This document shows, piece by piece, positions 1-64,000 of a stretch of DNA of 64,000 nucleotides. The notes under the pieces were generated by a model. It was not told the origin of the DNA and did no database searches. It saw nothing but the letters and a program-made list of their open reading frames with translations. The position numbers and the translations under genes are program-made. Position 1 is the stretch's first letter; the number at the start of each line of letters is the position of its first letter. Source of the stretch: Candidatus Methanosuratincola subterraneus (GTDB lineage: Archaea > Thermoproteota > Methanomethylicia > Methanomethylicales > Methanomethylicaceae); contig RXGA01000002.1 in the NCBI GenBank assembly GCA_004028775.1, positions 124,001-188,000 of the forward strand, written 5' to 3'.

Positions 1-150
1 GCGGAGCTCGAGGAGCCCCAAGTATACCCGATGCAAAGGGAATTGAGAGTCAACGTCACAGTCGAGGGCGACGAGGACCTCTTGGAGCTGCAGAGGAAGA
101 TCTCGAGGATAATCGAGGATGAGATGCGGAGGCACTACGGTGAGGGATGA
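1..150 (+). CDS. C-terminal fragment of an unidentified protein (5' end outside window)
   Basis: Frame 1 is open from the first base to a TGA at 148-150, giving 49 residues of a protein whose start lies to the left. The visible tail is acidic and probably helical (it ends IIEDEMRRHYGEG). Its stop overlaps the ATG of the next gene by 4 bases, the coupling typical of one operon, so it is probably another structural or assembly gene of the injection-system cluster. The family cannot be recognised from this fragment. Confidence 0.6.
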   Translation, partial: AELEEPQVYPMQRELRVNVTVEGDEDLLELQRKISRIIEDEMRRHYGEG

Positions 151-1154
151 GCATGTATATCAAGCTTGACGACATTGACCTGATAAAGCGCGTTGACGAG
201 GAGGGCGCCACCGTCGAGATAAGGAGCGTCCACGAGGTCCAGGTCTCGGCAAGGAGAAAGGTGGTCGAGCTCCCAGTGCCTGGATCTCAATCGAACATCT
301 TCCAAGACATGGGGAGGGATCCCCGGCGTGTGAGGCTAGAGGGGAGGCTGATTGGCAAGGCAGCCTTTGATACGCTGAAGACGATCAGGACCAAGTTCAA
401 CTCAGGCGATCTAATCCCGTTCTCCTCTGACATCTGGGCCATCGAGGACATCACAACGGTCATATTCGAGGGGTTCTCGGTGGGGGTCCACGACGGGATT
501 CCATTGGAGATCAGCTATACGATGCTTCTAAGGGAGGCGAAGCCGCCCCCAGAGGAAGGTGCAGGTGAGAAAGGTGCACCGAGCCAGAAGGGGGAAGCGG
601 AAAAGGAAGTAGAGGAGAAGACGAAGGAGATCACGAAGGAGAAAGAAGGCGGCAAGGAAGAGGGCAAAGGGGAGGAGAAGGGGGAGGGAAAGGAGGAGGG
701 AAAAGCGGAGAAGCCCAAGGAAAAGGAAGGGGCTCCGGAAGGGAAAGGAGAACTGGATAAGGGGGCCGCCGAAGGGACGCCGAAGGGTGAGGGGGAAGCA
801 GGAATAAAGAGCGAGAAAGAGGGCGGCAGGAAGGCTGATCAGGACAAGGAGGGAGCGATGAAAGGGGAGGGGGGCAAAGGGCCAGGAGAAAAAGAGGAGG
901 AAAAGGGACGGGGGAAGGAAAAGGAATCGGGCGAGACCAAGGATGAGGGAGGCGCCTCGGAGGGAGGAGGGCTGGATGAGGAAAAAGGAGCAGAGAAGTC
1001 CAGACCAGCGAAGAGTGAAGAGAAGTACGCTGAGGGCAAGGAAGGCGATGCCGCAGCTGCCGAGGATGGCGGGATCAAGGGCGGGCTCTTCGATCCAGTT
1101 TCCCAGGACGCCCCTAGAGAGGGACCGAAAAAAGCCTCTGAGAAGGGCAAGTAG
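147..1154 (+). CDS. Baseplate/tube-initiator-like protein with K/E/G-rich low-complexity tail
   Basis: This 335-residue protein has two parts. Residues 1-130 form a compact, beta-rich domain (motifs such as PGSQSNIFQDMG and RRVRLEGRLIG) resembling the N-terminal domain of tail proteins that sit between tube and hub in contractile tails (DNA-circularisation-N or LysM-baseplate type). Residues 131-335 are almost only Lys, Glu, Gly, Asp, Ser and Ala and look disordered. No LysM motif is visible in the tail, where such proteins often carry one. It is coupled upstream by a 4-base overlap and is followed 26 bases later by the hub gene. The domain match is by general resemblance and position, so the exact role is uncertain. 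Confidence 0.55.
   Translation: MSMYIKLDDIDLIKRVDEEGATVEIRSVHEVQVSARRKVVELPVPGSQSNIFQDMGRDPRRVRLEGRLIGKAAFDTLKTIRTKFNSGDLIPFSSDIWAIEDITTVIFEGFSVGVHDGIPLEISYTMLLREAKPPPEEGAGEKGAPSQKGEAEKEVEEKTKEITKEKEGGKEEGKGEEKGEGKEEGKAEKPKEKEGAPEGKGELDKGAAEGTPKGEGEAGIKSEKEGGRKADQDKEGAMKGEGGKGPGEKEEEKGRGKEKESGETKDEGGASEGGGLDEEKGAEKSRPAKSEEKYAEGKEGDAAAAEDGGIKGGLFDPVSQDAPREGPKKASEKGK
540..1150 (+). repeat. Low-complexity purine-rich tract encoding the K/E/G tail
   Basis: About 600 bases of the + strand consist mainly of A and G, with runs such as GGAGGAGAAGG. This opens long spurious reading frames on the opposite strand. It encodes the charged tail of the preceding protein. No exact tandem unit is visible, so it is compositional bias rather than a strict repeat. 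Confidence 0.7.
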
Positions 1155-1180
1155 GATGATCAACATATGGCGGGAGTTCG

Positions 1181-2143
1181 ATGAAGCACCCTGAATTCGA
1201 GTTGAGGATAGGGGACAAGGTGTTCAGCACGGGTGACGGCGTAAGCTTCATCATGTCAACCTGCGGGATGGGGCTCCCCGTGGACGGGATAACTGCGGTC
1301 ATAAGCAAGGAATCATCGTACAGATTCAAGCCCTTGGAAGAGGCGGAGCTCAAGCTCGGTTATGACGGGTCGTTGGAGAAGATCATGGTCGGGAATCTTG
1401 CAAGGGCAGAGGTGAGGCTCAATTCTGTGTTGATCTCGATCGACGGGATCGGTTCGAAGCTGCTCAGGAAGAGGTCAAACATGGTTTTCATGAGCCGCAC
1501 CTCAGGAGAGATCGTGGTTGCCCTCGCGCAAGAGGCTGGCGTTGACGTGGAGGAGTTCGAGAATGGGATCAATTACCCGTACTACGCCATCGATGATCGC
1601 TCGAACCTGCTCGAGCACATTGTCAGGCTGGGCAAGATTTGCGGCGCGGACGCCTTTTTTGACAAGGACGGGAAGCTCATATTCAGGAGGGCTGGAGGGG
1701 GAAAGGAGCACAGGCTCTCGTACGGGAAGGATCTCCTGGAGGTCTGGGCAATCAGGAAGGGGCCTCCATACGACGGTGTGGCGGTCTTCGGGGAGAGCCC
1801 TGTCGGCTCTAAGGGGGCAGATACCTACCACTGGGCTGCAAAAGAGGAGCTCAAGTTCACGAAGGGCGGTGAGAGGGCGCTGGCTATGGCAGAGGCGTCG
1901 CTCAAGAGCAGCGAAAGTGCGGAAAAGGCAGGAGAGGCTCTGCTCGAGGCATCGAAATACACTTTGATGCTTAACTTGAAGTCGGAGGGGAAGCCGGGCA
2001 TAAGGGTTGGGGACACCATAACACTCGAGGGCTTTGACGACCGTGAGATCGAGGGTTCGCATGAGGTCACGAGGGTTGAGCACAGCCTCAGCGTTTCAAG
2101 GGGCTTCACCAGCACTTTTACCTGCAGGAGGAAGTTGGAATGA
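1181..2143 (+). CDS. Phage late control D / gp27-like baseplate hub protein
   Basis: A 320-residue protein with the layout of gpD/gp27-type hubs: an N-terminal beta-barrel (residues 1-90), a central segment with the typical hub pattern (the SGEIVVALAQEAGVDVEEF region followed by GADAFFDKDGKLIFRR), and a C-terminal barrel ending in a DREIEGSHEVTRVEHS-like strand. Hubs of this family adapt the sixfold baseplate to the trimeric spike. The next gene, the spike, overlaps by 4 bases at 2140-2143, which fits this pairing. Size is usual for the family. Calling it a hub is well supported; the substrate of the system is unknown. Confidence 0.8.
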   Translation: MKHPEFELRIGDKVFSTGDGVSFIMSTCGMGLPVDGITAVISKESSYRFKPLEEAELKLGYDGSLEKIMVGNLARAEVRLNSVLISIDGIGSKLLRKRSNMVFMSRTSGEIVVALAQEAGVDVEEFENGINYPYYAIDDRSNLLEHIVRLGKICGADAFFDKDGKLIFRRAGGGKEHRLSYGKDLLEVWAIRKGPPYDGVAVFGESPVGSKGADTYHWAAKEELKFTKGGERALAMAEASLKSSESAEKAGEALLEASKYTLMLNLKSEGKPGIRVGDTITLEGFDDREIEGSHEVTRVEHSLSVSRGFTSTFTCRRKLE

Positions 2144-2907
2144 GCATAGTCAAGGCTATGAAAGACGTGGCAAGGAAGGAGATAAGCAAGCTCAGGACGC
2201 CTGAGCTGGGGATAGTCACATCCGTATTCCCTCATTCAAGTGAGGGGGACAAGGACAACTATGAGTGCAATGTCAGGCTAAAGAACAGCGAGCTGGAGCT
2301 CAGGGGGGTCCAGATCGCAACCGCTGCATACGGGCTGGTTGTGCCACCCTCGGTCGGCGATCTTGTGCTAATAGACTTCGTCGGGGGCGATGTGAACTTC
2401 CCGATAGTGATAGGGCGCATTTACAACGAAAAAGACCGCCCGCCCGTCAGCAAGACAGGGGAGCTAGTCTATGCTGCGCCCTTTGAGGAAGACAAGGAGT
2501 TGAGGAGAGTCTACATCCAGCTCCCAGGAGGCATGAAAGTATGCCTCAAGGACGCAGAGGTGACGGTGACCGCGGGTGCGACGAAGGTCACGATACAGAG
2601 GGGTGGGGACGTCACAATTGAGGCGAGCGGCGACGTCAAGGTCAAGTCCAAGCGCGATACGGCAATCGAGGCCGATGGGGACATCTCAATCTCCGCGTCA
2701 AACCTTAGGATAACCACCCAGAAAGATCTAAGCATATCATCAGGCAATAACGTCAATGTGGACGGCGGGAAAGATGTCAATGTCACAGCCGGAAACAACC
2801 TGAAAAACACTGCCTCGAACAACGCAGAGCTGAGTGCTGGAGTTCAGGCCAGTGTTGAGGGGGCGGCCACGGTCAAGATCAAGGGCGGCATCGTCAACAT
2901 AAACTGA
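2140..2907 (+). CDS. gpV/gp5-like spike (baseplate assembly protein V, VgrG-type)
   Basis: This 255-residue protein begins with a short helix, then an OB-fold (residues about 25-115, with GIVTSVFPH, VPPSVGDLVLIDF and PIVIGRIYN), and ends with a regular beta-helix-forming region (residues 140-255) of short repeats such as GGDVTIEASGDVKVKS and GNNVNVDGGKDVNVTAG. That is the classic layout of the trimeric puncturing spike of contractile systems. No lysozyme domain is inserted, unlike phage T4 gp5. It is coupled to the hub gene by a 4-base overlap. The spike tip is probably capped by the PAAR protein encoded at 7286-7681. Confidence 0.9.
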   Translation: MSIVKAMKDVARKEISKLRTPELGIVTSVFPHSSEGDKDNYECNVRLKNSELELRGVQIATAAYGLVVPPSVGDLVLIDFVGGDVNFPIVIGRIYNEKDRPPVSKTGELVYAAPFEEDKELRRVYIQLPGGMKVCLKDAEVTVTAGATKVTIQRGGDVTIEASGDVKVKSKRDTAIEADGDISISASNLRITTQKDLSISSGNNVNVDGGKDVNVTAGNNLKNTASNNAELSAGVQASVEGAATVKIKGGIVNIN

Positions 2908-2923
2908 TTGGGAGAGGGACGCT

Positions 2924-3343
2924 TTGAGCAATGAGAGATTGGGCAGGGATCTTAGGTTAAGGATAGACAGCACCGGTGCAGACTTGGCAGTTGACAAGTC
3001 TGGCGACCTGGCAACAGTCGAGGGTATTGACAACCTGGCTCAGGCCATAATCTGCAGGCTCTCGACAACAGTTGGGGAGATGGAGGACTTAGGGCACAGA
3101 GGCTACGGCTCGAGGCTCAGCGAGGTCTTGGGGCAGCCCAGGAACGAGAGGTCAATGAGCCTCATCCACAGGGCGGTGGCGTCGAGCCTTGCCGGGGAGA
3201 GGAGGATCCAGGAGCTGGTCTCGGTCACAGCAATCCCGGACAGGGACGACCCCGGGTTGGTCACAATAGAGATCACGGTTATTCCAGAATCAGGAGGGGG
3301 AACATTGAGCATAAGGTATCCGTTCCACTTGGAGGTGGCATAG
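2924..3343 (+). CDS. gp25/GPW-like baseplate wedge protein
   Basis: A 139-residue protein of the gp25-like family, which joins the sheath to the baseplate wedges. The conserved central pattern is visible: VEGIDNLAQAIICRLSTT, GEMEDLGHRGYGSRL, then a strand-rich C-terminus. The start is a TTG at 2924 preceded by GGGAGAGG about eight bases upstream. Length matches the family. It sits between spike and gpJ-like genes, the usual order in contractile clusters. Confidence 0.88.
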   Translation: MSNERLGRDLRLRIDSTGADLAVDKSGDLATVEGIDNLAQAIICRLSTTVGEMEDLGHRGYGSRLSEVLGQPRNERSMSLIHRAVASSLAGERRIQELVSVTAIPDRDDPGLVTIEITVIPESGGGTLSIRYPFHLEVA

Positions 3344-3344
3344 T

Positions 3345-4922
3345 ATGCCATTCAAGGCTAAGAGCTACGATCAGATAACAGAAGATGTCTTGGCACGCAT
3401 AACGGGCTTAGAGGCGTCCGAAGAATTCGAGTTCGAAGGAAGCAGGGGGGCTTATCGGCTTGCGAACGCCCCCGTCACTAAAATCATCAAAATCACGGGC
3501 ATGTCCAAGAGGAAAATGGCGGAGTTCTCCAGCGCGAAGGACTACAGGCTCTCAGGCAACTCAGTCGAGTGGATTGCAGGCGGGGCAAGACCGGACGAAG
3601 GAACCAAATTCACGGTAACATACAGGTATGCCAGGCCCGGCGGGCTTACTGACACCAGCGCTGGGAGCGTGCTCAGGACTCTAGTCGAGGGGATTAGCAG
3701 GGAGATCGAGTTCCTTTACGAGCAGCTCGATGCCGCATACCGGGCTGGTTTCCTAGAGACTGCAACAGGCGAGGCCCTGGAGATGACGGTCTCGCTCCTA
3801 GGGATTACGAGGAGGGCGCCGAGGCCTTCTTCAGGGAGGGTAACATTCGGGAGGACAAGCGAGCCAGAGAAGATCGAGGTGTCTGGGGAGGTCCATCTTT
3901 ACGACGGTTCGGAAAGCTACGAATTGAAGAACGCTCTGGTCAAGGAGATAACCAAAGTCGAGGGCATATCTGGCGGGCAGGCCACGGTCTTTACGACGTC
4001 TGACTACAGTTTGTCAGGAAGGAGGCTGGCATGGCTCCCAGGAGGGAGAAAGCCGGACCCCCGCACAGTCTTCAAGATCGACTATACGGCATTCCAGCAG
4101 ATAAAGATCCCAAAGAACACGAAGGTTTCCACATTCGCCACATCACCTGAAGATGCAAAGGTGTTCTTGACGACTGAAGAAGGGGTGCTGCAACCTGCCG
4201 AAGGGGGGAGATGGGAGTGTGACGTGCCGGTCGTCTGCACAGTCCCCGGAAAGAAGGGCAACGTCCCCGCAGGTGCAATAACAATAATGCCGCAGCCGGT
4301 TATCGGCGTAGAATATGTGATAAACAAGGGGGACATCTCCAACGGATCTGAGGCAGAGACAGATGAAGAGCTCAGGGAGAGGGCAAGGCATGCGCTGGAG
4401 TTCGCAGCCAAGGCTACGCCTTCATCGCTAGATTCCGCCCTGAAGTCGGTCAAGGGCGTCAACTCCATACTCATCGATGAGATGCCAGGAGGGGTCCCAG
4501 GCATAGTCAGGGTCGTTGTGGATGGTGGCGACGAGGCAGAGATAAGGAAGGTCATAGACGAGACCAGGGCTGCGGGCATAAAGGTGGAATTCCTGAGGCC
4601 CAAAGTAGTGCACATCGATGTTTCAATGACGGCCATAATTGAGGCGCCAACAGATCCTGGAAAGGTCATCAGGGACGTGGAGGCATCAGTCAGGGGCTAC
4701 ATATCATCTCTGAAGATCGCCGAGGACGTACTGTATTCCAAAATTATAGCATCGTGCCTGGCGGTGGACGGCGTCTGGGACGTGAGAGACCTTAAGCTTG
4801 CGGCATATAGGACAGGCGAGCCCCTGCTCAGCCGGGGCGAGAACATCAGGATCGAAACGGACGAGAGGGCAATCCCGAGGAATGTGAGCGTCACATTTGG
4901 GGTGCGTGAGAAGTATGAGTAG
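3345..4922 (+). CDS. gpJ-like baseplate wedge protein with duplicated beta module
   Basis: This 525-residue protein belongs to the baseplate J family (gp6-like), the main wedge component. Residues 100-160 and 255-525 carry the family core (SREIEFLYEQLDAAYRAGFLETATGEALE; GSEAETDEELRERARHALEF; PGGVPGIVRVVV; a final ASCLAVDGVWDVRDLKL-like segment). Unusually, a module of about 60 residues occurs twice, at 36-95 and 191-249, each with a DY-x-LSG core followed by W-x2-GG-x2-PD. Such modules are not part of the minimal gpJ fold. The ATG lies 2 bases after the gp25-like stop. Confidence 0.85.
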   Translation: MPFKAKSYDQITEDVLARITGLEASEEFEFEGSRGAYRLANAPVTKIIKITGMSKRKMAEFSSAKDYRLSGNSVEWIAGGARPDEGTKFTVTYRYARPGGLTDTSAGSVLRTLVEGISREIEFLYEQLDAAYRAGFLETATGEALEMTVSLLGITRRAPRPSSGRVTFGRTSEPEKIEVSGEVHLYDGSESYELKNALVKEITKVEGISGGQATVFTTSDYSLSGRRLAWLPGGRKPDPRTVFKIDYTAFQQIKIPKNTKVSTFATSPEDAKVFLTTEEGVLQPAEGGRWECDVPVVCTVPGKKGNVPAGAITIMPQPVIGVEYVINKGDISNGSEAETDEELRERARHALEFAAKATPSSLDSALKSVKGVNSILIDEMPGGVPGIVRVVVDGGDEAEIRKVIDETRAAGIKVEFLRPKVVHIDVSMTAIIEAPTDPGKVIRDVEASVRGYISSLKIAEDVLYSKIIASCLAVDGVWDVRDLKLAAYRTGEPLLSRGENIRIETDERAIPRNVSVTFGVREKYE

Positions 4923-5823
4923 AGCAGAAAAGATGTGCGACAGGCTCCCCAAGTTCTACAAGGGGTGGGATAGGGGCTCGCTTGTCTACGCTTTTATCTC
5001 CTCCTTCGCATCCCAGATCGACGACGCTGATGACCAGATAGCCGAAATAATGAGGTCGCACTGGGTGGACTCCGCCAGGGGACAAGACCTGGACCTCCTT
5101 GGTGCAGCCGTTGCATCAAAGAGAATGCAAGGGGAGGGCGACGAAAAGTACAGGTCGAGGATCCGCAGGGCAGTGAGCGACTACCGAGGGGGAGGCACAG
5201 TCAGGGCCATACTCGAATCAGTCATGGGTCTGATTGGAACTTCTACAGAAGGAGACGTCGAGATCGTGGAAAACCCGCTCCTTTCACTCTCAGAGGAGGT
5301 GAAGGTCATGGCAGGCGAGACCTGGACGATCAGCAGCAGGACCGTTGAGGACGTGGATCCGAGGATAAGCATCTCGATTGAGGAGGGCGGGGAGGTCAAG
5401 GACCCGACGCTGACAAACCTGAAGACAGGAGAGGTTGTGACCTTCAAAGGAACCTTGGTTGGCGGTCAGGAATTAGTGCTTTCAAAGGGCAGGTCGGAGC
5501 TCAACGGGGAGGATGTGACGGGCAGGGTCGAGATCAAGGGGTTCCCCAGGCTCCTAAGGGAGGGATCCGTATGGAAGTACAGCGAGTCCCTGAGCGGGCT
5601 GCTTGGTGTCTTCGATTCTGCAAAGTTCGACGAGCACACGTTCACCAAGGGGATCCCGTATCTGACGATCAGGTTTGAATGGGAAGGGCATGCCCCAGCC
5701 TCTTTCGAGGTGAGGATAAGATCTGGGGCGCTGAAGAGGAGCGGCCTGGGGGTCGAGGACGTAGAGAGGTTTGTCTCGAAGATGAGGGCCGCTGGTGTGT
5801 CATCAAGAGTCAGGGTGATCTAA
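4915..5823 (+). CDS. gpI-like tail/baseplate wedge protein
   Basis: The N-terminal half (residues 1-110) matches P2 gpI-type tail proteins: a helical start (CDRLPKFYKGWDRGSLVYAF), SQIDDADDQIAEIMRSHWVDSARGQDLDLLG, then the RIRRAVSDYRGGGTVRAI segment. The C-terminal half is beta-rich and may be an elaboration facing fibres. ATG 4915 is preferred (302 residues, overlapping the gpJ stop by 8 bases); an in-frame ATG at 4897 would add six residues with no better binding site. In known systems gpI partners gpJ and anchors the fibres. Confidence 0.78.
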   Translation: MSRAEKMCDRLPKFYKGWDRGSLVYAFISSFASQIDDADDQIAEIMRSHWVDSARGQDLDLLGAAVASKRMQGEGDEKYRSRIRRAVSDYRGGGTVRAILESVMGLIGTSTEGDVEIVENPLLSLSEEVKVMAGETWTISSRTVEDVDPRISISIEEGGEVKDPTLTNLKTGEVVTFKGTLVGGQELVLSKGRSELNGEDVTGRVEIKGFPRLLREGSVWKYSESLSGLLGVFDSAKFDEHTFTKGIPYLTIRFEWEGHAPASFEVRIRSGALKRSGLGVEDVERFVSKMRAAGVSSRVRVI

Positions 5824-5857
5824 CCTATGGTCAATGATCAAAAAGGAGTGTGGGTTT

Positions 5858-6520
5858 GTGGGTAAATTCAAGCCAATTCTGAGAAAGCCCGGTGAAGTGA
5901 TAAGGTCTGAGGACTGGAACAGGATGCAGGAGGAGATCCTCGGGGACATACAAGATCTTGAGGCGAGACTCCATAAGCTGAGGGAATACATTGACAGCAT
6001 GGAGCAGACAGAGACCCTTCTCAACATGGTCAGCCCTGTAGGTACCTCTTACGCGCTGAACGAGGTTGTGCCAGGGGAGAAGACGTCATACGACTCCCCC
6101 GTGGTCGGGCTGATCACGAGGCAATGGGTTGCTCAAAAGGGATCTGAAGGGGTGATCTGCAGGTTCGGAATCGCCGCAAAGTTCGAGTCAATGGACTACT
6201 GGTCAGGGGCAGAGAACGGGGACAGGAAGACGCTCGAGATAACATTCGAGTACATCGACGGCACGAGTGCGGTGGTCAATGGCCTTTACGTGCACGAGAG
6301 GTCCAAGCTCAGGCCGAAGGGGACCGATAACCCTTACATCGAATATCTGCTCTCCCCAAACGAGAATGTGTGGTACCGTTACAGGGCCAAGAACCCCTCC
6401 CCTGAGAAAGAAGTGCTCACAGTCACGTTCAGGAATACCAACCCGGAGTGCGCCCCCAGGATTGGCAATGTCATACACTATTCATCAAGGATCCGATCAG
6501 GGGCCATTCTGCAAGAGTGA
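5858..6520 (+). CDS. Probable tail-fibre/baseplate-attached protein
   Basis: A 220-residue protein with an N-terminal motif, KPGEVIRSEDWNRMQ, of the kind common at the base of tail-fibre proteins. A heptad-like helix follows (residues 27-55, IQDLEARLHKLREYIDSME), suggesting a coiled coil, and then a beta-rich C-terminal domain that may be the receptor-facing head. GTG 5858 is chosen because AAGGAG lies nine bases upstream; an ATG at 5834 would give 228 residues but has no good binding site. It follows the gpI-like gene by 34 bases. The fibre role is inferred from the motif and gene order. Confidence 0.55.
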   Translation: MGKFKPILRKPGEVIRSEDWNRMQEEILGDIQDLEARLHKLREYIDSMEQTETLLNMVSPVGTSYALNEVVPGEKTSYDSPVVGLITRQWVAQKGSEGVICRFGIAAKFESMDYWSGAENGDRKTLEITFEYIDGTSAVVNGLYVHERSKLRPKGTDNPYIEYLLSPNENVWYRYRAKNPSPEKEVLTVTFRNTNPECAPRIGNVIHYSSRIRSGAILQE

Positions 6521-6526
6521 CATGGA

Positions 6527-7219
6527 ATGCTGCAAGAGATCGAAGAACTTCTGATCGAGACCCTCCGCAAGAACCTCAAAGGGGTTCCAGGGGATCAGGT
6601 CGGCGCATTGGACCGCATCAAGGGCACGCCTTCGGTTGGGGTTTCCTGCGGGGGCTTCAAGTTCGGGGCTCAGCAGGCAGTAGACAGCGAGGGTTCCAAG
6701 ACGGCAGAGATCAGCGAAGTCCTCGAACTGAAAAGAGACGAAGCAAGGAAGAGGCTCAAGAACAAACCAGAGGGGGGCAGCCTGGAGGTCCAAGTACTCG
6801 AGCGAAAAGGACATGAGTCGGGAAAGGAGAGCTGGACAAAGATAGCAGAAGGGGAAGGCTATACAGTCGACTACAAGGCAGGGATAATCGAATTCAGGCA
6901 GCCAGTATGGAAAGCCATGATCTCTTACAGAACAAGGGCAGATGTGCTGAGGAGGGCGCTCAAGCTCATCTCCAAGTACTTCATCGACATCAGAGGGGGC
7001 GATAGCCAGAAGACGGATTCCCTCGCCGAGGAAGTTGTCAAGGTCCTGCTCGCCGAATCGGATGCCTTTGAAAGGCGAGGCATCGGAATCAGACCGTTGA
7101 AAGGGATACGGCTGGAGGACGGGTTGAGGATCGTCTGCATCGCGGAGAAGGAGATTTCAGTGGAGTTTGAGGTTGGCGTGATAGAGAGGATAGAGATTGG
7201 CAAGGGGAAGGTTGGTTGA
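6527..7219 (+). CDS. Unknown injection-system protein sharing the gpJ beta module
   Basis: A 230-residue protein not assignable to a named family. Residues 1-75 are helical and charged. Residues about 85-135 contain a stretch (GYTVDYKAGIIEFRQP followed by ISYRTRAD) that resembles the module duplicated in the gpJ-like protein. The C-terminus is helical then beta (ISVEFEVGVIERIEIG). It is the last + strand gene of the cluster, 6 bases after the fibre-like gene, so it is probably a structural or fibre-associated component. A T-rich run at 7222-7227, just past its stop, could end transcription. Confidence 0.5.
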   Translation: MLQEIEELLIETLRKNLKGVPGDQVGALDRIKGTPSVGVSCGGFKFGAQQAVDSEGSKTAEISEVLELKRDEARKRLKNKPEGGSLEVQVLERKGHESGKESWTKIAEGEGYTVDYKAGIIEFRQPVWKAMISYRTRADVLRRALKLISKYFIDIRGGDSQKTDSLAEEVVKVLLAESDAFERRGIGIRPLKGIRLEDGLRIVCIAEKEISVEFEVGVIERIEIGKGKVG

Positions 7220-7285
7220 ACTTTTTTAATATGTCTCAACCAATCCCCTTTTTAGTCGATGGTGCCCGCCCTTAAAATCAAACCG

Positions 7286-7681
7286 TCAGCCTATGAATAC
7301 ATTCCCCGTTGCCACAACAGTTCCGACCGGCATATCAACAGGATCGTTGCAAGTCAATGCGGGATCGCCCGCCCGGGCTGCCGGTTTGCCGTTTATGAAT
7401 ACGCTCTTGCTTCCATCGACGATCTGGGCCTTGTTCGAAGGAGGCTTCGCAAAGGTTCCTGGAGGCGGGGATATGTGGGGCGACGTATTGATAGCAACAC
7501 TGCCCACAGTCGCTGCAGGCAAACCCCCAATGAAAACATTCTTGCTGACCTGTTCTGCAATAGGACCAAGGAAAGGCAGGCTCACAAAAACAGGCACAGG
7601 GCCTCCGGGAGAAGGCATCATGACCATGTGGACGTCAGTAGCATTTACAAAATCGCCTAATTTTGCGGCAATAGAACCCAA
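7286..7681 (-). CDS. PAAR-domain spike-tip protein
   Basis: A 131-residue PAAR-type protein that caps and sharpens the spike of contractile systems and can carry effectors. Two PAAR repeats are visible: VFIGGLPAATVGS followed by SPHISPP, and VFINGKPAARAGDPALTC, plus the final GTVVATGNVFIG. The start is TTG 7681 with GGGGAG a few bases upstream. It is complete but has no C-terminal extension, so any cargo would be separate. It lies on the strand opposite the baseplate genes, immediately after them, and needs its own promoter. Confidence 0.88.
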   Translation of the reverse strand: MGSIAAKLGDFVNATDVHMVMMPSPGGPVPVFVSLPFLGPIAEQVSKNVFIGGLPAATVGSVAINTSPHISPPPGTFAKPPSNKAQIVDGSKSVFINGKPAARAGDPALTCNDPVDMPVGTVVATGNVFIG

Positions 7682-7729
7682 AGGACTCCCCTATACCATA
7701 TCATAAAAAAAGAAGGATATAAGAATTGG

Positions 7730-8962
7730 TCATGCAGGCTGGCTTGCTCCGCACTCCCTGCAGAACTTTGCCACGATAGGTATGACGGCCCCACAGTTCG
7801 GGCATACTTTTGTATCTGCGCCTGAGGGCGGAGCGCTTCCGCAGCTCGGGCAGACCCTAGCATCGATAGGCATCCTCTGTCCGCAGACCATGCAGTACCG
7901 CTTCTTTTCAACGAAGGCAACTGTCGCTTGGGCGGATTGAAGTTCCTTTGACGATGCAGTCAAATTCACCTGACCCACGCGAATTGAAGATGACAGCTGG
8001 ACCCTTGCTGAGGATGCGCCTTTTGGAATGGTTACAGATTGCGGAATTGTACCGTCTGAGGCGGACAGGTGAACTTCTCTCACGACATCAGAGCTGATAG
8101 GCTTACCCTCTGAATCCACCAGCTCGACAACGACGTCTGTCGAGGAACGCCCGTCTGCAAATATCTCCTTCTTTTCAGGGATTATCCTCAGCGCTACTGG
8201 TCTAGGGGCAGGCGGCGGCTTTGGCTTCCTTCTCATCAGGAATGCGCCCGCTATCCCGAGAACAGCAACGACCGCAACAATCAAGATTACGTACTCCATG
8301 GGGAACCCGGATGGCGGGGGAGGGGCGACTACGAACTTTGCTGTGACGGTGCCAGGTCCGTTGATCGTAAGCGTTGTCACAGATGCGCTTGAGTTTTGGA
8401 CTGAGAGTGATCCAGTCGTGGTCCATCCATCAAAGTTGTACCCTGAGTTGGGTGTGGCTGAGATCACAAGAGCTGTGCCAGGCAGGTACCATCCTGAGGT
8501 GATATTCGCTGAGCCTCCTGCAGATGTGGCGTACTGCAAGTAGACCTCAGGGGAATAGTAAGCCATCATAGAGGTATTGGTTGTGATGAGTATTGTACCA
8601 CTCTGAGTCATGTTTGTTGTGAATGGCAGAAATATGCAAATTGGAGGTATCCCTGGCAAGCAACTGACAATCGTTGTTGTTTTCGAGGCATTGACAAATG
8701 CAAACCTGTAAGTCGAGTTGACCGTAACGTATTGCTGCCATGCATAAGTTGCATTTGTGCCGTTTGCCACGCTGAACTGCTTCGGCAGTTGCGAAGCAGC
8801 GACATTTGTTCCCATAAAATTGATTACGGTTCCAGTTGCGCCGCTACCTAGTCCAGAAGCATTTATCGTCACTGTTAAATTTTCAGCACGGACGGGGGAA
8901 AAGGAGATCAGCGCCAGAACAAAGATCAGCAAAAGAGGTATGGAAAAAGTTTTTTTGCGCAT
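7730..8962 (-). CDS. Membrane protein: secreted repeat domain, cytoplasmic Ig-like domain and two zinc ribbons
   Basis: A 410-residue protein. Residues 1-26 look like a signal peptide (cut near PVRA). Residues 27-215 are exported, rich in N-x-S/T sequons, and include a repeat-type domain around GYNFDGWTT. Residues 222-243 form one membrane helix followed by RRKPK, placing the rest in the cytoplasm. Residues 256-351 resemble a bacterial Ig-like (invasin-type) domain. Two CxxC-x10-CxxC zinc ribbons fill 357-374 and 387-404. Ig-like domains are normally extracellular, so the topology is odd. It is unlikely to belong to the injection system, although it lies beside it. Function unknown. Confidence 0.6.
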   Translation of the reverse strand: MRKKTFSIPLLLIFVLALISFSPVRAENLTVTINASGLGSGATGTVINFMGTNVAASQLPKQFSVANGTNATYAWQQYVTVNSTYRFAFVNASKTTTIVSCLPGIPPICIFLPFTTNMTQSGTILITTNTSMMAYYSPEVYLQYATSAGGSANITSGWYLPGTALVISATPNSGYNFDGWTTTGSLSVQNSSASVTTLTINGPGTVTAKFVVAPPPPSGFPMEYVILIVAVVAVLGIAGAFLMRRKPKPPPAPRPVALRIIPEKKEIFADGRSSTDVVVELVDSEGKPISSDVVREVHLSASDGTIPQSVTIPKGASSARVQLSSSIRVGQVNLTASSKELQSAQATVAFVEKKRYCMVCGQRMPIDARVCPSCGSAPPSGADTKVCPNCGAVIPIVAKFCRECGASQPA

Positions 8963-9047
8963 TTACAAGACCAGATATTAATTACTGAAAATGAGTATAT
9001 TATTTTTTCCAAAAAAAGAAAGGAGCACGGTCTTACAATTAACTGAG

Positions 9048-10037
9048 CTATTTCTCCTGACCCATCAGGCGCCTGACTTCCTTGCCAACCTTCTCTATCG
9101 GATGGTTCATCGTCTCTTCCATCAGGGCACTGAGGCGCTTCATGCTCGCTGCTGGATCAGACATCCATTCCTTTGCAAAGTTGCCGCTCGTGATGTTCCC
9201 GAGAACCCATTCCATCTTCCTCTTTGTATCGTCGTCAATGACCTTTGGACCGTAAACGAGCCCACCGTACTTGGCGGTGTCGCTGACGCCCTTGAGCATC
9301 TTCTCCATCCCGCCCTGGAAGATCAGGTCCATTATCAGCTTAGCCTCGTTGCATACCTCGAAATATGCAACCTCTGGCTGGTAGCCCTTCTCCGTCAAGA
9401 CCTCAAAACCTGTCTTTATGAGTTCCATGAGACCGCCGACCAAGACACACTGCTCACCGAAGATGTCGGTCTCAGTCTCCTCCTTGAATGTGGTCTTTAT
9501 GACCCCGGGTCTAGTCGATCCGATTCCCTTTGCCCACGCCAAGGTCTCAGCCCAAGCCTTCCCTGAGTAGTCCTGGTATACCGCGACTATTGAGGGGACG
9601 CCATATCCCTTCAGGTACTCCTCCCTAACCCTGACGCCAGGGCTCTTCGGTGCGACCATTATCACGTCGATATCCTTCGGGGGTTTCACGAGGCCGAAGT
9701 GGATGTTGAAGCCGTGAGACACGCCGAGGATCTTGCCAGCCTTCAGGTTCGGCGCGATCTCTGAGGCGTAAACTTCAGGCTGCCTCACGTCAGGTATCAG
9801 CATTATTATGAAGTCCGCAATCTTAGAGGCTTCAGCGACAGAGTACACATTGAATCCGTCTTGCTCAGCGACTTTCCAAGACTTGCTCCCCTTCTTCAAG
9901 CCTATGACCACGTCCAAGCCACTGTCTTTGAGGTTCAGGGCCTGGTGCCTGCCTTGGCTGCCATAGCCGAGAACTGCAATTTTCTTGCCTTTGAGTATAG
10001 AAAGATCTGCGTCATTGTCCTTGTATATGGTTACCAT
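9048..10037 (-). CDS. ilvC: Ketol-acid reductoisomerase
   Basis: A 329-residue class I enzyme converting acetolactate to dihydroxyisovalerate (and the isoleucine counterpart) with NAD(P)H and Mg. Visible are the Rossmann motif GYGSQGRHQALNL, the cofactor loop GLKKGSKSW, the archaeal form of the substrate motif APKSPGVRVREEY, and acidic metal ligands around ETETDIFGEQ. ATG 10037 is chosen over a start nine bases upstream because GGTGAG precedes it. A TATA-like TTTATAAA lies about 36 bases before the ATG, so it appears to have its own promoter, separate from ilvBN. Confidence 0.96.
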   Translation of the reverse strand: MVTIYKDNDADLSILKGKKIAVLGYGSQGRHQALNLKDSGLDVVIGLKKGSKSWKVAEQDGFNVYSVAEASKIADFIIMLIPDVRQPEVYASEIAPNLKAGKILGVSHGFNIHFGLVKPPKDIDVIMVAPKSPGVRVREEYLKGYGVPSIVAVYQDYSGKAWAETLAWAKGIGSTRPGVIKTTFKEETETDIFGEQCVLVGGLMELIKTGFEVLTEKGYQPEVAYFEVCNEAKLIMDLIFQGGMEKMLKGVSDTAKYGGLVYGPKVIDDDTKRKMEWVLGNITSGNFAKEWMSDPAASMKRLSALMEETMNHPIEKVGKEVRRLMGQEK

Positions 10038-10261
10038 ACATCTCACCGGAATTTGAATATACTTTGCTGTTTATAAATATGACCAAAATTGACGCGTTAA
10101 AATCAAACTCTACATCGAATCCGCCTGTAACGAAGGAAAAAACCAATCAACTGCTGCGGTGCACGAGGGCAATTAAACCGCAAATGCTGCCTCATTGTTG
10201 CAAATACTATTTTCAGCCCACCTACAAAGTCAACAAACCTGAAAAAAAGAAGAGGTTTTGT

Positions 10262-10483
10262 TTAGGCGCTCTTCTTGGTTACGTTCTTGGTGCCGCACAG
10301 CGGGCACATGGTGACCTTGTAGTCAGCCCAGAATTTGTGGTTCTTCTCGCACTCGTATTTGACGAGGTCCTTGCGTTCATATTCGGTGCAAACCTTCTCA
10401 GTGGTGCCACAGTATGGACATGGGGTCGCGTCGGTGAAGTACCACCAAGTGTGCCCGTTTATGCATCCGCACATGTAGCCCAT
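10262..10483 (-). CDS. Small double zinc-ribbon protein
   Basis: A 73-residue protein with paired cysteines: CGC near the start with CPYC around 22-25, then CTEYERKDLVKYEC and CPLC, suggesting two zinc ribbons. ATG 10483 is chosen because GAGGAGAT lies six bases upstream; a longer frame extends to 10558 but has no such signal. It sits between ilvN and ilvC on the same strand, with about 100 bases before it containing a T-rich TATA-like stretch. Proteins of this kind often bind nucleic acid or act as adaptors; function is unknown. Confidence 0.7.
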   Translation of the reverse strand: MGYMCGCINGHTWWYFTDATPCPYCGTTEKVCTEYERKDLVKYECEKNHKFWADYKVTMCPLCGTKNVTKKSA

Positions 10484-10587
10484 TGAGATCTCCTCTGGAA
10501 TCATATTCGAACTGAGAAAATAAAACATTTGCCTTTTTTCCCGTTTGTGGGGGGGCACCAGTGAAAAAATAAAGATTCACAAGACGA

Positions 10588-11085
10588 TCAGTCAACTATC
10601 GAAGTGGACCTGGCTCCTCTAGAGAGGGCGACTATCCCAGTCTTTGCCATTTCGATTATCCCAAAGCCCTTCATGAGGTCAAGGAATGCCTGGATTTTCC
10701 TCGGCTGCCCGACAACCTCTATTACAAGCGAGTCCTTCGAGGCATCGATCACCCGCGCCCTGAAGATGTTGATGTAGTTAAGGATGTCAGAACGTTTCGC
10801 CGGATCGGTCGCAGAAACCTTCACAAGAGCCAGCTCCCTGAATGCAGAGTCTTCGGGGTCAAGCTCGCTGATCTTGATTACGTCAGGGATCTTGCTGAGC
10901 TGCTTGACCAGCTGCTCGACGATCGCAGGATTTCCTCTCATTGTGATGGTTATCCTCGAGATATTGTCCTTCTCGGTTCCTCCAACCGTTATTGTGGCTA
11001 TGTTGAATCCGCGTCTCCTGATAAGCGAGGCAACTTTGAAGAGCACGCCCGGCCTGTCCTCGACGAGTGCAGATATTATGCGCAT
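10588..11085 (-). CDS. ilvN: Acetolactate synthase regulatory subunit
   Basis: A 165-residue regulatory subunit with an N-terminal ACT domain (residues 1-75: MRIISALVEDRPGVLFKVAS, then RRRGFNIATITVG) and the C-terminal IlvN domain. It binds branched-chain amino acids and both activates and feedback-inhibits the catalytic subunit. The start at 11085 is 7 bases after the ilvB stop, and the ACT domain begins directly there; a longer frame to 11175 would overlap ilvB heavily and is rejected. Length is normal. Confidence 0.95.
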   Translation of the reverse strand: MRIISALVEDRPGVLFKVASLIRRRGFNIATITVGGTEKDNISRITITMRGNPAIVEQLVKQLSKIPDVIKISELDPEDSAFRELALVKVSATDPAKRSDILNYINIFRARVIDASKDSLVIEVVGQPRKIQAFLDLMKGFGIIEMAKTGIVALSRGARSTSIVD

Positions 11086-11092
11086 GCCGTCT

Positions 11093-12796
11093 TCAGCCAA
11101 ACCAGACCACCTCCCTGAGCGTCTTGCCAGGAGGAACCATCGGGAGCACCTTCTCGTCCTGCGAGACAGGGACATCTATCACAACAGGCATTTCGGCAGA
11201 GACGCTCCTTCTTATCGCCGACTCGAGCTCACTGTAGCTCTCCACCCTGATCCCTTCTGCCCCGTATGCCTCCGCAAGCTTGGCAAAGTCAGGAACCGCC
11301 CCCAGATCCGTCTCTGAGTAGCGCTTGTCGCAGAACATGCACTGCCACTGCCTGACCATCCCAAGCACCCGGTTGTCCATCACCAAGGTTACGGTCGGGA
11401 TCCGCTCTACCACAGCAGTGGCCAGATCCTGCTCGGTCATCAAGAAGCTCCCGTCGCCGTCTATGTTGAAGACGGGCCTTTCAGGGCATGCAACCTTGAC
11501 GCCCAACGAAGCCGGGAACCCGAAACCCATGGCCCCCAACCCCCCAGAGGTGATGAACGTGCGCGGTTCTAACACCTGGAAATGAAGGGCCGCCCACATC
11601 TGGTTTTGCCCCACTCCTGTGGTAATGATCGACCTTTCAGGTATGCAGGCGCGGAGGATCTTCATTATTCGCTTGGGGCTGAGGGACCCCTTTGCTTCTT
11701 CGCTGTTGTAGAATTCCTTGTACTTCTCCTTAAGCTCGGCTATCCTTTTCGACCATTCGTTCTCTTTCTTCCTTATCCCCACCTCGAGCAGGCGGTCAGC
11801 GATTGCCGCAATGGCCTTCCGCGCGTCAGCCACGATTGGGACATCGACACCCAAGTTCTTCCCTATCTCCGCAGGGTCAATGTCTATGTGTATTATCCTG
11901 GCGTTCTCGCCGAATTTTTCCATCCTGCCCACAGTCCGGTCATTGAAGCGCATGCCCACTGCTATGATGAGGTCAGCCTCTTCCGCGGCCATGTTTGCCT
12001 CCCCTTTCCCGTGCATCCCAATCATACCAAGCGAGAGAGGGTGGACTTCAGGGATTGCCCCCTTTCCCATCAGGGTTGTCGCTACCGGAGCGGGCATCGT
12101 CTCGGCGAGCCTCACGAGCTCAGCGCTTGCGTTTGAAGCAATCACTCCCCCTCCGGCTATTATGAGCGGGCGCTCAGACTCGAGTATGAGGCCTACAGCC
12201 CGCTTTATCGAATAGGGATGGGGATCGCCGCTTTTCACAACGTACCCGCCTATCCTGACCTTCTCTGCCTCCATATAGTCGACCTCCTCGTAGAAGACGT
12301 CCTTCGGGATGTCGACCAATACAGGGCCCTTCCGGTTTGTGTTTGCAAGCATGAAGGCAGCCCTTACGGTATCGGGTATTTCTGAGGCCCGTGTTATCTG
12401 GAAGGCATACTTGGTGATCGGGGTGACTATTCCCACAATGTCAGCCTCCTGGAAGGCATCCTTCCCGATCATGGAACGGGGGACTTGCCCCGTTATCGCA
12501 ACGACTGGTGAGCTGTCCATATGCGCGACGGCTATCCCCGTCACAAGGTTTGTAGCACCGGGGCCGCTTGTGGCAGTGCATACGCCAGGTATGCCTTTCG
12601 CCCTCGCGTATCCGTCGGCCATGTGCGCAGCGCACTGCTCATGGCGGGCAAGTATGTGCCTCAGATCCCCCTTCTCAGCGCATTCGTAAAGAGCGTCGTA
12701 GAAAGGTATTGTGGAGCCCCCAGGTATGCCGAAGATCACTTCGACCTTCTCGTCCTTCAGCGCCTCCACTAAGGCTTTAGCTCCTGAAACCCTCAT
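11093..12796 (-). CDS. ilvB: Acetolactate synthase catalytic subunit
   Basis: A 567-residue thiamine-diphosphate enzyme joining two pyruvates, or pyruvate and 2-oxobutyrate. The N-terminal PYR domain shows FGIPGGSTIPFYDAL and RHEQCAAHMADGYARA with the catalytic Glu, the centre is the FAD-binding domain, and the C-terminal PP domain has the GDGSFLMTEQDL Mg/ThDP motif. ATG 12796 is preceded by GGAGGGG; the TTG just before it is not needed. It heads the ilvBN unit and is preceded by a leader of about 140 bases with short open frames. It supplies the IlvC substrate. Confidence 0.96.
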   Translation of the reverse strand: MRVSGAKALVEALKDEKVEVIFGIPGGSTIPFYDALYECAEKGDLRHILARHEQCAAHMADGYARAKGIPGVCTATSGPGATNLVTGIAVAHMDSSPVVAITGQVPRSMIGKDAFQEADIVGIVTPITKYAFQITRASEIPDTVRAAFMLANTNRKGPVLVDIPKDVFYEEVDYMEAEKVRIGGYVVKSGDPHPYSIKRAVGLILESERPLIIAGGGVIASNASAELVRLAETMPAPVATTLMGKGAIPEVHPLSLGMIGMHGKGEANMAAEEADLIIAVGMRFNDRTVGRMEKFGENARIIHIDIDPAEIGKNLGVDVPIVADARKAIAAIADRLLEVGIRKKENEWSKRIAELKEKYKEFYNSEEAKGSLSPKRIMKILRACIPERSIITTGVGQNQMWAALHFQVLEPRTFITSGGLGAMGFGFPASLGVKVACPERPVFNIDGDGSFLMTEQDLATAVVERIPTVTLVMDNRVLGMVRQWQCMFCDKRYSETDLGAVPDFAKLAEAYGAEGIRVESYSELESAIRRSVSAEMPVVIDVPVSQDEKVLPMVPPGKTLREVVWFG

Positions 12797-12811
12797 CAAA
12801 GCCCCTCCTGA

Positions 12812-12970
12812 TCACCATAAGAATTCTGTTTGCAGATATGAGAGGACTGCTGCGAGGTGGAACAGCTTCAAATGGCAGACGATCAGGTATGAATGAATAG
12901 AAGGCAGGCACCAGCAGTACTCCTCATCACTATCACTTAGTTCCATAAATAACGGGGCTTTTTATATAAA
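12812..12970 (-). promoter_or_regulatory. ilvB promoter and leader with short open reading frames
   Basis: Reading leftwards, a TATA-like TTTATATA lies at about 12961-12970, which would place the transcript start near 12940 and leave a leader of roughly 140 bases before ilvB. The leader holds a complete 44-codon frame (ATG 12946, stop ending at 12812) rich in Leu, Val and Ile, and a nested 14-codon frame (ATG 12927, stop ending at 12883) encoding MRSTAGACLLFIHT. The longer frame's ATG may lie upstream of the transcript start, so the shorter one is the better candidate leader peptide. No clear terminator hairpin was found. Confidence 0.3.
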
Positions 12971-13070
12971 TATTTCTTATTTGAACCACGAGAGGTTGTA
13001 AAGCGCCACGGGCAACTCTCGTAGCGAACTTATTGAAGCTAAAAACAAAAAAAGTAGAGGATCCGTCAAG

Positions 13071-13481
13071 CTAGGCTATCTTCTTGCCAGCCTCGTAGCT
13101 TGCGCTCTGGTTCCAAACTTCCTTGGGCTCGAGCACCCAGACGCCCCTCGCAGAGAGGCCGATCTTTTTTAGCTCCAAATTCATCCTGTCAACAATCGCC
13201 CCAGAAGTCAGGTAATCCTTAACCTCTGCCCTGATCTCGTATGAGGTCATCTCCTTCGTGACCAGGAGGGATACAAGCTCCCTCGATTTTTTCATGTTCT
13301 CCATGTTGCTGCTGCTCCTCTTCATCAATATTGCGCCTACAACTATTGTGTTTGGATCTGGTGCCATCAGGCTGCCGACGTGGATCATGTGGACATGCCC
13401 ATCAGGGGTCTTTGTTCCAAGTATTTTTGAGGCCCGCGGATCGTTGAGGATCTTCATTACATCTGCAGGTAAAGCTACCAC
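13071..13481 (-). CDS. Pyridoxamine 5'-phosphate oxidase-like FMN-binding protein
   Basis: A 136-residue protein with the split beta-barrel pattern of the PNPOx-like family: VMKILNDPRASKILGTKTPDG, HMIHVGSLMAPDPNTIVVG and ELVSLLVTK, followed by a helical and strand tail. Such proteins bind FMN or F420 as small redox enzymes; the substrate is unknown. The start is GTG 13481. A/T-rich sequence at 13520-13550 is shared with the divergent regulator gene to its right and probably holds both promoters. Confidence 0.65.
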   Translation of the reverse strand: MVALPADVMKILNDPRASKILGTKTPDGHVHMIHVGSLMAPDPNTIVVGAILMKRSSSNMENMKKSRELVSLLVTKEMTSYEIRAEVKDYLTSGAIVDRMNLELKKIGLSARGVWVLEPKEVWNQSASYEAGKKIA

Positions 13482-13560
13482 AAAATTACCCCCGCTATTA
13501 ATACCCCTGCAGTAGATATAAGTATTACTTTTTAATATTTAATTATTAAAGTGATCCCGG

Positions 13561-14442
13561 TTGGAAACGAAACTGCTTGAAGAAATCGAAGGGCTAAGGA
13601 ATGAGATAAGGGCGCTGGGGAGGGATTTTGGCAAGATCAGGTATGAAGACCTCCGCCGGGCTTTCTGTGACGAGGTCAGGGCACTAGTCGGCATAGAAAC
13701 CCAAGGGTTGCTCAACCCCGAGATGAATGGCATTGGCAGAACTTCGGAATGCGAGATTAAGGAGCACTGCTTCGACAAAGTGAGAGAGACGATCGAGGGT
13801 GGGCTCAGACGGTTTGCAAGGGGCGACACGACGGGCGCGCTGCTCCTCCTGAGTCAGTTGGAAGTATTGATCGAATCCTCTGAAAGGCCCTGCCTCGACG
13901 CAGCCTGCACGGAGAGAGTTTTGAGCCTTACAAAAGAAGTCAAGATCCTGATAACTGTGTTTGACACCACGCTCGGATCCAATTGCAGCCGGGACTCCTC
14001 GGATCAGCCCAACAATGCCATCACGGGTAAAACAAAGACGAATGGATCGCCAGAACCCATCGAGATCGAGAATGCCCTGATGCCGCTCTCGAACAGGTGG
14101 AGGATTATCTTGCTGAGGCTGCTCAGCCAAGGGAGCATGAAGTTCACAGAGATGAGCAGAACTCTTGGCTTGAGGACTGGGCACCTCCAGTTCCATTTGA
14201 GGGCGCTAGCAAAGGAGGGATATTTGGCAGTGGACAGGGTGAACAAAAATTACACGATAACAGAAAGAGGGAGGGCAGCACTTTCATGGGCAGAGGCATT
14301 CGCTTCAATGCTCAGTAATGGAGCGCCGAGCGCTTCTAACCTCTCTAAAGCCCCCGCCGAAGCCCCCACAGCCTCCGAAACTAATAGATCCCCTTCTGCC
14401 ATCCAAAAGGATGCAAGCACAGATCATAGGCCTGAGGATTGA
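13561..14442 (+). CDS. Winged-helix transcriptional regulator with long N-terminal region
   Basis: A 293-residue protein whose residues about 165-245 form an ArsR-like winged helix (LSNRWRIILLRLLSQGSMKF, TGHLQFHLRALAKEGYLAVD). Residues 1-150 are helical with several cysteines (for example CLDAACTERV) and may sense a ligand or metal, or mediate dimers. The last 40 residues are low-complexity Pro/Ala/Ser. The start is taken as TTG 13561 because no upstream ATG is in frame. It is divergent from the PNPOx-like gene. Its target is unknown. Confidence 0.65.
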   Translation: METKLLEEIEGLRNEIRALGRDFGKIRYEDLRRAFCDEVRALVGIETQGLLNPEMNGIGRTSECEIKEHCFDKVRETIEGGLRRFARGDTTGALLLLSQLEVLIESSERPCLDAACTERVLSLTKEVKILITVFDTTLGSNCSRDSSDQPNNAITGKTKTNGSPEPIEIENALMPLSNRWRIILLRLLSQGSMKFTEMSRTLGLRTGHLQFHLRALAKEGYLAVDRVNKNYTITERGRAALSWAEAFASMLSNGAPSASNLSKAPAEAPTASETNRSPSAIQKDASTDHRPED

Positions 14443-14547
14443 GCGGATCCCAGGCTTGAAATGAACTTGAATCGCGCCCTGAATCAGCCTAATCTTGGGG
14501 AGCTTGTTAACGATTGTGAATCCAAGGGGGATGGAAAAAATAGAAAA

Positions 14548-14853
14548 TCAGTAAATCTTGCCTTTGATGACAGCGGTCGGATGGATCACGATCACACCTG
14601 CATCCTTGTAAAGCGAACCGTTGACCTTCCCGTACAATTTCAGCTCGCCGCCGTGGTTGTGAACGTCGCCCTCGACCTCGCCGTAGAGTTCGACATAAGA
14701 TCCCCTTTCGAGGATCACGTCCTGCTTGACTATCCCATTGAGTATGAGCTTGCCGCCGTTTGAAACGACTGCACTCCCCGTTATGGTGCCATTCACCGTA
14801 AGCTCCTCGGCTACCTTAATATCACCCTCTATCTTCTTGTTCTCAATCCGCAT
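14548..14853 (-). CDS. Bactofilin-like polymer-forming protein
   Basis: A 101-residue protein made almost wholly of short repeating beta strands with glycines (DIKVAEELTVNGTITGSAVV, KLILNGIVKQDVILERG, YVELYGEVEGDVHNHGGELK), the pattern of a bactofilin-type beta-helix. Bactofilins self-assemble into filaments near the membrane. ATG 14853 and GTG 14862 are both possible starts. The upstream 14863-14988 region is extremely A/T-rich with many TATA-like words. Archaeal members are little studied, so a scaffold role is inferred only from the fold. Confidence 0.65.
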   Translation of the reverse strand: MRIENKKIEGDIKVAEELTVNGTITGSAVVSNGGKLILNGIVKQDVILERGSYVELYGEVEGDVHNHGGELKLYGKVNGSLYKDAGVIVIHPTAVIKGKIY

Positions 14854-14988
14854 TCCAATCACTGTTAAATAGAATATTAACCAACACTCTTAAAAACTCG
14901 CTATATATACCAAAATATAGTGAATATATTTTTTATTTATATTCGAAAAAATTATTAATTTTTTATCATTAAAAATACTACATATATT

Positions 14989-15774
14989 TTATATATACTG
15001 ATTCCTGCCCTGGCCGTTAGCCCCGTCCCCCTTACGGATCCTGCGCATCACTCCGATTGGAGGGAAACGGAAAATGCCTATTCCGTCCTCCACCGCGAGC
15101 GGCACGAATTCATCTATGTCTGATTTTCGCAGGTAAGGAGATAGCAAATCCTCACGATCTATCTCATTTATCCCGGAGCCTGCCGAAAGTGGGGAAAATG
15201 CAGGCAGCACCACGAGCCGCTTGCCCCTGCACTTCCCGACAAGGAAGCACTTGAACTTGTATCTGGCGCCCGAGGAGTCCAATGAAGAGACTGCAGGGTG
15301 CTCGTGGCCGATTAAGATGACTTTGGCATTCTCAGGCAGATCCATCTCCAAATGTCCGTGCGTAAGCACGATGTGGTCCATCATCAGAAAATGCTCGTGC
15401 AGGTGGACGCCATACCTTGAAAGAATAGCGATGACGTAGTTGTCGTGGTTGCCGCGCACCACATGGGTCTCCACACCCATAGCCCCAAGTGTTTCGAGCA
15501 GGTCTTTGACCTCAACCCACTCCTGTGGCGAGGGCTTCCCGAATTCATGTTTCAAGTCCCCTAGAATCGCCAGTTTCTTGGCGCCTGTAGCCCTGAGCAG
15601 CTCTTCGATCCTATTGCGGATGGCGGTATAGGAGTTCTGGGGCAGGAAGACTCCTTTCTGACCCAGGGAGCTCTCGTACCCTATGTGGAGGTCTGCGATA
15701 ACCAGTGTTCCATACTTGGGGAGGAATAATGCAGGGTGCGCCCCGACTGTAATTCCGTCCTTGAATATCTTCAT
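14989..15774 (-). CDS. Calcineurin-like metallophosphoesterase
   Basis: A 261-residue phosphoesterase with the metal-binding motifs in order: IADLHIGYE (DxH), LAILGDLKHEFG (GD), VVRGNHDNY (GNHD), LTHGH and LIGHEHPAV (GHxH). It matches the archaeal/DNA-ligase-associated metallophosphoesterase group acting on nucleic acids or nucleotides, with substrate unknown. ATG 15774 begins directly in the conserved MKIFKDG sequence. The last 25 residues are basic. A short gap separates it from the LeuA-like gene on the same strand. Confidence 0.85.
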   Translation of the reverse strand: MKIFKDGITVGAHPALFLPKYGTLVIADLHIGYESSLGQKGVFLPQNSYTAIRNRIEELLRATGAKKLAILGDLKHEFGKPSPQEWVEVKDLLETLGAMGVETHVVRGNHDNYVIAILSRYGVHLHEHFLMMDHIVLTHGHLEMDLPENAKVILIGHEHPAVSSLDSSGARYKFKCFLVGKCRGKRLVVLPAFSPLSAGSGINEIDREDLLSPYLRKSDIDEFVPLAVEDGIGIFRFPPIGVMRRIRKGDGANGQGRNQYI

Positions 15775-15813
15775 GGTTCAACAAAATAAAAAAGGTGATT
15801 AAATTATTGTTTC

Positions 15814-17052
15814 CTATGCCCTCATCAGATCCTCCTGCTTATACCTGTACAGTCCGAGGTCCTGGAGGATTTCAAGGAATTCTTCGTCTGAGACGGCGCC
15901 TCTCTTCTGCAGTGAGATCTCATATACCCTTCCGAGGATCTCGGGGTACCGCTCCCTCGGGATGTCTAGACCAAGTTCCTTGAGCTTGAGGTCAAGGTTG
16001 TAAGGTCCGCTCTTCTTGCTCAGGATTATCCGCGGTTCAGGGTGGCCCACGAGATCGAAAGCAAACGGGTACGATAGATACCCTTCCTCTGCCTTGGACG
16101 TCCACTGCGCTGACTGGGCGGACTCGATGTTGAATACATTTGCGCCTACTATCGGCTTATTCATAGGGATCGGGAAGCCAGAGATGTCCGCCACAAGCTT
16201 GCAGAGGCGGTAAAGCTCCCCCAGCTTGATATTTGAGTCGATTCCCATAAGCAACTTAAGTCCGAGCGCCACCTCGCTCAGTGACGTGTTGCCGGCCCTC
16301 TCACCCATCCCATTAACGGTGACATGTACAGCGGATGCCCCTGCTGCTACTCCTGCCAAGGTGTTCGCTGTAGCCATCCCAAAATCGTTGTGGCAATGCA
16401 CTTCAATAGGCTTCGCGGTCATCTCGCGCACTTTCTTGACGAACCCATACATGGCCATTGGGAGTATCGCGCCGAAAGAGTCGGAGAGGGCGAACGAGTC
16501 GCAGTATTTTTCGGTTCCAGAGATTATCTTCTTCAGAAGGTCTAAGTCCGATCTGGTTGAATCCACGAGGAGGAGTACGACTCGCATCCCCTCGGATTTC
16601 GCGTATGCGGCATTCTCCGCGGTCTTTGATACGACTTCCTCCAAGGTGGTTGAGTAGCTCCCCTTCATCATCACCTCGCTTGCAGGGATCTCAATCGTGA
16701 CACCCCAGCTCTCGCAGTCCTTCGCCGCGGATATGTCCAGCCGGTTGTTCCTGCACCAAGAGAAGAGCTTGCATTCGAGGGAAGCGGCGACCAACGCACG
16801 GAGCGCCTCGCGATCCTCCGAGGAGAATCCAGGCGTCCCAACTTCAACCCTGTCCACGCCGGCCCTGTTGAGGGATCTCCCTATCGCTATCTTGTCGTAT
16901 TTCGTGAATACGACCCCTGCCTGCTGTTCCCCATCCCTGAGTGTCACATCATGGAACTCAACCTTCTTGATGCCTGGTGGCGTGGGGACCATCGAGCTGT
17001 CATAGTTGAATGGGCTCACAAACCATTTGGAAGTCATCCAAGGTTTATCCAT
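15814..17052 (-). CDS. Isopropylmalate/homocitrate/citramalate synthase family enzyme
   Basis: A 412-residue DRE-TIM metallolyase. The barrel begins with EFHDVTLRDGEQQAGVVFT, which supplies the catalytic Arg-Asp and a metal ligand, and shows VEVHCHNDFGMATANTLAG and NGMGERAGNTSL, the metal-binding histidines and signature. These enzymes condense acetyl-CoA with a 2-oxo acid. The leucine-sensing LeuA regulatory domain is missing, which argues against a classical regulated LeuA. The nearby ilv genes and a LysW-type lysine gene leave isopropylmalate, citramalate and homocitrate synthase all open. ATG 17052 is preceded by GGAGGAAC. Confidence 0.8.
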   Translation of the reverse strand: MDKPWMTSKWFVSPFNYDSSMVPTPPGIKKVEFHDVTLRDGEQQAGVVFTKYDKIAIGRSLNRAGVDRVEVGTPGFSSEDREALRALVAASLECKLFSWCRNNRLDISAAKDCESWGVTIEIPASEVMMKGSYSTTLEEVVSKTAENAAYAKSEGMRVVLLLVDSTRSDLDLLKKIISGTEKYCDSFALSDSFGAILPMAMYGFVKKVREMTAKPIEVHCHNDFGMATANTLAGVAAGASAVHVTVNGMGERAGNTSLSEVALGLKLLMGIDSNIKLGELYRLCKLVADISGFPIPMNKPIVGANVFNIESAQSAQWTSKAEEGYLSYPFAFDLVGHPEPRIILSKKSGPYNLDLKLKELGLDIPRERYPEILGRVYEISLQKRGAVSDEEFLEILQDLGLYRYKQEDLMRA

Positions 17053-17181
17053 CAAAAAGTTCCTCCATATTCATATATGGCTCAAGGCTTTTAAAAACCC
17101 TTTCACTGTCCCTATAAGCCATTTATACAAAAGGAATAAGTAATACTTGACTTTTAATCGAAGACAAGGCATGGGATCTCT

Positions 17182-17622
17182 ATGAGCGTTGTTGTGGCAC
17201 AAGAAAAGAAGCCCTTGATAAGGTTTGACATAAAGAAATGCGCGTTCTGCAAGATATGCGAGTTGAGTTGCTCGAAATACCATTACAAGAAGTTCGGGGA
17301 CTCGATCTCGCGAATAACGATAATCAGGAAGGGTCCACTGATGTTCAAGTGTCACATTTGCACTAGGTGCGAGAAGCGCTTCTGCATAACCGCCTGCCCT
17401 ACTAAGGCACTCTCCTACAAGGGCGGGAACATCGTTGTGGATCCTAAGCTATGCAATTCATGCGGCGATTGTGTGAAGGCTTGCCCGTTCCACGGGATAA
17501 AGCTCCACCCGGAGACCAAGCTGCCAATAATATGCGATCTCTGCGACGGGGATCCGAGCTGCGTCAAGGACTGCCCAAAGGGAGCCCTAACGCTCGTATG
17601 GTTGCCTGAGGTAAGGAAGTGA
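17182..17622 (+). CDS. Polyferredoxin partner of aldehyde oxidoreductase
   Basis: A 146-residue iron-sulfur protein with four cysteine groups: CAFCKICELSC, CHICTRCEKRFCITACP, CNSCGDCVKACP and CDLCDGDPSCVKDCP. This fits about four [4Fe-4S] clusters, as in the DmsB/HycB-like electron-transfer subunits. The aldehyde oxidoreductase gene starts 2 bases after its stop, so it is most likely the electron acceptor of that enzyme. ATG 17182 is clear. It is divergent from the LeuA-family gene across 129 bases containing TATA-like boxes in both directions. Confidence 0.88.
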   Translation: MSVVVAQEKKPLIRFDIKKCAFCKICELSCSKYHYKKFGDSISRITIIRKGPLMFKCHICTRCEKRFCITACPTKALSYKGGNIVVDPKLCNSCGDCVKACPFHGIKLHPETKLPIICDLCDGDPSCVKDCPKGALTLVWLPEVRK

Positions 17623-17624
17623 TC

Positions 17625-19499
17625 ATGATGAAGTACAGCGGGTATAAAGGCAAAGTTTTGGCAATTAACCTGACCACCAAGAAGACTAACACCATAGATG
17701 TGACGGACGAATTCGCCAGGAAATACATCGGGGGCAACGGGTTCGCGGTGAGGTACCTCTTTGACATGGTCGACCCACGGATGGATGCGTTCGATGTGAC
17801 GAATGTCGTGGCGATGATGACCGGGCCATTCCAGGGGATCAACTTGCCGACCGCGGGCAAGTACTACATGGCCACCAAATCGCCGTTGACTAACGGCTAT
17901 TTCGACAGCGTTAGTGGAGGTTTCATCGGCGCCCAGATAAAATACGCAGGGTATGACGGCTTCCTGATCACAGGTAAGGCCGACAAGCCGACATATCTCT
18001 TCGTCGAGGACGGGAAGGTCGAGTTCAGGTCTGCCGAGAGGCTGTGGGGGAAGCTGACCGGGGAGACCCAGGAGATGATAAAGGAGGAGGTGGGCGACCC
18101 GGACCTCTGCGTCTCTGCGATAGGCCCGGCTGGAGAGAACCTGGTGAGGTATGCCTGCGTTATCACAGAGTACAGGGCGGCGGGCAGGGGAGGCGTCGGC
18201 GCGGTCCTAGGCTCCAAGAAGCTCAAGGCGATAGCAGTGAGGGGCTCCGGCACCAACGAGGTTGCGGATCCAGAGGCCTACGAAGCATGGATGCAGTGGT
18301 ACAAGGAGGAGGCAAAGAAGGTGCCTGGAATAGCGGTTGGCCTCCCGACATACGGGACTCCGGCGCTTGTCGCCAGCATAGGCAAGATGCTGGGTGCGAT
18401 GGGATCCTACAACCACCAGACAGAGTTCTTCCAGAACTGGGAGAACATCTCAGGAGAGAGGCTGAAGAAGGAGTTCTGGGACAAGGACACGGCGTGCCCG
18501 GCGTGCCCGATCGCCTGCAGCAAGGTCTTCTCAGCGAAGTCGGGCAAGTGGAAGGGCGCCATATCTGAGGGGCCGGAGTACGAGACGATCTACTCGCTAG
18601 GGTCGATGTGCGGAATCGACGACCTAGGCGCGATAATCAAGGGAGACAGCCTCTGCGACGAGTGGGGCATGGACACTGTGACCTATGGTGTGATGCTCTC
18701 GTTCCTGATGGAGGCGTACGAGAAGGGATTAATAACCAAGGAGAACACGGACGGCGTGGAGTTCAAGTTCGGCAACGACGACGCAATGATCGCATACATC
18801 GAGAAGACAGCAAAGAGGGAAGGTATAGGGAACCTGATGGCAGAAGGCTCCCTGAGGGCAGCCAGAATCATCGGAGGCGGATCGGAGCGTTTCGCAATCC
18901 AGGTCAAGGGGCTCGAGATACCTGGGCACTCCGCAAGGGCTCTGAGGGGCATGGCGCTTGGATACTCGACTGCGACCAGGGGAGGCAGCCACCATGACCC
19001 CAGGCCCACAGGCGAGTACGCCGGAGCCTCTGACAGGAAGGCTGTCGAGGGCAAGGCAGCGTGGGTCATAGGCACGCAGCAGATGACCACAATCGGGGAC
19101 AGCCTAGTGAACTGCCACTTCCTTGAGAGGCTGCTCGGGTTCACGCTCACCCAGAAATGGGTGGACATGATAAACCCCGTCACAGGGTTCGGCTACACCT
19201 TAGAGGAGCTCACAACAGTCGCCGAGCGGATTCTGGACCTGGAGAGGGCTTTCAATGTCAGGACAGGGATAAGGAGGAAGGACGACACGCTCCCGAGGAG
19301 ATTCCTGGAGGAGCCGATACCGGAGGGCCCATCACAGGGAATGTACACAGACGAGCCGACGCTCAACAAGATGCTCGACGACTTCTATGCGCTCAAGGGA
19401 TGGGACCCGAAGACTGGCGTGCCCACAAGGGAGAAGCTCGTCAGGATGGGTCTCGAGGACGTAGCGGACTGCCTGAACAAGAGCGGGATAAGCTGCTAG
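17625..19499 (+). CDS. Tungsten-dependent aldehyde:ferredoxin oxidoreductase
   Basis: A 624-residue AOR-family enzyme that oxidises aldehydes to acids (or the reverse) and passes electrons to ferredoxin. The N-terminal domain holding the tungsten bis-pterin has YKGKVLAINLTT and GGNGFAVRYLFD; [4Fe-4S] ligands appear as CPACPIAC with a later Cys in DSLVNCHF; the C-terminal signature is ERAFNVRTG. Length is standard. ATG 17625 is preferred over GTG 17619 because GAGGTAAGG precedes it. Immediately downstream genes encode corrinoid methyl-transfer proteins, a less usual neighbourhood. Substrate unknown. Confidence 0.93.
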   Translation: MMKYSGYKGKVLAINLTTKKTNTIDVTDEFARKYIGGNGFAVRYLFDMVDPRMDAFDVTNVVAMMTGPFQGINLPTAGKYYMATKSPLTNGYFDSVSGGFIGAQIKYAGYDGFLITGKADKPTYLFVEDGKVEFRSAERLWGKLTGETQEMIKEEVGDPDLCVSAIGPAGENLVRYACVITEYRAAGRGGVGAVLGSKKLKAIAVRGSGTNEVADPEAYEAWMQWYKEEAKKVPGIAVGLPTYGTPALVASIGKMLGAMGSYNHQTEFFQNWENISGERLKKEFWDKDTACPACPIACSKVFSAKSGKWKGAISEGPEYETIYSLGSMCGIDDLGAIIKGDSLCDEWGMDTVTYGVMLSFLMEAYEKGLITKENTDGVEFKFGNDDAMIAYIEKTAKREGIGNLMAEGSLRAARIIGGGSERFAIQVKGLEIPGHSARALRGMALGYSTATRGGSHHDPRPTGEYAGASDRKAVEGKAAWVIGTQQMTTIGDSLVNCHFLERLLGFTLTQKWVDMINPVTGFGYTLEELTTVAERILDLERAFNVRTGIRRKDDTLPRRFLEEPIPEGPSQGMYTDEPTLNKMLDDFYALKGWDPKTGVPTREKLVRMGLEDVADCLNKSGISC

Positions 19500-19630
19500 A
19501 AGCAACAAGCCTGCCTCTTTTATTTTTTTTATCAATTAATGCCAACGCTATCCCAAGAAGCCTGCATTTTGCAAGAAAACCGAAAAAGTATTAAAACAGC
19601 CGAAGACGACTTCAAGTGAGGTTTTATCCA

Positions 19631-20290
19631 ATGAGCGAAGCACAGTTATTCGAGGAATTGGCGAACGCCGTCTACGCGGGAGATGATGCCAAGGCAGTAG
19701 AGCTATCTAAGAAGATCCTTGAAGCAGGGATCGAGCCCCTAAAGGCAATAAATGAGGGGCTCATGAAAGGGATGAGCAGGGTTGGAGACGATTTCAGCCA
19801 GCTCAAGATATATCTCCCCGAGGTGATGCTTGCAGCAGAGGCGATGAAATCGGCCCTGGCAGTGCTCGAGCCCGAGGCGCTAAAGCGGGGCAAAGCCACT
19901 GTCAAGAGCAAGGTCGTTATCGCCACCATCACCGGGGACATTCATGACATAGGCAAGAACATCGTCGCGATGCTGATGAGAGCCAACGGTTTTGAGGTTT
20001 ATGACTTGGGCAGGGATGTCCCGATAGACGAGCTGATAAAGAAGGCAGAGGAGGTCAAGGCTGACTTCATCTGCGCCTCCACGCTCCTCTCGACCTCGAT
20101 GCCATACATGGAGGACCTCATCTCGCTCCTTAAAGAGAGAGGGATAAGGGAGAAGTACCTGGTGATGGTCGGCGGAGGTCCAGTTACGCGCGAATGGGCA
20201 GCCTCGATCGGCGCCGACGGGTACGGTGACGACGGGGACGAGGCGGTCAAGGTGGCAAAGGAGCTCCTCCAGAGGAGAGGTGCCCCATGA
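19631..20290 (+). CDS. Corrinoid methyl-carrier protein (MtmC/MttC-like)
   Basis: A 219-residue two-domain corrinoid protein. Residues 1-85 form the four-helix cap (AVELSKKILEAGIEPLKAIN, then YLPEVMLAAEAM), and 90-219 the B12 Rossmann domain with the base-on motif DIHDIG (Asp103, His105, Gly108), then SxL and GGGP motifs. It would accept a methyl group on cobalt from a cognate methyltransferase. ATG 19631 has GTGAGG upstream; a GTG at 19616 is less likely. Its stop overlaps the ATG of the first MtmB-like gene by 4 bases, so the two are translationally coupled. Confidence 0.92.
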   Translation: MSEAQLFEELANAVYAGDDAKAVELSKKILEAGIEPLKAINEGLMKGMSRVGDDFSQLKIYLPEVMLAAEAMKSALAVLEPEALKRGKATVKSKVVIATITGDIHDIGKNIVAMLMRANGFEVYDLGRDVPIDELIKKAEEVKADFICASTLLSTSMPYMEDLISLLKERGIREKYLVMVGGGPVTREWAASIGADGYGDDGDEAVKVAKELLQRRGAP

Positions 20291-21654
20291 CCTCAATCTG
20301 GGAAGTAATCGACAGGGCTGAAACAGGAACTTACATGGAAGAGACGGACTTCGACCTAAAGATCGTCGCCAAGAAGTGCAAGGAGCTGGTCAAGGAATAC
20401 GACATAAGGTACGACCCGAAGCAGATAATCACCTCGGACGATTCGCTCGCGGACGACGTCTTCGAGGCAGGGCTGAGGCTGGCGCTCGAGTCCGGAATAT
20501 ACTGCATCGACACCAAGAGGGTCGTCAAGTTCGAAGAGTATGAGCTGAAGGAGGGCATAATCTCGGCCCCAAGGAGGCTCATCATCGGGCAGAACAAGGA
20601 TTCCAGGATTCTCTACGCCAGGGGGATCGAGGACGAGCGATCCCCGATAATCTGCGGGGGCCAGGCCGGGGCAGCCATACCTGAGGAGTGGTACCTCCCG
20701 ATGGCGATATCCTACATGAAGGAGCCCCTAGTCGACATGATCAACAACGGAGGGCTCGCGGTGGTCGAGGGGAGGAAGGTCAGGACAAAGACGCCCCTCG
20801 AGATACAGGCCACAAGGAGGGAGCTGTCAATGCTCAGGGAGGCCGCCAGGCGCGCAGGGAGGCCTGGCATCAGCTTCATTGCTGCAGAGAGCAGCGTCTC
20901 GGCAATGGGCGACCTTGCGATAGCCAGCGAGAGGTACATGAGGAGGACGGACTCGCACCTTGTAGCGCTGCTGAACGAGCTGAAGACGGACTTCGACAGG
21001 ATCTCCAAGGTAGTTAACTTCTACGAGTATGGGGCGCACAATGTGACATTGGTCGATCCGATCATAGGGGGCTACGCAGGCGGTCCGGAGGGGGTGGCAG
21101 TCTGCTTTGTTGCCTCATTCCTTCTCGGCAGGGCCATGTACGGTTCGGACTTCCATGTTTGCCACCCAATCCACTTCAGGTACATGAGCACAAGTGCACC
21201 AGAGTGCATGTGGAACTTGAACATCGTGGGCCAGGCAATGGCAAGGAATGCCCCATTCATAATTATGGGGGACGTTTGGACTTCGGCTGGCGCCGGGAGC
21301 GAGATGGTGTTCTATGAGACAGCAGCGAACACGATTACGAATGTAGTGACAGGGAGCCACCCGCTAGGGGTCTCAGCCACCAACGGGAAGTACCCGCATG
21401 CGACTGGGCTCGAGACCAGGTTCATGGCAGAGGTGGCGCATGCAGCGGTGAGATCGAAACTCAATCGCAAGTCAGCCAATGCAATCGTCGTCGAGCTTGC
21501 GAAGAGGTACGCAGACAAGCAAGGAAAGCCCGACATCGGCAAGCCATTCCCGGAGCTCTATGACGTGGGAAGGGTGATCCCCAAGCCAGAGTGGAATGCG
21601 ACTTACCTTAAGATGAAAAAAGAGATCTCGGAAATGACCGGACTGGAGTTCTGA
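20287..21654 (+). CDS. MtmB-family methyltransferase homologue lacking pyrrolysine (copy 1)
   Basis: A 455-residue protein matching monomethylamine methyltransferase MtmB (458 residues) end to end: GIYCIDTKRVVKF, ARRAGRPG, TDSHLVALLNELK, GGYAGGPEG and GAGSEM. MtmB reads an in-frame amber codon as pyrrolysine at position 202; here that column is Ile198 (codon ATT, 20878-20880). Three other MtmB active-site residues, Glu229, Glu259 and Gln333, align with Leu225, Leu255 and Asp329, and Tyr335 with Trp331, with no gaps from 202 to 344. The barrel is intact but the methylamine chemistry is gone. It should methylate the upstream corrinoid protein from another donor. Confidence 0.88.
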   Translation: MTSIWEVIDRAETGTYMEETDFDLKIVAKKCKELVKEYDIRYDPKQIITSDDSLADDVFEAGLRLALESGIYCIDTKRVVKFEEYELKEGIISAPRRLIIGQNKDSRILYARGIEDERSPIICGGQAGAAIPEEWYLPMAISYMKEPLVDMINNGGLAVVEGRKVRTKTPLEIQATRRELSMLREAARRAGRPGISFIAAESSVSAMGDLAIASERYMRRTDSHLVALLNELKTDFDRISKVVNFYEYGAHNVTLVDPIIGGYAGGPEGVAVCFVASFLLGRAMYGSDFHVCHPIHFRYMSTSAPECMWNLNIVGQAMARNAPFIIMGDVWTSAGAGSEMVFYETAANTITNVVTGSHPLGVSATNGKYPHATGLETRFMAEVAHAAVRSKLNRKSANAIVVELAKRYADKQGKPDIGKPFPELYDVGRVIPKPEWNATYLKMKKEISEMTGLEF

Positions 21655-21668
21655 ACAGGTGGTATGAA

Positions 21669-23045
21669 ATGAAGACTTACAGGCTAGATGAAGTGACCAA
21701 GAGGGCTCTAGAGGGCCCGTTCATGGATGAGAAGGACTTTGACATGAAGCTGATGAAGAGGACGAAGGAGCTGGTCAAGGAATACGACATAAGGTACGAC
21801 CCGAAGCAGCCAGTCTGCACCGATGACTCTGTGGCAGACGACGTGTACGAGGCGGCGATGAGGCTCCTGCTCGAGATGGGGTTCTACTGCCAGACCACGA
21901 AGCGAACAATCATGTTCGAAGAGGGCGAGATAAAGATGGTACTGAGGTCGCTCCCCGAGAGCATCCTGCTCGGTTCGGGCAAGGACGCAATCGTGATGAA
22001 CATGAGGCGGGTCGAGGATCCTCGGCCTCCTGTGATACATGCTGGCCCGACGGGCACGCTCTGCACAGAGGGCGAGATCTACGTTAAGACATTGCGGAGC
22101 TTCGCGCAGGAGGAGGTAATAGACTCCCTGGGTGCAGGGACGCTGGCCACAATAGACGGCTTCAAGATAAGGAAGGGGACGCCGCAGGAGTTCAGGGCGG
22201 CGCGGCTCCTGGCCAGGTGGGCGAGGGAGGCGATAAGCCAGGCAGGAAGGCCAGGGATGCACATAAACGACGTTGCAGTCGTCAGCCCCGAGGCAAAGCT
22301 TTGCGCACTGGACCCTGCATACGGGTTGAGGCCGAGCGACGGCATAATAGTCTCCCAGATGATTGAGCTCAAGACCAGCCTCCAGCACCTCTCGCTCGTG
22401 GAGCACCTACAGAGCTACGGGATCCATATCGGCAACCTGATGACCCCAATCCTTGGAGGCTACGCAGGCGGACCTGAGGGGACGGCAATAGTGAATGTGG
22501 CAGAGCATATCGCTGGAGCCGTCTGCTACAGCGCAAGTTACCATTACTGCAGCCTTACCAACGTGAAGAACCTGAACGGCACGGATCGTCCGGGCCTTTG
22601 GGCCATTAGCATGGTCGGGCAGGCGCTCTCGAGGAACTCTGAGATAATGAGCGTCTATGACTGCTACTGCGCAAGCGGACCTGGGGAGGAGATGCTACTC
22701 CTAGAGGCGGCTGCGGGCGGGGTCGCAGCATCGGTGGCAGGCATGAACGTGATGGGCTGCGGATCATGCGGCGGGAAGCTGGTTGACCACTCCACCGGGC
22801 TCGAGGCCAGGATGCTGAAGGAGGCTGCAGCTGCCGCGGCAGGAATGAGCAGGGCTGATGCGAACGAGATCCTGAACAAGCTACTCCCGAGATACGAGGA
22901 AAGGCTGGACATCTTCAAGGCGCCCAAGGGCAAGACGTTCCAAGATCTCTATGACTTGGCGTCCGCCAGACCCAAGGCAGAATGGCAAGATCTTTACGAC
23001 AAAGTGGCAAGAGAGCTCTCGGATTTGGGTCTCGAAATCGCCTAA
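21669..23045 (+). CDS. MtmB-family methyltransferase homologue lacking pyrrolysine (copy 2)
   Basis: A 458-residue paralogue of the preceding gene, starting 14 bases after it with GGTGG before ATG 21669. Shared landmarks are VKEYDIRYDPKQ, QAGRPGMHI, GGYAGGPEG and GPGEEM. The pyrrolysine column is Asn200 (codon AAC, 22266-22268); Glu229, Glu259 and Gln333 of MtmB align with Ile227, Leu257 and Asp331, while Tyr335 is kept as Tyr333. The pair differ strongly in the active-site loop, so they may act on different substrates or form a hetero-oligomer. Both share the unusual Asp at the Gln333 column. Probably in one transcript with the corrinoid gene. Confidence 0.88.
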   Translation: MKTYRLDEVTKRALEGPFMDEKDFDMKLMKRTKELVKEYDIRYDPKQPVCTDDSVADDVYEAAMRLLLEMGFYCQTTKRTIMFEEGEIKMVLRSLPESILLGSGKDAIVMNMRRVEDPRPPVIHAGPTGTLCTEGEIYVKTLRSFAQEEVIDSLGAGTLATIDGFKIRKGTPQEFRAARLLARWAREAISQAGRPGMHINDVAVVSPEAKLCALDPAYGLRPSDGIIVSQMIELKTSLQHLSLVEHLQSYGIHIGNLMTPILGGYAGGPEGTAIVNVAEHIAGAVCYSASYHYCSLTNVKNLNGTDRPGLWAISMVGQALSRNSEIMSVYDCYCASGPGEEMLLLEAAAGGVAASVAGMNVMGCGSCGGKLVDHSTGLEARMLKEAAAAAAGMSRADANEILNKLLPRYEERLDIFKAPKGKTFQDLYDLASARPKAEWQDLYDKVARELSDLGLEIA

Positions 23046-23106
23046 TTCTCTTTATTCCCTCTTTTTTCCAAATGGGGAAAAGCGACGTTTTGAAGAGAAG
23101 GAGAGA

Positions 23107-24048
23107 TCATCGCTCTCTCCCGATTCTCTTCCCCAGGCTGGCAGGACCCCTGACGCCTCTACCGCCAACGACAAGCGCAACGAGCGCAACCAGATACGGA
23201 AGCAGGGCGAAGAGCTGGTTGATCGAGGCTCCAGAAAGCTCTGGGAATATTATTCCAATCCGTAGAGAGAGGGCCTCTGTGAATCCGAAGAGAAGCGATC
23301 CCGCGAGCGCCCCCCAAGGGTTCCACCTGCCCAGGATGACTATCGAGACCGCAACAAAACCCCTCGCAGCCACTATCCTCGGGTCAAAAGTGTTGAACAT
23401 CGATATAGTCAGCAGTCCGCCAGCCAATCCTGCAAGAATGCCCTCTGCAAGCAGCGCAGCATACCTCATTTTCACGACATTTATGCCAAGGTAGGAGGCT
23501 ATTACAGGGTCCTCGCCAATTGACCTGAGGCGGAGGCCAAATGATGTCTTCGTCAGAAGCACGTATATGAGAGGCACGGACACCAGCCCCAGGTACACGA
23601 AACCAGTCTGCGTGAATAGGACCTCCCCCAAAACAGGCATATTGCACAGGAACGGGATCGGCATCGGCCCGAAGAGTTCTCCCAGGTAGGGTGAAACCCC
23701 ACCCGTGAAGAGCACCCTAGTGAAGTAAAGCGTTAGGCCGCTCGCGAGTAGGTTGATCGCCAGGCCGGAAACCACCTGATCCAGGTCGAGATTTATCACC
23801 AGAATGCCGAAGAGCAGGGTGGTCAGGATCCCGCCTATGATTGCTGAGATCAGCCCAATCCAGAGGCTACCGGCGAAATAAGCACCCATGAAGCCGGAGA
23901 ATGCGCCCACAAGCATTGCACCCTGCAGCCCCAGGTTTAGCATGCCACCCCTCTCAGCGATTGTCTCGCCGAGCGAGGCCAGCAGGAGCGGGGCAGCAAC
24001 CCTTAGTGTGGCGGCAGCCAGACCTGTCAAGGCTAAAAACTCGATCAT
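23107..24048 (-). CDS. BMP-type (nucleoside-like) ABC transporter permease, second subunit
   Basis: A 313-residue inner-membrane permease with about 8-9 hydrophobic helices and the family signature GETIAERGGMLNLGLQGAML. It is the YufQ/NupQ-like partner of the permease encoded just upstream, whose stop its ATG overlaps by 4 bases. BMP-family importers are known for nucleosides and related compounds. It is last in a four-gene operon and converges on the MtmB-like genes with 61 bases between stops. Substrate unproven. Confidence 0.88.
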   Translation of the reverse strand: MIEFLALTGLAAATLRVAAPLLLASLGETIAERGGMLNLGLQGAMLVGAFSGFMGAYFAGSLWIGLISAIIGGILTTLLFGILVINLDLDQVVSGLAINLLASGLTLYFTRVLFTGGVSPYLGELFGPMPIPFLCNMPVLGEVLFTQTGFVYLGLVSVPLIYVLLTKTSFGLRLRSIGEDPVIASYLGINVVKMRYAALLAEGILAGLAGGLLTISMFNTFDPRIVAARGFVAVSIVILGRWNPWGALAGSLLFGFTEALSLRIGIIFPELSGASINQLFALLPYLVALVALVVGGRGVRGPASLGKRIGRER

Positions 24049-25100
24049 AGCTTCAGCACCCCGCGTCTCTCAAGGAACCGCACCAGCGGCTCAGAAGCGA
24101 GCACGAATATGAACAAGAGCCCCTGCATAAGGTCAACTATCCCCATCGGTATGTTCATCGTCCAGGCTAGCGTCGAAGATCCGTTCATTATGGCAGCCAA
24201 GAAGAGAGATGCAAGCGCGACCCCTATGGGGTTATTGTTACCAAGCAGCGCCACCACTATGCCGGTATATCCATATCCGGGCGACAGCGAACCCCTCACC
24301 CTGAACTGGATCCCCATCACCTCAGTAATTCCGGCGAGGCCTGCCAGCAGCCCGCTGAATACAAGGGAAACAAAGATCACTTTGCCTATCTCCATCCCGC
24401 CGTACCTTGCTGCTTCAGGGTTTTCCCCAACTACCTTCACCTTGTACCCGAATGTCGTCCTCTCGAGGAGGAAATAGACTAAAGGGACAAGTGCAAGGGC
24501 AAGGGCCACGCCCAAGTGGAGCCTGGTCCCCGGCAGGATTACTGCCAGCGCGGATGAGGATGGTATTGCCGAGGATTCGGGGAAGTAAGTATCGGGGCTC
24601 CTGAAAGGGTAGGAGATCATCCACTGCACAAGATAGATCCCGACAAAGTTCATCAGGAATGTTGTTATCACCTCGTTGATTCCGAGCTTGACCTTCATCA
24701 ATGCAGGCCCTGCGGCCCACAGGAGGCCGCCAACCGCCCCGACGACCAGCGCAGCCAACAAAGACAGCGGACCGCCGCCGATGCCGATCGCGGCGATGGT
24801 GCCAAGCATCGCACCTATGTAGAGCTGACCCTCTGCCCCGATGTTCCATATCTTGCACTTGAAAGAGACTGCCAGGCCAAGTGAGACGATCAGTATGGGG
24901 GTCATCCTTATCATGGTCTCAGAGGCGAGGTTTATGTCGCCGAACGCCCCCTGGAACATGTAGATGAATGCCAAGATTGGGTTGACGTTGTTAATCAGGA
25001 AGACAACCGAAGTCACGGCAAGCGTCAGCACCACCGACAGCAATGCCTTGACAATCGATCGCTTTGTGCCCCTTGAGATTGTTAGCTGGCGCTCCACCAA
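24045..25100 (-). CDS. BMP-type ABC transporter permease, first subunit
   Basis: A 351-residue permease, YufP/NupP-like, with an N-terminal basic segment and about 9-10 membrane helices. Motifs include GLAVSFKCKIWNIGAEGQLYIGA and VVGENPEAARYGGM, the typical coupling region to the ATPase. It lies 1 base after the ATPase gene stop and overlaps the next permease gene by 4 bases. Length is standard. With its partner it should form the membrane channel. Confidence 0.9.
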   Translation of the reverse strand: MVERQLTISRGTKRSIVKALLSVVLTLAVTSVVFLINNVNPILAFIYMFQGAFGDINLASETMIRMTPILIVSLGLAVSFKCKIWNIGAEGQLYIGAMLGTIAAIGIGGGPLSLLAALVVGAVGGLLWAAGPALMKVKLGINEVITTFLMNFVGIYLVQWMISYPFRSPDTYFPESSAIPSSSALAVILPGTRLHLGVALALALVPLVYFLLERTTFGYKVKVVGENPEAARYGGMEIGKVIFVSLVFSGLLAGLAGITEVMGIQFRVRGSLSPGYGYTGIVVALLGNNNPIGVALASLFLAAIMNGSSTLAWTMNIPMGIVDLMQGLLFIFVLASEPLVRFLERRGVLKL

Positions 25101-25101
25101 A

Positions 25102-26667
25102 TCAGTCAGCCCCCAGCATCAACCTCGAGAGCCTTTCAACATCCAAGTTCTCTGGCATGAACTCGCCCACGATCTTGCCGCCGAAGATCACGCATATCCT
25201 GTCGCTCAACTTCATTATCTCGTCAAGGTCTGAGGAGACCAACAGGATCCCAACTCCCATCGACCTCAATTCAACTAGCTTTTGGTGCACAGCCTCTGAC
25301 GCCTTTATGTCCAGGCCAGCAGTCGGCTGCTCAGCTATGAGGACAAGTCCGCCATTTGAGAGCTCCCTTGCAACTATAAGCTTCTGTATGTTACCGCCTG
25401 AGAGGTTCTCGACAGAAGTGCACGGGTCAGAAGCCTTTATAGAGAACTTCGATATCAGGCTCTCTGCATTCTTGACCATCGATCTTCTGTCAATTATCTT
25501 GCTCTTGCTCATCGGCGGCTTCTCGATGCACTTTAGGGCCAAGTTTTCGTGGACGCCCATTGTGAGCACCACGCCCCTATGCATCCTGTCCTCAGGTATG
25601 TAGGAGATGCCCTTCTCGATTATGAAACGTGTCGGTTTATTCGTGATGTCTTGGGACAAAAGCTTGACCGCCCCTGACTCGACCTTCCTTAGGCCGGTTA
25701 TAGCTTCCACCAGTTCCTTCTGACCGTTGCCTGCCACGCCCGCGATCCCGACGATCTCACCGGACCTGACCGTCAAGTTCAGGCCGTCGACCGCAATCCG
25801 CCCGCGGTCATCTTTCACCTTGAGGGACTCAACTTTAAGAATAATATCCCCCGGGGTGCCGCGCACCAGCGTTGGGGCTGGAAGCATGCCCTCAACCACA
25901 AGCGACGCCAAGAGGGCCTCATTGGCATCTGAGGTCGGGATAGTCCTGATCACCCTCCCGCCCCGGAGGACAGTTATCCGGTCACTTATCTGGAGAGCCT
26001 CTTTCATCTTGTGGGTGATTAGCACAACTGTCTTTCCGGACGATTTTAGATTCATTATCATCTTGAAGAAGGAATCAACTTCGATCGGAGTCAAGACCGA
26101 AGTAGGCTCGTCGAGTATCAGGATTCTAACGTCCTGGCAGAGGAGGCGGAGGATCTCGACTAGCTGCCTCTTGCCAACGGGCAGGCTCTCGATCTTCGAT
26201 TCTGGGTCTATCTCGAGCCCCATATCCTTCGAGACAGCAGCTATCTTCTCGTCAACTTTTTTCAGATCCAGCCAGGGTGAAGTTGCAAGGACCAGGGCAA
26301 TGTTCTCCCGCACAGTGAACTCAGGGATGAGCGTGAAGTGCTGGTGCACCATGCCTATCCCGAGCCGGGACGCGTCCCTAGGATCCCTTATCTTCACCGG
26401 CTTCCCGTCAATGAAAATCTCCCCCTTGTCCGGTTTCAGGATCCCGGAGATTATCCTCATCAAGGTCGTCTTCCCGGCCCCGTTCTCACCAAGTATGGCA
26501 TGGACCTCGCCCCTCAATATTCCCAAGGTCACATCCTGGTTTGCCACGGTGCCGTTCGGGAATGTCTTGGATATGTTCTTTAGGAATATGGCATACTCCT
26601 CATTCTGAGGCGTTGAGTTGACCTCTCTTTTCTCAAAAAAAGGGGAAGAAAGTGGCGTGATTGCCAC
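25102..26667 (-). CDS. BMP-type ABC transporter ATP-binding protein (two ABC domains)
   Basis: A 521-residue protein with two fused ATPase domains. The first has Walker A GENGAGKTT, a signature degenerate to LPVGKRQLVE, and Walker B ILILDEPTS; the second has a weakened Walker A (GVAGNGQKE) but a proper signature LSGGNIQK and AEQPTAGLD. That asymmetry is normal for sugar and nucleoside importers of this class (YufO/NupO, RbsA-like). The start is GTG 26667, 3 bases after the binding-protein stop. No other start is available in frame before the Walker A. Confidence 0.92.
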   Translation of the reverse strand: MAITPLSSPFFEKREVNSTPQNEEYAIFLKNISKTFPNGTVANQDVTLGILRGEVHAILGENGAGKTTLMRIISGILKPDKGEIFIDGKPVKIRDPRDASRLGIGMVHQHFTLIPEFTVRENIALVLATSPWLDLKKVDEKIAAVSKDMGLEIDPESKIESLPVGKRQLVEILRLLCQDVRILILDEPTSVLTPIEVDSFFKMIMNLKSSGKTVVLITHKMKEALQISDRITVLRGGRVIRTIPTSDANEALLASLVVEGMLPAPTLVRGTPGDIILKVESLKVKDDRGRIAVDGLNLTVRSGEIVGIAGVAGNGQKELVEAITGLRKVESGAVKLLSQDITNKPTRFIIEKGISYIPEDRMHRGVVLTMGVHENLALKCIEKPPMSKSKIIDRRSMVKNAESLISKFSIKASDPCTSVENLSGGNIQKLIVARELSNGGLVLIAEQPTAGLDIKASEAVHQKLVELRSMGVGILLVSSDLDEIMKLSDRICVIFGGKIVGEFMPENLDVERLSRLMLGAD

Positions 26668-26670
26668 CCC

Positions 26671-27675
26671 TTATGGGCTCGGTGGACCGAAGTTGAGAGG
26701 AACTACCACTGAACCATTGATTATCTTCTGCACGAGGGTGTCGCTGTATGCCTTGGCCTCAGGGAATTTGGCAGCGTTGACCGGGTTCCAGACGAACTTC
26801 GATGTGCCCTTGCTCATTGAGGCGATGTAATCCCCAGGGATGAAAGTTCCATTCTGGGCGCGCTGTATGAGCTCCTTTACCATCGGGTAGGTGTCCCACA
26901 CTACGCTCCCGATCACAGCATCAGAAGCATTGTTCTGATCCACGATGTTGCCGAAAGCGTAGGCAATTATCTTGCCATTGCTGTCCTTGCAGGCCTCGAA
27001 GACACCGTATCTCTCGGAGTATATCACGTCAACGCCGGACTCGATAAGCCCAGCGGCAGCCTCCTTGGCCTTTGATGGTGCATACCAGTCATATATGTAG
27101 GATATGACGATGGTCACGTTTGGATTGACCGATTTGGCGCCTGCAATGAACCCGTTCAGCAGGTTGTCCACATCCCCGACTCCTGGGAACGCGGTTACGA
27201 TCCCTATCTTGCTAGTGTTGGTTATCTTAGCCGCGATTGCGCCAGCCACATAGGCGGCTTCCTGTATGTGATAGTCATAGAGGACCGTGTTGTTCCCGTA
27301 GTTCATGTTCATGCCTGAGCCCTGCGCGAAGAATACGCTCCTGTACTGGGCCGCGGTCGCGTTAGTCACAGGGTGGTAACTCCAGCTGTGCGGGAAGATC
27401 ATCTTGAAGCCTGCTGAGACATACTGCGTCATCACCATCGCAACGGTCGAGTCGCCAACGTTCTCGGAGTAGTTGTATACGATCCCAAGTTCATTCTTCG
27501 CCTTCAATAGCGACTGGTGGAGAGCCTGGTTCCATGGTTCCTCCAACGGGGAGATGTAGATTGCGGCTACCTTGAACTGCTGAGGCTGCGGACTCAGAGT
27601 TGTCGTGTAATAGTAAGCTCCTGCGATCACTATGATTGCCACAACAACCAAACCTATTATGTACGAGGTTTTCAT
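26671..27675 (-). CDS. BMP-family substrate-binding protein, membrane-anchored
   Basis: A 334-residue periplasmic-type binding protein of the BMP/PnrA family. Residues 5-25 form an uncleaved membrane anchor without a lipobox cysteine, followed by a Thr/Pro linker and the binding lobes (VAAIYISPLEEPWNQ, FAQGSGMN, KIGIVTAFPGVGDVDNLLNGF). A Trp-rich loop near DWYAPSKAKE lies where nucleoside binders have aromatic ligand contacts. First gene of the transporter operon; a TATA-like A/T-rich stretch lies upstream. The ligand might be a nucleoside or another methylated or nitrogenous compound linked to the neighbouring methyltransferases. Confidence 0.85.
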   Translation of the reverse strand: MKTSYIIGLVVVAIIVIAGAYYYTTTLSPQPQQFKVAAIYISPLEEPWNQALHQSLLKAKNELGIVYNYSENVGDSTVAMVMTQYVSAGFKMIFPHSWSYHPVTNATAAQYRSVFFAQGSGMNMNYGNNTVLYDYHIQEAAYVAGAIAAKITNTSKIGIVTAFPGVGDVDNLLNGFIAGAKSVNPNVTIVISYIYDWYAPSKAKEAAAGLIESGVDVIYSERYGVFEACKDSNGKIIAYAFGNIVDQNNASDAVIGSVVWDTYPMVKELIQRAQNGTFIPGDYIASMSKGTSKFVWNPVNAAKFPEAKAYSDTLVQKIINGSVVVPLNFGPPSP

Positions 27676-27767
27676 AAATCAATACCCCATAGCCAACTCT
27701 AACTTTTATTAGGGCATATAAAAATTTTTTTTAAATGAAAGAATCAATTACCATGAACTAGTAAATT

Positions 27768-28517
27768 TCAGAGAGTTATCCTGTAGAAGCTCAATGCATT
27801 TGCGGAGGTGGCCTCAACGACCTTCTCAAGCGGGATCCTCTTAATTTCAGCTACCTTCCTCGCAGAGTGGATCAAGTTTGCAGGCTCGTTTCGCTCACCC
27901 CTGACAGGCGAGAGGACAGGAGAGTCGGTCTCAAGCATCAACGATTCGATCGGCAAAAGGCGGGCTAGCTTCTGCTTCTGATCCGAATGCACCACCGAAG
28001 TTGGTATGGAGAAGAAATATCCCTTTTTTGCCGCAGCCAAGGCGTCCCCGACCTTCCCGTCGAAGGCATGCATAAGGACCCTTTCTGCTCCTTCCGAGTA
28101 CAGCACCTCCAATGCCTTCCGCCCGGCGCTTCTCGAATGGATCACCAAGGGCTTGTCCATCGAGATGGCGTCCCTTATGCACTCCCTGAAATGCCGCTCC
28201 TGGATTTCCATGAGAGGCGCATCCCTGACGTAGAAGTGATCCAGACCGACCTCCCCAACTCCCACTATAGGGGAAGCTTTCAGCGCTGACCTGAATTCGC
28301 TGAGCTTTTCTTCAGATAGGAGTGCAGGATCCAGGCCAACGGTAAGAAACACATAGCCGCCATACTGCTCGATTATGCTCTTCGCTTTTGGCAGATCCGC
28401 AGGGTCTGTTATCGAAGTCACAACTGCGGCAACTCCTGCAGCCTTTGCCCTCCTTATCACTTCAGGGAGGTCGCTGAAAGCAGGATCAGTCAGGTGGGCA
28501 TGTACGTCTATCAACAT
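27768..28517 (-). CDS. TatD-family metal-dependent deoxyribonuclease
   Basis: A 249-residue TIM-barrel hydrolase starting MLIDVHAHL (the first HxH metal pair). Further ligands appear in GVGEVGLDHFYVRD (Glu), VIHSRSAGRKA (His), MHAFDGKV (His) and LETDSPVLSP (Asp). These match TatD nucleases, which trim DNA 3' ends. Length is normal. It follows the proteasome alpha gene on the same strand at about 110 bases. Confidence 0.9.
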   Translation of the reverse strand: MLIDVHAHLTDPAFSDLPEVIRRAKAAGVAAVVTSITDPADLPKAKSIIEQYGGYVFLTVGLDPALLSEEKLSEFRSALKASPIVGVGEVGLDHFYVRDAPLMEIQERHFRECIRDAISMDKPLVIHSRSAGRKALEVLYSEGAERVLMHAFDGKVGDALAAAKKGYFFSIPTSVVHSDQKQKLARLLPIESLMLETDSPVLSPVRGERNEPANLIHSARKVAEIKRIPLEKVVEATSANALSFYRITL

Positions 28518-28628
28518 CTACACCATTACAGAAAAGCAGCCGGGTGCAATAAAAGACCTTTTGTGGATCGGATGCCATCGATGCCAATGCAATTGAAACA
28601 AAAAAAAGGAGAAGGAAATTCCAAACGG

Positions 28629-29309
28629 CTACTCCTTGGATTCGAGGGCATCCCTCAGGCACATCTTCTTGAAGGACATGCCCTTCGCAATGCCGACCTC
28701 AACAGGGCTCTCGCCGTCCTCGGCGCTCGAGAGCGCCTTCACAGCCAGGTTGATCGCATCCTTCATGCCGATATCGGGCCTGTACTCGCCCCTCAGCAAT
28801 GAGATTGCAGCCTCGCTGTTCTTTCCTATGGCAAGGGCTTTCCCGCTGAGCAGCAGACCCCTGGTGTCAAGCTGGAATATGTGGTTGCCTATTCGGTCAG
28901 ATCCCATTACTATGAGAGAGGCGCCAAGAGGCCTCACGTTGCCGTATCGGGTGAACTGGTACATGAATTGCCCCAGCTGGTTAACAAGCGTCTTCACGTC
29001 TATAGGATCCTCGAAGACAAGCCTGTGGCGCTGAGCTTCGATCCTGGCCTGATCGACCAGCAGCTGTATGTCACCCGTGAAACCCGCACCAGCGATCCCT
29101 ATGTTCTCGTCTACCATGTGTATCTTCTCCATTGGATCCAGGAGCGGATCAGGCTCTTTCGTCCGCGCCACCATCACTGCAAATCCTTTACCACGCACCG
29201 CGACCACGGGCGAACCATATTTTGCCGCTTCGGCTGCGTACTCTACCTGGACCAAGCGCCCATCAGGGGTATACATCATGTAAGCCCCTTCAGATCCCCT
29301 TGGCAACAT
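28629..29309 (-). CDS. psmA: 20S proteasome alpha subunit
   Basis: A 226-residue alpha subunit forming the outer, gate-bearing rings of the proteasome. The alpha signature is clear (YTPDGRLVQVEYAAEA), followed by KIHMVDENIGIAGAGFTGD, QARIEAQRHRL and YGNVRPLGASLIVMG. The N-terminus before the signature is slightly shorter than in most archaeal alpha subunits. There is no catalytic Thr. The ATG immediately follows the beta-subunit stop, with no intervening bases, so the two are coupled and probably made in fixed ratio. Confidence 0.92.
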   Translation of the reverse strand: MLPRGSEGAYMMYTPDGRLVQVEYAAEAAKYGSPVVAVRGKGFAVMVARTKEPDPLLDPMEKIHMVDENIGIAGAGFTGDIQLLVDQARIEAQRHRLVFEDPIDVKTLVNQLGQFMYQFTRYGNVRPLGASLIVMGSDRIGNHIFQLDTRGLLLSGKALAIGKNSEAAISLLRGEYRPDIGMKDAINLAVKALSSAEDGESPVEVGIAKGMSFKKMCLRDALESKE

Positions 29310-29900
29310 CTATGCAGCACCCCCTGCATCCAGAAACTCCGAACCCTTCTCCGTAATTACCATGAGCTGGACGCCATTTCCAGATCCGGGATCCCTCTCC
29401 ATCGCAGACCTAACCGCCCTCTTCGCGATCTCAGCTCCTTCCTTGACAGTGAGCCCCTCCCTGTATGACGCCTCGAGCACGCCATAAGCCATCGGTGAGC
29501 CGGATCCCGAGGAGGTGAACATCTCATCTGTCACTGCGCCGCTGATGTCTGCCTCAAAGACATTCGGACCGGTCTCGTCAACCCCAGCCACCAGTAGCTC
29601 TGTGATGTACGGGGCATAGTTACGCATGCCCGAGTAGAGCATGTTTGAAAGCAGTTTTGCAACCTCCTTGACAGTGAGGGGGAAACCCCGGTTGAATTCC
29701 ATGAGTTTGGCCTCGGCTTTAACCAGGTTGACCAGGTAATTGGCATCTGACAGCTGCCCAGCTATCGCCACCGCCTTCCGGCCATCTATAGGGTATATCT
29801 TTTTGACGGCCTTCGACCCGATCATGCCGCCCTTGCTGGCGCGCCTGTCGGAGGCGAGCACAACGCCGTCCACGCACCTAATTGCTACGATTGTTGTCAT
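29310..29900 (-). CDS. psmB: 20S proteasome beta subunit (catalytic)
   Basis: A 196-residue catalytic beta subunit. Starting at ATG 29900 it begins MTTIVAIRCVDG, so removal of Met alone exposes catalytic Thr1. Asp17 (in ASDRRAS) and Lys33 (in VKKIY) fall at the expected positions, and SGSGSPMAYG and RDPGSGNG supply the Ser/Asp cluster. A GTG at 29924 would add an eight-residue propeptide, but a TATA-like box at about 29932-29940 places transcription nearer 29911, favouring the short form. It is first in the beta-alpha operon. Confidence 0.93.
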   Translation of the reverse strand: MTTIVAIRCVDGVVLASDRRASKGGMIGSKAVKKIYPIDGRKAVAIAGQLSDANYLVNLVKAEAKLMEFNRGFPLTVKEVAKLLSNMLYSGMRNYAPYITELLVAGVDETGPNVFEADISGAVTDEMFTSSGSGSPMAYGVLEASYREGLTVKEGAEIAKRAVRSAMERDPGSGNGVQLMVITEKGSEFLDAGGAA

Positions 29901-29996
29901 GACGACCACATGGATAATTTGCACGAAGGGGAATCTTATAGACTAGATTCCCCCAAACCAAGTCACGCCATGGCTAGGCTAGGTGGAAAGGATTGC

Positions 29997-30551
29997 TCAA
30001 TTCTCCTGGCTTTTGCGCCTGCCATAGATGGCGTTCACCATCTTAACGAAAAGCCGCGAAGCCATCTCCCTCGCCCTTGGTTCTTCGTTGGGCGAGAATG
30101 ATTCGAGGATTACCTCGAGCGCATCGTTACTGACTTTAAGACCCACTTGTACGTCGCCATCCTCGCTGACCCACTTGAGGGTTCTCGAGGCGCCTTCTGA
30201 TGAGGCGCCAAGCCAACGCATTCCGCCGAACCAACGCCCCTTGAGCTGGCTCTCAACATATTGCAAATCGGTTCCGGGCGGCATGTAAGAGGTCCCCACC
30301 ACAATCCTTCTGGATCCAGAACCCAAGCGCCCTGCTGCTTTCTTTCCTTTGGGGGTTATGAGGTAACCGTCGTTATCCTTCAGGATATACCCCTGAGAGT
30401 GAAGCCGGCTGAGACCCCTCGACAGCCTCTCCTGATGGACCTTGAGTGCCCTCTTCATGCCCTGGAAACTGAACCTTGTCTGCGAGTCGGAAGCCATCAG
30501 CTGCAATACCCTATCCTCGACGTCGCCAAGCTCTGCATGATTGCCCACCAC
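29997..30551 (-). CDS. Winged-helix protein with C-terminal alpha/beta domain
   Basis: A 184-residue protein. Residues 10-75 form a winged helix (DVEDRVLQLMASD, HQERLSRGLSRLHSQGYILK, GYLITPKGKKAAG). The C-terminal half is alpha/beta with conserved-looking tryptophans (RWFGGMRWLG, TLKWVSEDGDVQVGL) and may bind a ligand or partner. The start is one of two adjacent GTG codons at 30551 or 30548. It is divergent from the MBL-fold hydrolase gene across A/T-rich DNA with direct repeats. Confidence 0.6.
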   Translation of the reverse strand: MVGNHAELGDVEDRVLQLMASDSQTRFSFQGMKRALKVHQERLSRGLSRLHSQGYILKDNDGYLITPKGKKAAGRLGSGSRRIVVGTSYMPPGTDLQYVESQLKGRWFGGMRWLGASSEGASRTLKWVSEDGDVQVGLKVSNDALEVILESFSPNEEPRAREMASRLFVKMVNAIYGRRKSQEN

Positions 30552-30578
30552 AACAGCCCCCTAAAATATATTTCTTTG

Positions 30579-30603
30579 CGTTATATTTTTCTCCGTTATA
30601 TTT
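30579..30603. promoter_or_regulatory. Direct repeat CGTTATATTT twice in a divergent promoter region
   Basis: CGTTATATTT occurs at 30579-30588 and 30594-30603, 15 bases apart start to start, between a regulator gene and an MBL-hydrolase gene. The second copy could serve as the TATA box for the rightward gene. The repeats may be an operator for the winged-helix protein, but no experiment or comparison supports that here. Confidence 0.3.
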
Positions 30604-30698
30604 AGGCTTTTTGCATATTCAGAGCGGTGGCTGATCGCGGAATAGAGGGAAACCAAAAAAAGAAATACCCTTGCGTGTTGAATTCCATTGTGGATGAG

Positions 30699-31619
30699 AT
30701 GAAAATCACCCAGATAAAGGTCCCTTTCCCTAGCGAGTACGGGAGCGGCAGGAGCACGAATGCCTATTTACTGGAGGGGGAGGCCAAGATCCTCGTTGAT
30801 TCTGGGCTCGACAGCGAGGAGAACAGGAGGTTCATACGCAAGACGCTCGAGAAGGCAGGGGCGTGGGATCTTGATGTAATACTGCTCACGCACGGTCACC
30901 TCGATCACTTCAGCCTCGGAGCGTATCTCCAACAGGAGACAGGGGCAGCCCTCATGGTTCACGAGGCAGACGCGGGCATGCTGTCAGACTACAGCAGCCA
31001 CTCTTCAAAATGGTTCGAAGAGGCGTACGAGCATGCCGTGGAGGGAGGCTTTGATCCAAGTGTCCTCGGGGAGGCAAGGATCAAGCTGATTACCGGAGCC
31101 TCAATTCTCACGAGATCCGCAGTCTATGAAACGTTTACAGAGACAAGCCTTGCAGGAGGCACTGTAAGGACATTGCACTTGCCTGGGCACACCGAAGGTA
31201 GTGTCGGCGTGGTCGCAGGCGAGGCGGTCTTCTGCGGCGACGCAGCGATCGAAGGAAGCACCGCTGTGACGGACCTTAAGGAGGAGTTCAATTCACTGGA
31301 GAAGCTCAAGGTCTTCAAATTCATTTACCCCGGGCACGAGAGGGCCCCCCTAGCAAGGGCAGACATCGAGGCGTTGGAGTCCCACTTTGTTTCAAGGCTG
31401 GAGGAGGTCCTCCGCGTCACAAAAGGAGGGGCGACGCTCAAGGAAATTGTGATTTCACTCTACAGGGGGCTAGACCTGGCTCAGGCACCCTACAAGATCA
31501 TACTCCCAATAAACCAGGCGATTTCGTACCTGAAGTACCTAGAGGCCGAGGGGCACGTTGAGAAGAGGGGGAGGGGATGGTACTCATTCAGGGAGAGGCT
31601 TTCTTCACCGGTTTTGTAG
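30699..31619 (+). CDS. MBL-fold metallo-hydrolase with C-terminal winged-helix-like domain
   Basis: A 306-residue metallo-beta-lactamase-fold hydrolase, LACTB2/glyoxalase-II-like. Metal-binding motifs are in order: LTHGHLDHFS (HxHxDH), LPGHTEGSVG, FCGDAAI and YPGHERAPL. Residues about 240-300 form a small helical/winged domain (VEKRGRGWYSF) often seen in LACTB2-type proteins that act on RNA or thioesters. ATG 30699 begins the conserved MKITQIKVPF; a GTG at 30627 would add 24 poorly conserved residues. Its 3' end overlaps the convergent regulator gene by 15 bases. Confidence 0.82.
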   Translation: MKITQIKVPFPSEYGSGRSTNAYLLEGEAKILVDSGLDSEENRRFIRKTLEKAGAWDLDVILLTHGHLDHFSLGAYLQQETGAALMVHEADAGMLSDYSSHSSKWFEEAYEHAVEGGFDPSVLGEARIKLITGASILTRSAVYETFTETSLAGGTVRTLHLPGHTEGSVGVVAGEAVFCGDAAIEGSTAVTDLKEEFNSLEKLKVFKFIYPGHERAPLARADIEALESHFVSRLEEVLRVTKGGATLKEIVISLYRGLDLAQAPYKIILPINQAISYLKYLEAEGHVEKRGRGWYSFRERLSSPVL

Positions 31620-31967
31620 TATCTCCTCCATCCGCTCCCAGAGCAAGGAATTTTTCCTGATTATCTTGCAGAGTCCGCAGAATTCGTCGAAGAGAAGGTC
31701 GTCTTCGCTTTTCTTGCTCATCAGCTCTTCAGAGATCTTGGCAACTGCAGCCTTCACCTCAGGTATCGTTTCCAGCTCTGAGGCCATCTTGGCGCCGCGC
31801 TTTGACTTCAGGTAATGGCTGATTGCAGCCTGGGTAACGCCAAGCTTTGATGCAACCTCGGATTGAGAGATCTTGTACTTGCTCATCATGTCCTTAGCAA
31901 CCATCGACCTGAAGACCGGCAAAACGTATCTGGAAACGACCTCGCACGAAGGGCGCATGTCAGACAC
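31605..31967 (-). CDS. Helix-turn-helix transcriptional regulator
   Basis: A 120-residue protein with a helix-turn-helix at residues 33-55 (ISQSEVASKLGVTQAAISHY), resembling archaeal XRE-like predicted regulators of the COG2522 type. The C-terminus holds CGLC, a possible metal or redox pair, in a helical segment. ATG 31967 is clear. The 3' end overlaps the MBL gene on the other strand. Target unknown. Confidence 0.72.
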   Translation of the reverse strand: MSDMRPSCEVVSRYVLPVFRSMVAKDMMSKYKISQSEVASKLGVTQAAISHYLKSKRGAKMASELETIPEVKAAVAKISEELMSKKSEDDLLFDEFCGLCKIIRKNSLLWERMEEILQNR

Positions 31968-32015
31968 CTATGCCTACAAGATGGTATATATTTGTCGGAG
32001 GGCGGGCAATGCAGA

Positions 32016-33743
32016 TCATCCCCTGACGATCTTCAGCACGGCAGGTATCAGGAAAGACGCCGCAATGCATATCCCAACCAAGTAAGCTCCGAAGCCAAGC
32101 GAAACCACGCTAGGGCTGAGCGAGGTGAGGGGGATCAAGAAGTAATATACCCAACCGAAGGTGAAGAGCAATGCCAGACCGCCTAGCCAGATCCGGGCAG
32201 CAAAGGCAAGCAATGAACCAAACAGTCCCAATAAGAGAAGGGCGAAGGGCGCAAAGTGCAGCGCGTACCTGTCCCAGAGCTGCAGAAGGCTAACGGATGT
32301 CCTACCAGTGAAATCGATCCAAGGCAATGAGGTTGCGAATGCAGCAACGATCCAAATCAAGAGGCCAGCGATGAAGAGGAGTAAACTCGACGCATCCATC
32401 TCAATGCCAAGCACTTCTTCGCGCCAGTTAATGAAGAGCACTAGCATAACAGCAACCAAGAATGCCAAAGAAATTACAAATGCAGAAGGGACGACCGAGA
32501 TCTGGTAAACAGGGCTTGTGGAGACAATTGTTCCGTTAGACTTGATCCCTATGAAATAGCTGACAGCGGTAGGGAACAGGGGCATAGGCAACAGGTCCCC
32601 TTTGGACAAATCCTGCTCGACCCAGAGTGACCCCGGCAACCCATCCCTGTAGAAGACAGAAACATTCTCGGGATGGGGCACAACGATCCTTATAGAGGTG
32701 TAGAAATTGGCAGGCTCAGCGCTCGGAACAGGGACGGAAGGCAGCCTCTCGCTTGACCCTTTCAGGTAGTGGTCAAGCCATATCACTGATGACACCAGCC
32801 ATCTGTTGTCGGGCATTGCATGCCCAGTATTCGGCGCCAGGTTGATCGCCTTATCGCAGGGGATGATTGAATACGTCTTGTTGACTGCCTCGATGAAGAA
32901 GAACTCGTCATGGGTACCAATGAGGAGCAGGGTAGGCACACTCAAGTTTGCAGCATATGCCCTGCAGTCAAAGTATTTTATCAAGTCCATCACAGCCTGG
33001 TCATTGAAATTCGCCCCTGGAGGGACTATGAAGTTGGCGAAGCTTCCCCCCATAACGATCTCGTCAAAATAGCCGCTCGCTACAACAGGTATTGCTGCTT
33101 TCACCCGGCTATCGGTCGCGGCGACCAAATAAGTCGCCACCCCTCCCATCGAGGCCCCAGAGACGGCGATTGCGTCGGGGTTGACGTATGGGAGTTCCGA
33201 TATCGCAGTGATCGCCCTCCTGGCTGCGATCACGTTGTGGTAATAGTAGGCACTGTAAGGACCTCCGCTGAAGTCCACCGTGTTCTCAGGGGAGGAGGTT
33301 GGCCCGGAGGACAGCCCGCAGCCCGGCGAGTCCATGAGCACTACGACATAGCCATGGGATGAAAGCGCCCTGCCGTACTGGATCAGCTGCAAGTGGGAGC
33401 CGCCAGTTCCGTGAAGAAGCAGGACCGCCGGTAGGTCCTCACCGGGGGGCTTGAGTATCACAGCATGTATCCTTATCGCAGTGCCGTTGAAGAAATGGCT
33501 GTTGAAGAATGCATCATACTCATCCAGCACGACGCCCCCGACCGTCGTGTTCCCGATATAGCTCACGTTCATCTCCAACGGCGGGTATGTAGTCCCATTG
33601 TCCCAGAAAGTGGTGTTGAAGTTCTCAACCAAGCTCTTCGGGGATGAACGCCATGCATCCGAGGCGAGGAATGAAGAGAAGATGACGCCCACGAGGACGA
33701 GGAGCAAAACCTTAAGGACGACTGACTTGCTCATTGCTACCAT
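32016..33743 (-). CDS. Membrane-anchored alpha/beta hydrolase with C-terminal multi-helix domain
   Basis: A 575-residue protein. Residues 10-28 form an export signal or anchor, and 40-370 an extracellular alpha/beta hydrolase (dienelactone/acetyl-esterase-like) with oxyanion LLHGTGG, nucleophile elbow SGASMGG, acid GTHDEFF and base NTGHAMP. Many N-x-S/T sequons suggest glycosylation. Residues 420-575 contain about five membrane helices. The fusion of an exported esterase or peptidase to a polytopic domain is unusual. The start may be ATG 33743 or 33734. Substrate unknown. Confidence 0.75.
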   Translation of the reverse strand: MVAMSKSVVLKVLLLVLVGVIFSSFLASDAWRSSPKSLVENFNTTFWDNGTTYPPLEMNVSYIGNTTVGGVVLDEYDAFFNSHFFNGTAIRIHAVILKPPGEDLPAVLLLHGTGGSHLQLIQYGRALSSHGYVVVLMDSPGCGLSSGPTSSPENTVDFSGGPYSAYYYHNVIAARRAITAISELPYVNPDAIAVSGASMGGVATYLVAATDSRVKAAIPVVASGYFDEIVMGGSFANFIVPPGANFNDQAVMDLIKYFDCRAYAANLSVPTLLLIGTHDEFFFIEAVNKTYSIIPCDKAINLAPNTGHAMPDNRWLVSSVIWLDHYLKGSSERLPSVPVPSAEPANFYTSIRIVVPHPENVSVFYRDGLPGSLWVEQDLSKGDLLPMPLFPTAVSYFIGIKSNGTIVSTSPVYQISVVPSAFVISLAFLVAVMLVLFINWREEVLGIEMDASSLLLFIAGLLIWIVAAFATSLPWIDFTGRTSVSLLQLWDRYALHFAPFALLLLGLFGSLLAFAARIWLGGLALLFTFGWVYYFLIPLTSLSPSVVSLGFGAYLVGICIAASFLIPAVLKIVRG

Positions 33744-33821
33744 CTGACAATACCTATTGCAACACTACTCTTTTAAGATTTAAATTGCATTAATCTCTTT
33801 GGCATACTGGAGTGTTCAACT

Positions 33822-34259
33822 ATGGATGAGATCGACATGAAAATACTAAAGCTGCTTCAGGAGGATTCAAGGATTTCATACACTGACCTCTCGTGCAATG
33901 TAGGCATCTCGGAGACTGCTGTCAGGAGGAGGGTCAAGAAACTCCTCGACGAGGGGATAATCACCAAATTCACAATCAAAATAGACCCTGAGAAGCTGGG
34001 GAAAGGGGTCACCGCATTTGTGGGGGTAGATGTAGGCGGGGAAATGGGCCCTGTTGCAGGATCAGAGCTCCTGAACGATCCGGCGATATCCGAACTATAC
34101 ACCGTTACTGGAGACTTCGATTTGTTGATCAAAGTCACATGCAGGGACGTGAAGGAGCTTGAGAGGGTGATAGAGAGGGTGCGCTCCATGGATTTCACAA
34201 AGACGACGAAGACGCACGTTGTCCTCAGGAAGCTGAAGGACGCGCCACTGGAGCCATAA
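33822..34259 (+). CDS. Lrp/AsnC-family regulator (first of tandem pair)
   Basis: A 145-residue protein with the N-terminal helix-turn-helix (LKLLQEDSRISYTDLSCNVG, ETAVRRRVKKLLDEGIITKF) and C-terminal RAM effector domain (ELYTVTGDFDLLIKVTC). Such regulators bind amino acids or other small ligands. The second Lrp gene starts 12 bases after it, so they are probably co-transcribed. It is divergent from the membrane hydrolase gene. Confidence 0.9.
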   Translation: MDEIDMKILKLLQEDSRISYTDLSCNVGISETAVRRRVKKLLDEGIITKFTIKIDPEKLGKGVTAFVGVDVGGEMGPVAGSELLNDPAISELYTVTGDFDLLIKVTCRDVKELERVIERVRSMDFTKTTKTHVVLRKLKDAPLEP

Positions 34260-34271
34260 GGAGGTGAAAGA

Positions 34272-34718
34272 ATGTTTTATGATGAGATTGACCTGATGAT
34301 ACTCAGGGAGCTTCAAGAAGATGCGATGACCAGCTACAGGGATATCGCCGAAAAGCTGAACCTTTCAGTCGGCACGGTCCACAACAGGATAAAGAGGCTG
34401 AAAGAGATCGGGCTGATCAAGAGCTTCTCGGCTATTGTTGATGCTGAGAAGCTAGGTTACGGGCTGACTGCAATAGTGCTCATGCAGGTAGAGGGCGAGA
34501 AGATTGTCGAGGTCGAGGAGAAGCTCGCGACATCCAAGTCGATTATTGCAGTCTACGACACAACAGGGGAGTTCGACATAATAGCCATTGGCAAATTCAA
34601 GAACAGGGAGGACCTGAACACTTTCATAAAAGAAGCGCTGAAGATCCAGGCAATCAAGAGGACGGTCACGAGCATCGCCCTTAACGTTGTGAAGGAGGAC
34701 TTAAGGATCAAGTTCTAG
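34272..34718 (+). CDS. Lrp/AsnC-family regulator (second of tandem pair)
   Basis: A 148-residue Lrp/AsnC protein: helix-turn-helix LRELQEDAMTSYRDIAEKLN with SVGTVHNRIKRLKEIGLIKS, then the RAM domain with AVYDTTGEFDIIAIGKF. GGAGGTG precedes the ATG. It differs enough from the first copy to be a separate regulator rather than a recent duplicate, and the two may form mixed oligomers. Its 3' end overlaps the convergent acyl-CoA synthetase gene by 11 bases. Confidence 0.9.
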   Translation: MFYDEIDLMILRELQEDAMTSYRDIAEKLNLSVGTVHNRIKRLKEIGLIKSFSAIVDAEKLGYGLTAIVLMQVEGEKIVEVEEKLATSKSIIAVYDTTGEFDIIAIGKFKNREDLNTFIKEALKIQAIKRTVTSIALNVVKEDLRIKF

Positions 34719-36108
34719 AGCTTTTTCGTCTCCTGAACTCGCGATACCTTACCATCGCGGATGCAGCTTCGGCAGCAGACAACGAACTTGGGAATACAGG
34801 GATCCCTGCTTTTATGAGCGCGCGTGAGGCCGCGCTCTGGGATGGGCCGAGCATATCGACCACAAAGAGCGGCTTATTTGTGGCGCGGACGATCTCTGAG
34901 ATCGATTTTGCGGCTTCAATCTCAGATCTTATGAGGCTCGGCATTGCTATCGATCCGATCGTACCAAAACCCAACAGAAACGCCATGTCGAATTCAGGCG
35001 ACTTGAGAACGGCCTCGAGTATCCGCGAGTAATCGAAAGGGTCTGGGGATGCCACCATGTCTATCGGGTTCCTCTTTGACCAGAACCCCGGAAGGGTCGC
35101 ATCTGCAACCTCGAAAACTTCCCTGGGGAGCGGAGGGAGCGAAATCCCTTTCATCTCGAGGGCGTCGGCGCATTCTATCCCCCACCCACCTCCTGTCGTA
35201 ACCACGGCTGCGGATCTCCCTGATGGTATGGGGAGGCTTGAGAAGGCGAAGGATATGCGAAAGAGCTCAGCAGGGTCTCTTGCTCTTATCACAGAATACT
35301 GCCTGAATACGCCATCAATGATCTTGTCCTCGACTGCGATAGCCCCCGTATGGGATGAAGCGGCTGCGGCACCAGCAGAAGTCACACCCACTTTCATAGC
35401 TACAACTGGTTTCTTCAGGGTGCAGGATGACAACGAAGAAACTAGTCGCCTGCCGTCCTTCACTGACTCCAAGTATAGCGCAATCACCTTCGTGCTATCG
35501 TCAGTTTCAAAATACTCCAGAAGTTCAGGGATGGAGAGGTCAGACTCGTTGCCAATGCTTACGAACTTGCTGAACCCAACGCCATGTTCCTTTGCCCAGG
35601 CCAGGACAGTCGTGCCTACAGCGCCGCTCTGGGATACAAACGAGATCTCCCCCCTTGGCGGCACGAGGGATGTAAAGGTCGAGACTAAATCCGAGTGGGA
35701 GCTGTATATCCCCATGCAATTTGGACCGATGATGCGCATCCCGCGCGCCCTTGCTGCCTGGACAACCTTGCGCTCAAGGTCAGAGCGCCCGGACTCTCCG
35801 AATCCGGCTGAGACCACGATTGCGTACTTCGCGCCCTTTTCCCCACACTCAACCACTGCATCGTAGACGAGACCGCTTGGGAGGGCGATCACTGCAAGAT
35901 CGATCTCCTCAGGAAGTTCAAAAACGGATCTGTGGCAAGGTATGCCGAGCACTTCATTAGCCCTTGGATTCACGGCATAGATCCTGCCGCGGAATCCGCC
36001 GTTCAAGAGGTTACGGAGCAGGACGTGGCCCCAGGCCTCGGGATCCCTTGAAGCCCCTATAACGCAGACAGACCTGGGCGAGAAGAGATGCTCTAATGAA
36101 TCACCCAT
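34708..36108 (-). CDS. Acyl-CoA synthetase (NDP-forming), alpha subunit type
   Basis: A 466-residue protein with the alpha-subunit domains of archaeal NDP-forming acetate-CoA ligase: CoA-binding Rossmann domain (VCVIGASRDPEAWGH), succinyl-CoA-synthetase-like domain (IIGPNCMGIYSS, FVSQSGAVG), and the phospho-histidine in ASSHTGAIAV. It converts acyl-CoA and phosphate to acid plus NTP via a beta subunit, which is not seen in the window. That partner must be elsewhere, so substrate range cannot be judged. ATG 36108 opens in the conserved LFSPRSVCVIGAS. Confidence 0.85.
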   Translation of the reverse strand: MGDSLEHLFSPRSVCVIGASRDPEAWGHVLLRNLLNGGFRGRIYAVNPRANEVLGIPCHRSVFELPEEIDLAVIALPSGLVYDAVVECGEKGAKYAIVVSAGFGESGRSDLERKVVQAARARGMRIIGPNCMGIYSSHSDLVSTFTSLVPPRGEISFVSQSGAVGTTVLAWAKEHGVGFSKFVSIGNESDLSIPELLEYFETDDSTKVIALYLESVKDGRRLVSSLSSCTLKKPVVAMKVGVTSAGAAAASSHTGAIAVEDKIIDGVFRQYSVIRARDPAELFRISFAFSSLPIPSGRSAAVVTTGGGWGIECADALEMKGISLPPLPREVFEVADATLPGFWSKRNPIDMVASPDPFDYSRILEAVLKSPEFDMAFLLGFGTIGSIAMPSLIRSEIEAAKSISEIVRATNKPLFVVDMLGPSQSAASRALIKAGIPVFPSSLSAAEAASAMVRYREFRRRKSSRT

Positions 36109-36152
36109 GCATTAAACTTGGCGCTTCATGCTAAAAAATGGATGCCTCGCCC

Positions 36153-36608
36153 TTATTTCCCGAGGAGGTGCCGGAGCACTTCATAAACCCTGTTGGTGAA
36201 TTCCTTCTTCACGACTGATAGGTTTTCAACCTTTTTGAGAAACTTGATCGATACAACTTTTGTCGCTGCGTATTCAACCGCGACATCATCCCTATAGGCA
36301 TCCCTGAGGCACTCAATGAGCAGGTTTACAAGATCATGCGCTAGGGTGTTGCGCCTCCGCTTCAGCTCAAAAGAGAAATCTTCTGCCTTCATTTCGTCAA
36401 ATATCCGGATCTCGTTCACCGCAGCGTTAAGGGCGGGGAGGAGGAGGTTCTCGAGCTCCCAGACGTCGATTGTTAGGTTCAGCCCTCTTTCAGGGCTGAT
36501 TCCAGAGAGGATCTGGGAGGAGAGCCTCTCTGAAGCGTCATAAAGCACCTTCTCGAGCTCGAGCCCAGATAACGCTTCCTTGCGATCATTGAATTGTGGC
36601 TTGGGCAA
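36153..36608 (-). CDS. Helical protein of unknown function
   Basis: A 151-residue, mostly helical, charged protein without a recognised family. A pattern of helices (LELEKVLYDASERLSSQIL, LENLLLPALNAAVNEI, RRRNTLAHDLVNLLIECLRD) suggests a bundle. The start is TTG 36608 with GAGGAG about nine bases upstream. It is divergent from a small winged-helix gene to its right and follows the acyl-CoA synthetase gene start across 44 bases. It is likely a real gene because codon use and start context match its neighbours. Confidence 0.55.
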   Translation of the reverse strand: MPKPQFNDRKEALSGLELEKVLYDASERLSSQILSGISPERGLNLTIDVWELENLLLPALNAAVNEIRIFDEMKAEDFSFELKRRRNTLAHDLVNLLIECLRDAYRDDVAVEYAATKVVSIKFLKKVENLSVVKKEFTNRVYEVLRHLLGK

Positions 36609-36735
36609 AAATGAGTCTCCTCACATAGAAAGTGTGCACGCAAACTGAAATATCTTTCTAGATCTGTGCAACAAATGGCAAGTGTTATTAGGTCTCCATG
36701 GTCGTAATTCAGATCACAATAAAGGGGTATCCACA

Positions 36736-37140
36736 TTGCCTCGGAGGATCGTCCCTAGAGCCAAGAGATCCGGCAAGATGTACTTCATTGCCTCGAAGGT
36801 CTCTGGCAACATGGGCCTGAAGGAGATCACCGAGATAGTCTTCACTAATGCCGAGTCATATAAGGAGATAGCTACCCTAATACTCGAATGGATAAAGATC
36901 AAGAGCGACCGCGAGAACAGGGGGTATCCAAGGTGGGTTACGACCCAGGAGCTCTCAGACTATATCAACGAGAGGCTGAAGAGGCGGAGGAGGAGTGCAG
37001 CCTACACAGTAATCAAGGACTACCTTTTGCCGCTGGGAATACTGGAATACAGGACCTCGGAATCAAAGTATGTGATAAGCAGGGATTTTTCAGGCGCGCT
37101 CAAGAGGCTCGCGGACGCCTACACCAAATGGACCGCATAG
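36736..37140 (+). CDS. Small winged-helix-like protein upstream of nifB
   Basis: A 134-residue basic protein. The centre resembles a winged helix (RWVTTQELSDYINERLKRR, AAYTVIKDYLLPLGILEYR), so DNA or RNA binding is likely. TTG 36736 is taken as start because AAAGGGG lies 8 bases before it; an ATG at 36778 would shorten it by 14 residues. It ends 48 bases before the NifB start; a TATA-like TATATAAC at 37140-37150 suggests NifB has its own promoter. Confidence 0.55.
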   Translation: MPRRIVPRAKRSGKMYFIASKVSGNMGLKEITEIVFTNAESYKEIATLILEWIKIKSDRENRGYPRWVTTQELSDYINERLKRRRRSAAYTVIKDYLLPLGILEYRTSESKYVISRDFSGALKRLADAYTKWTA

Positions 37141-37188
37141 TATATAACACCGTTATAACATAATAGGATAAGTTGAGGGAGAGTGCTT

Positions 37189-38073
37189 ATGGCGGAAAAA
37201 GAGAACCCCAAATGGGCAGGGATAGGATCTAAGTTTGCCCACCTCACAGCAGCCCACCCGTGCTTTGGCGTTAAGGCACATTTCACAGTTGCAAGGATCC
37301 ACCTGCCTGTAGCTCCGAGGTGCAACATCCAGTGCAGATACTGCGTCAGGAAGATAGACAAGTGCGAGCAGAAGCCCGGGATCGCGGCCTGCATAATGGA
37401 CGATGAGATGGCCCTCAAGAGGCTTGAGGCAGAGGTGAAGAGCAACCCCAGCCTTAAGGTCGTCGGCATAGCAGGACCTGGGGATCCGCTAGAGAACGAG
37501 GCAACATACAGGTTGCTAGGACGGATAAAAGAAAGCTACCCTGACCTCATACTGTGCCTCTCAACGAACGGACTGCTGATCGAGGATGTGGCAGACAAAC
37601 TGAAGGATTGCGGGGTCAGGACCGTCACAGTTACAATCAATGCTGTTGATCCGGAAGTTGGATCAAAGATCTATGAGTGGGTCAGGTATAACGGTGAAAC
37701 ACTTGATGAGGCCAAGGGTGCTGGGCTGCTGATACAGAAGCAGTTTCGAGGGATTGAAGAGCTTGTTAAGAGGGGGGTAGTCGTCAGAATAAACACCGTG
37801 CTAATACCAGGGGTCAACACTCACCAGATCCCGCGCATTGCGGAGGAGGCCTCAAAGAGGGGGGCTAGCCTCATGAACATAATACCGCTCATACCGCAGC
37901 ACGGTTTCAAGGATCACAGGAGGCCGACATGTCAAGAGCTCGAGGAGGCGAGAAAGGCCGCGGAGAAGCACCTCCCGCAGTTCAGGCTCTGCCGGCAATG
38001 CAGGGCTGACGCCGCAGGGATTCCTGGAAAAGAGGGGGGGAGCGGCGCGACCTCTGAATACTTCCACGGATGA
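37189..38073 (+). CDS. nifB: NifB-like radical SAM protein (nitrogenase cofactor core synthesis family)
   Basis: A 294-residue radical SAM protein with the full NifB core: HPCFG at 23-27, CNIQCRYC (Cys45, 49, 52) for the SAM cluster, GIAGPGDPLENE, LCLSTNG, VTVTINAVDPEVGSKIY, and the C-terminal CRQCRADAAG that binds a second cluster. NifB builds the 8Fe-9S-C core of nitrogenase cofactor. The C-terminal NifX-like domain of bacterial forms is absent, as in archaea. ATG 37189 follows GAGGGAGAG. No nifHDK, nifE or nifN lies in this window. It could act in nitrogen fixation elsewhere in the genome or in another cluster assembly. Confidence 0.85.
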   Translation: MAEKENPKWAGIGSKFAHLTAAHPCFGVKAHFTVARIHLPVAPRCNIQCRYCVRKIDKCEQKPGIAACIMDDEMALKRLEAEVKSNPSLKVVGIAGPGDPLENEATYRLLGRIKESYPDLILCLSTNGLLIEDVADKLKDCGVRTVTVTINAVDPEVGSKIYEWVRYNGETLDEAKGAGLLIQKQFRGIEELVKRGVVVRINTVLIPGVNTHQIPRIAEEASKRGASLMNIIPLIPQHGFKDHRRPTCQELEEARKAAEKHLPQFRLCRQCRADAAGIPGKEGGSGATSEYFHG

Positions 38074-38076
38074 TCC

Positions 38077-39585
38077 TCACTTGGAATTCAGGAGTGAGCG
38101 GATGTCCTCAGCCCGCATGAACCTCTCTTTACCGTGGTGCTTAACCCGCATGGAGAAGCCCTTGGGCACAATTATCGAGGTTGATTGGGAGATTGGAACC
38201 TCGACATGGACCTCTTGCGTGCTGCTCAATGGCCTGTGCTCAAGATCAACAGTCTCCCCTACGGATGGCATGATGATCTCTCCAGTGTGCTGCTTGACCG
38301 ACTCTGCAAGAGCCTTCAGGCTCTCCTCATCCCCGTGGACTAGGACTAGCCTCTCTGGCTTAATCCTCGAGATGTAGTTGCAGAGCTCGTTGTGCATTGC
38401 ATGGGCAGATATGTCAAAGTGGGCCACTTTGCACCTGACATTTACTTCCTTGGACTCCTTTGATAACATGTCCCTGAGGGTGAAGTTCCTAATTCCGGAC
38501 ATGAGCTGGTGTCCGGTTGTGCCTTCCTCCATATGGCCGCACAAGGCGATCAGGTTCTTCTCGTCCTCAGCCATCTTTATCATGTGCCAGACGCTCCACC
38601 CGCCCCTAAGCATCCCCGAGGGCGCAAGTATTATGCAGGCGCAGTCCCTCTGGTAGAGGCGTTTCCTTTCGGATATGCTCTTGAATGTCCGGAGGGCTTC
38701 CCACCGGAACGGGTTGATGTTGTTGAATAGGTATGCCCGCCTCACCTTGTCGTCCATGTAGATCAGGAACTGCTCATAAATCCGGAGCGTTTCTATCGCC
38801 ATGCCCTCCAGGTAGACCTCCACGTTCGGGATCTTGTTCCAGCTGTCCTTCAGTATCTTGAGTATCTCCTGCGCCTTCCCCACAGAGAATGTTGGGATGA
38901 GTATCTTACCGCCCGACTCTACAGTCGACCTGACTGATTCGATGAATTCCTTTCCTGTCTCTTCCCTGCTCTTCCTGTTCTTCCCACCGTAGGTCCCTTC
39001 GCATATGAGCACGTCAGGGTAGACCAAGTCTTCAGTGCGCCAGTACCTGAGGTGGTTGGAGGAAGTCCCTAGATCCCCCGAGTATACGAGCCTGAATCCC
39101 TTGTACGTTATCTCAGTCATTGTGGATCCCAATATGTGGCCAGCATTGTGGAAGTTCACGCTAATCGAGTCGAGTTTGAAGACCTCATGGTAAGTCGTCG
39201 GGACGGCCAGCTTGTTCAGCACCTGGTGCATCTCCTTGGAAGACCACAGGCGATCCTCCTTGGGCCACTCCCTTTCCATTATCGAGAGCTCGTCCTGCCA
39301 GAGGAGCTTGACGAGTGCAAGGGTTGGCAGGGTCATGAAGACCTTGCCCTTGAATCCCCTTCTGACGAGCTCAGGTATGGCCCCAGTATGGTCCAGGTGC
39401 GCATGGGAGACAAACACGGCATCCAGATTCTCAACGCTTGTTCCTGTGAAATCAGGCAATGCATTCGGTCCAGTTGCAGCGGGATCTATGCCGCAGTCGA
39501 GGAGAAAGTGGTGGTTATTTATGTCTAGTCGTATGCACGAGCGCCCTACCTCGCGTCCTGCTCCTAGCAGCCTTAGCTGGGGCAT
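38077..39585 (-). CDS. Beta-CASP metallo-beta-lactamase nuclease (aCPSF/RNase J-like)
   Basis: A 502-residue beta-CASP nuclease for RNA processing. The MBL motifs are VSHAHLDHTGA (HxHxDH), NAGHILGS and VYSGDLG; the beta-CASP insertion has ICEGTYGGKNR, ILIPTFSVGKAQEI and APSGMLRGGW; the C-terminal histidines lie in FDISAHA and VLVHGDEE. There is no N-terminal KH domain, so it is not the aCPSF1 form but closer to aCPSF2. ATG 39585 (MPQLRLLGAGREVGRS) opens the conserved fold; a longer frame is rejected. The last 70 residues are an unassigned tail. Confidence 0.87.
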   Translation of the reverse strand: MPQLRLLGAGREVGRSCIRLDINNHHFLLDCGIDPAATGPNALPDFTGTSVENLDAVFVSHAHLDHTGAIPELVRRGFKGKVFMTLPTLALVKLLWQDELSIMEREWPKEDRLWSSKEMHQVLNKLAVPTTYHEVFKLDSISVNFHNAGHILGSTMTEITYKGFRLVYSGDLGTSSNHLRYWRTEDLVYPDVLICEGTYGGKNRKSREETGKEFIESVRSTVESGGKILIPTFSVGKAQEILKILKDSWNKIPNVEVYLEGMAIETLRIYEQFLIYMDDKVRRAYLFNNINPFRWEALRTFKSISERKRLYQRDCACIILAPSGMLRGGWSVWHMIKMAEDEKNLIALCGHMEEGTTGHQLMSGIRNFTLRDMLSKESKEVNVRCKVAHFDISAHAMHNELCNYISRIKPERLVLVHGDEESLKALAESVKQHTGEIIMPSVGETVDLEHRPLSSTQEVHVEVPISQSTSIIVPKGFSMRVKHHGKERFMRAEDIRSLLNSK

Positions 39586-39741
39586 CACAAGAAACCTCAA
39601 TACCCAATAAAGCTTGTATTTCAATCTTTTTAAAGGTTTTTATCTAAAAAAATTTTAAAGTGGATCTTTTGCTGGGGCAATGCAAAGATAAATAGACCCT
39701 CATAGATACCCTTTTTCAGAAGGGGAAAGGGGCATCAAAAA

Positions 39742-40074
39742 ATGTCTGCGATTCCAGTAGATATTACAGACAAGGATTTTGATAGTTTTATAGACAGGAA
39801 TGAGACTGCTGTTGTGGAGTTCTGGGATCCCTGGTGCAGCATATGCAGCGAGATGGCCCCAGTGTATGAGGGGCTTGCGAGGAAATATTCAGGCAAGGCA
39901 GCTTTTGCAAAGCTTAACATGAGGGAGAACAGGAAGAAGCCAGAGGATTATGAGGTCTATGTCACTCCCACATTCATCTTCTTCAAGAACGGCAGGGAGA
40001 TCCACAGACTCGGGGGCCTAATGGAGCCTGAGAAGCTCGAGGAAGATCTCAAGGAACATCTGCTCAGGCTATGA
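39742..40074 (+). CDS. Thioredoxin-fold protein
   Basis: A 110-residue thioredoxin with active-site motif WDPWCSIC (CxxC), cis-proline in VTPTFIFFKNG, and the usual VVEFWDPWC strand. It acts in disulfide exchange in the cytosol. The Ser-Ile active-site pair differs from the common Gly-Pro, which may shift redox potential. It begins an operon-like run (thioredoxin, HAD phosphatase, methyltransferase, Elp3). A TATA-like AAATAGACC region lies upstream. Confidence 0.88.
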   Translation: MSAIPVDITDKDFDSFIDRNETAVVEFWDPWCSICSEMAPVYEGLARKYSGKAAFAKLNMRENRKKPEDYEVYVTPTFIFFKNGREIHRLGGLMEPEKLEEDLKEHLLRL

Positions 40075-40093
40075 TTGAGAGAAGTGGTTTTCG

Positions 40094-40786
40094 ATGATAA
40101 GGGCTGTTGCCACAGACGTAGACGGGACCATCACTGATGACAATTCAATAATCGACATCGAGGCCATCGAGGCAATAAGGAAGCTCGAGGGGAGCGGGAT
40201 AAAGGTAATCCTGTGCTCTGGCAACGCGCTCTGCATACTCAAGGCACTCGCCAGGTACATAGGTTGCAGCGGGCCAACAGTCGCTGAGAATGGAGGGGTC
40301 GTCGAATATAGAGGGAAGATAAAGATCCTGGGAGAGAGGGGGCTCGGCAGGAGAGCAATCGATCACCTAAGGTCAGTGTACGGCGATCTCATCAGAGAAG
40401 CATGGTCAAACCCTCACAGGTACGTCGATGCCGCGATAATGAGAACGATTGATTATGACAAAGTGGCTTCGGAAGTGAACAAATTCGAAGGGATCAAGGT
40501 CATTGACAGCGGATTCGCATACCACATCCTTGACAAGAGGGTTGACAAGGGCGTTGGCCTCCTCGAGGCTCTCAGGTGGGCGGGGCTCAGCAGGGAGGAG
40601 GTGGCAGGAGTTGGGGACAGCATGACCGACGCCGAGCTGCTGCGCGCCGCCGGGATCAAGTGTGTCGTAGCCAACGGAGACGAGTCGATCAAGAAGGAGG
40701 CAGACTACGTATCCACGTCCAAATTCGGGAAAGGTTTCGCTGAGATAGCAGAAGCGATCCTGTCAGGGAAAATCGGGAGCACTTAA
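40094..40786 (+). CDS. HAD-superfamily phosphoglycolate phosphatase, archaeal type
   Basis: A 230-residue class IIB HAD phosphatase: motif I ATDVDGTITDD, motif II LCSGNAL, motif III Lys near RVDKGVGLLEAL, and motif IV GVGDSMTDAELLRAAG. It matches archaeal phosphoglycolate phosphatases, which remove 2-phosphoglycolate, though sugar-phosphate activity is possible. ATG 40094 is 19 bases after the thioredoxin stop. The methyltransferase GTG begins 2 bases after its stop. Confidence 0.87.
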   Translation: MIRAVATDVDGTITDDNSIIDIEAIEAIRKLEGSGIKVILCSGNALCILKALARYIGCSGPTVAENGGVVEYRGKIKILGERGLGRRAIDHLRSVYGDLIREAWSNPHRYVDAAIMRTIDYDKVASEVNKFEGIKVIDSGFAYHILDKRVDKGVGLLEALRWAGLSREEVAGVGDSMTDAELLRAAGIKCVVANGDESIKKEADYVSTSKFGKGFAEIAEAILSGKIGST

Positions 40787-40788
40787 AG

Positions 40789-41469
40789 GTGGATTTCTTG
40801 TGGGGCTGCTCCAGAAGGAAGGAGATAGGGGAGCTTTACGACAGGATTTCTGAGGATTTCGCGAGGACCCGGAGGAGGGTCTGGCCCTCGATCCTCGAGC
40901 TTAAGGGAGGCAAAGGGATGGCGCTCGATCTTGGTTGCGGCACAGGGAGGAATGCGGTTGCCCTGGCATCTTTCGGGTATTCCGTTGTCGCAGCAGACCT
41001 GTCAATAGGCATGCTCAATGCGTTCAGGAAGAAATCCTCCCGGCTAGGGATAGAGACGGTCAGATGCGACGCGCTGCACCTACCTTTCAAGGATGGGTCC
41101 TTCGACGCTGTTGCGCTTGTAGCGGTGATACACCACATAGGGGGTAAGGAGAACAGGCTGAGGACGATGGCAGAGGTCAGGAGGGTTACCAAATGCGGGG
41201 GGATGGTCTTGATCACAGCATGGTCCATACTCCAAACCAAGTTCCTGAGAAGGATAATAAGAATCATCTCCAGCCCGTTTAGCGGAGGGGAGCTTGGCGA
41301 TCTGATTGTCCCATGGGGAAGGAAAGGAGGCAGGTTCTACCATTTATTCACTAGATGTGAGCTGGAGAATACAGTCAAGAGATCGGGTTTGAGGATAATC
41401 AAATCATACGGGGAGAGGATAAGGGGGAGGCTCCCCGAGAACTGGGTAGTACTCGCAGAGAAGGATTGA
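40789..41469 (+). CDS. Trm9/ALKBH8-like SAM-dependent tRNA methyltransferase
   Basis: A 226-residue class I methyltransferase. The N-terminus (ELYDRISEDFARTRRRVWPS) and C-terminal GRFYHLFTRCELEN element match the Trm9/ALKBH8 group, which methylates carboxymethyl-uridine at wobble position 34; SAM motifs are LDLGCGTGRN, AADLSIGML and FDAVALVAVIHH. GTG 40789 is 2 bases after the upstream stop. Its 3' end lies five bases before the Elp3 ATG, and Elp3 makes the carboxymethyl precursor, so the two plausibly act in sequence. Substrate match is inferred from family and context. Confidence 0.72.
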   Translation: MDFLWGCSRRKEIGELYDRISEDFARTRRRVWPSILELKGGKGMALDLGCGTGRNAVALASFGYSVVAADLSIGMLNAFRKKSSRLGIETVRCDALHLPFKDGSFDAVALVAVIHHIGGKENRLRTMAEVRRVTKCGGMVLITAWSILQTKFLRRIIRIISSPFSGGELGDLIVPWGRKGGRFYHLFTRCELENTVKRSGLRIIKSYGERIRGRLPENWVVLAEKD

Positions 41470-41474
41470 CGTGG

Positions 41475-43097
41475 ATGGAATCCGAAGAGGAAAGAGCACG
41501 GGAGGAGAGGGCCGCAAGGAGAATCATAGAGCAGCTCAAGGAGAGAGAAGCAGGCAAGGAGATGCTAGCCCGTTTGAAGTACAAGGTCTGCAAAGAGGAA
41601 GGGCTCACAAAGGTTCTGAAGGATCATGAGGTTGCGAGGCACCTGAGGGGTGACGAGGGCTGGCTGCGCGAATTCCTCAGGGGCAAGAGGGTAAGGGGGG
41701 CCTCAGGGATTTACACAGTCGCCGTGATGACCAAGCCCTTGAAGTGCCCTAAGGAGAGGCCGTGCCTCTACTGTCCTGGCGGGGTCGAATCAGGAACCCC
41801 GCAGAGCTATCTCGGCAAGGAGCCAGCACTCATGCGTGGCCTCCAGACGGGCTTTGATCCATACCTCCAGGTCAAGTATAGGATAGACCAGTACGTGGCG
41901 ATCGGGCATACGCCCTCGAAGATCCACCTGATCATAATGGGAGGGACTTTTCCCGCGGCTGATCTCGAGTACCAAGAGTGGTTCATGACCAGGTGCTTCC
42001 AGGCGTTGAATGATTTCCCCGAGGTGAAGGGCTGGAGGTGGCAGTACCTGGACAGGGCAATGGAGGAGAACGAGCTCGCCAGGGTCAGGTGCACAGGCAT
42101 CACCCTCGAGACGAGGCCGGACTGGGCTGGCGAGAGGCAGACAGACAGGATGATAAGGCTTGGCGCGACCCTAGTGGAGATGGGAGTCCAGGCACTGGAC
42201 GACAGGGTCCTTTTGCTTGTTAACAGGGGGCACACCGTTGAGGATGTGATCTCGGCGACTAGGACCCTGAGGGATTCGGGGCTGAAGGTCGGTTACCACA
42301 TGATGCCGGGACTGCCAGGGAGGTGCGCAGATGACGATCTTGAGGACCTGGCAAGGATCTTCGAGGATCCGGATTTCAGGCCAGACTACCTAAAGATCTA
42401 CCCCACGCTCGTGATCGGAGGGACTGGGCTCTTCGAGCTCTGGAAGGATGGGAAATACAGGGCTATGGGGATTGAAGAGGCTGCCGAATTGATAAAGAGG
42501 GCTTCCGAGCACTTCCCCGAATGGGTCAGGGTTGCGAGGATCCAGAGGGATGTCCCAGCAGAGATAATTGTCGACGGGGTCAAGGCGAGCAACCTGCGGG
42601 AGCTCGTGGAGGAGAGGCTCTCCCGGGAGGGCAGCAGGTGCAGGTGCATCAGGTGTCGGGAAATAGGTCTGGCGGAGGCAAGGGGGCTCAAGTTGCCCAA
42701 CCCTGACCCGAAGATCAGATCCACGGCATACGAAGCAGGAGGAGGGCAAGAGGAGTTCATATCAGTAGTAGACGGGAAGAGCGATCTCCTGATAGGCTTC
42801 CTGAGGCTCAGGGTGCCCTCCGAACGGGCGCACAGGGAGGAGGTGAAGGGCGCAGCCATCATCAGGGAGCTCCATGTCTATGGGAAGCAGATACCAGTCG
42901 GAAAGAGGGATGAGGGAGGCTTCCAGCACCACGGGTTGGGGACAGAGCTTCTTAAGAGGGCAGAGGAGATCGCATCGGAGAAGTATGACCGCAAGAAGAT
43001 CGTCGTCCTACCCGGTGCAGGCGTGAGGGAGTATTACCGGAAGAGGGGCTATTCAAAGATCAGGTCTTCCCCGTTCATGGCGAAGGATCTGCATTAG
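41475..43097 (+). CDS. elp3: Elp3-type tRNA uridine(34) acetyltransferase/carboxymethyl synthase
   Basis: A 540-residue Elp3. Residues 80-330 form the radical SAM domain with Cys91, Cys97 and Cys100 (CPKERPCLYCPGG) and RPDWAGERQTDRM; residues 400-540 the GNAT domain with GLGTELLKRAEEIA and LPGAGVREYYRKRGY. It uses acetyl-CoA and SAM to attach carboxymethyl to wobble uridines. Archaeal Elp3 works without the other Elongator subunits. ATG 41475 is preferred over the overlapping TTG 41466. Length is standard. Its stop overlaps the convergent gene by 4 bases. Confidence 0.95.
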   Translation: MESEEERAREERAARRIIEQLKEREAGKEMLARLKYKVCKEEGLTKVLKDHEVARHLRGDEGWLREFLRGKRVRGASGIYTVAVMTKPLKCPKERPCLYCPGGVESGTPQSYLGKEPALMRGLQTGFDPYLQVKYRIDQYVAIGHTPSKIHLIIMGGTFPAADLEYQEWFMTRCFQALNDFPEVKGWRWQYLDRAMEENELARVRCTGITLETRPDWAGERQTDRMIRLGATLVEMGVQALDDRVLLLVNRGHTVEDVISATRTLRDSGLKVGYHMMPGLPGRCADDDLEDLARIFEDPDFRPDYLKIYPTLVIGGTGLFELWKDGKYRAMGIEEAAELIKRASEHFPEWVRVARIQRDVPAEIIVDGVKASNLRELVEERLSREGSRCRCIRCREIGLAEARGLKLPNPDPKIRSTAYEAGGGQEEFISVVDGKSDLLIGFLRLRVPSERAHREEVKGAAIIRELHVYGKQIPVGKRDEGGFQHHGLGTELLKRAEEIASEKYDRKKIVVLPGAGVREYYRKRGYSKIRSSPFMAKDLH

Positions 43098-44146
43098 CCT
43101 GAGAATGAAGGGTGGCTTTCCCTGATCGCCGACATGACAGACTCTGCCTTGCGCAACACTGAGGGGAGCGACGTCGAGGGTTTGGTCCCGCAGATTGGGG
43201 GTTTTCCGGAGAGAGCCATGTACTCGCCTGCCCAGCACTCCGCCACAGCCCCAGGGTTGTAGCCTCCCCCGCCTACCAGGACGAGCCGCCCCAAGCATGC
43301 CCTGTGCGCGATCTCGTGCAGCATCTCGATAACCCTAAGATACCCGCACTGGGTGAATGAAAGACCGGCGAGGGGGTCCCCCTTCAGGCCGTCAGCGCCG
43401 CACTGCACAATAAAGAAGTCAGGCCTCGCCTGCTCGAGGAAGGGCACCACGAGATCGCCGAACATGGAGACGAGCACGTCGTCGGCGGATCCTGGAGGGA
43501 GGGGAAGGTTGAGCTTGGTCCCCTTGGCTTCGCCAGATCCCGCCTCGAGGTAGCTGCCCGTCCCAGGGAAGAGGGTCCTCCCATCCTGGTGCACATCGAC
43601 ACAGATCACGCCCGGGTCGGAGTAGAATCCGTACATCACCCCGTCCCCATGGTGCGCATCAAGGTCTAAGTAGGCTACCTTATTGAAGCGCCTCCTCAGC
43701 AATGCCAATGCGACAGCGCAGTCATTCATTATGCAGAATCCAGAGGCATTACGCCTGCCGGCATGATGGAGACCGCCTGCGAAGCTCGCCGCGTGGGCAT
43801 ATTTCCCACTTAGGACGAGTTCGACCGCACGCAAGGTGGCACCAACCACATTCAAGGAAGCCTCGTAGCATCCTTTGAACGCGGGCGTGTCTCCCCCGTC
43901 TAGCAACCCTGCGCCTGCGGTCGAAAAGCGCTTGACAAGATCAAGGTACCCAGGATCGTGGAAAAGCTCGGCTTCTGCACGCGTGGCGCTCCTTGCAGGT
44001 TCAATTTGAAGCTCCTGGAATGAATCCGCAAGGCGATCCATTGCCATCCTGACCCTCGTGATCTTGAAGGGATGTCCGCTCCCGAAATCATACTTCAGCA
44101 CAGAATCATCGTACACGAAGGCAGCAGAGCCTACCAATTTGACCAC
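43094..44146 (-). CDS. Histone deacetylase-family/AcuC-like deacetylase
   Basis: A 350-residue zinc deacetylase of the HDAC/AcuC/AphA superfamily. Motifs include GGLHHAGRRNASGFCIMND (tandem His), YLDLDAHHGDG (Asp-His metal site) and GGGGYNPG. It removes acetyl groups from proteins or small amines such as acetylpolyamines. The start is GTG 44146. Convergent with elp3. Whether it acts on chromatin proteins or on a metabolite cannot be told from sequence. Confidence 0.88.
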   Translation of the reverse strand: MVKLVGSAAFVYDDSVLKYDFGSGHPFKITRVRMAMDRLADSFQELQIEPARSATRAEAELFHDPGYLDLVKRFSTAGAGLLDGGDTPAFKGCYEASLNVVGATLRAVELVLSGKYAHAASFAGGLHHAGRRNASGFCIMNDCAVALALLRRRFNKVAYLDLDAHHGDGVMYGFYSDPGVICVDVHQDGRTLFPGTGSYLEAGSGEAKGTKLNLPLPPGSADDVLVSMFGDLVVPFLEQARPDFFIVQCGADGLKGDPLAGLSFTQCGYLRVIEMLHEIAHRACLGRLVLVGGGGYNPGAVAECWAGEYMALSGKPPICGTKPSTSLPSVLRKAESVMSAIRESHPSFSG

Positions 44147-44311
44147 TGGTCTTTTTGGCAGAGTCTGCTTATTAGGATAATTCTTGCTTCCGTGATCGAA
44201 AGTCCCTTGTACGAGACTGCAAATTTGCCGGGTGGGCTTGATTGAAGGGTTTGCTTTTTTAATGGAAAATTATATATTTCGTCCTCATAAAGACTCATAA
44301 AGGTTCATTAA

Positions 44312-45838
44312 ATGTCTGATGAAGTTATTCCAGATGTATCATCAATAAGCTCGGGCTTCATCGCAGATCTCGTGAGCGCCGGCAAGATCGGGAAGGGGAT
44401 AACAATACCAGGGGCGGTCCTCAACGCCATAAGGAAGAGCTCGGAGAAGGGCGACCTGATTCCACTCGAGGAACTTGAGAAGCTCAAGAACTGCGCTGAT
44501 GGCGTAGGGGTCAAGGTCCAGGTCGAGAAATGGGAAAGGCTTGGCGAAGACCCGGACGAGTCTGTCTTGAGGCTCGCGATGGAGAAGGGCTACACAATAG
44601 TCACTTCAAATGAGAACCTAGCCAAGACGGCAGAGTCGGCGGGGCTAAGCGTAATCAAGGGGAGGACCCGCATCACTGGCGAGCCGCTTTTCCTCAAATT
44701 CTTTGACAAGGATACGATGTCGGTGCACCTCAAGGAAGGGATCCAACCCAGGGCAAAGGTGGGTAAGCCTGGCAGCTGGAAGCTCGTCGATATTGGGAAG
44801 GCGCCAATGAGCAAGACCGAACTTGAGAAGATAATCCAAGACATCCATGAAAGGGCCGAGGCTGGAGAGGGGTTCCTAGAGGTCAAGAGGGAAGGATCGC
44901 ACATACTGATGGTGAAGGACAGCAGGGTGATAGTCACTTTCCCGCCGTTCTCCGACAGGCTCGAGGTCACGATAACCAAGAAGGTTGCCGAGCTCGAGAT
45001 CGAGGACTACGACCTCCCTGAGAAGCTCCTGAACAGGTTCAAGGAAAGGGCAGAGGGGATACTGATCTCGGGTGCTCCGGGCATGGGGAAGACGACCTTC
45101 GCCCAAGCGCTAGCAAAATTCTACCTAAGGGAGAACAAGATCATTAAGACAATCGAGTCCCCCCGGGATCTGAGCCTGCCGAAGCTGGCTACAGAGTACT
45201 CGAAGACCCACTCTTCTTCAGAGGAGCTTCATGATGTCCTCCTCTTGAGCAGACCGGACTATACTTTCTTCGATGAGATGAGGGACACTGAGGACTTTAA
45301 GATCTTTACCGACCTCAGGCTCGCAGGCGTGGGGATGGTCGGCGTAATCCATGCCACGTCCCCGATCGACTCGATCCAGAGATTCATCGGGAGGGTCGAG
45401 CTCGGCGTGATACCGTCTGTGATCGACACAGTCATATTCATCAACAACGGCAATGTCGAGAAGGTGTACGACCTTGAGACCAGCGTGAAGATACCGCACG
45501 GACTGACCGAGTCGGACCTGACCCGCCCTGTCGTCCTCGTCAGGAACTTCCTCGACGGGGAGGTCGAATACGAACTGTATGTATTCGGGGAGAGGACCTT
45601 TGTCGTTCCGGTAAAACGACGCGAGGCGAGGGGCGCGCAGTCAATCAAGCCGATAATCAGCCGGATTTTGGGCAAGTACATCGACATGGAAGAGGTGGAG
45701 ATAGAGACAGGGGAAGGCGAGGTGAGGGTCATCGTCCCTCCTGAGAGGATTTCGATGGTAGCCAGAAGGACCAGGAAGAAACTCCAGAAGATCGAGGAGA
45801 AGCTGGGCACCAAGATCGTTCTGAAGCCAAGGTACTGA
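44312..45838 (+). CDS. PIN-domain/PilT-like ATPase with C-terminal KH domain
   Basis: A 508-residue archaeal ATPase of the PIN-PilT-KH type. Residues 1-120 are a PIN-like nuclease domain (IPDVSSISSGF, LAMEKGYTIVTSNENLA); Walker A is GAPGMGKTTF (254-263); FFDEMRDTED is the Walker B region and VIHATSPIDS a sensor element. Residues about 435-508 look like a KH RNA-binding domain. The combination suggests RNA-directed activity. ATG 44312 follows a TATA-like TTATATAT at 44269-44277. Next gene starts 13 bases after its stop. Confidence 0.85.
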   Translation: MSDEVIPDVSSISSGFIADLVSAGKIGKGITIPGAVLNAIRKSSEKGDLIPLEELEKLKNCADGVGVKVQVEKWERLGEDPDESVLRLAMEKGYTIVTSNENLAKTAESAGLSVIKGRTRITGEPLFLKFFDKDTMSVHLKEGIQPRAKVGKPGSWKLVDIGKAPMSKTELEKIIQDIHERAEAGEGFLEVKREGSHILMVKDSRVIVTFPPFSDRLEVTITKKVAELEIEDYDLPEKLLNRFKERAEGILISGAPGMGKTTFAQALAKFYLRENKIIKTIESPRDLSLPKLATEYSKTHSSSEELHDVLLLSRPDYTFFDEMRDTEDFKIFTDLRLAGVGMVGVIHATSPIDSIQRFIGRVELGVIPSVIDTVIFINNGNVEKVYDLETSVKIPHGLTESDLTRPVVLVRNFLDGEVEYELYVFGERTFVVPVKRREARGAQSIKPIISRILGKYIDMEEVEIETGEGEVRVIVPPERISMVARRTRKKLQKIEEKLGTKIVLKPRY

Positions 45839-45851
45839 GGCGGGATATGCC

Positions 45852-46694
45852 TTGAGGAGGAGCGCTGTCCTTGAGGCGGTAGAGGGGCTCGTTGGAAGCG
45901 AGGAACTGCACAAGGCCCTAAAGGGAGTAGACATCATAGGCAGGATTGCAGTGATCAAGATACCGAGGGAGTGGGAAGGGATCAGGCACGAGATCGGGGA
46001 GAGGATCCTCGCCAAGATCGGCGTGGACTCGGTCTATATGCAGACCGCGCCATCTAGGCAAGGGGACAGAGTCAGAGGGTTGGAGTGGCTGGCAGGGAAG
46101 AGGTCTACTGAGACGATCTATTCAGAGCATGGTTGCAAATTTTTGGTGGATATTGGGAAGGTCTACTTCTCGCCGAGGCTCTCTAACGAGAGGAGGAGGG
46201 TTGCAGATCTCGTGGTTAATGGAGAGACAGTCGTGAACATGTTCGCTGGGGTAGGCACCTTCTCGATAATCATCGCGAAGTCCAAAGGGGCGAGGGTCTT
46301 CTCGATTGACAACAATCCGAAAGCTTTCGAACTCATGATTGAGAATGTGGCAATGAACAGGCTCAACGGGAGGGTCATACCCATACTGGCAGACGCCAAG
46401 GAGGCGGCTTCTGAGCTGGACCGCAGCGCAGACAGGGTGCTGATGCCCTTGCCGGAGCTTGCCGAGGCCTATCTTGGGGAAGCAGTGAGAATGCTCAGCG
46501 GCAAGGGTTGGATCCATGTCTACACTCACGAGATGGGCGGAAGCAAGGCCGAGGCTATGGAGAGGGCAAAGACCAAAATCCTCAAGTCCGCGGAGATGTT
46601 CTGCGAAACGACACGATGCGAAGGCAAGGTTGTCAGGAGCATAGGGAGGAGAAGCTACCAAGTTGTGCTTGATATGCAGGTGATACCGCATTGA
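45852..46694 (+). CDS. tRNA (guanine37-N1)-methyltransferase, Trm5/Taw22 family
   Basis: A 280-residue SAM methyltransferase of the Trm5 family. The N-terminal region has the family pattern (IIGRIAVIKIPREWEGIRHEIGE, FLVDIGKVYFSPRLSNER) and the Rossmann domain has VVNMFAGVGTFSIIIA and FSIDNNPKA; MPLPELAEAYLGEA is the catalytic loop. It makes m1G37, needed for frame maintenance and, in archaea, wyosine. It is shorter at the N-terminus than Trm5b, so it may be the Trm5a/c (Taw21/22) kind. TTG 45852 has GAGGCGGG upstream. Confidence 0.85.
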   Translation: MRRSAVLEAVEGLVGSEELHKALKGVDIIGRIAVIKIPREWEGIRHEIGERILAKIGVDSVYMQTAPSRQGDRVRGLEWLAGKRSTETIYSEHGCKFLVDIGKVYFSPRLSNERRRVADLVVNGETVVNMFAGVGTFSIIIAKSKGARVFSIDNNPKAFELMIENVAMNRLNGRVIPILADAKEAASELDRSADRVLMPLPELAEAYLGEAVRMLSGKGWIHVYTHEMGGSKAEAMERAKTKILKSAEMFCETTRCEGKVVRSIGRRSYQVVLDMQVIPH

Positions 46695-47503
46695 GCTGCA
46701 GATACGATTCTCTGGGCGGCAAGCTGAGGGGGCTCGAGCGTTGGTTCTCCGATAAGGATGGTGCAGCGGTGGCATTCTCAGGGGGTGTGGACAGCACCTT
46801 GGTCGCTGCTGTAGCGGCAAGGATTCTTGGCAACAGGGCAATCGCGATCACGTTGATTACCGAGTTCATAGGCGATTCGGATATCGAGAGGGCTAAGAGG
46901 AGCGCAAGGGAGGCAGGCATAAGGCATGAGATAATAGAGCTGAGTCTTCCTGAGGAAGTGCTGGGGAACCCGCAGGACAGGTGCTACCTCTGCAAGTACG
47001 CCATGATGAAGGAGATAAGGGATGCAGCGGAGAGGCGGGAGGTGGGGCTGGTCATCGACGGCACGAACACTGACGACGTCAGATCGGCACGTCCGGGGAT
47101 CAAGGCACTCAGAGAATTGGGCATAAGGAGCCCGCTCGCAGAGGTCGGGATCAGCAAAAAGGAGTCTTACGAAATCGCCGCATTGATCGGACTGAGCGTG
47201 GAAGAATCTTCCAATTCATGCCTTGCGACGAGGTTTCCCTTCGGGCACCGCTTTACAAGGGAAGAAGGGAAGATGGTCGAGAGGGGCGAGCAGTTCCTCA
47301 GGAGCAGGGGCTTCAGGACGGTGAGGGTCAGGGTAACCGATCTTTCGGCCAAGATCGAAGTCGATCCTGCGGAGATAGGCAAGGCAATCGACAGGGGTCT
47401 GAGGGAGGAGATTGTGAAAGAGTTCAAGAACATAGGTTTCAGGAGCGTGAGCATTGACCTGGAAGGGTACAGACCTGGGAGCATGGAGTACCTCGGAAGC
47501 TGA
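46691..47503 (+). CDS. LarE-like ATP-dependent sacrificial sulfur transferase
   Basis: A 270-residue PP-loop ATPase matching LarE: AFSGGVDSTLVA at residue 28, GNPQDRCYLCKYAMM, DGTNTDDVRSARPGIKA, and SNSCLATRFPFG. LarE donates sulfur to the nickel pincer cofactor of lactate racemase; relatives do other thiolations. No larB, larC or larA is nearby, so the true role may differ. TTG 46691 overlaps the Trm5 stop by 4 bases, indicating coupling to the tRNA methyltransferase. Confidence 0.82.
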   Translation: MSCRYDSLGGKLRGLERWFSDKDGAAVAFSGGVDSTLVAAVAARILGNRAIAITLITEFIGDSDIERAKRSAREAGIRHEIIELSLPEEVLGNPQDRCYLCKYAMMKEIRDAAERREVGLVIDGTNTDDVRSARPGIKALRELGIRSPLAEVGISKKESYEIAALIGLSVEESSNSCLATRFPFGHRFTREEGKMVERGEQFLRSRGFRTVRVRVTDLSAKIEVDPAEIGKAIDRGLREEIVKEFKNIGFRSVSIDLEGYRPGSMEYLGS

Positions 47504-47565
47504 AGCTTCCGAAAATGGGGGTTCTGGAAGGGGCTGAGTTGCGCCCACTGTGAATGCAATTCGAT

Positions 47566-48669
47566 CTAATATTGGTCTATGTCCAGTCCATTCTCTTTCC
47601 AATTGAATCTCAGCCGCTTCCTCCCAGCGTGGACGCCCTTCTGCAGGATGTAACCGACTATGAGGGGGAGGCCAATTGTGGACTCAGTATAGACTGTTGC
47701 GCGCGTTGCCTTGGCTGAAACTTTGCCCCAGGACTTCGCCTCGTCGAGGGTACTGCCAGTGAGCCCTCCCCAGTGGGGGGCATCGGCGGTAATCTGGAAG
47801 GCGTAAGAGTGCCCGCGCGTGTAGTCCAGCATCACTGCGGCATCGTTGATGTAGTTCTTCGGGACGCCGCCCCCCACGTAAATGGATCCGGTCTTCTTTG
47901 ACTTTAGCACGATCTGGGCGATCTCAAAGTTATCCTGCATTACATCTAAAACGAATGTCTCGGCACCGTTTTTCTTTGCCCACCTGTAGTAGCCCGCCAA
48001 GCCTATTCCTATCGAGCTGTCAGCAATCGCGGGGCAGAAGACCGGGACTCCGTACTTGTAGGCATTGTAAAGTATAGAGTCGTCATCCTTTGTCGTGGAT
48101 CCCAAGGCTTGGAGAAACTCCCTAGTCGAGTAGCGCCTTGGCTCGAGGGTGGTGCAGAACTCGGATATGGCATCGTCGCATTTGACGAAGCCAATCTCAT
48201 CGACATAGGCGTCGTATATCCTGTCGATGTAAAGATCATGCAGGGCATAATCGTCAGCGTTTGGGGTACCCTTGTAATGCCTGTATCCCATTGCAGTATA
48301 GTAGTCCTGGTAAAGGATGGCGCCAGTGGAGACAATCACATCGACTATGCCCTTCTTAATCATCGTGCTGAGGACTTTACGTAGACCTCCGGCTATGAGC
48401 GCCCCAGATAGCCCGATCATCACAGTCGGGCGATCCGGATCCGTCAGCATGTTCTCGTAGACCATAGCACATTCGGCAAGACTCCTAGACTGGATCCCGC
48501 AATCCTTCCATGACTCGACGAGATCCTTTATTGTAACCGCTTTCTCAAGGTCGACTGGCTCCACGGGCTGGCTGAGCAGGGCTTTCCTTTCGGCTATGAC
48601 CTCAGGGGTCAGGCGGATTTCTTCTTTTTTCTTGCTAAAGAACTTGAAATTTGTCTCCAACCCAGGCAC
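47566..48669 (-). CDS. dys: Deoxyhypusine synthase
   Basis: A 367-residue NAD-dependent enzyme transferring the aminobutyl group of spermidine to a lysine of initiation factor aIF5A. Visible are IVSTGAILYQDYY, VFCPAIADSSIG, IYVGGGVPKNYIND (NAD site) and the catalytic lysine in DEAKSWGKVSAKA. Length fits archaeal forms. The start is GTG 48669. A homospermidine-synthase-like activity is known for some relatives and cannot be ruled out, but the lysine motif supports deoxyhypusine synthesis. Confidence 0.92.
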   Translation of the reverse strand: MPGLETNFKFFSKKKEEIRLTPEVIAERKALLSQPVEPVDLEKAVTIKDLVESWKDCGIQSRSLAECAMVYENMLTDPDRPTVMIGLSGALIAGGLRKVLSTMIKKGIVDVIVSTGAILYQDYYTAMGYRHYKGTPNADDYALHDLYIDRIYDAYVDEIGFVKCDDAISEFCTTLEPRRYSTREFLQALGSTTKDDDSILYNAYKYGVPVFCPAIADSSIGIGLAGYYRWAKKNGAETFVLDVMQDNFEIAQIVLKSKKTGSIYVGGGVPKNYINDAAVMLDYTRGHSYAFQITADAPHWGGLTGSTLDEAKSWGKVSAKATRATVYTESTIGLPLIVGYILQKGVHAGRKRLRFNWKENGLDIDQY

Positions 48670-48810
48670 CTTCGATAAAAACCAAGAAGCCTAGGATTTA
48701 AATCTATGTATTGGCTCAGCTAAATCGGCAAGAATGCTTTTAAATACAAACGCCCGTGGACTGGAGGGCGCAGGCTTCCTTCAATAGGTTAAAAAATGGA
48801 AAAGAAAGAC

Positions 48811-49140
48811 TCACTCAGGCACTTCCACAATTATGTCCTCGCCCTCGACACGGACAGGGTAGGTTTTGAGTGGCGGAATCTTATCCAAGGAATAACCGTC
48901 AGGGAGCTTCACGACCTCTCCGGTAGTCACGTTGAAGGCGGCCCAATGCATGTCGCACCAGATCGTGCTGCCCTGGAGGCGCCCTGTGAAGAGAGGGTTA
49001 TTCAGGTGGCTGCAGACAGATTGCGTTGCGTAGAACTTGCCATCAACATTCGATATCAGTACCCTGGTTTTGGAGGCTTTGATGCTCTTCTTAGTTCCTG
49101 GAGGGATTTCAGAGACTTTAGCGACCCTTACTTCTGGCAA
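48811..49140 (-). CDS. Rieske-type [2Fe-2S] ferredoxin
   Basis: A 109-residue soluble Rieske protein. The cluster ligands are visible as VCSHLN (Cys-x-His) and WCDMHWAAF (Cys-x2-His), with TTGEVVKLPDG following as in bacterial NirD-like and dioxygenase ferredoxins. There is no membrane anchor, so it is cytoplasmic. It probably shuttles electrons for an oxygenase or reductase not visible here. It stands alone between deoxyhypusine synthase and the threonine genes. Confidence 0.9.
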   Translation of the reverse strand: MPEVRVAKVSEIPPGTKKSIKASKTRVLISNVDGKFYATQSVCSHLNNPLFTGRLQGSTIWCDMHWAAFNVTTGEVVKLPDGYSLDKIPPLKTYPVRVEGEDIIVEVPE

Positions 49141-49323
49141 AGAATTTCACCGATCAATTATCGATAGCAGGTCCTAATATGAGTTTCGTGAATAATAAAA
49201 ATAATTTAAGGAATCCTTACGCTGCGATCCTAATGTTGTCAAAAAACAATCAATTCCCATAGCACAAGAATGGCTAACCCTTAATTACCAGGAAAAACTA
49301 ATCTGGAGAGGAGGTTTTGGCTT

Positions 49324-50262
49324 GTGAAAACCGTCGAGGTATCTGCCCCTGCCACGATAGCAAATCTTGGGCCTGGTTACGATCTAATGGGGATGGCATT
49401 GGATAGCCCGAGGGATTCGCTTCGGGCCAGCCTAGTAAAGTCTGCCAGTGACGAGATAGAAGTCGAGGGGATAGGCGGGGACACGATATCAGCAGAGCCA
49501 GACCAGAACTCTTCCATTGTGGCGGCAAGAGCAGTCCTGAGAAGGGCGGGTGTGGCTGGTTATGGACTCAAGATGATCCTTAAAAAAGGGGTTCCTCCCA
49601 GGATGGGTATGGGCAGTTCGGGAGCTTCGTCTGCAGCTGGCGCTTTCGCTGCAAATTTCCTTATTGGAAGCCCGCTGAGCGAGATTGAAGTTCTCGAATG
49701 CGCGATGGAGGGGGAGAGGGCGGCATGCGGTTCAGCGCATGCGGACAATGTAGCGCCGTCACTTCTCGGAGGGATAATTGCGATCCTCCGCTACAATCCG
49801 GTCAAGGTTATGAAGCTCCGCCCGCTAACGGGCGTTGAGGTTGTGGAGGTGGCACCGGAGGTGGAGATCGCCCAGGAAAAAACGAGGCTCGCGAGGGAAG
49901 TCCTTCCGGCATCAGTGATGCTGGGGACGGTTGTCTCGCAGATGAGTTCCTTTGCCCTCCTTTTGATGGGGATCATGAACAACGACCCGAAAATGGCTGG
50001 GGAGGGAATTTCAGGCGACCGGATAGTCGAGCCCGCAAGGGCCAAGCTCATCCCCGGCTTTTCGGAAGTTAAGAAGGCGGCATTGGGGGCTGGGGCATAC
50101 GGCTGCAGCATAAGCGGCGCAGGCCCTTCGGTCTTCGCAATTGCCCCACAGGGCATGGGGGCTCAGATCGGCGAGAGGATGGTAGACCAATTCAGCGAGG
50201 CAGGCGTTAGGTCCAAATTCTCGATCCACAGGATTAGTGAAGAGGGTGCAAAGTTTGTCTGA
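49324..50262 (+). CDS. thrB: Homoserine kinase
   Basis: A 312-residue GHMP kinase phosphorylating homoserine. Motifs are VSAPATIANLGPGYDLMG, the phosphate loop PPRMGMGSSGASSAAGAF, and C-terminal GCSISGAGPSVFAI. The start is GTG 49324 with GGAGG ten bases upstream. Its stop overlaps the start of threonine synthase, so the two form the usual threonine pair. Confidence 0.94.
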   Translation: MKTVEVSAPATIANLGPGYDLMGMALDSPRDSLRASLVKSASDEIEVEGIGGDTISAEPDQNSSIVAARAVLRRAGVAGYGLKMILKKGVPPRMGMGSSGASSAAGAFAANFLIGSPLSEIEVLECAMEGERAACGSAHADNVAPSLLGGIIAILRYNPVKVMKLRPLTGVEVVEVAPEVEIAQEKTRLAREVLPASVMLGTVVSQMSSFALLLMGIMNNDPKMAGEGISGDRIVEPARAKLIPGFSEVKKAALGAGAYGCSISGAGPSVFAIAPQGMGAQIGERMVDQFSEAGVRSKFSIHRISEEGAKFV

Positions 50263-51487
50263 TGTCAGGCTCAGGTGCATAGGCTGCAACGCGGAATTCA
50301 ATCCTGACGAGGTAATATACAGTTGCACGGAATGTGGGGGGCTGCTCGAGGTGTGCATGGAACCCCCAAAGGCCACATTTGACGACTTCTCAAAGAGGGC
50401 ATTCGGGGTATGGAGATACAAGGAGTTCATCCCCATAGAGGAAGGTGCAGAGATAGTCACGCTGGATGAGGGGGGCACCCCACTTTACAGGTGCGACAGG
50501 CTTGCGAAGTGGGCGGGCGTAAGGAGGCTTTTCATAAAGTATGAGGGGAGGAACCCTACCGGGAGCTTCAAGGACAGGGGGATGACTGTTGGGGTCACTA
50601 AGGCGAAGAGCCTAGGATCGAAGGCAGTCGCCTGCGCTTCGACTGGCAACACTTCAGCTTCATTGGCAGCTTATGCCGCTAGATCTGGGCTCACCTGCTA
50701 CGTGATACTGCCCTCGGGAAAGGTTGCGATGGGCAAGCTTGCGCAGGCGCTGATGCATGGGGCGAAGGTTATCTCAGTCAAGGGGAACTTCGATCAGGCA
50801 CTCAAGCTGGTCATGGACGTCTCGAAGAGCATGGGGATATACCTCCTCAACAGCATAAACCCATGGAGGCTAGAGGGGCAGAAGACCCTCGCATTCGAGC
50901 TCGTTGATCAGCTTGGACATGTCCCCGAGGTGGTCGCGGTCCCTATGGGCAACTGCGGCAACATCTCAGCGATATGGAAAGGGTTCGTTGAGCTAGAAGG
51001 CGCAGGGCTGACCAAGGATAAGCCGAGGATGTTCGGTGTCCAGGCTGCAGGCGCTGCCCCGGTTGTGGAAATGCTCAGGAAGAACCTCGAGAGGCTCAGC
51101 CCAGTCAAGGCACCAGAAACAGTAGCCACTGCAATCAGGATAGGGAACCCAGTGAACTGGCCGAAGGCTGTGGACGCAATCAGGAGATCGTCTGGGCTCT
51201 ACGACTCGGTAACGGATGAGGAGATAATTGAAACCCAGAAGATGATAGCTTGCCTCGAGGGAATCGGCGTCGAGCCTGCAAGTGCCGCCTCCGTTGCAGG
51301 GGTGAAGAAGGCGGTTATGTCCGGATCGATGAACAGGGACGCCGAGATTGTGTGTGTCTGCACAGGGCACTTGCTCAAGGATCCTGAAGAGGTGATCAGC
51401 GTGTGCGGCAAGCCGATCGAGATTCCGCCTGACCTCAAGGCGGTTTCAGAAATGATCAGGCCGGAGGCGCCGCCCCAGACCCAATAA
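50255..51487 (+). CDS. thrC: Threonine synthase
   Basis: A 410-residue PLP enzyme converting O-phosphohomoserine to threonine. It opens with a zinc-ribbon-like CIGCNAEF...CTECGG pair, then the PLP lysine in NPTGSFKDRGM, CASTGNTSASLAAYAA, and the glycine loop VPMGNCGNIS. Possible starts are GTG 50237, GTG 50246 and TTG 50255; TTG 50255 is preferred because AGAGGGTG lies six bases upstream. It overlaps thrB by 8 bases. Confidence 0.93.
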   Translation: MSDVRLRCIGCNAEFNPDEVIYSCTECGGLLEVCMEPPKATFDDFSKRAFGVWRYKEFIPIEEGAEIVTLDEGGTPLYRCDRLAKWAGVRRLFIKYEGRNPTGSFKDRGMTVGVTKAKSLGSKAVACASTGNTSASLAAYAARSGLTCYVILPSGKVAMGKLAQALMHGAKVISVKGNFDQALKLVMDVSKSMGIYLLNSINPWRLEGQKTLAFELVDQLGHVPEVVAVPMGNCGNISAIWKGFVELEGAGLTKDKPRMFGVQAAGAAPVVEMLRKNLERLSPVKAPETVATAIRIGNPVNWPKAVDAIRRSSGLYDSVTDEEIIETQKMIACLEGIGVEPASAASVAGVKKAVMSGSMNRDAEIVCVCTGHLLKDPEEVISVCGKPIEIPPDLKAVSEMIRPEAPPQTQ

Positions 51488-51492
51488 GCAGG

Positions 51493-52413
51493 CTAGACGA
51501 CCCGGTTTTCGGGTTTCCTTGACTCTATCATCTCGAAGGGCTTCAGTATCCTGAGCAGGATGTCGGTCCTAGTGATTATTCCGACTGGCCTACTCTCTGG
51601 ATCGACAACGACGAGCCTGCCGATGCTGGACCGCTGCATCTTCTCCATTGCCTGGAGTATGTCCTCATCAATGCCTATGAGCACTGGTTTCCTGGTGGCA
51701 GCCTCTCGGACTGTCAGGTGCATTTTGCCCTCGGTTACGCACCTCGAGATGTCGGAACTTGTGATCATCCCCACCAGTTTGCCATCCTCAACGATCGGGG
51801 CCGCCCTTATCATCTCTTTGTAGAGCGTCTCAGCAGCTGTCCTCAGGGGGGCGTCCGCGGGGACTGAGACTATCCTCTTCGACATCACCTCGCCGACGGT
51901 GACGCGGGGTATGCTGATCAGGGTTATCACATCCAATAGGATCTCCCCATGGAGGTCGTCCCTGCCTGCGATCTTCCCCTCAATCACCATCCTTCCTGAA
52001 GGGGTCGGGCCGATCACGATCTCCTCCCCTATATTGAACCTTGAGAGATTTCCGATGACCTTCAGTATTGCCTGGCAGAAGTCTGGGCTGAAGACGCTCT
52101 TGAACAGGATGTCGGTAACCGTGACTTCAGTCCTCTCCCCTTGCTTTGTGTAGATCGGAACAGAAAGCGATCTAGGCCCCTTAGGGACGTTGAAGCTCTC
52201 GTATGCCTTGCTAGTTGGGAGGTACCCCCCTTTAGGCCCAGGAATCGCCTCAACCAGCCCGATGGCCCTAAGGACTGGCATGATGTTCCTGACCGTGCCC
52301 TCGTCCCTTCCTGTTCGTGCTGCAATCTCCTTGCTCTTCACAAGGGACCGCTTCTTGTCATAAAGCTCGAGAAGCGCAACCACTATCTCCTTTTGCGGCG
52401 CTGAGAGAGACAT
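51493..52413 (-). CDS. Winged-helix regulator with paired CBS domains
   Basis: A 306-residue protein. Residues 1-75 are a winged helix (SKEIAARTGRDEGTVRNIMPVL, GYLPTSKAYESF), 80-170 a linker domain, and 175-300 two CBS domains (VGEVMSKRIVSVPADA, VREAATRKPVLIGIDED, GRLVVVDPESRPVGIITRTDI). CBS pairs sense adenosine nucleotides or SAM. It is divergent from the CBS-fused acyl-CoA ligase with only 150 bases between their starts, and so is a good candidate to regulate it and itself. ATG 52413 is clear. Confidence 0.85.
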   Translation of the reverse strand: MSLSAPQKEIVVALLELYDKKRSLVKSKEIAARTGRDEGTVRNIMPVLRAIGLVEAIPGPKGGYLPTSKAYESFNVPKGPRSLSVPIYTKQGERTEVTVTDILFKSVFSPDFCQAILKVIGNLSRFNIGEEIVIGPTPSGRMVIEGKIAGRDDLHGEILLDVITLISIPRVTVGEVMSKRIVSVPADAPLRTAAETLYKEMIRAAPIVEDGKLVGMITSSDISRCVTEGKMHLTVREAATRKPVLIGIDEDILQAMEKMQRSSIGRLVVVDPESRPVGIITRTDILLRILKPFEMIESRKPENRVV

Positions 52414-52444
52414 AAGAATTCCTCTGTGGAATATTATGTAGAAC

Positions 52445-52514
52445 TATAATTATAATTTTTGTTCAATATGGACCAGGGTCTAGGGTTGGCTCCATTATTA
52501 TAAATAATTATAAT
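52445..52514. promoter_or_regulatory. Divergent promoter with repeated ATAATTATAAT boxes
   Basis: The 11-base word ATAATTATAAT occurs at 52446-52456 and 52504-52514, with a near-palindromic core. The first copy overlaps the probable TATA box of the leftward regulator gene; the second lies just upstream of the CTTATAAAAA TATA-like box (about 52523-52532) of the rightward ligase gene. This layout fits an operator pair bound by the CBS regulator. It is inference from position only, and A/T-rich words recur by chance in promoters. Confidence 0.35.
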
Positions 52515-52563
52515 CATCAAACCTTATAAAAATGGCAAAAGTTGGTTATGTAGGTGGCATCGG

Positions 52564-54462
52564 GTGAGCATAGACTCGATATTCTCAAAGACCGCGAATA
52601 GGCTCAACTCCAAGGTAGCGCTGAAATGGAAGGATAGGGATTATACCTTTGGGGAGCTTGACTCGCTCTCCACCAGGTTTGCCAAGGCGCTTTCAGCATT
52701 AGGGGTCGGCAAGGGGGAAAGGGTCTGCATATTCATGCAGAATTCCCCTGAGTTCGCAATTGCCCACTTTGGGATACTGAAGTGCGGAGGCGTTACAGTC
52801 CCCCTTAATGTGATGTACAGGAAGCATGAGCTCAGGCATATGATAAATGACTCAGGGGCAGCAGCAGTCGTGACCTCGGAGGCGAACCTGCAGTTCGTTC
52901 AGGAGGTAATGAAAGATCTGAAGACAGTGAAAGCGATCATCGTTACATCCGAGAGAGCCCCTGAAGGCATCAGGCCTTTTTACAAGATCTTGGAGGGTTT
53001 CGACGATACCCCGATACCCAGCATGAATGCCGAGGAAGACCTCGCGGTGATATGCTACACGTCCGGAACCACTGGCCTCTCCAAAGGGGCAATGCTCACG
53101 CACAGGAATTTCCTCTCAAACATAGGCACGCTTGCTTCGATCTGGGAGCTCAATGAAGGCGACAAGGTGCTCATGGCCCTCCCGATGTTTCACATCCACG
53201 GGTTAGGGATAGTCATTCACGGAATGGCTTACTGCGGCTACACCGTCCTCCTCCACGAGAGGTTTGACGCGGCGAAGGTGCTTGAAGACATCAGGCGGGA
53301 GAGGTGCACGGTCTTCATGGGAGTCCCGACCATGTACATCAAGCTCCTCGAGGAGAAGAGCACATCCCATGACGTTTCTTCGGTCAGGTTGTGGACGGTA
53401 GGATCTGCACCGATGCCAGTTGAGGCTTTCAACAAGTTCAAGGAGAAGTTTGGAGTTGAGATACTCGAGCGATATGGCATGACCGAGACTGCCCCTGTAA
53501 TAACATCAAACCCTTACAGGGGGCTCAGGAAGCCCGGGTCGGTCGGACCGCCGATTCCCGGGGTGGAGATTGCGATATTAGACGACGACGGGAGGACACT
53601 ACCGCCTGGCGAGGTCGGGGAGATTGCGGTAAGGGGTCCCAATGTGATGAAGGGATACTGGAACCGCCCGGTGGAGACAGAGGAGGCTTTCTCCGGCGGA
53701 TGGTTCCACACGGGGGATCTCGGCAAATTGGACGAGGATGGTTATCTAACCATCGTGGGCAGGAAGAAGGAGATGATAATCGCCAGCGGCTTCAAGGTCT
53801 TCCCGAGGGAGGTAGAGGAGGTAATACACCAGTACCCGAAGGTAAAGGAGGTGGCTGTCGTCGGGATACCAGATCCGGTGAGGGGCGAGAACGTTAAGGC
53901 TTTCGTGGTACTCAAGGATGGTGAGAATGCAACCGTCGAGGAGATCGAGGAGCACTGCAGGAGGAATTTGGCGGCTTTCAAGGTCCCGAGGATCTTTGAA
54001 TTCGTCGAGGCGATACCAAGGACCGCCAGCGGCAAGGCGTTGAATAGGATGCTTGCAAAGGTCAAGGTCAAAGATCTGATGGAGAAGTCCGTGAAGAGCA
54101 TCGACAGGAGAACTTCGGCCTACGAGGCAGCAAAGTACATGAAAGATGCCAACGTTGGAAGCCTTATCGTGACCGATGGTGAGGTTCCGATCGGAATCGT
54201 AACCCTCCGCGACATACTCTACAAGGTAATCTCGATAGGCAGTCTTGGCAAGGACGTGTCGCTCAGCAGCATAATGTCCACACCGCTGGTCACGGTAGAT
54301 GCCGAGGAGGACATTGCAAAGGCAGCGGCGATAATGCGGCAGTGGGGCGTCTGGAGGCTGCCTGTCAAAAACGGGAATGGGCAGCTGGTAGGGGTCCTGA
54401 GCGGGACGGACATATTCAGGGCATTTGCAGGGAGGAAGATGGAGGTCCCTACAAGCTTTTAG
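52564..54462 (+). CDS. Fatty-acid/acyl-CoA ligase fused to C-terminal CBS domain pair
   Basis: A 632-residue protein. Residues 1-495 are an AMP-forming acyl-CoA ligase with CYTSGTTGLSKGAM (A3), YGMTETAPV (A5), WFHTGDLGKLDEDGYL (A7), GRKKEMIIASGFKVFPREVE (A8) and the A10 lysine in PRTASGKALNR. Residues 500-632 are two CBS domains (VKDLMEKSVKSIDRRTSAYE; LSSIMSTPLVTVDAEEDIA). The enzyme makes acyl-CoA with AMP as by-product, while CBS pairs bind AMP/ATP, so direct feedback control is plausible. GTG 52564 starts it. The fusion is unusual. Confidence 0.9.
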   Translation: MSIDSIFSKTANRLNSKVALKWKDRDYTFGELDSLSTRFAKALSALGVGKGERVCIFMQNSPEFAIAHFGILKCGGVTVPLNVMYRKHELRHMINDSGAAAVVTSEANLQFVQEVMKDLKTVKAIIVTSERAPEGIRPFYKILEGFDDTPIPSMNAEEDLAVICYTSGTTGLSKGAMLTHRNFLSNIGTLASIWELNEGDKVLMALPMFHIHGLGIVIHGMAYCGYTVLLHERFDAAKVLEDIRRERCTVFMGVPTMYIKLLEEKSTSHDVSSVRLWTVGSAPMPVEAFNKFKEKFGVEILERYGMTETAPVITSNPYRGLRKPGSVGPPIPGVEIAILDDDGRTLPPGEVGEIAVRGPNVMKGYWNRPVETEEAFSGGWFHTGDLGKLDEDGYLTIVGRKKEMIIASGFKVFPREVEEVIHQYPKVKEVAVVGIPDPVRGENVKAFVVLKDGENATVEEIEEHCRRNLAAFKVPRIFEFVEAIPRTASGKALNRMLAKVKVKDLMEKSVKSIDRRTSAYEAAKYMKDANVGSLIVTDGEVPIGIVTLRDILYKVISIGSLGKDVSLSSIMSTPLVTVDAEEDIAKAAAIMRQWGVWRLPVKNGNGQLVGVLSGTDIFRAFAGRKMEVPTSF

Positions 54463-54465
54463 ATC

Positions 54466-55203
54466 CTAGGTGAGGTCTCCGCATGAGCAGAAGAGCTCGC
54501 CGATCGCCTTGTACAGGTCTTCAATACCCTTCCCGGTCTTCGAAGACACCGGGATGATCCTCCTTTTCTTCTCGAGCTCACCCACGACGGAAGCTAAGCT
54601 CGAAGCCAGCTCACCTGAAAGCCCACCAACCTGCGCCGAAGGGACGCCTTCGAGGGCAAGCCATGAGGGCACGGATCGGTGCATGTCCGATTTCGTCATT
54701 GCCTCGAGCGCGGGAATCCCCAGCCTGAGTTCAATCACGAGTGCTAGCAGCTTTATCACGGGCACGTCAAGCCAAGTTGATGCCAAGGAGGGGTCTATTG
54801 TGAAAATGCAGGCGGATCTTCCGGATATCCTCGAGACCAAGGAGGGGCCAAAACTCCTGAAGAGGAAGATCTCCATCTGCCCGGGCGTGTCTAATATCCT
54901 GAAGTCGCCGCCGCGAGATCCTATTGCTTTGGATATCTCCTCCAGCCTAGCCTCGACCATCTCTGCAGCCCTGATGAGTGCGCCATTCGGACCGAGCTGC
55001 TCCCTTCTCATCAGCTCAGTTACAGTGACATATTCCCTGATGTCAAAGTCGACCGGATAACATATCAGCTCCGCACCTGGGTCCAAGTTGACCCTTGAAA
55101 CACGATACCCTTTGGACTCCATCCAGCCGCCTAGGGACTGCACCAAGGTGCTCTTGCCTGATCCTGCTGGACCGACAATGTAGATGTTAATCAGATCCAA
55201 CAC
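54466..55203 (-). CDS. GPN-loop GTPase
   Basis: A 245-residue GTPase of the GPN family (Gpn1/PAB0955-like). It has P-loop GPAGSGKST, the diagnostic LGPNGAL insertion, RILDTPGQMEIF (switch) and MTKSDM-like specificity motif. Such GTPases assist assembly of RNA polymerase and related complexes in eukaryotes; archaeal roles are less clear. GTG 55203 or the following TTG starts it. It converges with the acyl-CoA ligase gene 3 bases away. Confidence 0.9.
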   Translation of the reverse strand: MLDLINIYIVGPAGSGKSTLVQSLGGWMESKGYRVSRVNLDPGAELICYPVDFDIREYVTVTELMRREQLGPNGALIRAAEMVEARLEEISKAIGSRGGDFRILDTPGQMEIFLFRSFGPSLVSRISGRSACIFTIDPSLASTWLDVPVIKLLALVIELRLGIPALEAMTKSDMHRSVPSWLALEGVPSAQVGGLSGELASSLASVVGELEKKRRIIPVSSKTGKGIEDLYKAIGELFCSCGDLT

Positions 55204-55294
55204 CCTTCCTTCAATTGAACGGCTCTGCGTATATTATGGAAAGGCATGTAATATATAGTTCATTAGAAAAGAGATCTTGTTGGAGTTGCCAAAC

Positions 55295-55804
55295 ATGGTC
55301 AAGGTTTCATTCAGATACAAGCCAGAGCTTGTCCAGTGGATCAAGAGCTCAGGCACAGGCAGTACATGGAACAGGGAAGAGAAGGTGTGGGAGGTCCCCG
55401 AGGAGATCTTGGGCGAGCTTGGTGCCAAGGCAAAGGAGCTGGGCGTGGAGATCAAGGTGCAGCAAGATGCGCCTCCTACAAAGGGCATCGCGGCCCAGCC
55501 CGAGGCGCAGGAAAGGCAACAGGCAGGGAATATGGGATACATCGAGTACGAGTCAAGGTTCGATCCCGAAAGGGCAAGGTCGGGAACCGGTATGAAAGCA
55601 GATCAGGGGGCGCCTGCCCAGAGGAGCCCTGTCAAGGAGGGAGAGATCAGGCTGAGGCGCTCTAAGGACGGTAGGTTCGTGCTGATTAACATTGACCTCA
55701 TTGCATTCGCATCGGATGTCGAGGACCTGATGAAGGGGACGAAGACAAGCGTCAAGTTCAGGGTGCTTCCTCCGCCTACGTTCAGGCAAACTGGCTCAGA
55801 ATAG
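55295..55804 (+). CDS. Unknown protein with HARP-like N-terminus
   Basis: A 169-residue protein. Residues 1-50 (KVSFRYKPELVQWIKSSG, then NREEKVWEVPEEILGEL) resemble the HARP/SMARCAL1-type DNA-annealing motif, where F-x-Y near the start and W-x-x-x-x-K-x-W are typical. The middle is Gln/Ala/Pro-rich and likely disordered, and the C-terminal 50 residues form a small beta/alpha unit (IRLRRSKDGRFVLINIDL). ATG 55295 is chosen over a TTG 18 bases upstream. The resemblance is by eye. Confidence 0.5.
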   Translation: MVKVSFRYKPELVQWIKSSGTGSTWNREEKVWEVPEEILGELGAKAKELGVEIKVQQDAPPTKGIAAQPEAQERQQAGNMGYIEYESRFDPERARSGTGMKADQGAPAQRSPVKEGEIRLRRSKDGRFVLINIDLIAFASDVEDLMKGTKTSVKFRVLPPPTFRQTGSE

Positions 55805-55882
55805 TCCTTTAATTTTATATTTTATTTATTTTTTAAATTAATATTGTAAATGTTTATTTTTTATAATAAAAAAATATAATAT

Positions 55883-57328
55883 TTAGGCTTGTTTTGGTCC
55901 TGTGAACCTGCTGACCAGGTAGGTAACAATCAAAGATGCGGCTACGCCTGGGAAGAACGGGTAGATTGGGGTCGCAGGAGGGGCAAGGAATAAGTACCAT
56001 AGCTGCGCCGAGGCGAAGCCGGCAACCATGCCAGCCAAGGCCCCGTATTTGTTCGCCCTTCTGTAGAATAGCGCCATGACTAGGGGTCCCATGAAAGAGC
56101 TCGAGAGAACCTGCCAGGTGTACGCAGTCAGCTGGTAAATCAGACCAGGCGGGTAGATCGCGATGATGCAGCAGCCCAAGCTGAGGATCAGCGAAATTAA
56201 CTTTGTCATCCTCAGCTGAGTCTTGTCAGACATCATCTTTGAGGCAGGCCTCACAAGGTCCCTAGTGAGCGTCCCGGCTGTCATGTGGATCAGTGCATCG
56301 ATCGTGGAGGTCGCCGCGCACATTATCCCCGCAAGGAAAAGCACGGACAGCCAAGGAGGGAATGCAGTCTTAACAAAGAGGGGCACTATAAGGTCGTCCT
56401 TCAAGGTCATGACATCAATCCCGAATTTGGCAAGGATGGGCCTAGAGAGGGCGCCGTAGGAGTAGGCAGCAAGGGGGAATAGCAGCGACCCGAATGTGGC
56501 TATCAGGAGGGCGCGCTTTATGTTCATCCGGCTGGAGATTGTGGCGTACCTCAGCACCATCTGCGGCTGGGCGAGCATCCCAAAACCCATGACAGCAGTG
56601 AGGCCGATTATCACGCTCCAAGTGTTTGTGCCGAAGGCAGGGAAAGTGACGCTTCGAATGTCAATCGCTGCCATGGTTTCATGTGCCTGCACGAAGCCTC
56701 CGAGCAGCGAGTATGAGAAGACCCACACAGCCACTACAGCTATGGTCATCACAATGCCCTGGATGAACTCGGCGAGTGTGGCTGAAAAGAGACCGCCACT
56801 GAAAACATAGACGGCTATGATAGCGCCAGCTACGAGGACGCCCATCCAGAAGGGGGTGCCAACAATTGTCGAGATGGCAGATCCCATTGCGATGAAAGCA
56901 GACACTGTGTAAGGGATTATGAAGATCGCTATGATCAGGGCTGAGGCATAGCGGAGAGTCTTGCTGCCGTACCTGAGCGACAGGAACTCCGAGAATGTCA
57001 TTGCATTGAGCTCCCTGAATGCCTTGGAAAGCCTCGGCGCGAGGACTGCAAAAGCGATCACAGCCGAGACGGCGTGCCACATGCCGATCACAGTCGCGCT
57101 CATACCCCACTTGCTAGCTGAGCCTGCGAACCCTATCATCAGGACGGCGCTGAAGTAAGTGGCAAAGAAGGCGACGCCCATTACGACCCCGCCTATCTTG
57201 AACCCGCCCACGTACCAGTCGCTTATGCTGCTAACCTTTTTCTTGCCAAGCCAGCCTACTGCCGCCAATGCAACCATGTAGAACGCAATGACTACAATGT
57301 ACAAAGCGCTGTCCATGAGGTCACTCAT
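55883..57328 (-). CDS. Sodium:solute symporter family transporter
   Basis: A 481-residue polytopic transporter with about 13 helices. Family landmarks are SISDWYVGGFKIGG near the start, MTFSEFLSLRYGSKTLRY, GGLFSATLAEFIQGIVM and LAGIMCAATSTIDALI. Such carriers take up organic acids or amino acids with Na+. ATG 57328 is chosen because AGGAGGG lies six bases upstream; an ATG six bases earlier is too close. It overlaps the preceding small membrane gene by 8 bases. Operon with phenylacetate-CoA-ligase-type enzyme suggests an aromatic or aryl-acid substrate. Confidence 0.88.
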   Translation of the reverse strand: MSDLMDSALYIVVIAFYMVALAAVGWLGKKKVSSISDWYVGGFKIGGVVMGVAFFATYFSAVLMIGFAGSASKWGMSATVIGMWHAVSAVIAFAVLAPRLSKAFRELNAMTFSEFLSLRYGSKTLRYASALIIAIFIIPYTVSAFIAMGSAISTIVGTPFWMGVLVAGAIIAVYVFSGGLFSATLAEFIQGIVMTIAVVAVWVFSYSLLGGFVQAHETMAAIDIRSVTFPAFGTNTWSVIIGLTAVMGFGMLAQPQMVLRYATISSRMNIKRALLIATFGSLLFPLAAYSYGALSRPILAKFGIDVMTLKDDLIVPLFVKTAFPPWLSVLFLAGIMCAATSTIDALIHMTAGTLTRDLVRPASKMMSDKTQLRMTKLISLILSLGCCIIAIYPPGLIYQLTAYTWQVLSSSFMGPLVMALFYRRANKYGALAGMVAGFASAQLWYLFLAPPATPIYPFFPGVAASLIVTYLVSRFTGPKQA

Positions 57329-57476
57329 CGGCATCCCTCCTTGATCTTGCCCATATCACGAACGCCAGCGCAAGCCCCAAGAAGCCAGGGACCCACCCGC
57401 CAAGAATAATCCACCAGTCGATCCCTATCGGGCTCAGGTTGGAGTACTGGGATACCAATCCCAACATCTCGATCAT
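57321..57476 (-). CDS. 51-residue membrane peptide of symporter operon
   Basis: A 51-residue frame between the PaaK-like gene (stop ends at 57478) and the symporter. It starts 1 base after the former and ends overlapping the latter, so spacing strongly supports translation. It has one hydrophobic helix (DWWIILGGWVPGFLGLALAF) and a basic-acidic tail. Small one-helix partners are common beside such symporters in bacteria and may aid assembly or stability. ATG 57476 or 57467 could be used. Confidence 0.72.
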   Translation of the reverse strand: MIEMLGLVSQYSNLSPIGIDWWIILGGWVPGFLGLALAFVIWARSRRDADE

Positions 57477-57477
57477 T

Positions 57478-58728
57478 TCAGAGCCTCCTCATGTCAATTA
57501 CCCGTTTCGCCTTCCCTTCGCTCCTGGGTATGGATCCGGGCGGGCAGATCTCTACATTCGAGCGCAGCAGAGTTGCATCCTTAATCTCCTCGAAGATCAA
57601 AGACCTCAACCTGTTTACGGCTGCCTGGTCCGAAATGATACCGTTCTTAACCTCCAGCTTTACGGTTATGTCGTCGACACCGCTGAGCAAGATCTGGAAG
57701 TTCCCGTTTGACTCGGGGTGGGAGGCGATTATCTTTTCGATTGTGGACGGGTAAATGCCTATGCCCCTGATCTTCACCATGTCGTCTATCCTGCCCCGCA
57801 TCCACTCTATCCTCCGGTGTGTCCTCCCGCATTCGCAGATCCCGTCTATTATGCGGGTTAGATCCCCAGTCCTGTAACGGAGGATTGGCATGGCTTCCCT
57901 GTCCAGAGGGGTGATCACGAGCTCGCCCTCCTCCTCTTTCTCAAGGGGCTCACCTGTGCTCGGGTCAATCACTTCGATGAGGAACCGGTCCTCCCAGACG
58001 TGGAGACCTGATTTGAACGGGCACTCGATAGCGACCCCTGGTCCCCCGACCTCGGCAAGTCCGTAGTTGTTGAAGGCACCTATGTTGAGGGACCCCTCGA
58101 TCTTATTCCGCATCTCTTTCGTCCATGGCTCTGCACCAAGGATGCCGATGCGTATCTTCAGGGAATCCCTGAGGCCGTTGGACGCCTCGAGCATCTCGAT
58201 CATCCTCAGGGCGAATGAAGGTATTGCATGGAATACGGTGACCCCGAAGTCAGCCATGACCTCAAGCTGCTTCTCTGGGTTTGCAGATCCGAGCGGGACC
58301 ACAGTCAGCCCCAGCTTCTCAGCCCCTTGGATCAGCCCTAGCCCCCCGGTGAAGAAGCCTTGGGAGGTTGTGTTCTGGAATACGTCGCCGCGCCGGGCGC
58401 CGGCACATGCAAGGCCCCTTGCCATCAACTCTGACCATGTTTCCAGATCCTTCTTCGTGTAGAAAGTCGTCACTGGCTTGTTGGTGCTGCCTGAAGAAGT
58501 GTGTATCCTGACGACCCGTTCTAGCGGCACCGCAAGGGCTCCATAGGGGAAGGCATCCACAAGGTCCTTCTTTGTTGTAAACGGCAGCTTTGCAACATCG
58601 CTGAGGTCAGAGATCTCGCCTATGCGCTTTCCCCTCATCCGCTCCCTTAGGAAAGGTATCCTTTCGGCCCTTTTCACAGCTGCCTTCAGTTTCTTTTTTT
58701 GCAGTTTCTCTATCTCTTCTCTTCCCAT
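57478..58728 (-). CDS. Phenylacetate-CoA ligase family (PaaK-like) enzyme
   Basis: A 416-residue adenylate-forming ligase of the PaaK type. Motifs are IHTSSGSTNKPVTTFYT (AMP-binding), NNYGLAEVGGPG, YRTGDLTRI and RSEGKAKRV with the C-terminal lysine. PaaK activates aryl-acetic or related acids with CoA. ATG 58728 opens MGREEIEKLQKKK. It is first of the three-gene set ending with the symporter, so uptake and CoA activation of one acid are probably linked. Other catabolic genes for aromatics are not in the window. Confidence 0.88.
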   Translation of the reverse strand: MGREEIEKLQKKKLKAAVKRAERIPFLRERMRGKRIGEISDLSDVAKLPFTTKKDLVDAFPYGALAVPLERVVRIHTSSGSTNKPVTTFYTKKDLETWSELMARGLACAGARRGDVFQNTTSQGFFTGGLGLIQGAEKLGLTVVPLGSANPEKQLEVMADFGVTVFHAIPSFALRMIEMLEASNGLRDSLKIRIGILGAEPWTKEMRNKIEGSLNIGAFNNYGLAEVGGPGVAIECPFKSGLHVWEDRFLIEVIDPSTGEPLEKEEEGELVITPLDREAMPILRYRTGDLTRIIDGICECGRTHRRIEWMRGRIDDMVKIRGIGIYPSTIEKIIASHPESNGNFQILLSGVDDITVKLEVKNGIISDQAAVNRLRSLIFEEIKDATLLRSNVEICPPGSIPRSEGKAKRVIDMRRL

Positions 58729-58820
58729 CCTCTCAATCTCTGGCTGGAAAAAACCATTAGAGAATGTAAAGACTATCCCTTCTTCCCACTTTCATGTGCT
58801 CAATACCTCCGAATCCAAAG

Positions 58821-58940
58821 AATGCCTGGCAGCTACAGGGTGCGCTAGCAGAGACTCAATAAACGCAAGCCCTCCGGAAGTTAAGCACCCTTTCCTCCTC
58901 CAGACGTGGTAAAAAGTTGCGAAAGTGATATTTAAGCATT
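58821..58940 (+). ncRNA. 5S rRNA-like element (possible divergent copy or pseudogene)
   Basis: A stretch of exactly 120 bases has several 5S rRNA features. GGAAGTTAAGC at 58876-58886 matches the archaeal 5S loop-B consensus. AGGGTGC at 58837-58843 pairs perfectly with GCACCCT at 58885-58891, at the distance expected for helix II. AATGC at 58821-58825 pairs with GCATT at 58936-58940, as helix I should. Against it, the 3' half shows only a weak helix IV/V and helix I is short. It may be a degenerate copy, or a chance match. Confidence 0.35.
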
Positions 58941-58983
58941 GTCAATAATCGGCTAAAGCCCTTTCAATCATCGCGCCAATGAA

Positions 58984-60096
58984 TTAAGGGGCTGAACCTG
59001 GGCGCAAGCCACTTCTCTCAAGTTCTGAGAGCCGCCTGAGTGCGCCCTGCCGCTCCCTCTCACCCAGCTTTGCAGACTCGACTGCAAGCCGGAGGATCTC
59101 GATTGCCTCATCCATCTCCTTGCGCCTGACGGGGAATGGGACCCCATCCTTGCCCCCAAATGCAAAGGAGTACTTCACAGGGTCCTTCCAGCTGGGTGCC
59201 TCGCCGTATATCAGCTCAGATACCAGGGCCAGTCCCTTTACCGTGGATGGGCCGATCCCCTCGAGGCCGAGCAGCTCCTCATAGTTCTTTGGCTGGGAGT
59301 TGTAGGCACGCTCCATTGCCTTCCAGTTTATGTTCCAGGGCATAATCAGCATCCGCTCCCCAGTCCACTCCCCGAGCGTCTTCTGCAATGGGTCCCTCAA
59401 CGTAACGATGCTGTTCCTCAGCTTCCCAGGCGGCTCTCTCGCAAGATCCACCGATGCAGCCCTGCAACCCTCCGATTCCCTGGCAACCATGTTAAGAACC
59501 GTTCCCTCATCAATCCCGACTATTGCCTTATGGGGCTCGACAACAAAACTGCCCATGGATTCAGATGCCCAATGGAAACGCCTCGCCATTTTCTTTTCTG
59601 CGTTTAGACCCTGCTGGACGATGATCCATTTTCCATCCTCCGTGAAGACGAAGCAATGATGGTAAAGCGCATATCCAGCCTGTATGGCAGCAGTGTCGAC
59701 CTTTGCACCCATCCTGCTTGCGTGCTTTAGGCTTTCGATCTTGGCGGTGGAGAGCCCAAATTTGTCGCCAAGCAGGCTTATCTCATCCAAGGTCTCCCTT
59801 GAGTGCCTGCCTTTACCTCCGCAAATCGCTATGCCAGTCTCTTCAGGGACAATGGCAGACTTGAGAACCGACGTGGTGACCGTTGTTACACCAGAAGAAT
59901 GCCAGTCAAAACCTAGCACGCAACCAAGCGACTGGAACCAGAATGGATCGGAGAGCCTCCTTAGCAACTCGTCCTTTCCGAACTCATCCACCATAATCAG
60001 CACAATGCCCCGCGCAAGGGACTTCATCCTACTTACCAACCAATGCGGGGCCCAGCCGCCGTGCAGAGGTAGTTGAGCGGTCCCTGTCCTAGGCAT
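58984..60096 (-). CDS. DUF763 family protein
   Basis: A 370-residue protein matching DUF763, found in archaea and some bacteria. Typical elements are MPRTGTAQLPLHGGWAP at the start, SLGCVLGFDWHSSGVTTV, HCFVFTEDGKWIIVQQGLN and a helix-hairpin-helix-like YEELLGLEGIGPSTVKGLAL near residue 270, hinting at DNA contact. The function is unknown; a nuclease or DNA-repair link has been suggested for the family. ATG 60096 begins the conserved domain. Confidence 0.85.
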   Translation of the reverse strand: MPRTGTAQLPLHGGWAPHWLVSRMKSLARGIVLIMVDEFGKDELLRRLSDPFWFQSLGCVLGFDWHSSGVTTVTTSVLKSAIVPEETGIAICGGKGRHSRETLDEISLLGDKFGLSTAKIESLKHASRMGAKVDTAAIQAGYALYHHCFVFTEDGKWIIVQQGLNAEKKMARRFHWASESMGSFVVEPHKAIVGIDEGTVLNMVARESEGCRAASVDLAREPPGKLRNSIVTLRDPLQKTLGEWTGERMLIMPWNINWKAMERAYNSQPKNYEELLGLEGIGPSTVKGLALVSELIYGEAPSWKDPVKYSFAFGGKDGVPFPVRRKEMDEAIEILRLAVESAKLGERERQGALRRLSELERSGLRPGSAP

Positions 60097-60166
60097 ATCC
60101 AAACAGATCTAAATGAAGCTGCTTATTTCACTATTGGAACTGCGCGGGCAAGGCATTTTTGATCGC

Positions 60167-60685
60167 CTAGGAAAGGACTTCCCAGCCCGAAGCGACTAGG
60201 CATATCAGCACAACTCCTGCAACCATGCCTGCCACGAAAGGCTCAATCGCGACTGAGACCCACAGAGAAAGCGCAGGGAGCACCATGAGGATGGTCGAGG
60301 CAGACATGGCAAGCGCCCCACCGACCACGGACCGCCTCAATAACATGTACCCTGCGATTACAAGGACTAGGCTCATGCTGATTATCCCGATACCGAATAT
60401 GGTAGCTTTGCCTGCAAACTGTTCAACAATGCGATTCAATAAAGGGACTGCTCCGATTTTTCCGCTGATATACATCAGGACGACAGCGGCCGAGGAGGCG
60501 ATCCCGCCACACCCAGCTATCAGGCAGATCATTGCAGCCAAACGTATCTCCAGAGACGGGCGCTTTAGTTTAGGGGCTGAGCTTGATGCGGCAGAGGTTT
60601 TCGGCGAGGACGAGCTCGTTTCGCTTATTTCTTTGGGATTGCCTTTTTTAACCCTCGCTTTACGAGGCACACCATTTCCACTCAT
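60167..60685 (-). CDS. Four-helix membrane protein of unknown function
   Basis: A 172-residue protein. The first 45 residues are a charged Ser/Lys/Pro-rich tail (likely cytoplasmic), followed by about four hydrophobic helices from residue 48 to the end (AAMICLIAGCGGIASSAAVV, then GIGIISMSLVLVIAGYMLL). No family is recognised. It follows the DUF763 start by about 70 bases and is divergent from a membrane-bound winged-helix gene across 166 A/T-rich bases. Confidence 0.55.
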   Translation of the reverse strand: MSGNGVPRKARVKKGNPKEISETSSSSPKTSAASSSAPKLKRPSLEIRLAAMICLIAGCGGIASSAAVVLMYISGKIGAVPLLNRIVEQFAGKATIFGIGIISMSLVLVIAGYMLLRRSVVGGALAMSASTILMVLPALSLWVSVAIEPFVAGMVAGVVLICLVASGWEVLS

Positions 60686-60851
60686 TTGTCCCTTCCACGC
60701 ATGATATTCTAATACTTTTTCTCATTATTTAAAAATTTTTACTGTAAAACTTTGATTTTACATTACTCTTCAACATATATTTTTATAAAGCAAGCCAAAC
60801 GAAAAAGCAGTTTGCATAACCCATATTAAATCGGTTTTCCTATTTTCAGGC

Positions 60852-61292
60852 ATGGACGACAAGGAGAAGGTCAGGTCCGAACTTAAGGGCACTACATTGC
60901 GGGTCTATTGGGCTCTCCTTAAACACGGTGAGGATGGCGCAGGCCCGAGGGACATAATGAGGGAGCTCGGGCTCAGCAGCCCAAGCGTCGCTGCCTATCA
61001 TATAGAGAAGTTAAGGAGCCTTGGCCTGGTCGAAAAGACTGAGGATGGCACTTATGCGCCCAAGAAGAACGTAGACGTCGAGGTGGTCTCGGATTTTGTG
61101 AACGTGCTCGGGATGATGCTCCCGAGATTCTTCTTCTATTCGGTCCTTTTCACTACAATGCTCATCACGTTCCTTGTTGTGTACCCATTGAGGCCAGATC
61201 CGCAAACCGTCATTGCGCTGGTGTTCGGACTGACTGCCGCCATAATCTTCTGGGTCGAGACGCTGAGAGTTATGAGGAGGAAGCCGTTCTAA
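60852..61292 (+). CDS. Membrane-anchored winged-helix regulator
   Basis: A 146-residue protein. Residues 10-70 are a winged helix (TTLRVYWALLKHGEDGAGPRD, SVAAYHIEKLRSLGLVEK), and two hydrophobic helices follow (about 92-112 and 119-138). It probably tethers a DNA-binding domain to the membrane, with a short basic tail. ATG 60852 is clear. The next small membrane gene begins 53 bases later, so the two may be linked. Confidence 0.75.
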   Translation: MDDKEKVRSELKGTTLRVYWALLKHGEDGAGPRDIMRELGLSSPSVAAYHIEKLRSLGLVEKTEDGTYAPKKNVDVEVVSDFVNVLGMMLPRFFFYSVLFTTMLITFLVVYPLRPDPQTVIALVFGLTAAIIFWVETLRVMRRKPF

Positions 61293-61345
61293 ATATGCCA
61301 CCATTGTTCTAAAAAATAGAATTAAATCACCGGGGTGGGAATTTA

Positions 61346-61687
61346 GTGGTAGTGTTTGGTTTGAGGACGACCCCAATTGTGATCGCAGCGGTATTGCTAG
61401 GGTTTGCCGTAGTTTATGCGCCGCTGTTTGCCCTTAGTGTTGTCAACAACGGACCCATGAGCGGGCATGGTTCGTTGGATCTGCAAACATCGCAGCCAAA
61501 GAACGGGTCTGAAATCAATGTCACTGAGAATTACGCAAGGGCTTATAACGACAGGATATCCGAGGCGATACCTGATTCTCCCGCTGCGCCTTTACTCGGC
61601 CCTATCGTGGTGGTGTCTATGGGCCTTATCGTTTCCGCCACGGCATACATCTCTTTGAAAAGGAAAGCTAGAGTTTTAGAAAGATAG
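61346..61687 (+). CDS. Small two-helix membrane protein
   Basis: A 113-residue protein with an N-terminal hydrophobic helix (residues 9-31) and a C-terminal helix (83-103) ending in a basic tail; the middle 50 residues lie outside and carry one N-x-T and one N-x-S site. The start is GTG 61346. No family recognised. Its position after a membrane-bound regulator suggests a partner in a small signalling pair, which is only a guess. Confidence 0.5.
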   Translation: MVVFGLRTTPIVIAAVLLGFAVVYAPLFALSVVNNGPMSGHGSLDLQTSQPKNGSEINVTENYARAYNDRISEAIPDSPAAPLLGPIVVVSMGLIVSATAYISLKRKARVLER

Positions 61688-61719
61688 CATAGGGCAGCCC
61701 CGCCCTACGCCGCTTATGT

Positions 61720-63192
61720 TCACCTGCCCCTCAGCGAGTTTACGAATCCTTTGAGGCACCCTTTGATTGCCTCGATGAAGGTGTGCCTCACGCGTGAAGG
61801 ATCCAAAGACTCGAGTGTCCTAATGCGGTAGTACAGAGGCGGGTGGGGATCCCACTTCAACCATTCCCCAGCATTCACAAGCTCGAAAACCCTCGACTGG
61901 TACTTCCAGAGACCCAGCTTCCTAAGCGAGGAGGCGAGGAGGCGCGGGTCTCCGGTAATAACAGCAGCATCTAGATCGGCCCGGGCCTCCAAGAACTTTG
62001 CCACGAAGAAAAGCAGTGTGAATGAAAGGAAGAGATATGCCAAGTCGATTATGAGGCCGAATTGGAGCAGGAGGGGCCACATCAGGTAGACGCGGGTCAA
62101 GTATTCAATCGTCGCCAAGGTGAGGAGCACCAGGGGGTCCCTTGCCTTGATGTGGCTGAATTCGTGAGCCAGAACGGCCCTGATCTCAGGCTCCTCCATC
62201 GTGGCTATTAGCCCTGTTGTTATGAGCACGGTGGCTCGCCTCGGCGAGACTCCAGTGGCGGCAGCATTGGGAGGCAGGACATTCAGCAGTGTGGTTCGGG
62301 GCTCTTGGAACCCGAAGCGGCGTGAGAGATCCCTGATCATATTGTAGACGTTAACGGTCTTTATCCTGACGAACTGGGGGGTACAGACAGTGCCGTATTC
62401 GTTGAGCGCCCTGACCACGACATTTTCGTCGAGGGGCATTCCGACTGCCAGTGTTGAATCATAAATCTTCTTCTTGATTTCAGAGATTCTTGGGAGGCAG
62501 ATCTTCATCACCTGGTCGAACTCCGTCCGCTTCATCCGGAGCTCTGCAATGTGGATCGAGTGGTTCTCAGGGGTGATCTCGAATTCCCCCCTGGCGGCAA
62601 TCAGGCTGTTTGCAAAGAAGACTATAATGAACTGCATTGCAACCAGCAGGAGAGGAGTGTACTCCAGAAAGAACTGGTAGAGCACAATGCCAAACAGGAG
62701 AATTATCATGAACAGGTAGAGCATATTCCCGAAGACTACAGACGCGAGTATTTTCTTGATGCCCCTTTCCTTTGCGCCTGGGAGTATGTTCATCTTAGGG
62801 GAGAAGACGAGATAGAGGGAGGAACTGCTCTGTTCCTGGAAGTAGTTGCGCACTATTGTCTCGAACTCCATGTCAAGGCCGAGGAGATCCTTTTCGGTAA
62901 CGGAGCCGGGCGGGTAAGGGGCATAGAACAAGCATATCCTCTCAGGGGTGAACCTGGCAGCAACGTCAAGGATGCTCCCGTCATTTGCAATGAGCCTGTA
63001 CTGCAGCAGCACGCCGTTCGGCTCAGGCGACTTTGTAAGCTGGCTCAGGTAGGGATTCCGCTCCAGAACCCCCATTACGTAAGAGACCACGGGATCGAGC
63101 TGGGCAGGATCAATACTGATCTCGATTGTGGAGGTCCTGCTCCAAGTGTGGGCGGCTGTGCCGCTCGCGTTAGGGTATTCCAAAAGGTCCAT
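61720..63192 (-). CDS. M48-family (HtpX-like) membrane metalloprotease with N-terminal extension
   Basis: A 490-residue protein. The protease domain (residues about 240-480) has VLAHEFSHIKARDP (HExxH zinc motif) with EARADLDAA supplying the third ligand, and LRKLG after it. Membrane helices flank the domain and occur at 155-200. The first 140 residues are a soluble, beta-rich domain not present in plain HtpX, so this is a longer form. HtpX-type proteases degrade damaged membrane proteins. ATG 63192 or TTG 63198 starts it. Confidence 0.82.
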   Translation of the reverse strand: MDLLEYPNASGTAAHTWSRTSTIEISIDPAQLDPVVSYVMGVLERNPYLSQLTKSPEPNGVLLQYRLIANDGSILDVAARFTPERICLFYAPYPPGSVTEKDLLGLDMEFETIVRNYFQEQSSSSLYLVFSPKMNILPGAKERGIKKILASVVFGNMLYLFMIILLFGIVLYQFFLEYTPLLLVAMQFIIVFFANSLIAARGEFEITPENHSIHIAELRMKRTEFDQVMKICLPRISEIKKKIYDSTLAVGMPLDENVVVRALNEYGTVCTPQFVRIKTVNVYNMIRDLSRRFGFQEPRTTLLNVLPPNAAATGVSPRRATVLITTGLIATMEEPEIRAVLAHEFSHIKARDPLVLLTLATIEYLTRVYLMWPLLLQFGLIIDLAYLFLSFTLLFFVAKFLEARADLDAAVITGDPRLLASSLRKLGLWKYQSRVFELVNAGEWLKWDPHPPLYYRIRTLESLDPSRVRHTFIEAIKGCLKGFVNSLRGR

Positions 63193-63387
63193 CTCCAAAC
63201 AGAATCAGGCAGCGTAGCCCGATGAATCTATTGTCTTAAGTATATTTGTTTTTTGCCGTTTCATTAACGCCATCCATCTCTGGATCCCTTATCAAAAAAG
63301 AGATATTTGGAGATGCACATATTGAAGACATCCCAAGCCCGAAGACAAGCGATGGGAACAAAAATGGGATAGAAGGAAGGGGAAACG

Positions 63388-63810
63388 ATGTACCAGACGG
63401 ACGAAGTTGACAAGAAGATACTTGCCCTCCTGAAGGAGAACTCCAGGCTGGCATTCACGAAGATCGCAGAGGAGGTGGGCCTCTCTGAGGCGGCCGTCAG
63501 GAAGAGGGTGGAGAGGCTCCAGCAAGAAGGCGTGATAAAGAGATTCACAGTAGAGGTTGAGGCTGGCGAGAAGGTCAAGGCGATAATACTGGTATCAGTC
63601 CAGCCTTCTAGACCAAATCCCCTCGTGGCGCAGCAGATCAAGAAGATCGAAGGGGTAGACCTTGTCCTGGAGGTTGCTGGCGAGGTAGACATAGTTGCAC
63701 TCATATCTGGAGCCTCAATGCAGGAGGTCAACAAGAACATAGATGAGGTAAGGAAGATAGAAGGGCTGACGAAGACAAACTCGATGATAGTACTCCGATC
63801 ATGGGTTTGA
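63388..63810 (+). CDS. Lrp/AsnC-family regulator, LysM-like
   Basis: A 140-residue regulator with helix-turn-helix (ALLKENSRLAFTKIAEEVG, EAAVRKRVERLQQEGVIKRF) and RAM domain (LVLEVAGEVDIVALIS). It lies just upstream of the lysX gene start. In Sulfolobus the Lrp-type protein LysM controls the lysW-X-Z lysine operon, so a similar role is likely here. ATG 63388 follows an AGGAAGGGG-like binding site. Confidence 0.88.
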   Translation: MYQTDEVDKKILALLKENSRLAFTKIAEEVGLSEAAVRKRVERLQQEGVIKRFTVEVEAGEKVKAIILVSVQPSRPNPLVAQQIKKIEGVDLVLEVAGEVDIVALISGASMQEVNKNIDEVRKIEGLTKTNSMIVLRSWV

Positions 63811-63864
63811 TTTTCGAATCATTAAGTTCTAAAAACGAAATTTCTTCACGGAAAAAGATTATCG

Positions 63865-63880
63865 AAATGCTTAAATAACT
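63865..63880 (+). promoter_or_regulatory. TATA-like box upstream of lysX
   Basis: ATGCTTAAATAAC ends about 40 bases before ATG 63919 and sits where an archaeal TATA box would give a leader of about 20 bases. The intervening sequence and the preceding 50 bases may hold an Lrp operator, but no clear palindrome is seen. Confidence 0.4.
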
Positions 63881-63918
63881 TCGCCTTTCGAATCTACTCG
63901 TCTGAGGTTACGATAGAG

Positions 63919-64000
63919 ATGGCTAAGATCAACATACTATACGACCACATGCGCTGGGAAGAAAAGGCGCTCCACGAAGCTTGCGTTAAGAAAGGGGTAG
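63919..64000 (+). CDS. lysX: LysX-like 2-aminoadipate-LysW ligase (5' fragment)
   Basis: Only the first 27 codons are present. MAKINILYDHMRWEEKALHE matches the start of LysX, where ILYDRIRWEEK is the family pattern. LysX is an ATP-grasp ligase that joins 2-aminoadipate (or glutamate, in ArgX) to the carrier protein LysW. No lysW lies immediately upstream in the window. It follows the LysM-like Lrp gene by 108 bases. Confidence 0.82.
   Translation, partial: MAKINILYDHMRWEEKALHEACVKKGV

Follow-up and report, generated by a model that had tools for sequence, protein, structure and literature searches.

A tandem pair of pyrrolysine-free MtmB-family methyltransferases in Methanosuratincola, with monomethylamine as a candidate methyl donor

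The usual explanation of pyrrolysine is that it is needed to activate methylamines. A locus in the archaeon Candidatus Methanosuratincola subterraneus raises the question of whether enzymes of the MtmB family can act without this amino acid, and on which methyl donor. The locus lies in a stretch of 64,000 nucleotides (the window; contig RXGA01000002.1, positions 124,001 to 188,000), and coordinates refer to the window unless another contig is named. Two adjacent genes on the forward strand encode non-pyrrolysine MtmB-family methyltransferases. Copy 1 (20287..21654) encodes 455 aa and ends in TGA, and copy 2 (21669..23045) encodes 458 aa and ends in TAA. The original prediction for this locus had the coordinates, strand and lengths of both genes right.

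Both copies are full-length matches to PF05369 (MtmB) in a profile search, with 369 bits for copy 1 and 350 bits for copy 2 (cut-off 25), and they make up the whole PF05369 content of the genome. The sole PDB chains related by sequence are those of M. barkeri MtmB (E about 1e-69). Each copy is 32% identical to that enzyme, and the two copies are 40% identical to each other. For copy 1, the AF2 model (pLDDT 88.9) matches 1L2Q with a TM score of 0.92 and an rmsd of 2.0 A. The model of copy 2 is weaker (pLDDT 72.8), and its best PDB match is again 1L2Q, with a TM score of 0.81. A maximum-likelihood tree of 65 sequences (MtqB not included) resolves copy 1-type and copy 2-type enzymes as two supported clades, both distinct from the pyrrolysine enzymes. 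The predicted MtmB-like nature of both proteins is borne out by the profile, the tree and the fold. Kinship with MttB or MtbB was rejected because neither copy matches PF06253 or PF09505.

The active site of M. barkeri MtmB is replaced in both proteins. The pyrrolysine column (O202) holds Ile198 in copy 1 (codon ATT, 20878..20880, forward strand) and Asn200 in copy 2 (codon AAC, 22266..22268, forward strand). Asn200 is the residue found in a 69-sequence alignment; one three-sequence alignment put I199 there through a one-residue gap shift, which is immaterial. In the alignments E229 becomes L225 in copy 1 and I227 in copy 2, E259 becomes L255 and L257, Q333 becomes D329 and D331, and Y335 becomes W331 and Y333, respectively. 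The alignment over these columns is gap-free in net terms, as had been judged by eye, with constant offsets to MtmB of 4 residues for copy 1 and 2 for copy 2, and the proposed replacement of the whole site stands. The miscalled amber codon that might have undone this proposal is absent: the column is read by sense codons, and neither gene contains an in-frame TAG. Judged by alignment columns and the ends of strands rather than by model coordinates, the site of each copy is mostly apolar, with one Asp and one aromatic residue. A zinc site was also considered in copy 1 (H290, C292, H293, H296) and rejected, since H293 is kept in copy 1 and its single-copy relatives of family f34 and C292 is not.

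Four changed sites at 32% identity would by themselves be unsurprising, and fixation of the changes across orthologues is the stronger evidence. The site residues are near-invariant within the orthologues of each paralogue. Asp at column 333 and Leu at column 259 occur in all 17 copy 1-type, 13 f34 and 18 copy 2-type sequences; column 335 is Trp throughout the copy 1-type and f34 sequences and Tyr in copy 2. Comparison of congeners gives each copy a dN/dS ratio of 0.04-0.05. This ratio, together with the near-invariant site, indicates that both genes are under constraint. The two copies are a real and conserved pyrrolysine-free MtmB pair.

The genes immediately around the pair identify a corrinoid methyltransferase system. 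Upstream lies a corrinoid protein gene of the MtxC type (19616..20290, forward strand; TIGR02370, 221.5 bits, cut-off 215.3), which encodes B12-binding domains and overlaps copy 1 by 4 bases. The operon joins two paralogues with one cognate corrinoid protein carrying the DxHxxG motif (DIHDIG), as in MtxB/MtxC systems. Further upstream on the same strand are a 4Fe-4S ferredoxin-like protein (17182..17622), whose linkage is kept in the genus and not in the whole family, and an aldehyde:ferredoxin oxidoreductase (AOR) family protein (17619..19499; PF01314, 424.5 bits; PF02730, 249.7 bits). A place for AOR in the core module was rejected; its linkage is variable, seen in the genus of the window and in some further genera but not beside the pair in genera g4 and g5, which makes it accessory. 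Downstream, on the reverse strand and convergent with copy 2, lies a Bmp-type ABC importer comprising permease 2 (23107..24048), permease 1 (24045..25100), an ATPase (25102..26667) and a Bmp/PnrA-type substrate-binding protein (26671..27675; PF02608, 109 bits; one copy genome-wide). The permeases and the ATPase were assigned by orthology clusters, that of the ATPase lying beside the MtmB pair across the family. The order corrinoid protein, copy 1, copy 2 and convergent importer is found across the family wherever the contig is long enough. Near the start of the window, positions 147-5823 of the forward strand hold a contractile-tail baseplate cluster with a gpV-like OB spike, Baseplate_J (phrog_6, 180 bits), and baseplate and tail proteins, probably either a provirus remnant or a tail-like particle in a Methanosuratincola genome.

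The genus lacks the known pyrrolysine route. Eight Methanosuratincola genomes were searched, four of them at least 93% complete, and PylS above the cut-off was found in none, the window's own genome (96.7% complete) included; PylD was likewise absent from all eight. Profile searches of the same genomes found no MttB, MtbB or amber-containing MtmB. Among 22 genomes of the family, only two (G169 and G234) carry PylS and PylD above the cut-off, and the same two hold the only amber-containing MtmB and the only MttB or MtbB matches. Most genomes also give low-scoring PylS hits (18-28 bits); these were taken for other class II synthetases, since they are also seen in 12 control genomes without above-cut-off PylS. 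The pyl system is patchy in these lineages, and a report of PylS with MtmB/MtbB in Methanomethylicus strain V1 is consistent with this. In G234 the pair coexists with a pyrrolysine MtmB and PylS. G169 also carries a divergent non-pyrrolysine MtmB with Thr at column 202 and Glu229 kept (L074:8769-10151, reverse strand), convergent with the pyrrolysine MtmB within the pyl cluster.

McrA is present in the window's genome, which places it in a methanogen lineage. The genome encodes four corrinoid proteins: one beside MtaB and RamA, one with a URO-D protein, one with MtrH-like and MetE-like proteins, and that of the pair. A single MtaB is present, with MtaC and a RamA-like protein. Judged by these four contexts, no methylamine-type candidate other than the pair was found in the genome. 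In a congener, a second divergent McrA-like gene (G198 C112:32990-34615; 516 bits, below the cut-off) recalls the ACR/ECR-type McrA reported in Methanomethylicia.

What the pair demethylates is suggested by the physiology of the genus. With H2, the type strain, M. petrocarbonis LWZ-6, can reduce methanol and monomethylamine, and it is negative on dimethylamine, trimethylamine, betaine and methanethiol (PMC12244365). Monomethylamine use in LWZ-6, set beside a pyrrolysine-free genus, puts the pair first among candidates for demethylating monomethylamine without pyrrolysine. Should LWZ-6 be like its congeners, MtaBC would serve methanol, leaving monomethylamine with the pair only. The weakest step of this elimination is that LWZ-6 is judged from congeners and from genome V4 (same species, about 74% complete), in which the pair is present and PylS was not found. 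An apparent 997-aa fusion of the copies in V4 was rejected because a run of Ns, an assembly gap, lies between them.

The best explanation, to which we give a probability of roughly 40%, is that the copies are pyrrolysine-independent MtmB-fold methyltransferases working with the upstream corrinoid protein, with monomethylamine as the most likely donor in Methanosuratincola. Copies 1 and 2 would demethylate a methylated amine and deliver the methyl group to the corrinoid protein, which we infer to be shared by both. From there a URO-D-family methylcobamide:CoM methyltransferase, whose gene lies at another locus, would pass the methyl group on to coenzyme M for H2-dependent methanogenesis. Monomethylamine would be bound as methylammonium in a pocket formed by D329 and W331, or by D331 and Y333, with I198, L225 and L255 or their equivalents. 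Such a pocket might present the cation directly to Co(I), so that pyrrolysine would be unneeded. The fuller proposal is that the tandem pair is a pyrrolysine-free monomethylamine:corrinoid methyltransferase, that demethylation of monomethylamine in vivo has no chemical need of the 22nd amino acid, and that the copies may form a mixed complex on one corrinoid protein; we hold it tentatively, at somewhat under even odds.

The evidence on monomethylamine points in both directions. The MtmB family and fold, and the absence of another methylamine-type enzyme from the genome, favor it, as does the monomethylamine activity of MtqB in vitro, 11 versus 37-42 nmol/min/mg on its main substrates (PMC13044021). 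The original prediction proposed a different methyl donor, which may hold, but with a congener growing on methylamine, monomethylamine is arguably the leading candidate for the donor. Against it, LWZ-6 itself could possibly carry a pyl cassette, and the coexistence of the pair with a pyrrolysine MtmB and PylS in G234 may mean that the two kinds of enzyme are not redundant. A mostly apolar site that has lost both glutamates suits a bulkier cation better than methylammonium. Methylamine would hardly call for a linked Bmp-type importer. In addition, G143, a genome without McrA, has the copy 1/copy 2 pair.

In the strongest rival reading, the substrate is an imported N-methyl (or O-methyl) compound of larger size, for example a nucleoside or heterocycle with an N-methyl group, supplied by the adjacent Bmp/PnrA-type importer, with methylamine use being incidental or due to other genes. 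The linkage is persistent. Exactly one Bmp binding protein occurs in each of nine family genomes tested, and in 8/9 its gene shares a contig with the MtmB pair and adjoins it; the ninth contig ends inside the importer. In five genomes of family f17 the Bmp gene adjoins RamA, corrinoid protein, MtmB-like and MtaB genes, and in G143 (family f11) the Bmp cluster is divergent from the pair. Linkage of the importer to MtmB-family genes spans three archaeal families, of which f17 and f11 are McrA-negative in the genomes tested, and so holds in McrA-positive and McrA-negative lineages alike. This suggests that the importer supplies the methyltransferases with something, possibly the methyl donor, and is the chief ground for treating a larger substrate as a strong rival. 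The apolar site with one Asp and one aromatic residue would also fit such a substrate. However, Bmp proteins bind varied ligands, such as purine nucleosides and riboflavin, which leaves the ligand a guess, and the linkage may be old synteny. Moreover, no Bmp protein was found in the f34 and f26 genomes tested, although they have MtmB homologues. On balance, we consider an imported compound an unlikely donor that nevertheless deserves serious attention.

A further rival is that the pair is a functional equivalent of MtqB, acting on quaternary amines such as tetramethylammonium or choline. MtqB of Methanococcoides methylutens Q3c, the only non-pyrrolysine MtmB with a demonstrated function, demethylates both compounds and has low monomethylamine activity in vitro (PMC13044021), and an apolar aromatic pocket would suit quaternary ammonium ions. 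The pocket reported for MtqB has an invariant Met and an invariant Cys together with aromatic residues (PMC13044021). The negative result of LWZ-6 on betaine counts against this rival, choline and tetramethylammonium lying outside the listed tested substrates (PMC12244365). In addition, demethylation of tetramethylammonium leaves trimethylamine, a dead end for a genus without MttB or MtbB. Quaternary amines are an improbable choice. That the copies are ordinary pyrrolysine MtmB with a missed amber codon, or decaying pseudogenes, is hardly credible: the former is rejected by the sense codons, the lack of an in-frame stop and the lack of PylS, and the latter by the dN/dS ratio and the conservation across the family.

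Relatives of the pair extend beyond this family. On the earlier suggestion that two paralogues with one corrinoid protein may serve two substrates or form a mixed complex, the new point is that copy 1-type enzymes exist without copy 2 in family f34. The 13 f34 loci (L085, L089-L091, L094, L096, L099-L105) hold single copy 1-like homologues that group with copy 1 in the tree and have the same L/L/D/W site. McrA is absent in the two f34 genomes tested, and a corrinoid gene adjoins the MtmB homologue in about 3/13. Among the homologues compared, no copy 2 was clearly without copy 1; one (G083) lies at a contig edge. No homologues were found on plasmids or viral contigs. In G143 (L083), which has no McrA, the pair is accompanied by a corrinoid protein, a RamA-like activator, the Bmp importer and a URO-D-family gene, and this locus is a compact version of the module, found outside methanogens. 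Other site types also occur. The non-pyrrolysine MtmB type of family f17 (L092, L093, L095, L097, L098) carries His in the pyrrolysine column and G/G/I at columns 229/259/333; its locus also holds MtaB, a corrinoid protein and RamA, with the Bmp importer adjoining. The loci of family f26 (L086, L087, L088) encode a non-pyrrolysine MtmB with a third type of site alongside a Fae-HUMPS fusion, AOR or ABC transporters, and this enzyme may feed formaldehyde-linked C1 metabolism.

The original prediction of a new subfamily was too strong, since non-pyrrolysine MtmB homologues are numerous and the function of MtqB has been demonstrated (PMC13044021). A 2026 study placed 1061 MtmBs, with and without pyrrolysine, in one tree (PMC13044021). 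MtqB resembles the pair in being a methanogen's non-pyrrolysine MtmB homologue encoded beside a corrinoid protein gene. In contrast, it is a single gene in a host that also has pyrrolysine enzymes, whereas the pair consists of tandem paralogues in a pyrrolysine-free genus, with a Bmp importer and AOR nearby. M. barkeri MtmB (PDB 1L2Q/1NTH/1TV2) shares family, fold and a corrinoid partner with the pair, and differs from it in all four site residues (O202, E229, E259, Q333) and in having a Pyl system, which the pair's genome lacks. The MtgB-type non-pyrrolysine MttB homologues, which act on glycine betaine, represent the same kind of evolutionary event, pyrrolysine-free members of a pyrrolysine family, but belong to another family (PF06253) with a distant fold similarity only (9yce, TM about 0.55, 12% identity). 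MtaBC, the methanol:corrinoid methyltransferase, is likewise a corrinoid system feeding CoM with one copy in the same genome; unlike the pair, MtaB is a zinc enzyme (PF12176), and it is encoded at a separate locus. The novelty is the setting, a pair in pyrrolysine-free Methanosuratincola while the type strain of the genus reduces monomethylamine.

The pair would call for a correction of annotation. An earlier listing gave the 'mtmB' genes of Methanomethylicia MAGs as monomethylamine methyltransferases, in a paper whose main text nowhere uses the word 'pyrrolysine'. One MAG from that listing, LCB019-004 (L011), carries the pyrrolysine-free pair, and PylS was not found in it. Methanomethylicia MtmB matches have been taken as ordinary monomethylamine use, yet nearly all of those in the family are pyrrolysine-free. 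If the monomethylamine reading is true, the pair may show methylamine use without pyrrolysine. Methanosuratincola would then be a monomethylamine user apparently without Pyl machinery, with the pair as its only methylamine-type methyltransferases, in which the explanation of pyrrolysine by chemical need would be directly testable.

Follow-up and report, generated by a model that had tools for sequence, protein, structure and literature searches.

A single open reading frame at positions 52,564–54,462 (+ strand) of the window, the 64,000-nucleotide stretch of DNA analysed here, encodes a 632-residue AMP-forming acyl-CoA ligase with a pair of CBS domains at its C-terminus. The fusion itself is nearly certain. 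Both parts, the ligase and the CBS pair, are known, and together they make a new combination that is conserved. A model is proposed in which the ligase activates a carboxylate and is gated in cis by the CBS pair, which would bind adenine nucleotides, while the gene belongs to a carboxylate-uptake regulon probably run by the product of the divergent neighbouring gene (HTH-CBS). The chances that this model is right are about even; its ligand, substrate, gating and DNA-binding protein are all inferred.

The reading frame has a GTG start and no internal stops. The N-terminal AMP-binding domain (residues 7–366, positions 52,582–53,661, + strand; Pfam E = 4.5e-108) contains the P-loop YTSGTTGLSKGA and the sequence ERYGMTET. 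It is followed by the AMP-binding_C lid domain (residues 416–491, positions 53,809–54,036, + strand; Pfam E = 2e-23). The CBS pair occupies residues about 501–625 (positions 54,064–54,438, + strand; two stretches, Pfam E = 2.4e-25) and starts about 10 residues past Lys491, which lies in an SGK motif and is presumably the catalytic lysine of the lid. All three domain calls are above the Pfam curated cut-offs, and with the intact reading frame they bear out the initial annotation of a complete ligase and two CBS domains in one chain. The P-loop, GMTE, TGD and GRxKE motifs and the lysine of SGK, which we take to have their usual roles in such ligases, are all kept, and domains and motifs place the protein in the FadD-like group of the ANL superfamily. 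It is a real FadD-like AMP-forming acyl-CoA ligase of Methanosuratincola-type archaea, with that activity predicted from sequence, and the two-CBS module is situated directly behind the mobile lid.

The ligase part falls within the broad PRK06187 subfamily (NCBIfam NF004837; 525.9 bits against a cut-off of 476). It shares the full ligase architecture and motifs of these FadD-like enzymes and differs from them by the added C-terminal CBS pair. Malonyl-CoA synthase (NF005702, PRK07514) was rejected as an assignment, the score of 477.8 bits being below the cut-off of 558. An AlphaFold2 model calculated from 63 rows (mean pLDDT 85, pTM 0.73), which superseded a shallower model from 15 rows (pLDDT 67), has a ligase fold followed by the CBS pair. 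The CBS blocks are moderately confident (about 64–84) and the C-terminal tail is low. A structure search, which compared mainly the ligase part, gave MatB (4fuq, 4fut) and FadD13 (3r44) as the nearest solved folds, with Z about 54. Only two AMP-binding_C ligases are encoded in the genome, namely the fused protein and a 678-residue acetyl-CoA synthetase. The window also contains a PaaK-type CoA ligase near the fused gene. It adjoins a sodium:solute symporter, the two lying at positions 55,883–58,728, and this pairing is kept in several relatives.

Each CBS repeat contains the sequence G-x-x-(T/S)-x-x-D, which we take to be the signature for ribose binding in CBS domains that bind nucleotides. 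It reads GIVTLRD in the first repeat (residues 544–550, positions 54,193–54,213, + strand) and GVLSGTD in the second (residues 610–616, positions 54,391–54,411, + strand), and its positions are invariant in all 15 intact copies. Two domains with the signature in both repeats identify the module as a CBS pair (Bateman module). The nearest solved sequences to it are ST2348 (2ef7, E = 3.4e-18), MJ1225 and other proteins with CBS domains; AcuB comes lower in the same table. ST2348, the best match, belongs to the standalone archaeal two-CBS proteins, which, unlike the pair described here, are unattached to an enzyme. Because the signatures are invariant and the solved relatives include archaeal CBS proteins and AcuB, direct control of the ligase by AMP or the energy state, as put forward in the initial annotation, is plausible.

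Gating of the ligase by its CBS pair is likewise plausible, by analogy to AcuB. According to a report on the Bacilli protein, AcuB binds AMP, ADP and ATP; when bound to AMP, it acts by way of AcuC to hold acetyl-CoA synthetase in an inactive state, and acsA is divergent to the acu operon (PMC13121692). A CBS sensor of adenine nucleotides thus governs an AMP-forming CoA synthetase (AcsA), which gives a precedent in trans for the gating proposed here. However, AcuB contains an ACT domain and depends on the deacetylase AcuC for its effect, whereas the sensor described here would act in cis and on another ligase. The Pfam scan of the fused protein found no ACT domain, and the chain stops at the CBS pair. 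The loci differ as well, since the gene divergent to the fused ligase encodes an HTH-CBS protein. In the proposed mechanism, the CBS pair would most likely bind an adenine nucleotide (AMP or ADP versus ATP). The bound nucleotide would act through the short linker, favouring or hindering the movement of the lid between the adenylation and thioester-forming states. High AMP would slow the activation of the acid, a reaction that costs the equivalent of two ATP.

Alternatively, the pair might sense SAM, Ap4A, or an acyl-CoA or acyl-adenylate product, so that it would mediate product feedback and not respond to energy charge. CBS domains in general bind varied adenosyl ligands, and MJ0100, which presumably binds SAM or MTA, is among the solved relatives of the fused pair. 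AcuB itself is reported to bind Ap4A (PMC13039410). Nevertheless, CBS signatures do not tell ligands apart and favour none of them. Sensing of another ligand is unlikely, although it carries the most weight among the alternatives to an adenine-nucleotide sensor linked to an HTH-CBS regulon.

Beyond what the initial annotation described, the locus has a divergent HTH-CBS regulator and a palindrome common to the genes for the regulator, the fused ligase and acetyl-CoA synthetase (acsA). The regulator gene (positions 51,493–52,413, − strand) encodes 306 residues with an HTH domain (HrcA_DNA-bdg, Pfam) and a CBS pair, and the protein is the proposed binder of the palindrome. It has the same domains as other HTH-CBS regulators; here it is paired with a CBS-bearing enzyme and a palindrome that also occurs at acsA. 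The 150 bp between the two divergent genes contain two copies of the palindrome, each with one mismatch to the idealised 14-mer ATAATTATAATTAT, which is a perfect palindrome. The first copy (positions 52,446–52,459) is on the regulator side and the second (positions 52,504–52,517) is 60 nt before the ligase start. Between the second copy and the start is CTTATAAAA (positions 52,523–52,531, + strand), which we take to be a TATA-like box. The 11-mer ATAATTATAAT is repeated in this region, where both of its occurrences in the whole 1.51-Mb genome are found. When one mismatch is allowed, the window has five overlapping matches to it, all intergenic, compared with 0.28 in shuffled windows.

Among the 15 other genomes fetched, 13 have the two genes side by side. 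The regulator gene of G019 is on another contig, and in G009 the genes are split by an insertion. This insertion (L138, 2300–7998) is about 5.7 kb long and contains a transporter-like ORF and, just upstream of the fused ligase, a standalone CBS-pair gene whose product shares 43% identity with the fused CBS pair. The separated genes of G009 each have their own exact palindrome, and there are no other exact copies in that genome. Within 100 nt upstream of the regulator gene, the palindrome (up to two mismatches) was found in 18 of 21 genomes, compared with a mean of 0.86 and a maximum of 4 in shuffles; at this setting, ten further gene families from these loci gave one match altogether. In G012 and G016, which lack the fused ligase, the site at the regulator gene has three mismatches. 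The intergenic region of G018 has no palindrome and contains CTGTCTCTTATACAC (L133, upstream of the regulator gene), which we take to be a sequencing-library adaptor, so that this region is probably an assembly artefact. The locus counts leave out G020, a genome that is 59% complete.

Upstream of the fused ligase, the palindrome (up to one mismatch) is present in 14 of 16 genomes, in 13 of them at 59–64 nt from the start. The fourteenth match, at 91 nt in G002, is the regulator-side copy, the ligase-side copy having been lost. In G008, an exception, the site has two mismatches and is 171 nt away. The regulator gene and its palindrome persist without the ligase in G001, G013, G017 and G022, showing that the ligase is not the sole reason for the regulator to exist.

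Sites with up to one mismatch number only 2–4 per genome in the genera g1 and g3–g5. The AT-rich genomes G012 and G013 show no excess of the motif over a reversed control (6 versus 27 and 18 versus 33 sites, respectively). The surroundings of 14 extra sites with up to one mismatch, which included one of the 18 sites of G013 and none of the six of G012, were examined. Four of these are before acsA (G001, G002, G009 and G022), three are at an ActP-like operon for a DUF4212 protein, a symporter and a CBS protein (G001, G004 and G005), one is before an aliphatic amidase gene adjoining a urea transporter (G010), and six are at genes without an obvious link. In L257 (2–2983) and L261 (3048–6013) the ActP-like operon, with DUF4212 and a VC_2705 family symporter, ends in another CBS protein.

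Since these extra sites had been picked by the motif, the acsA loci were gathered again by protein similarity, with the motif unused, and 300 nt upstream were searched with up to two mismatches. The palindrome was found before acsA in 14 of 15 genomes (shuffles: mean 0.8, maximum 4), a count that leaves out G005, where acsA is partial and has no start. When the AT-rich genera g6 and g7 and genome G028 were removed, the result was 10 of 10 (shuffles: mean 0.16, maximum 3). G028 has no site in the 300 nt upstream of its acsA at this tolerance. The acsA gene of the window's own genome has two overlapping sites, each with two mismatches. It is thus likely that the regulator, the fused ligase and acsA have the palindrome in common. 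The AcsA proteins of G006, G000 and G003 (L271, L272 and L273) are 100% identical, whereas their fused ligases differ by 7–10% from that of the window; the identity of AcsA in the three genomes points to recent exchange or shared contamination.

The palindrome is most constant upstream of the regulator gene itself, the outgroup G022 included, and for this reason the HTH-CBS protein is probably its binding protein. The direction of control is likewise inferred. The motif is AT-rich and near start codons, binding by HTH-CBS is putative, and 6 of the 14 extra sites precede genes of unrelated function. The palindrome might therefore be bound by a different regulator, or be an unusual core promoter element, and the transcriptional layer would then be misassigned. 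However, the near absence of the motif from the ten other gene families at the same loci, its rarity in g1 and g3–g5 and its constancy at the regulator gene speak against this possibility, which is unlikely and slightly less probable than a different ligand for the CBS pair.

With HTH-CBS as the binder, transcription would constitute a second layer of control, in which the protein binds the 14-bp palindrome at its own gene and at those for acetyl-CoA synthetase and the fused ligase. The ActP-like symporter operon or the aliphatic amidase also has the palindrome in a few genomes. This set of genes suggests that the substrate of the ligase is probably a carboxylic acid which the cell imports for use in biosynthesis. 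The carbon sources of M. petrocarbonis are given as acetate, CO2 and yeast extract, with acetate not used for energy, in its description (PMC12244365). Acid activation in that organism is therefore probably biosynthetic and costs ATP.

The fused protein is intact and of full length in 15 of 61 genomes, including the window's own, and the 14 other copies are 68–93% identical to that of the window. Invariant residues among the 15 number 180 of 415 in the N-domain, 43 of 76 in the lid, 39 of 62 in the first CBS domain and 32 of 63 in the second. The dN/dS of the CBS part is 0.02–0.05 between the window copy and five same-genus copies, and this part is under strong purifying selection. CBS pairs commonly dimerise, and a pair that served only for oligomerisation or stability in a thermophile would leave the activity unregulated. 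Growth of the cultured species at 35–65 °C, as stated in its description (PMC12244365), is in keeping with such a role. The invariance of both nucleotide signatures in all 15 copies would be needless for a purely structural part, and a purely structural role is considered improbable, more so than a different ligand or a different binder of the palindrome.

A search of 398 Thermoproteota genomes was carried out with a profile of the lid and CBS pair. It found 16 genomes matching both parts (511–522 bits, one copy, that of G002, being frame-broken); the next best among the matches listed scored 148 bits and below, over the lid only. All 16 genomes, among the matches listed, are in the window's own family, f1, of which 22 genomes were searched. 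In bacteria, searches at E ≤ 1e-48 found the fusion in none of 895 genomes across three phyla, and because they were run without a positive control they exclude close fusions only. The phyla of the Sedimenticola locus (0 of 398 genomes) and of the Chloroflexi locus (0 of 251) gave no match at this threshold, and that of the Nonomuraea locus gave one in 246 genomes, over the lid only. Lid-only matches were also obtained in 18 further genomes behind named loci. The surroundings of 16 ligases picked for a long frame or a high score contained 17 ligase ORFs, of which 15 have no CBS and stop no more than about 15 residues past the ligase domain; the remaining two were left out, L218 being masked beyond the match and L230 matching residues 29–235 only. 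The fusion was thus found in one archaeal family only, among the matches listed, in a sample of Thermoproteota and three bacterial phyla that lies outside Euryarchaeota. No description of an AMP-forming ligase–CBS fusion was recognised in searches of the PMC literature, in agreement with the earlier remark that such a fusion is rarely noted.

In a ligase-domain tree of 60 rows, made by a quick method with SH-aLRT support only, the 15 fused copies form one branch (SH-aLRT 99), the sister of which is an unfused Nitrososphaerota ligase. The fused clade has a single origin. Derivation of the fused CBS pair from the adjoining regulator gene is not supported, as the two are only 27% identical, compared with 39% (E = 3e-28) to a standalone 142-residue CBS protein of the same genome. 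The gene is dispensable, because it is absent from G001, a member of the same genus, and from G012, G013, G016 and G017 (genera g6 and g7), and is broken in G002 by a frame change within the ligase part. Where it is absent, the flanking genes for HTH-CBS and a GPN-loop GTPase are still neighbours. In L166 (G001, 7748–8001), and also in L167–L170, the GTPase gene directly adjoins the regulator gene, whereas in the others the fused ligase is between them. The gene split by the frame change in G002 (L139, 8600–8820) also lacks the TATA-like box and the palindrome copy on its side, but dN/dS is still low. The broken copy represents either a recent loss or an assembly error. There is almost no doubt that the fusion is not itself an error of frame or assembly, named in the initial annotation as a refutation: standalone CBS-pair genes do exist, one of them just upstream of the fused ligase in G009, but the same fusion in one frame in 14 further genomes excludes this explanation.

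AMP-forming ligases produce AMP, and lysine acylation is known to control them. A nucleotide sensor built into the enzyme, if true, would be a simpler route of control, operating in cis. With the palindrome, the regulon of an archaeal HTH-CBS regulator can be put as a concrete hypothesis, and the genus has a cultured acetate-assimilating species, strain LWZ-6, according to its description (PMC12244365). The regulator, the enzyme and, in some genomes, the transporter operon each have a putative CBS sensor. It is a tentative suggestion, less secure than the model of a gated ligase in an uptake regulon, that these sensors, together with energy gating in cis on the rotating lid, may act as a switch at several levels, by which a methyl-reducing methanogen among the archaea would adjust carbon assimilation to its energy charge.
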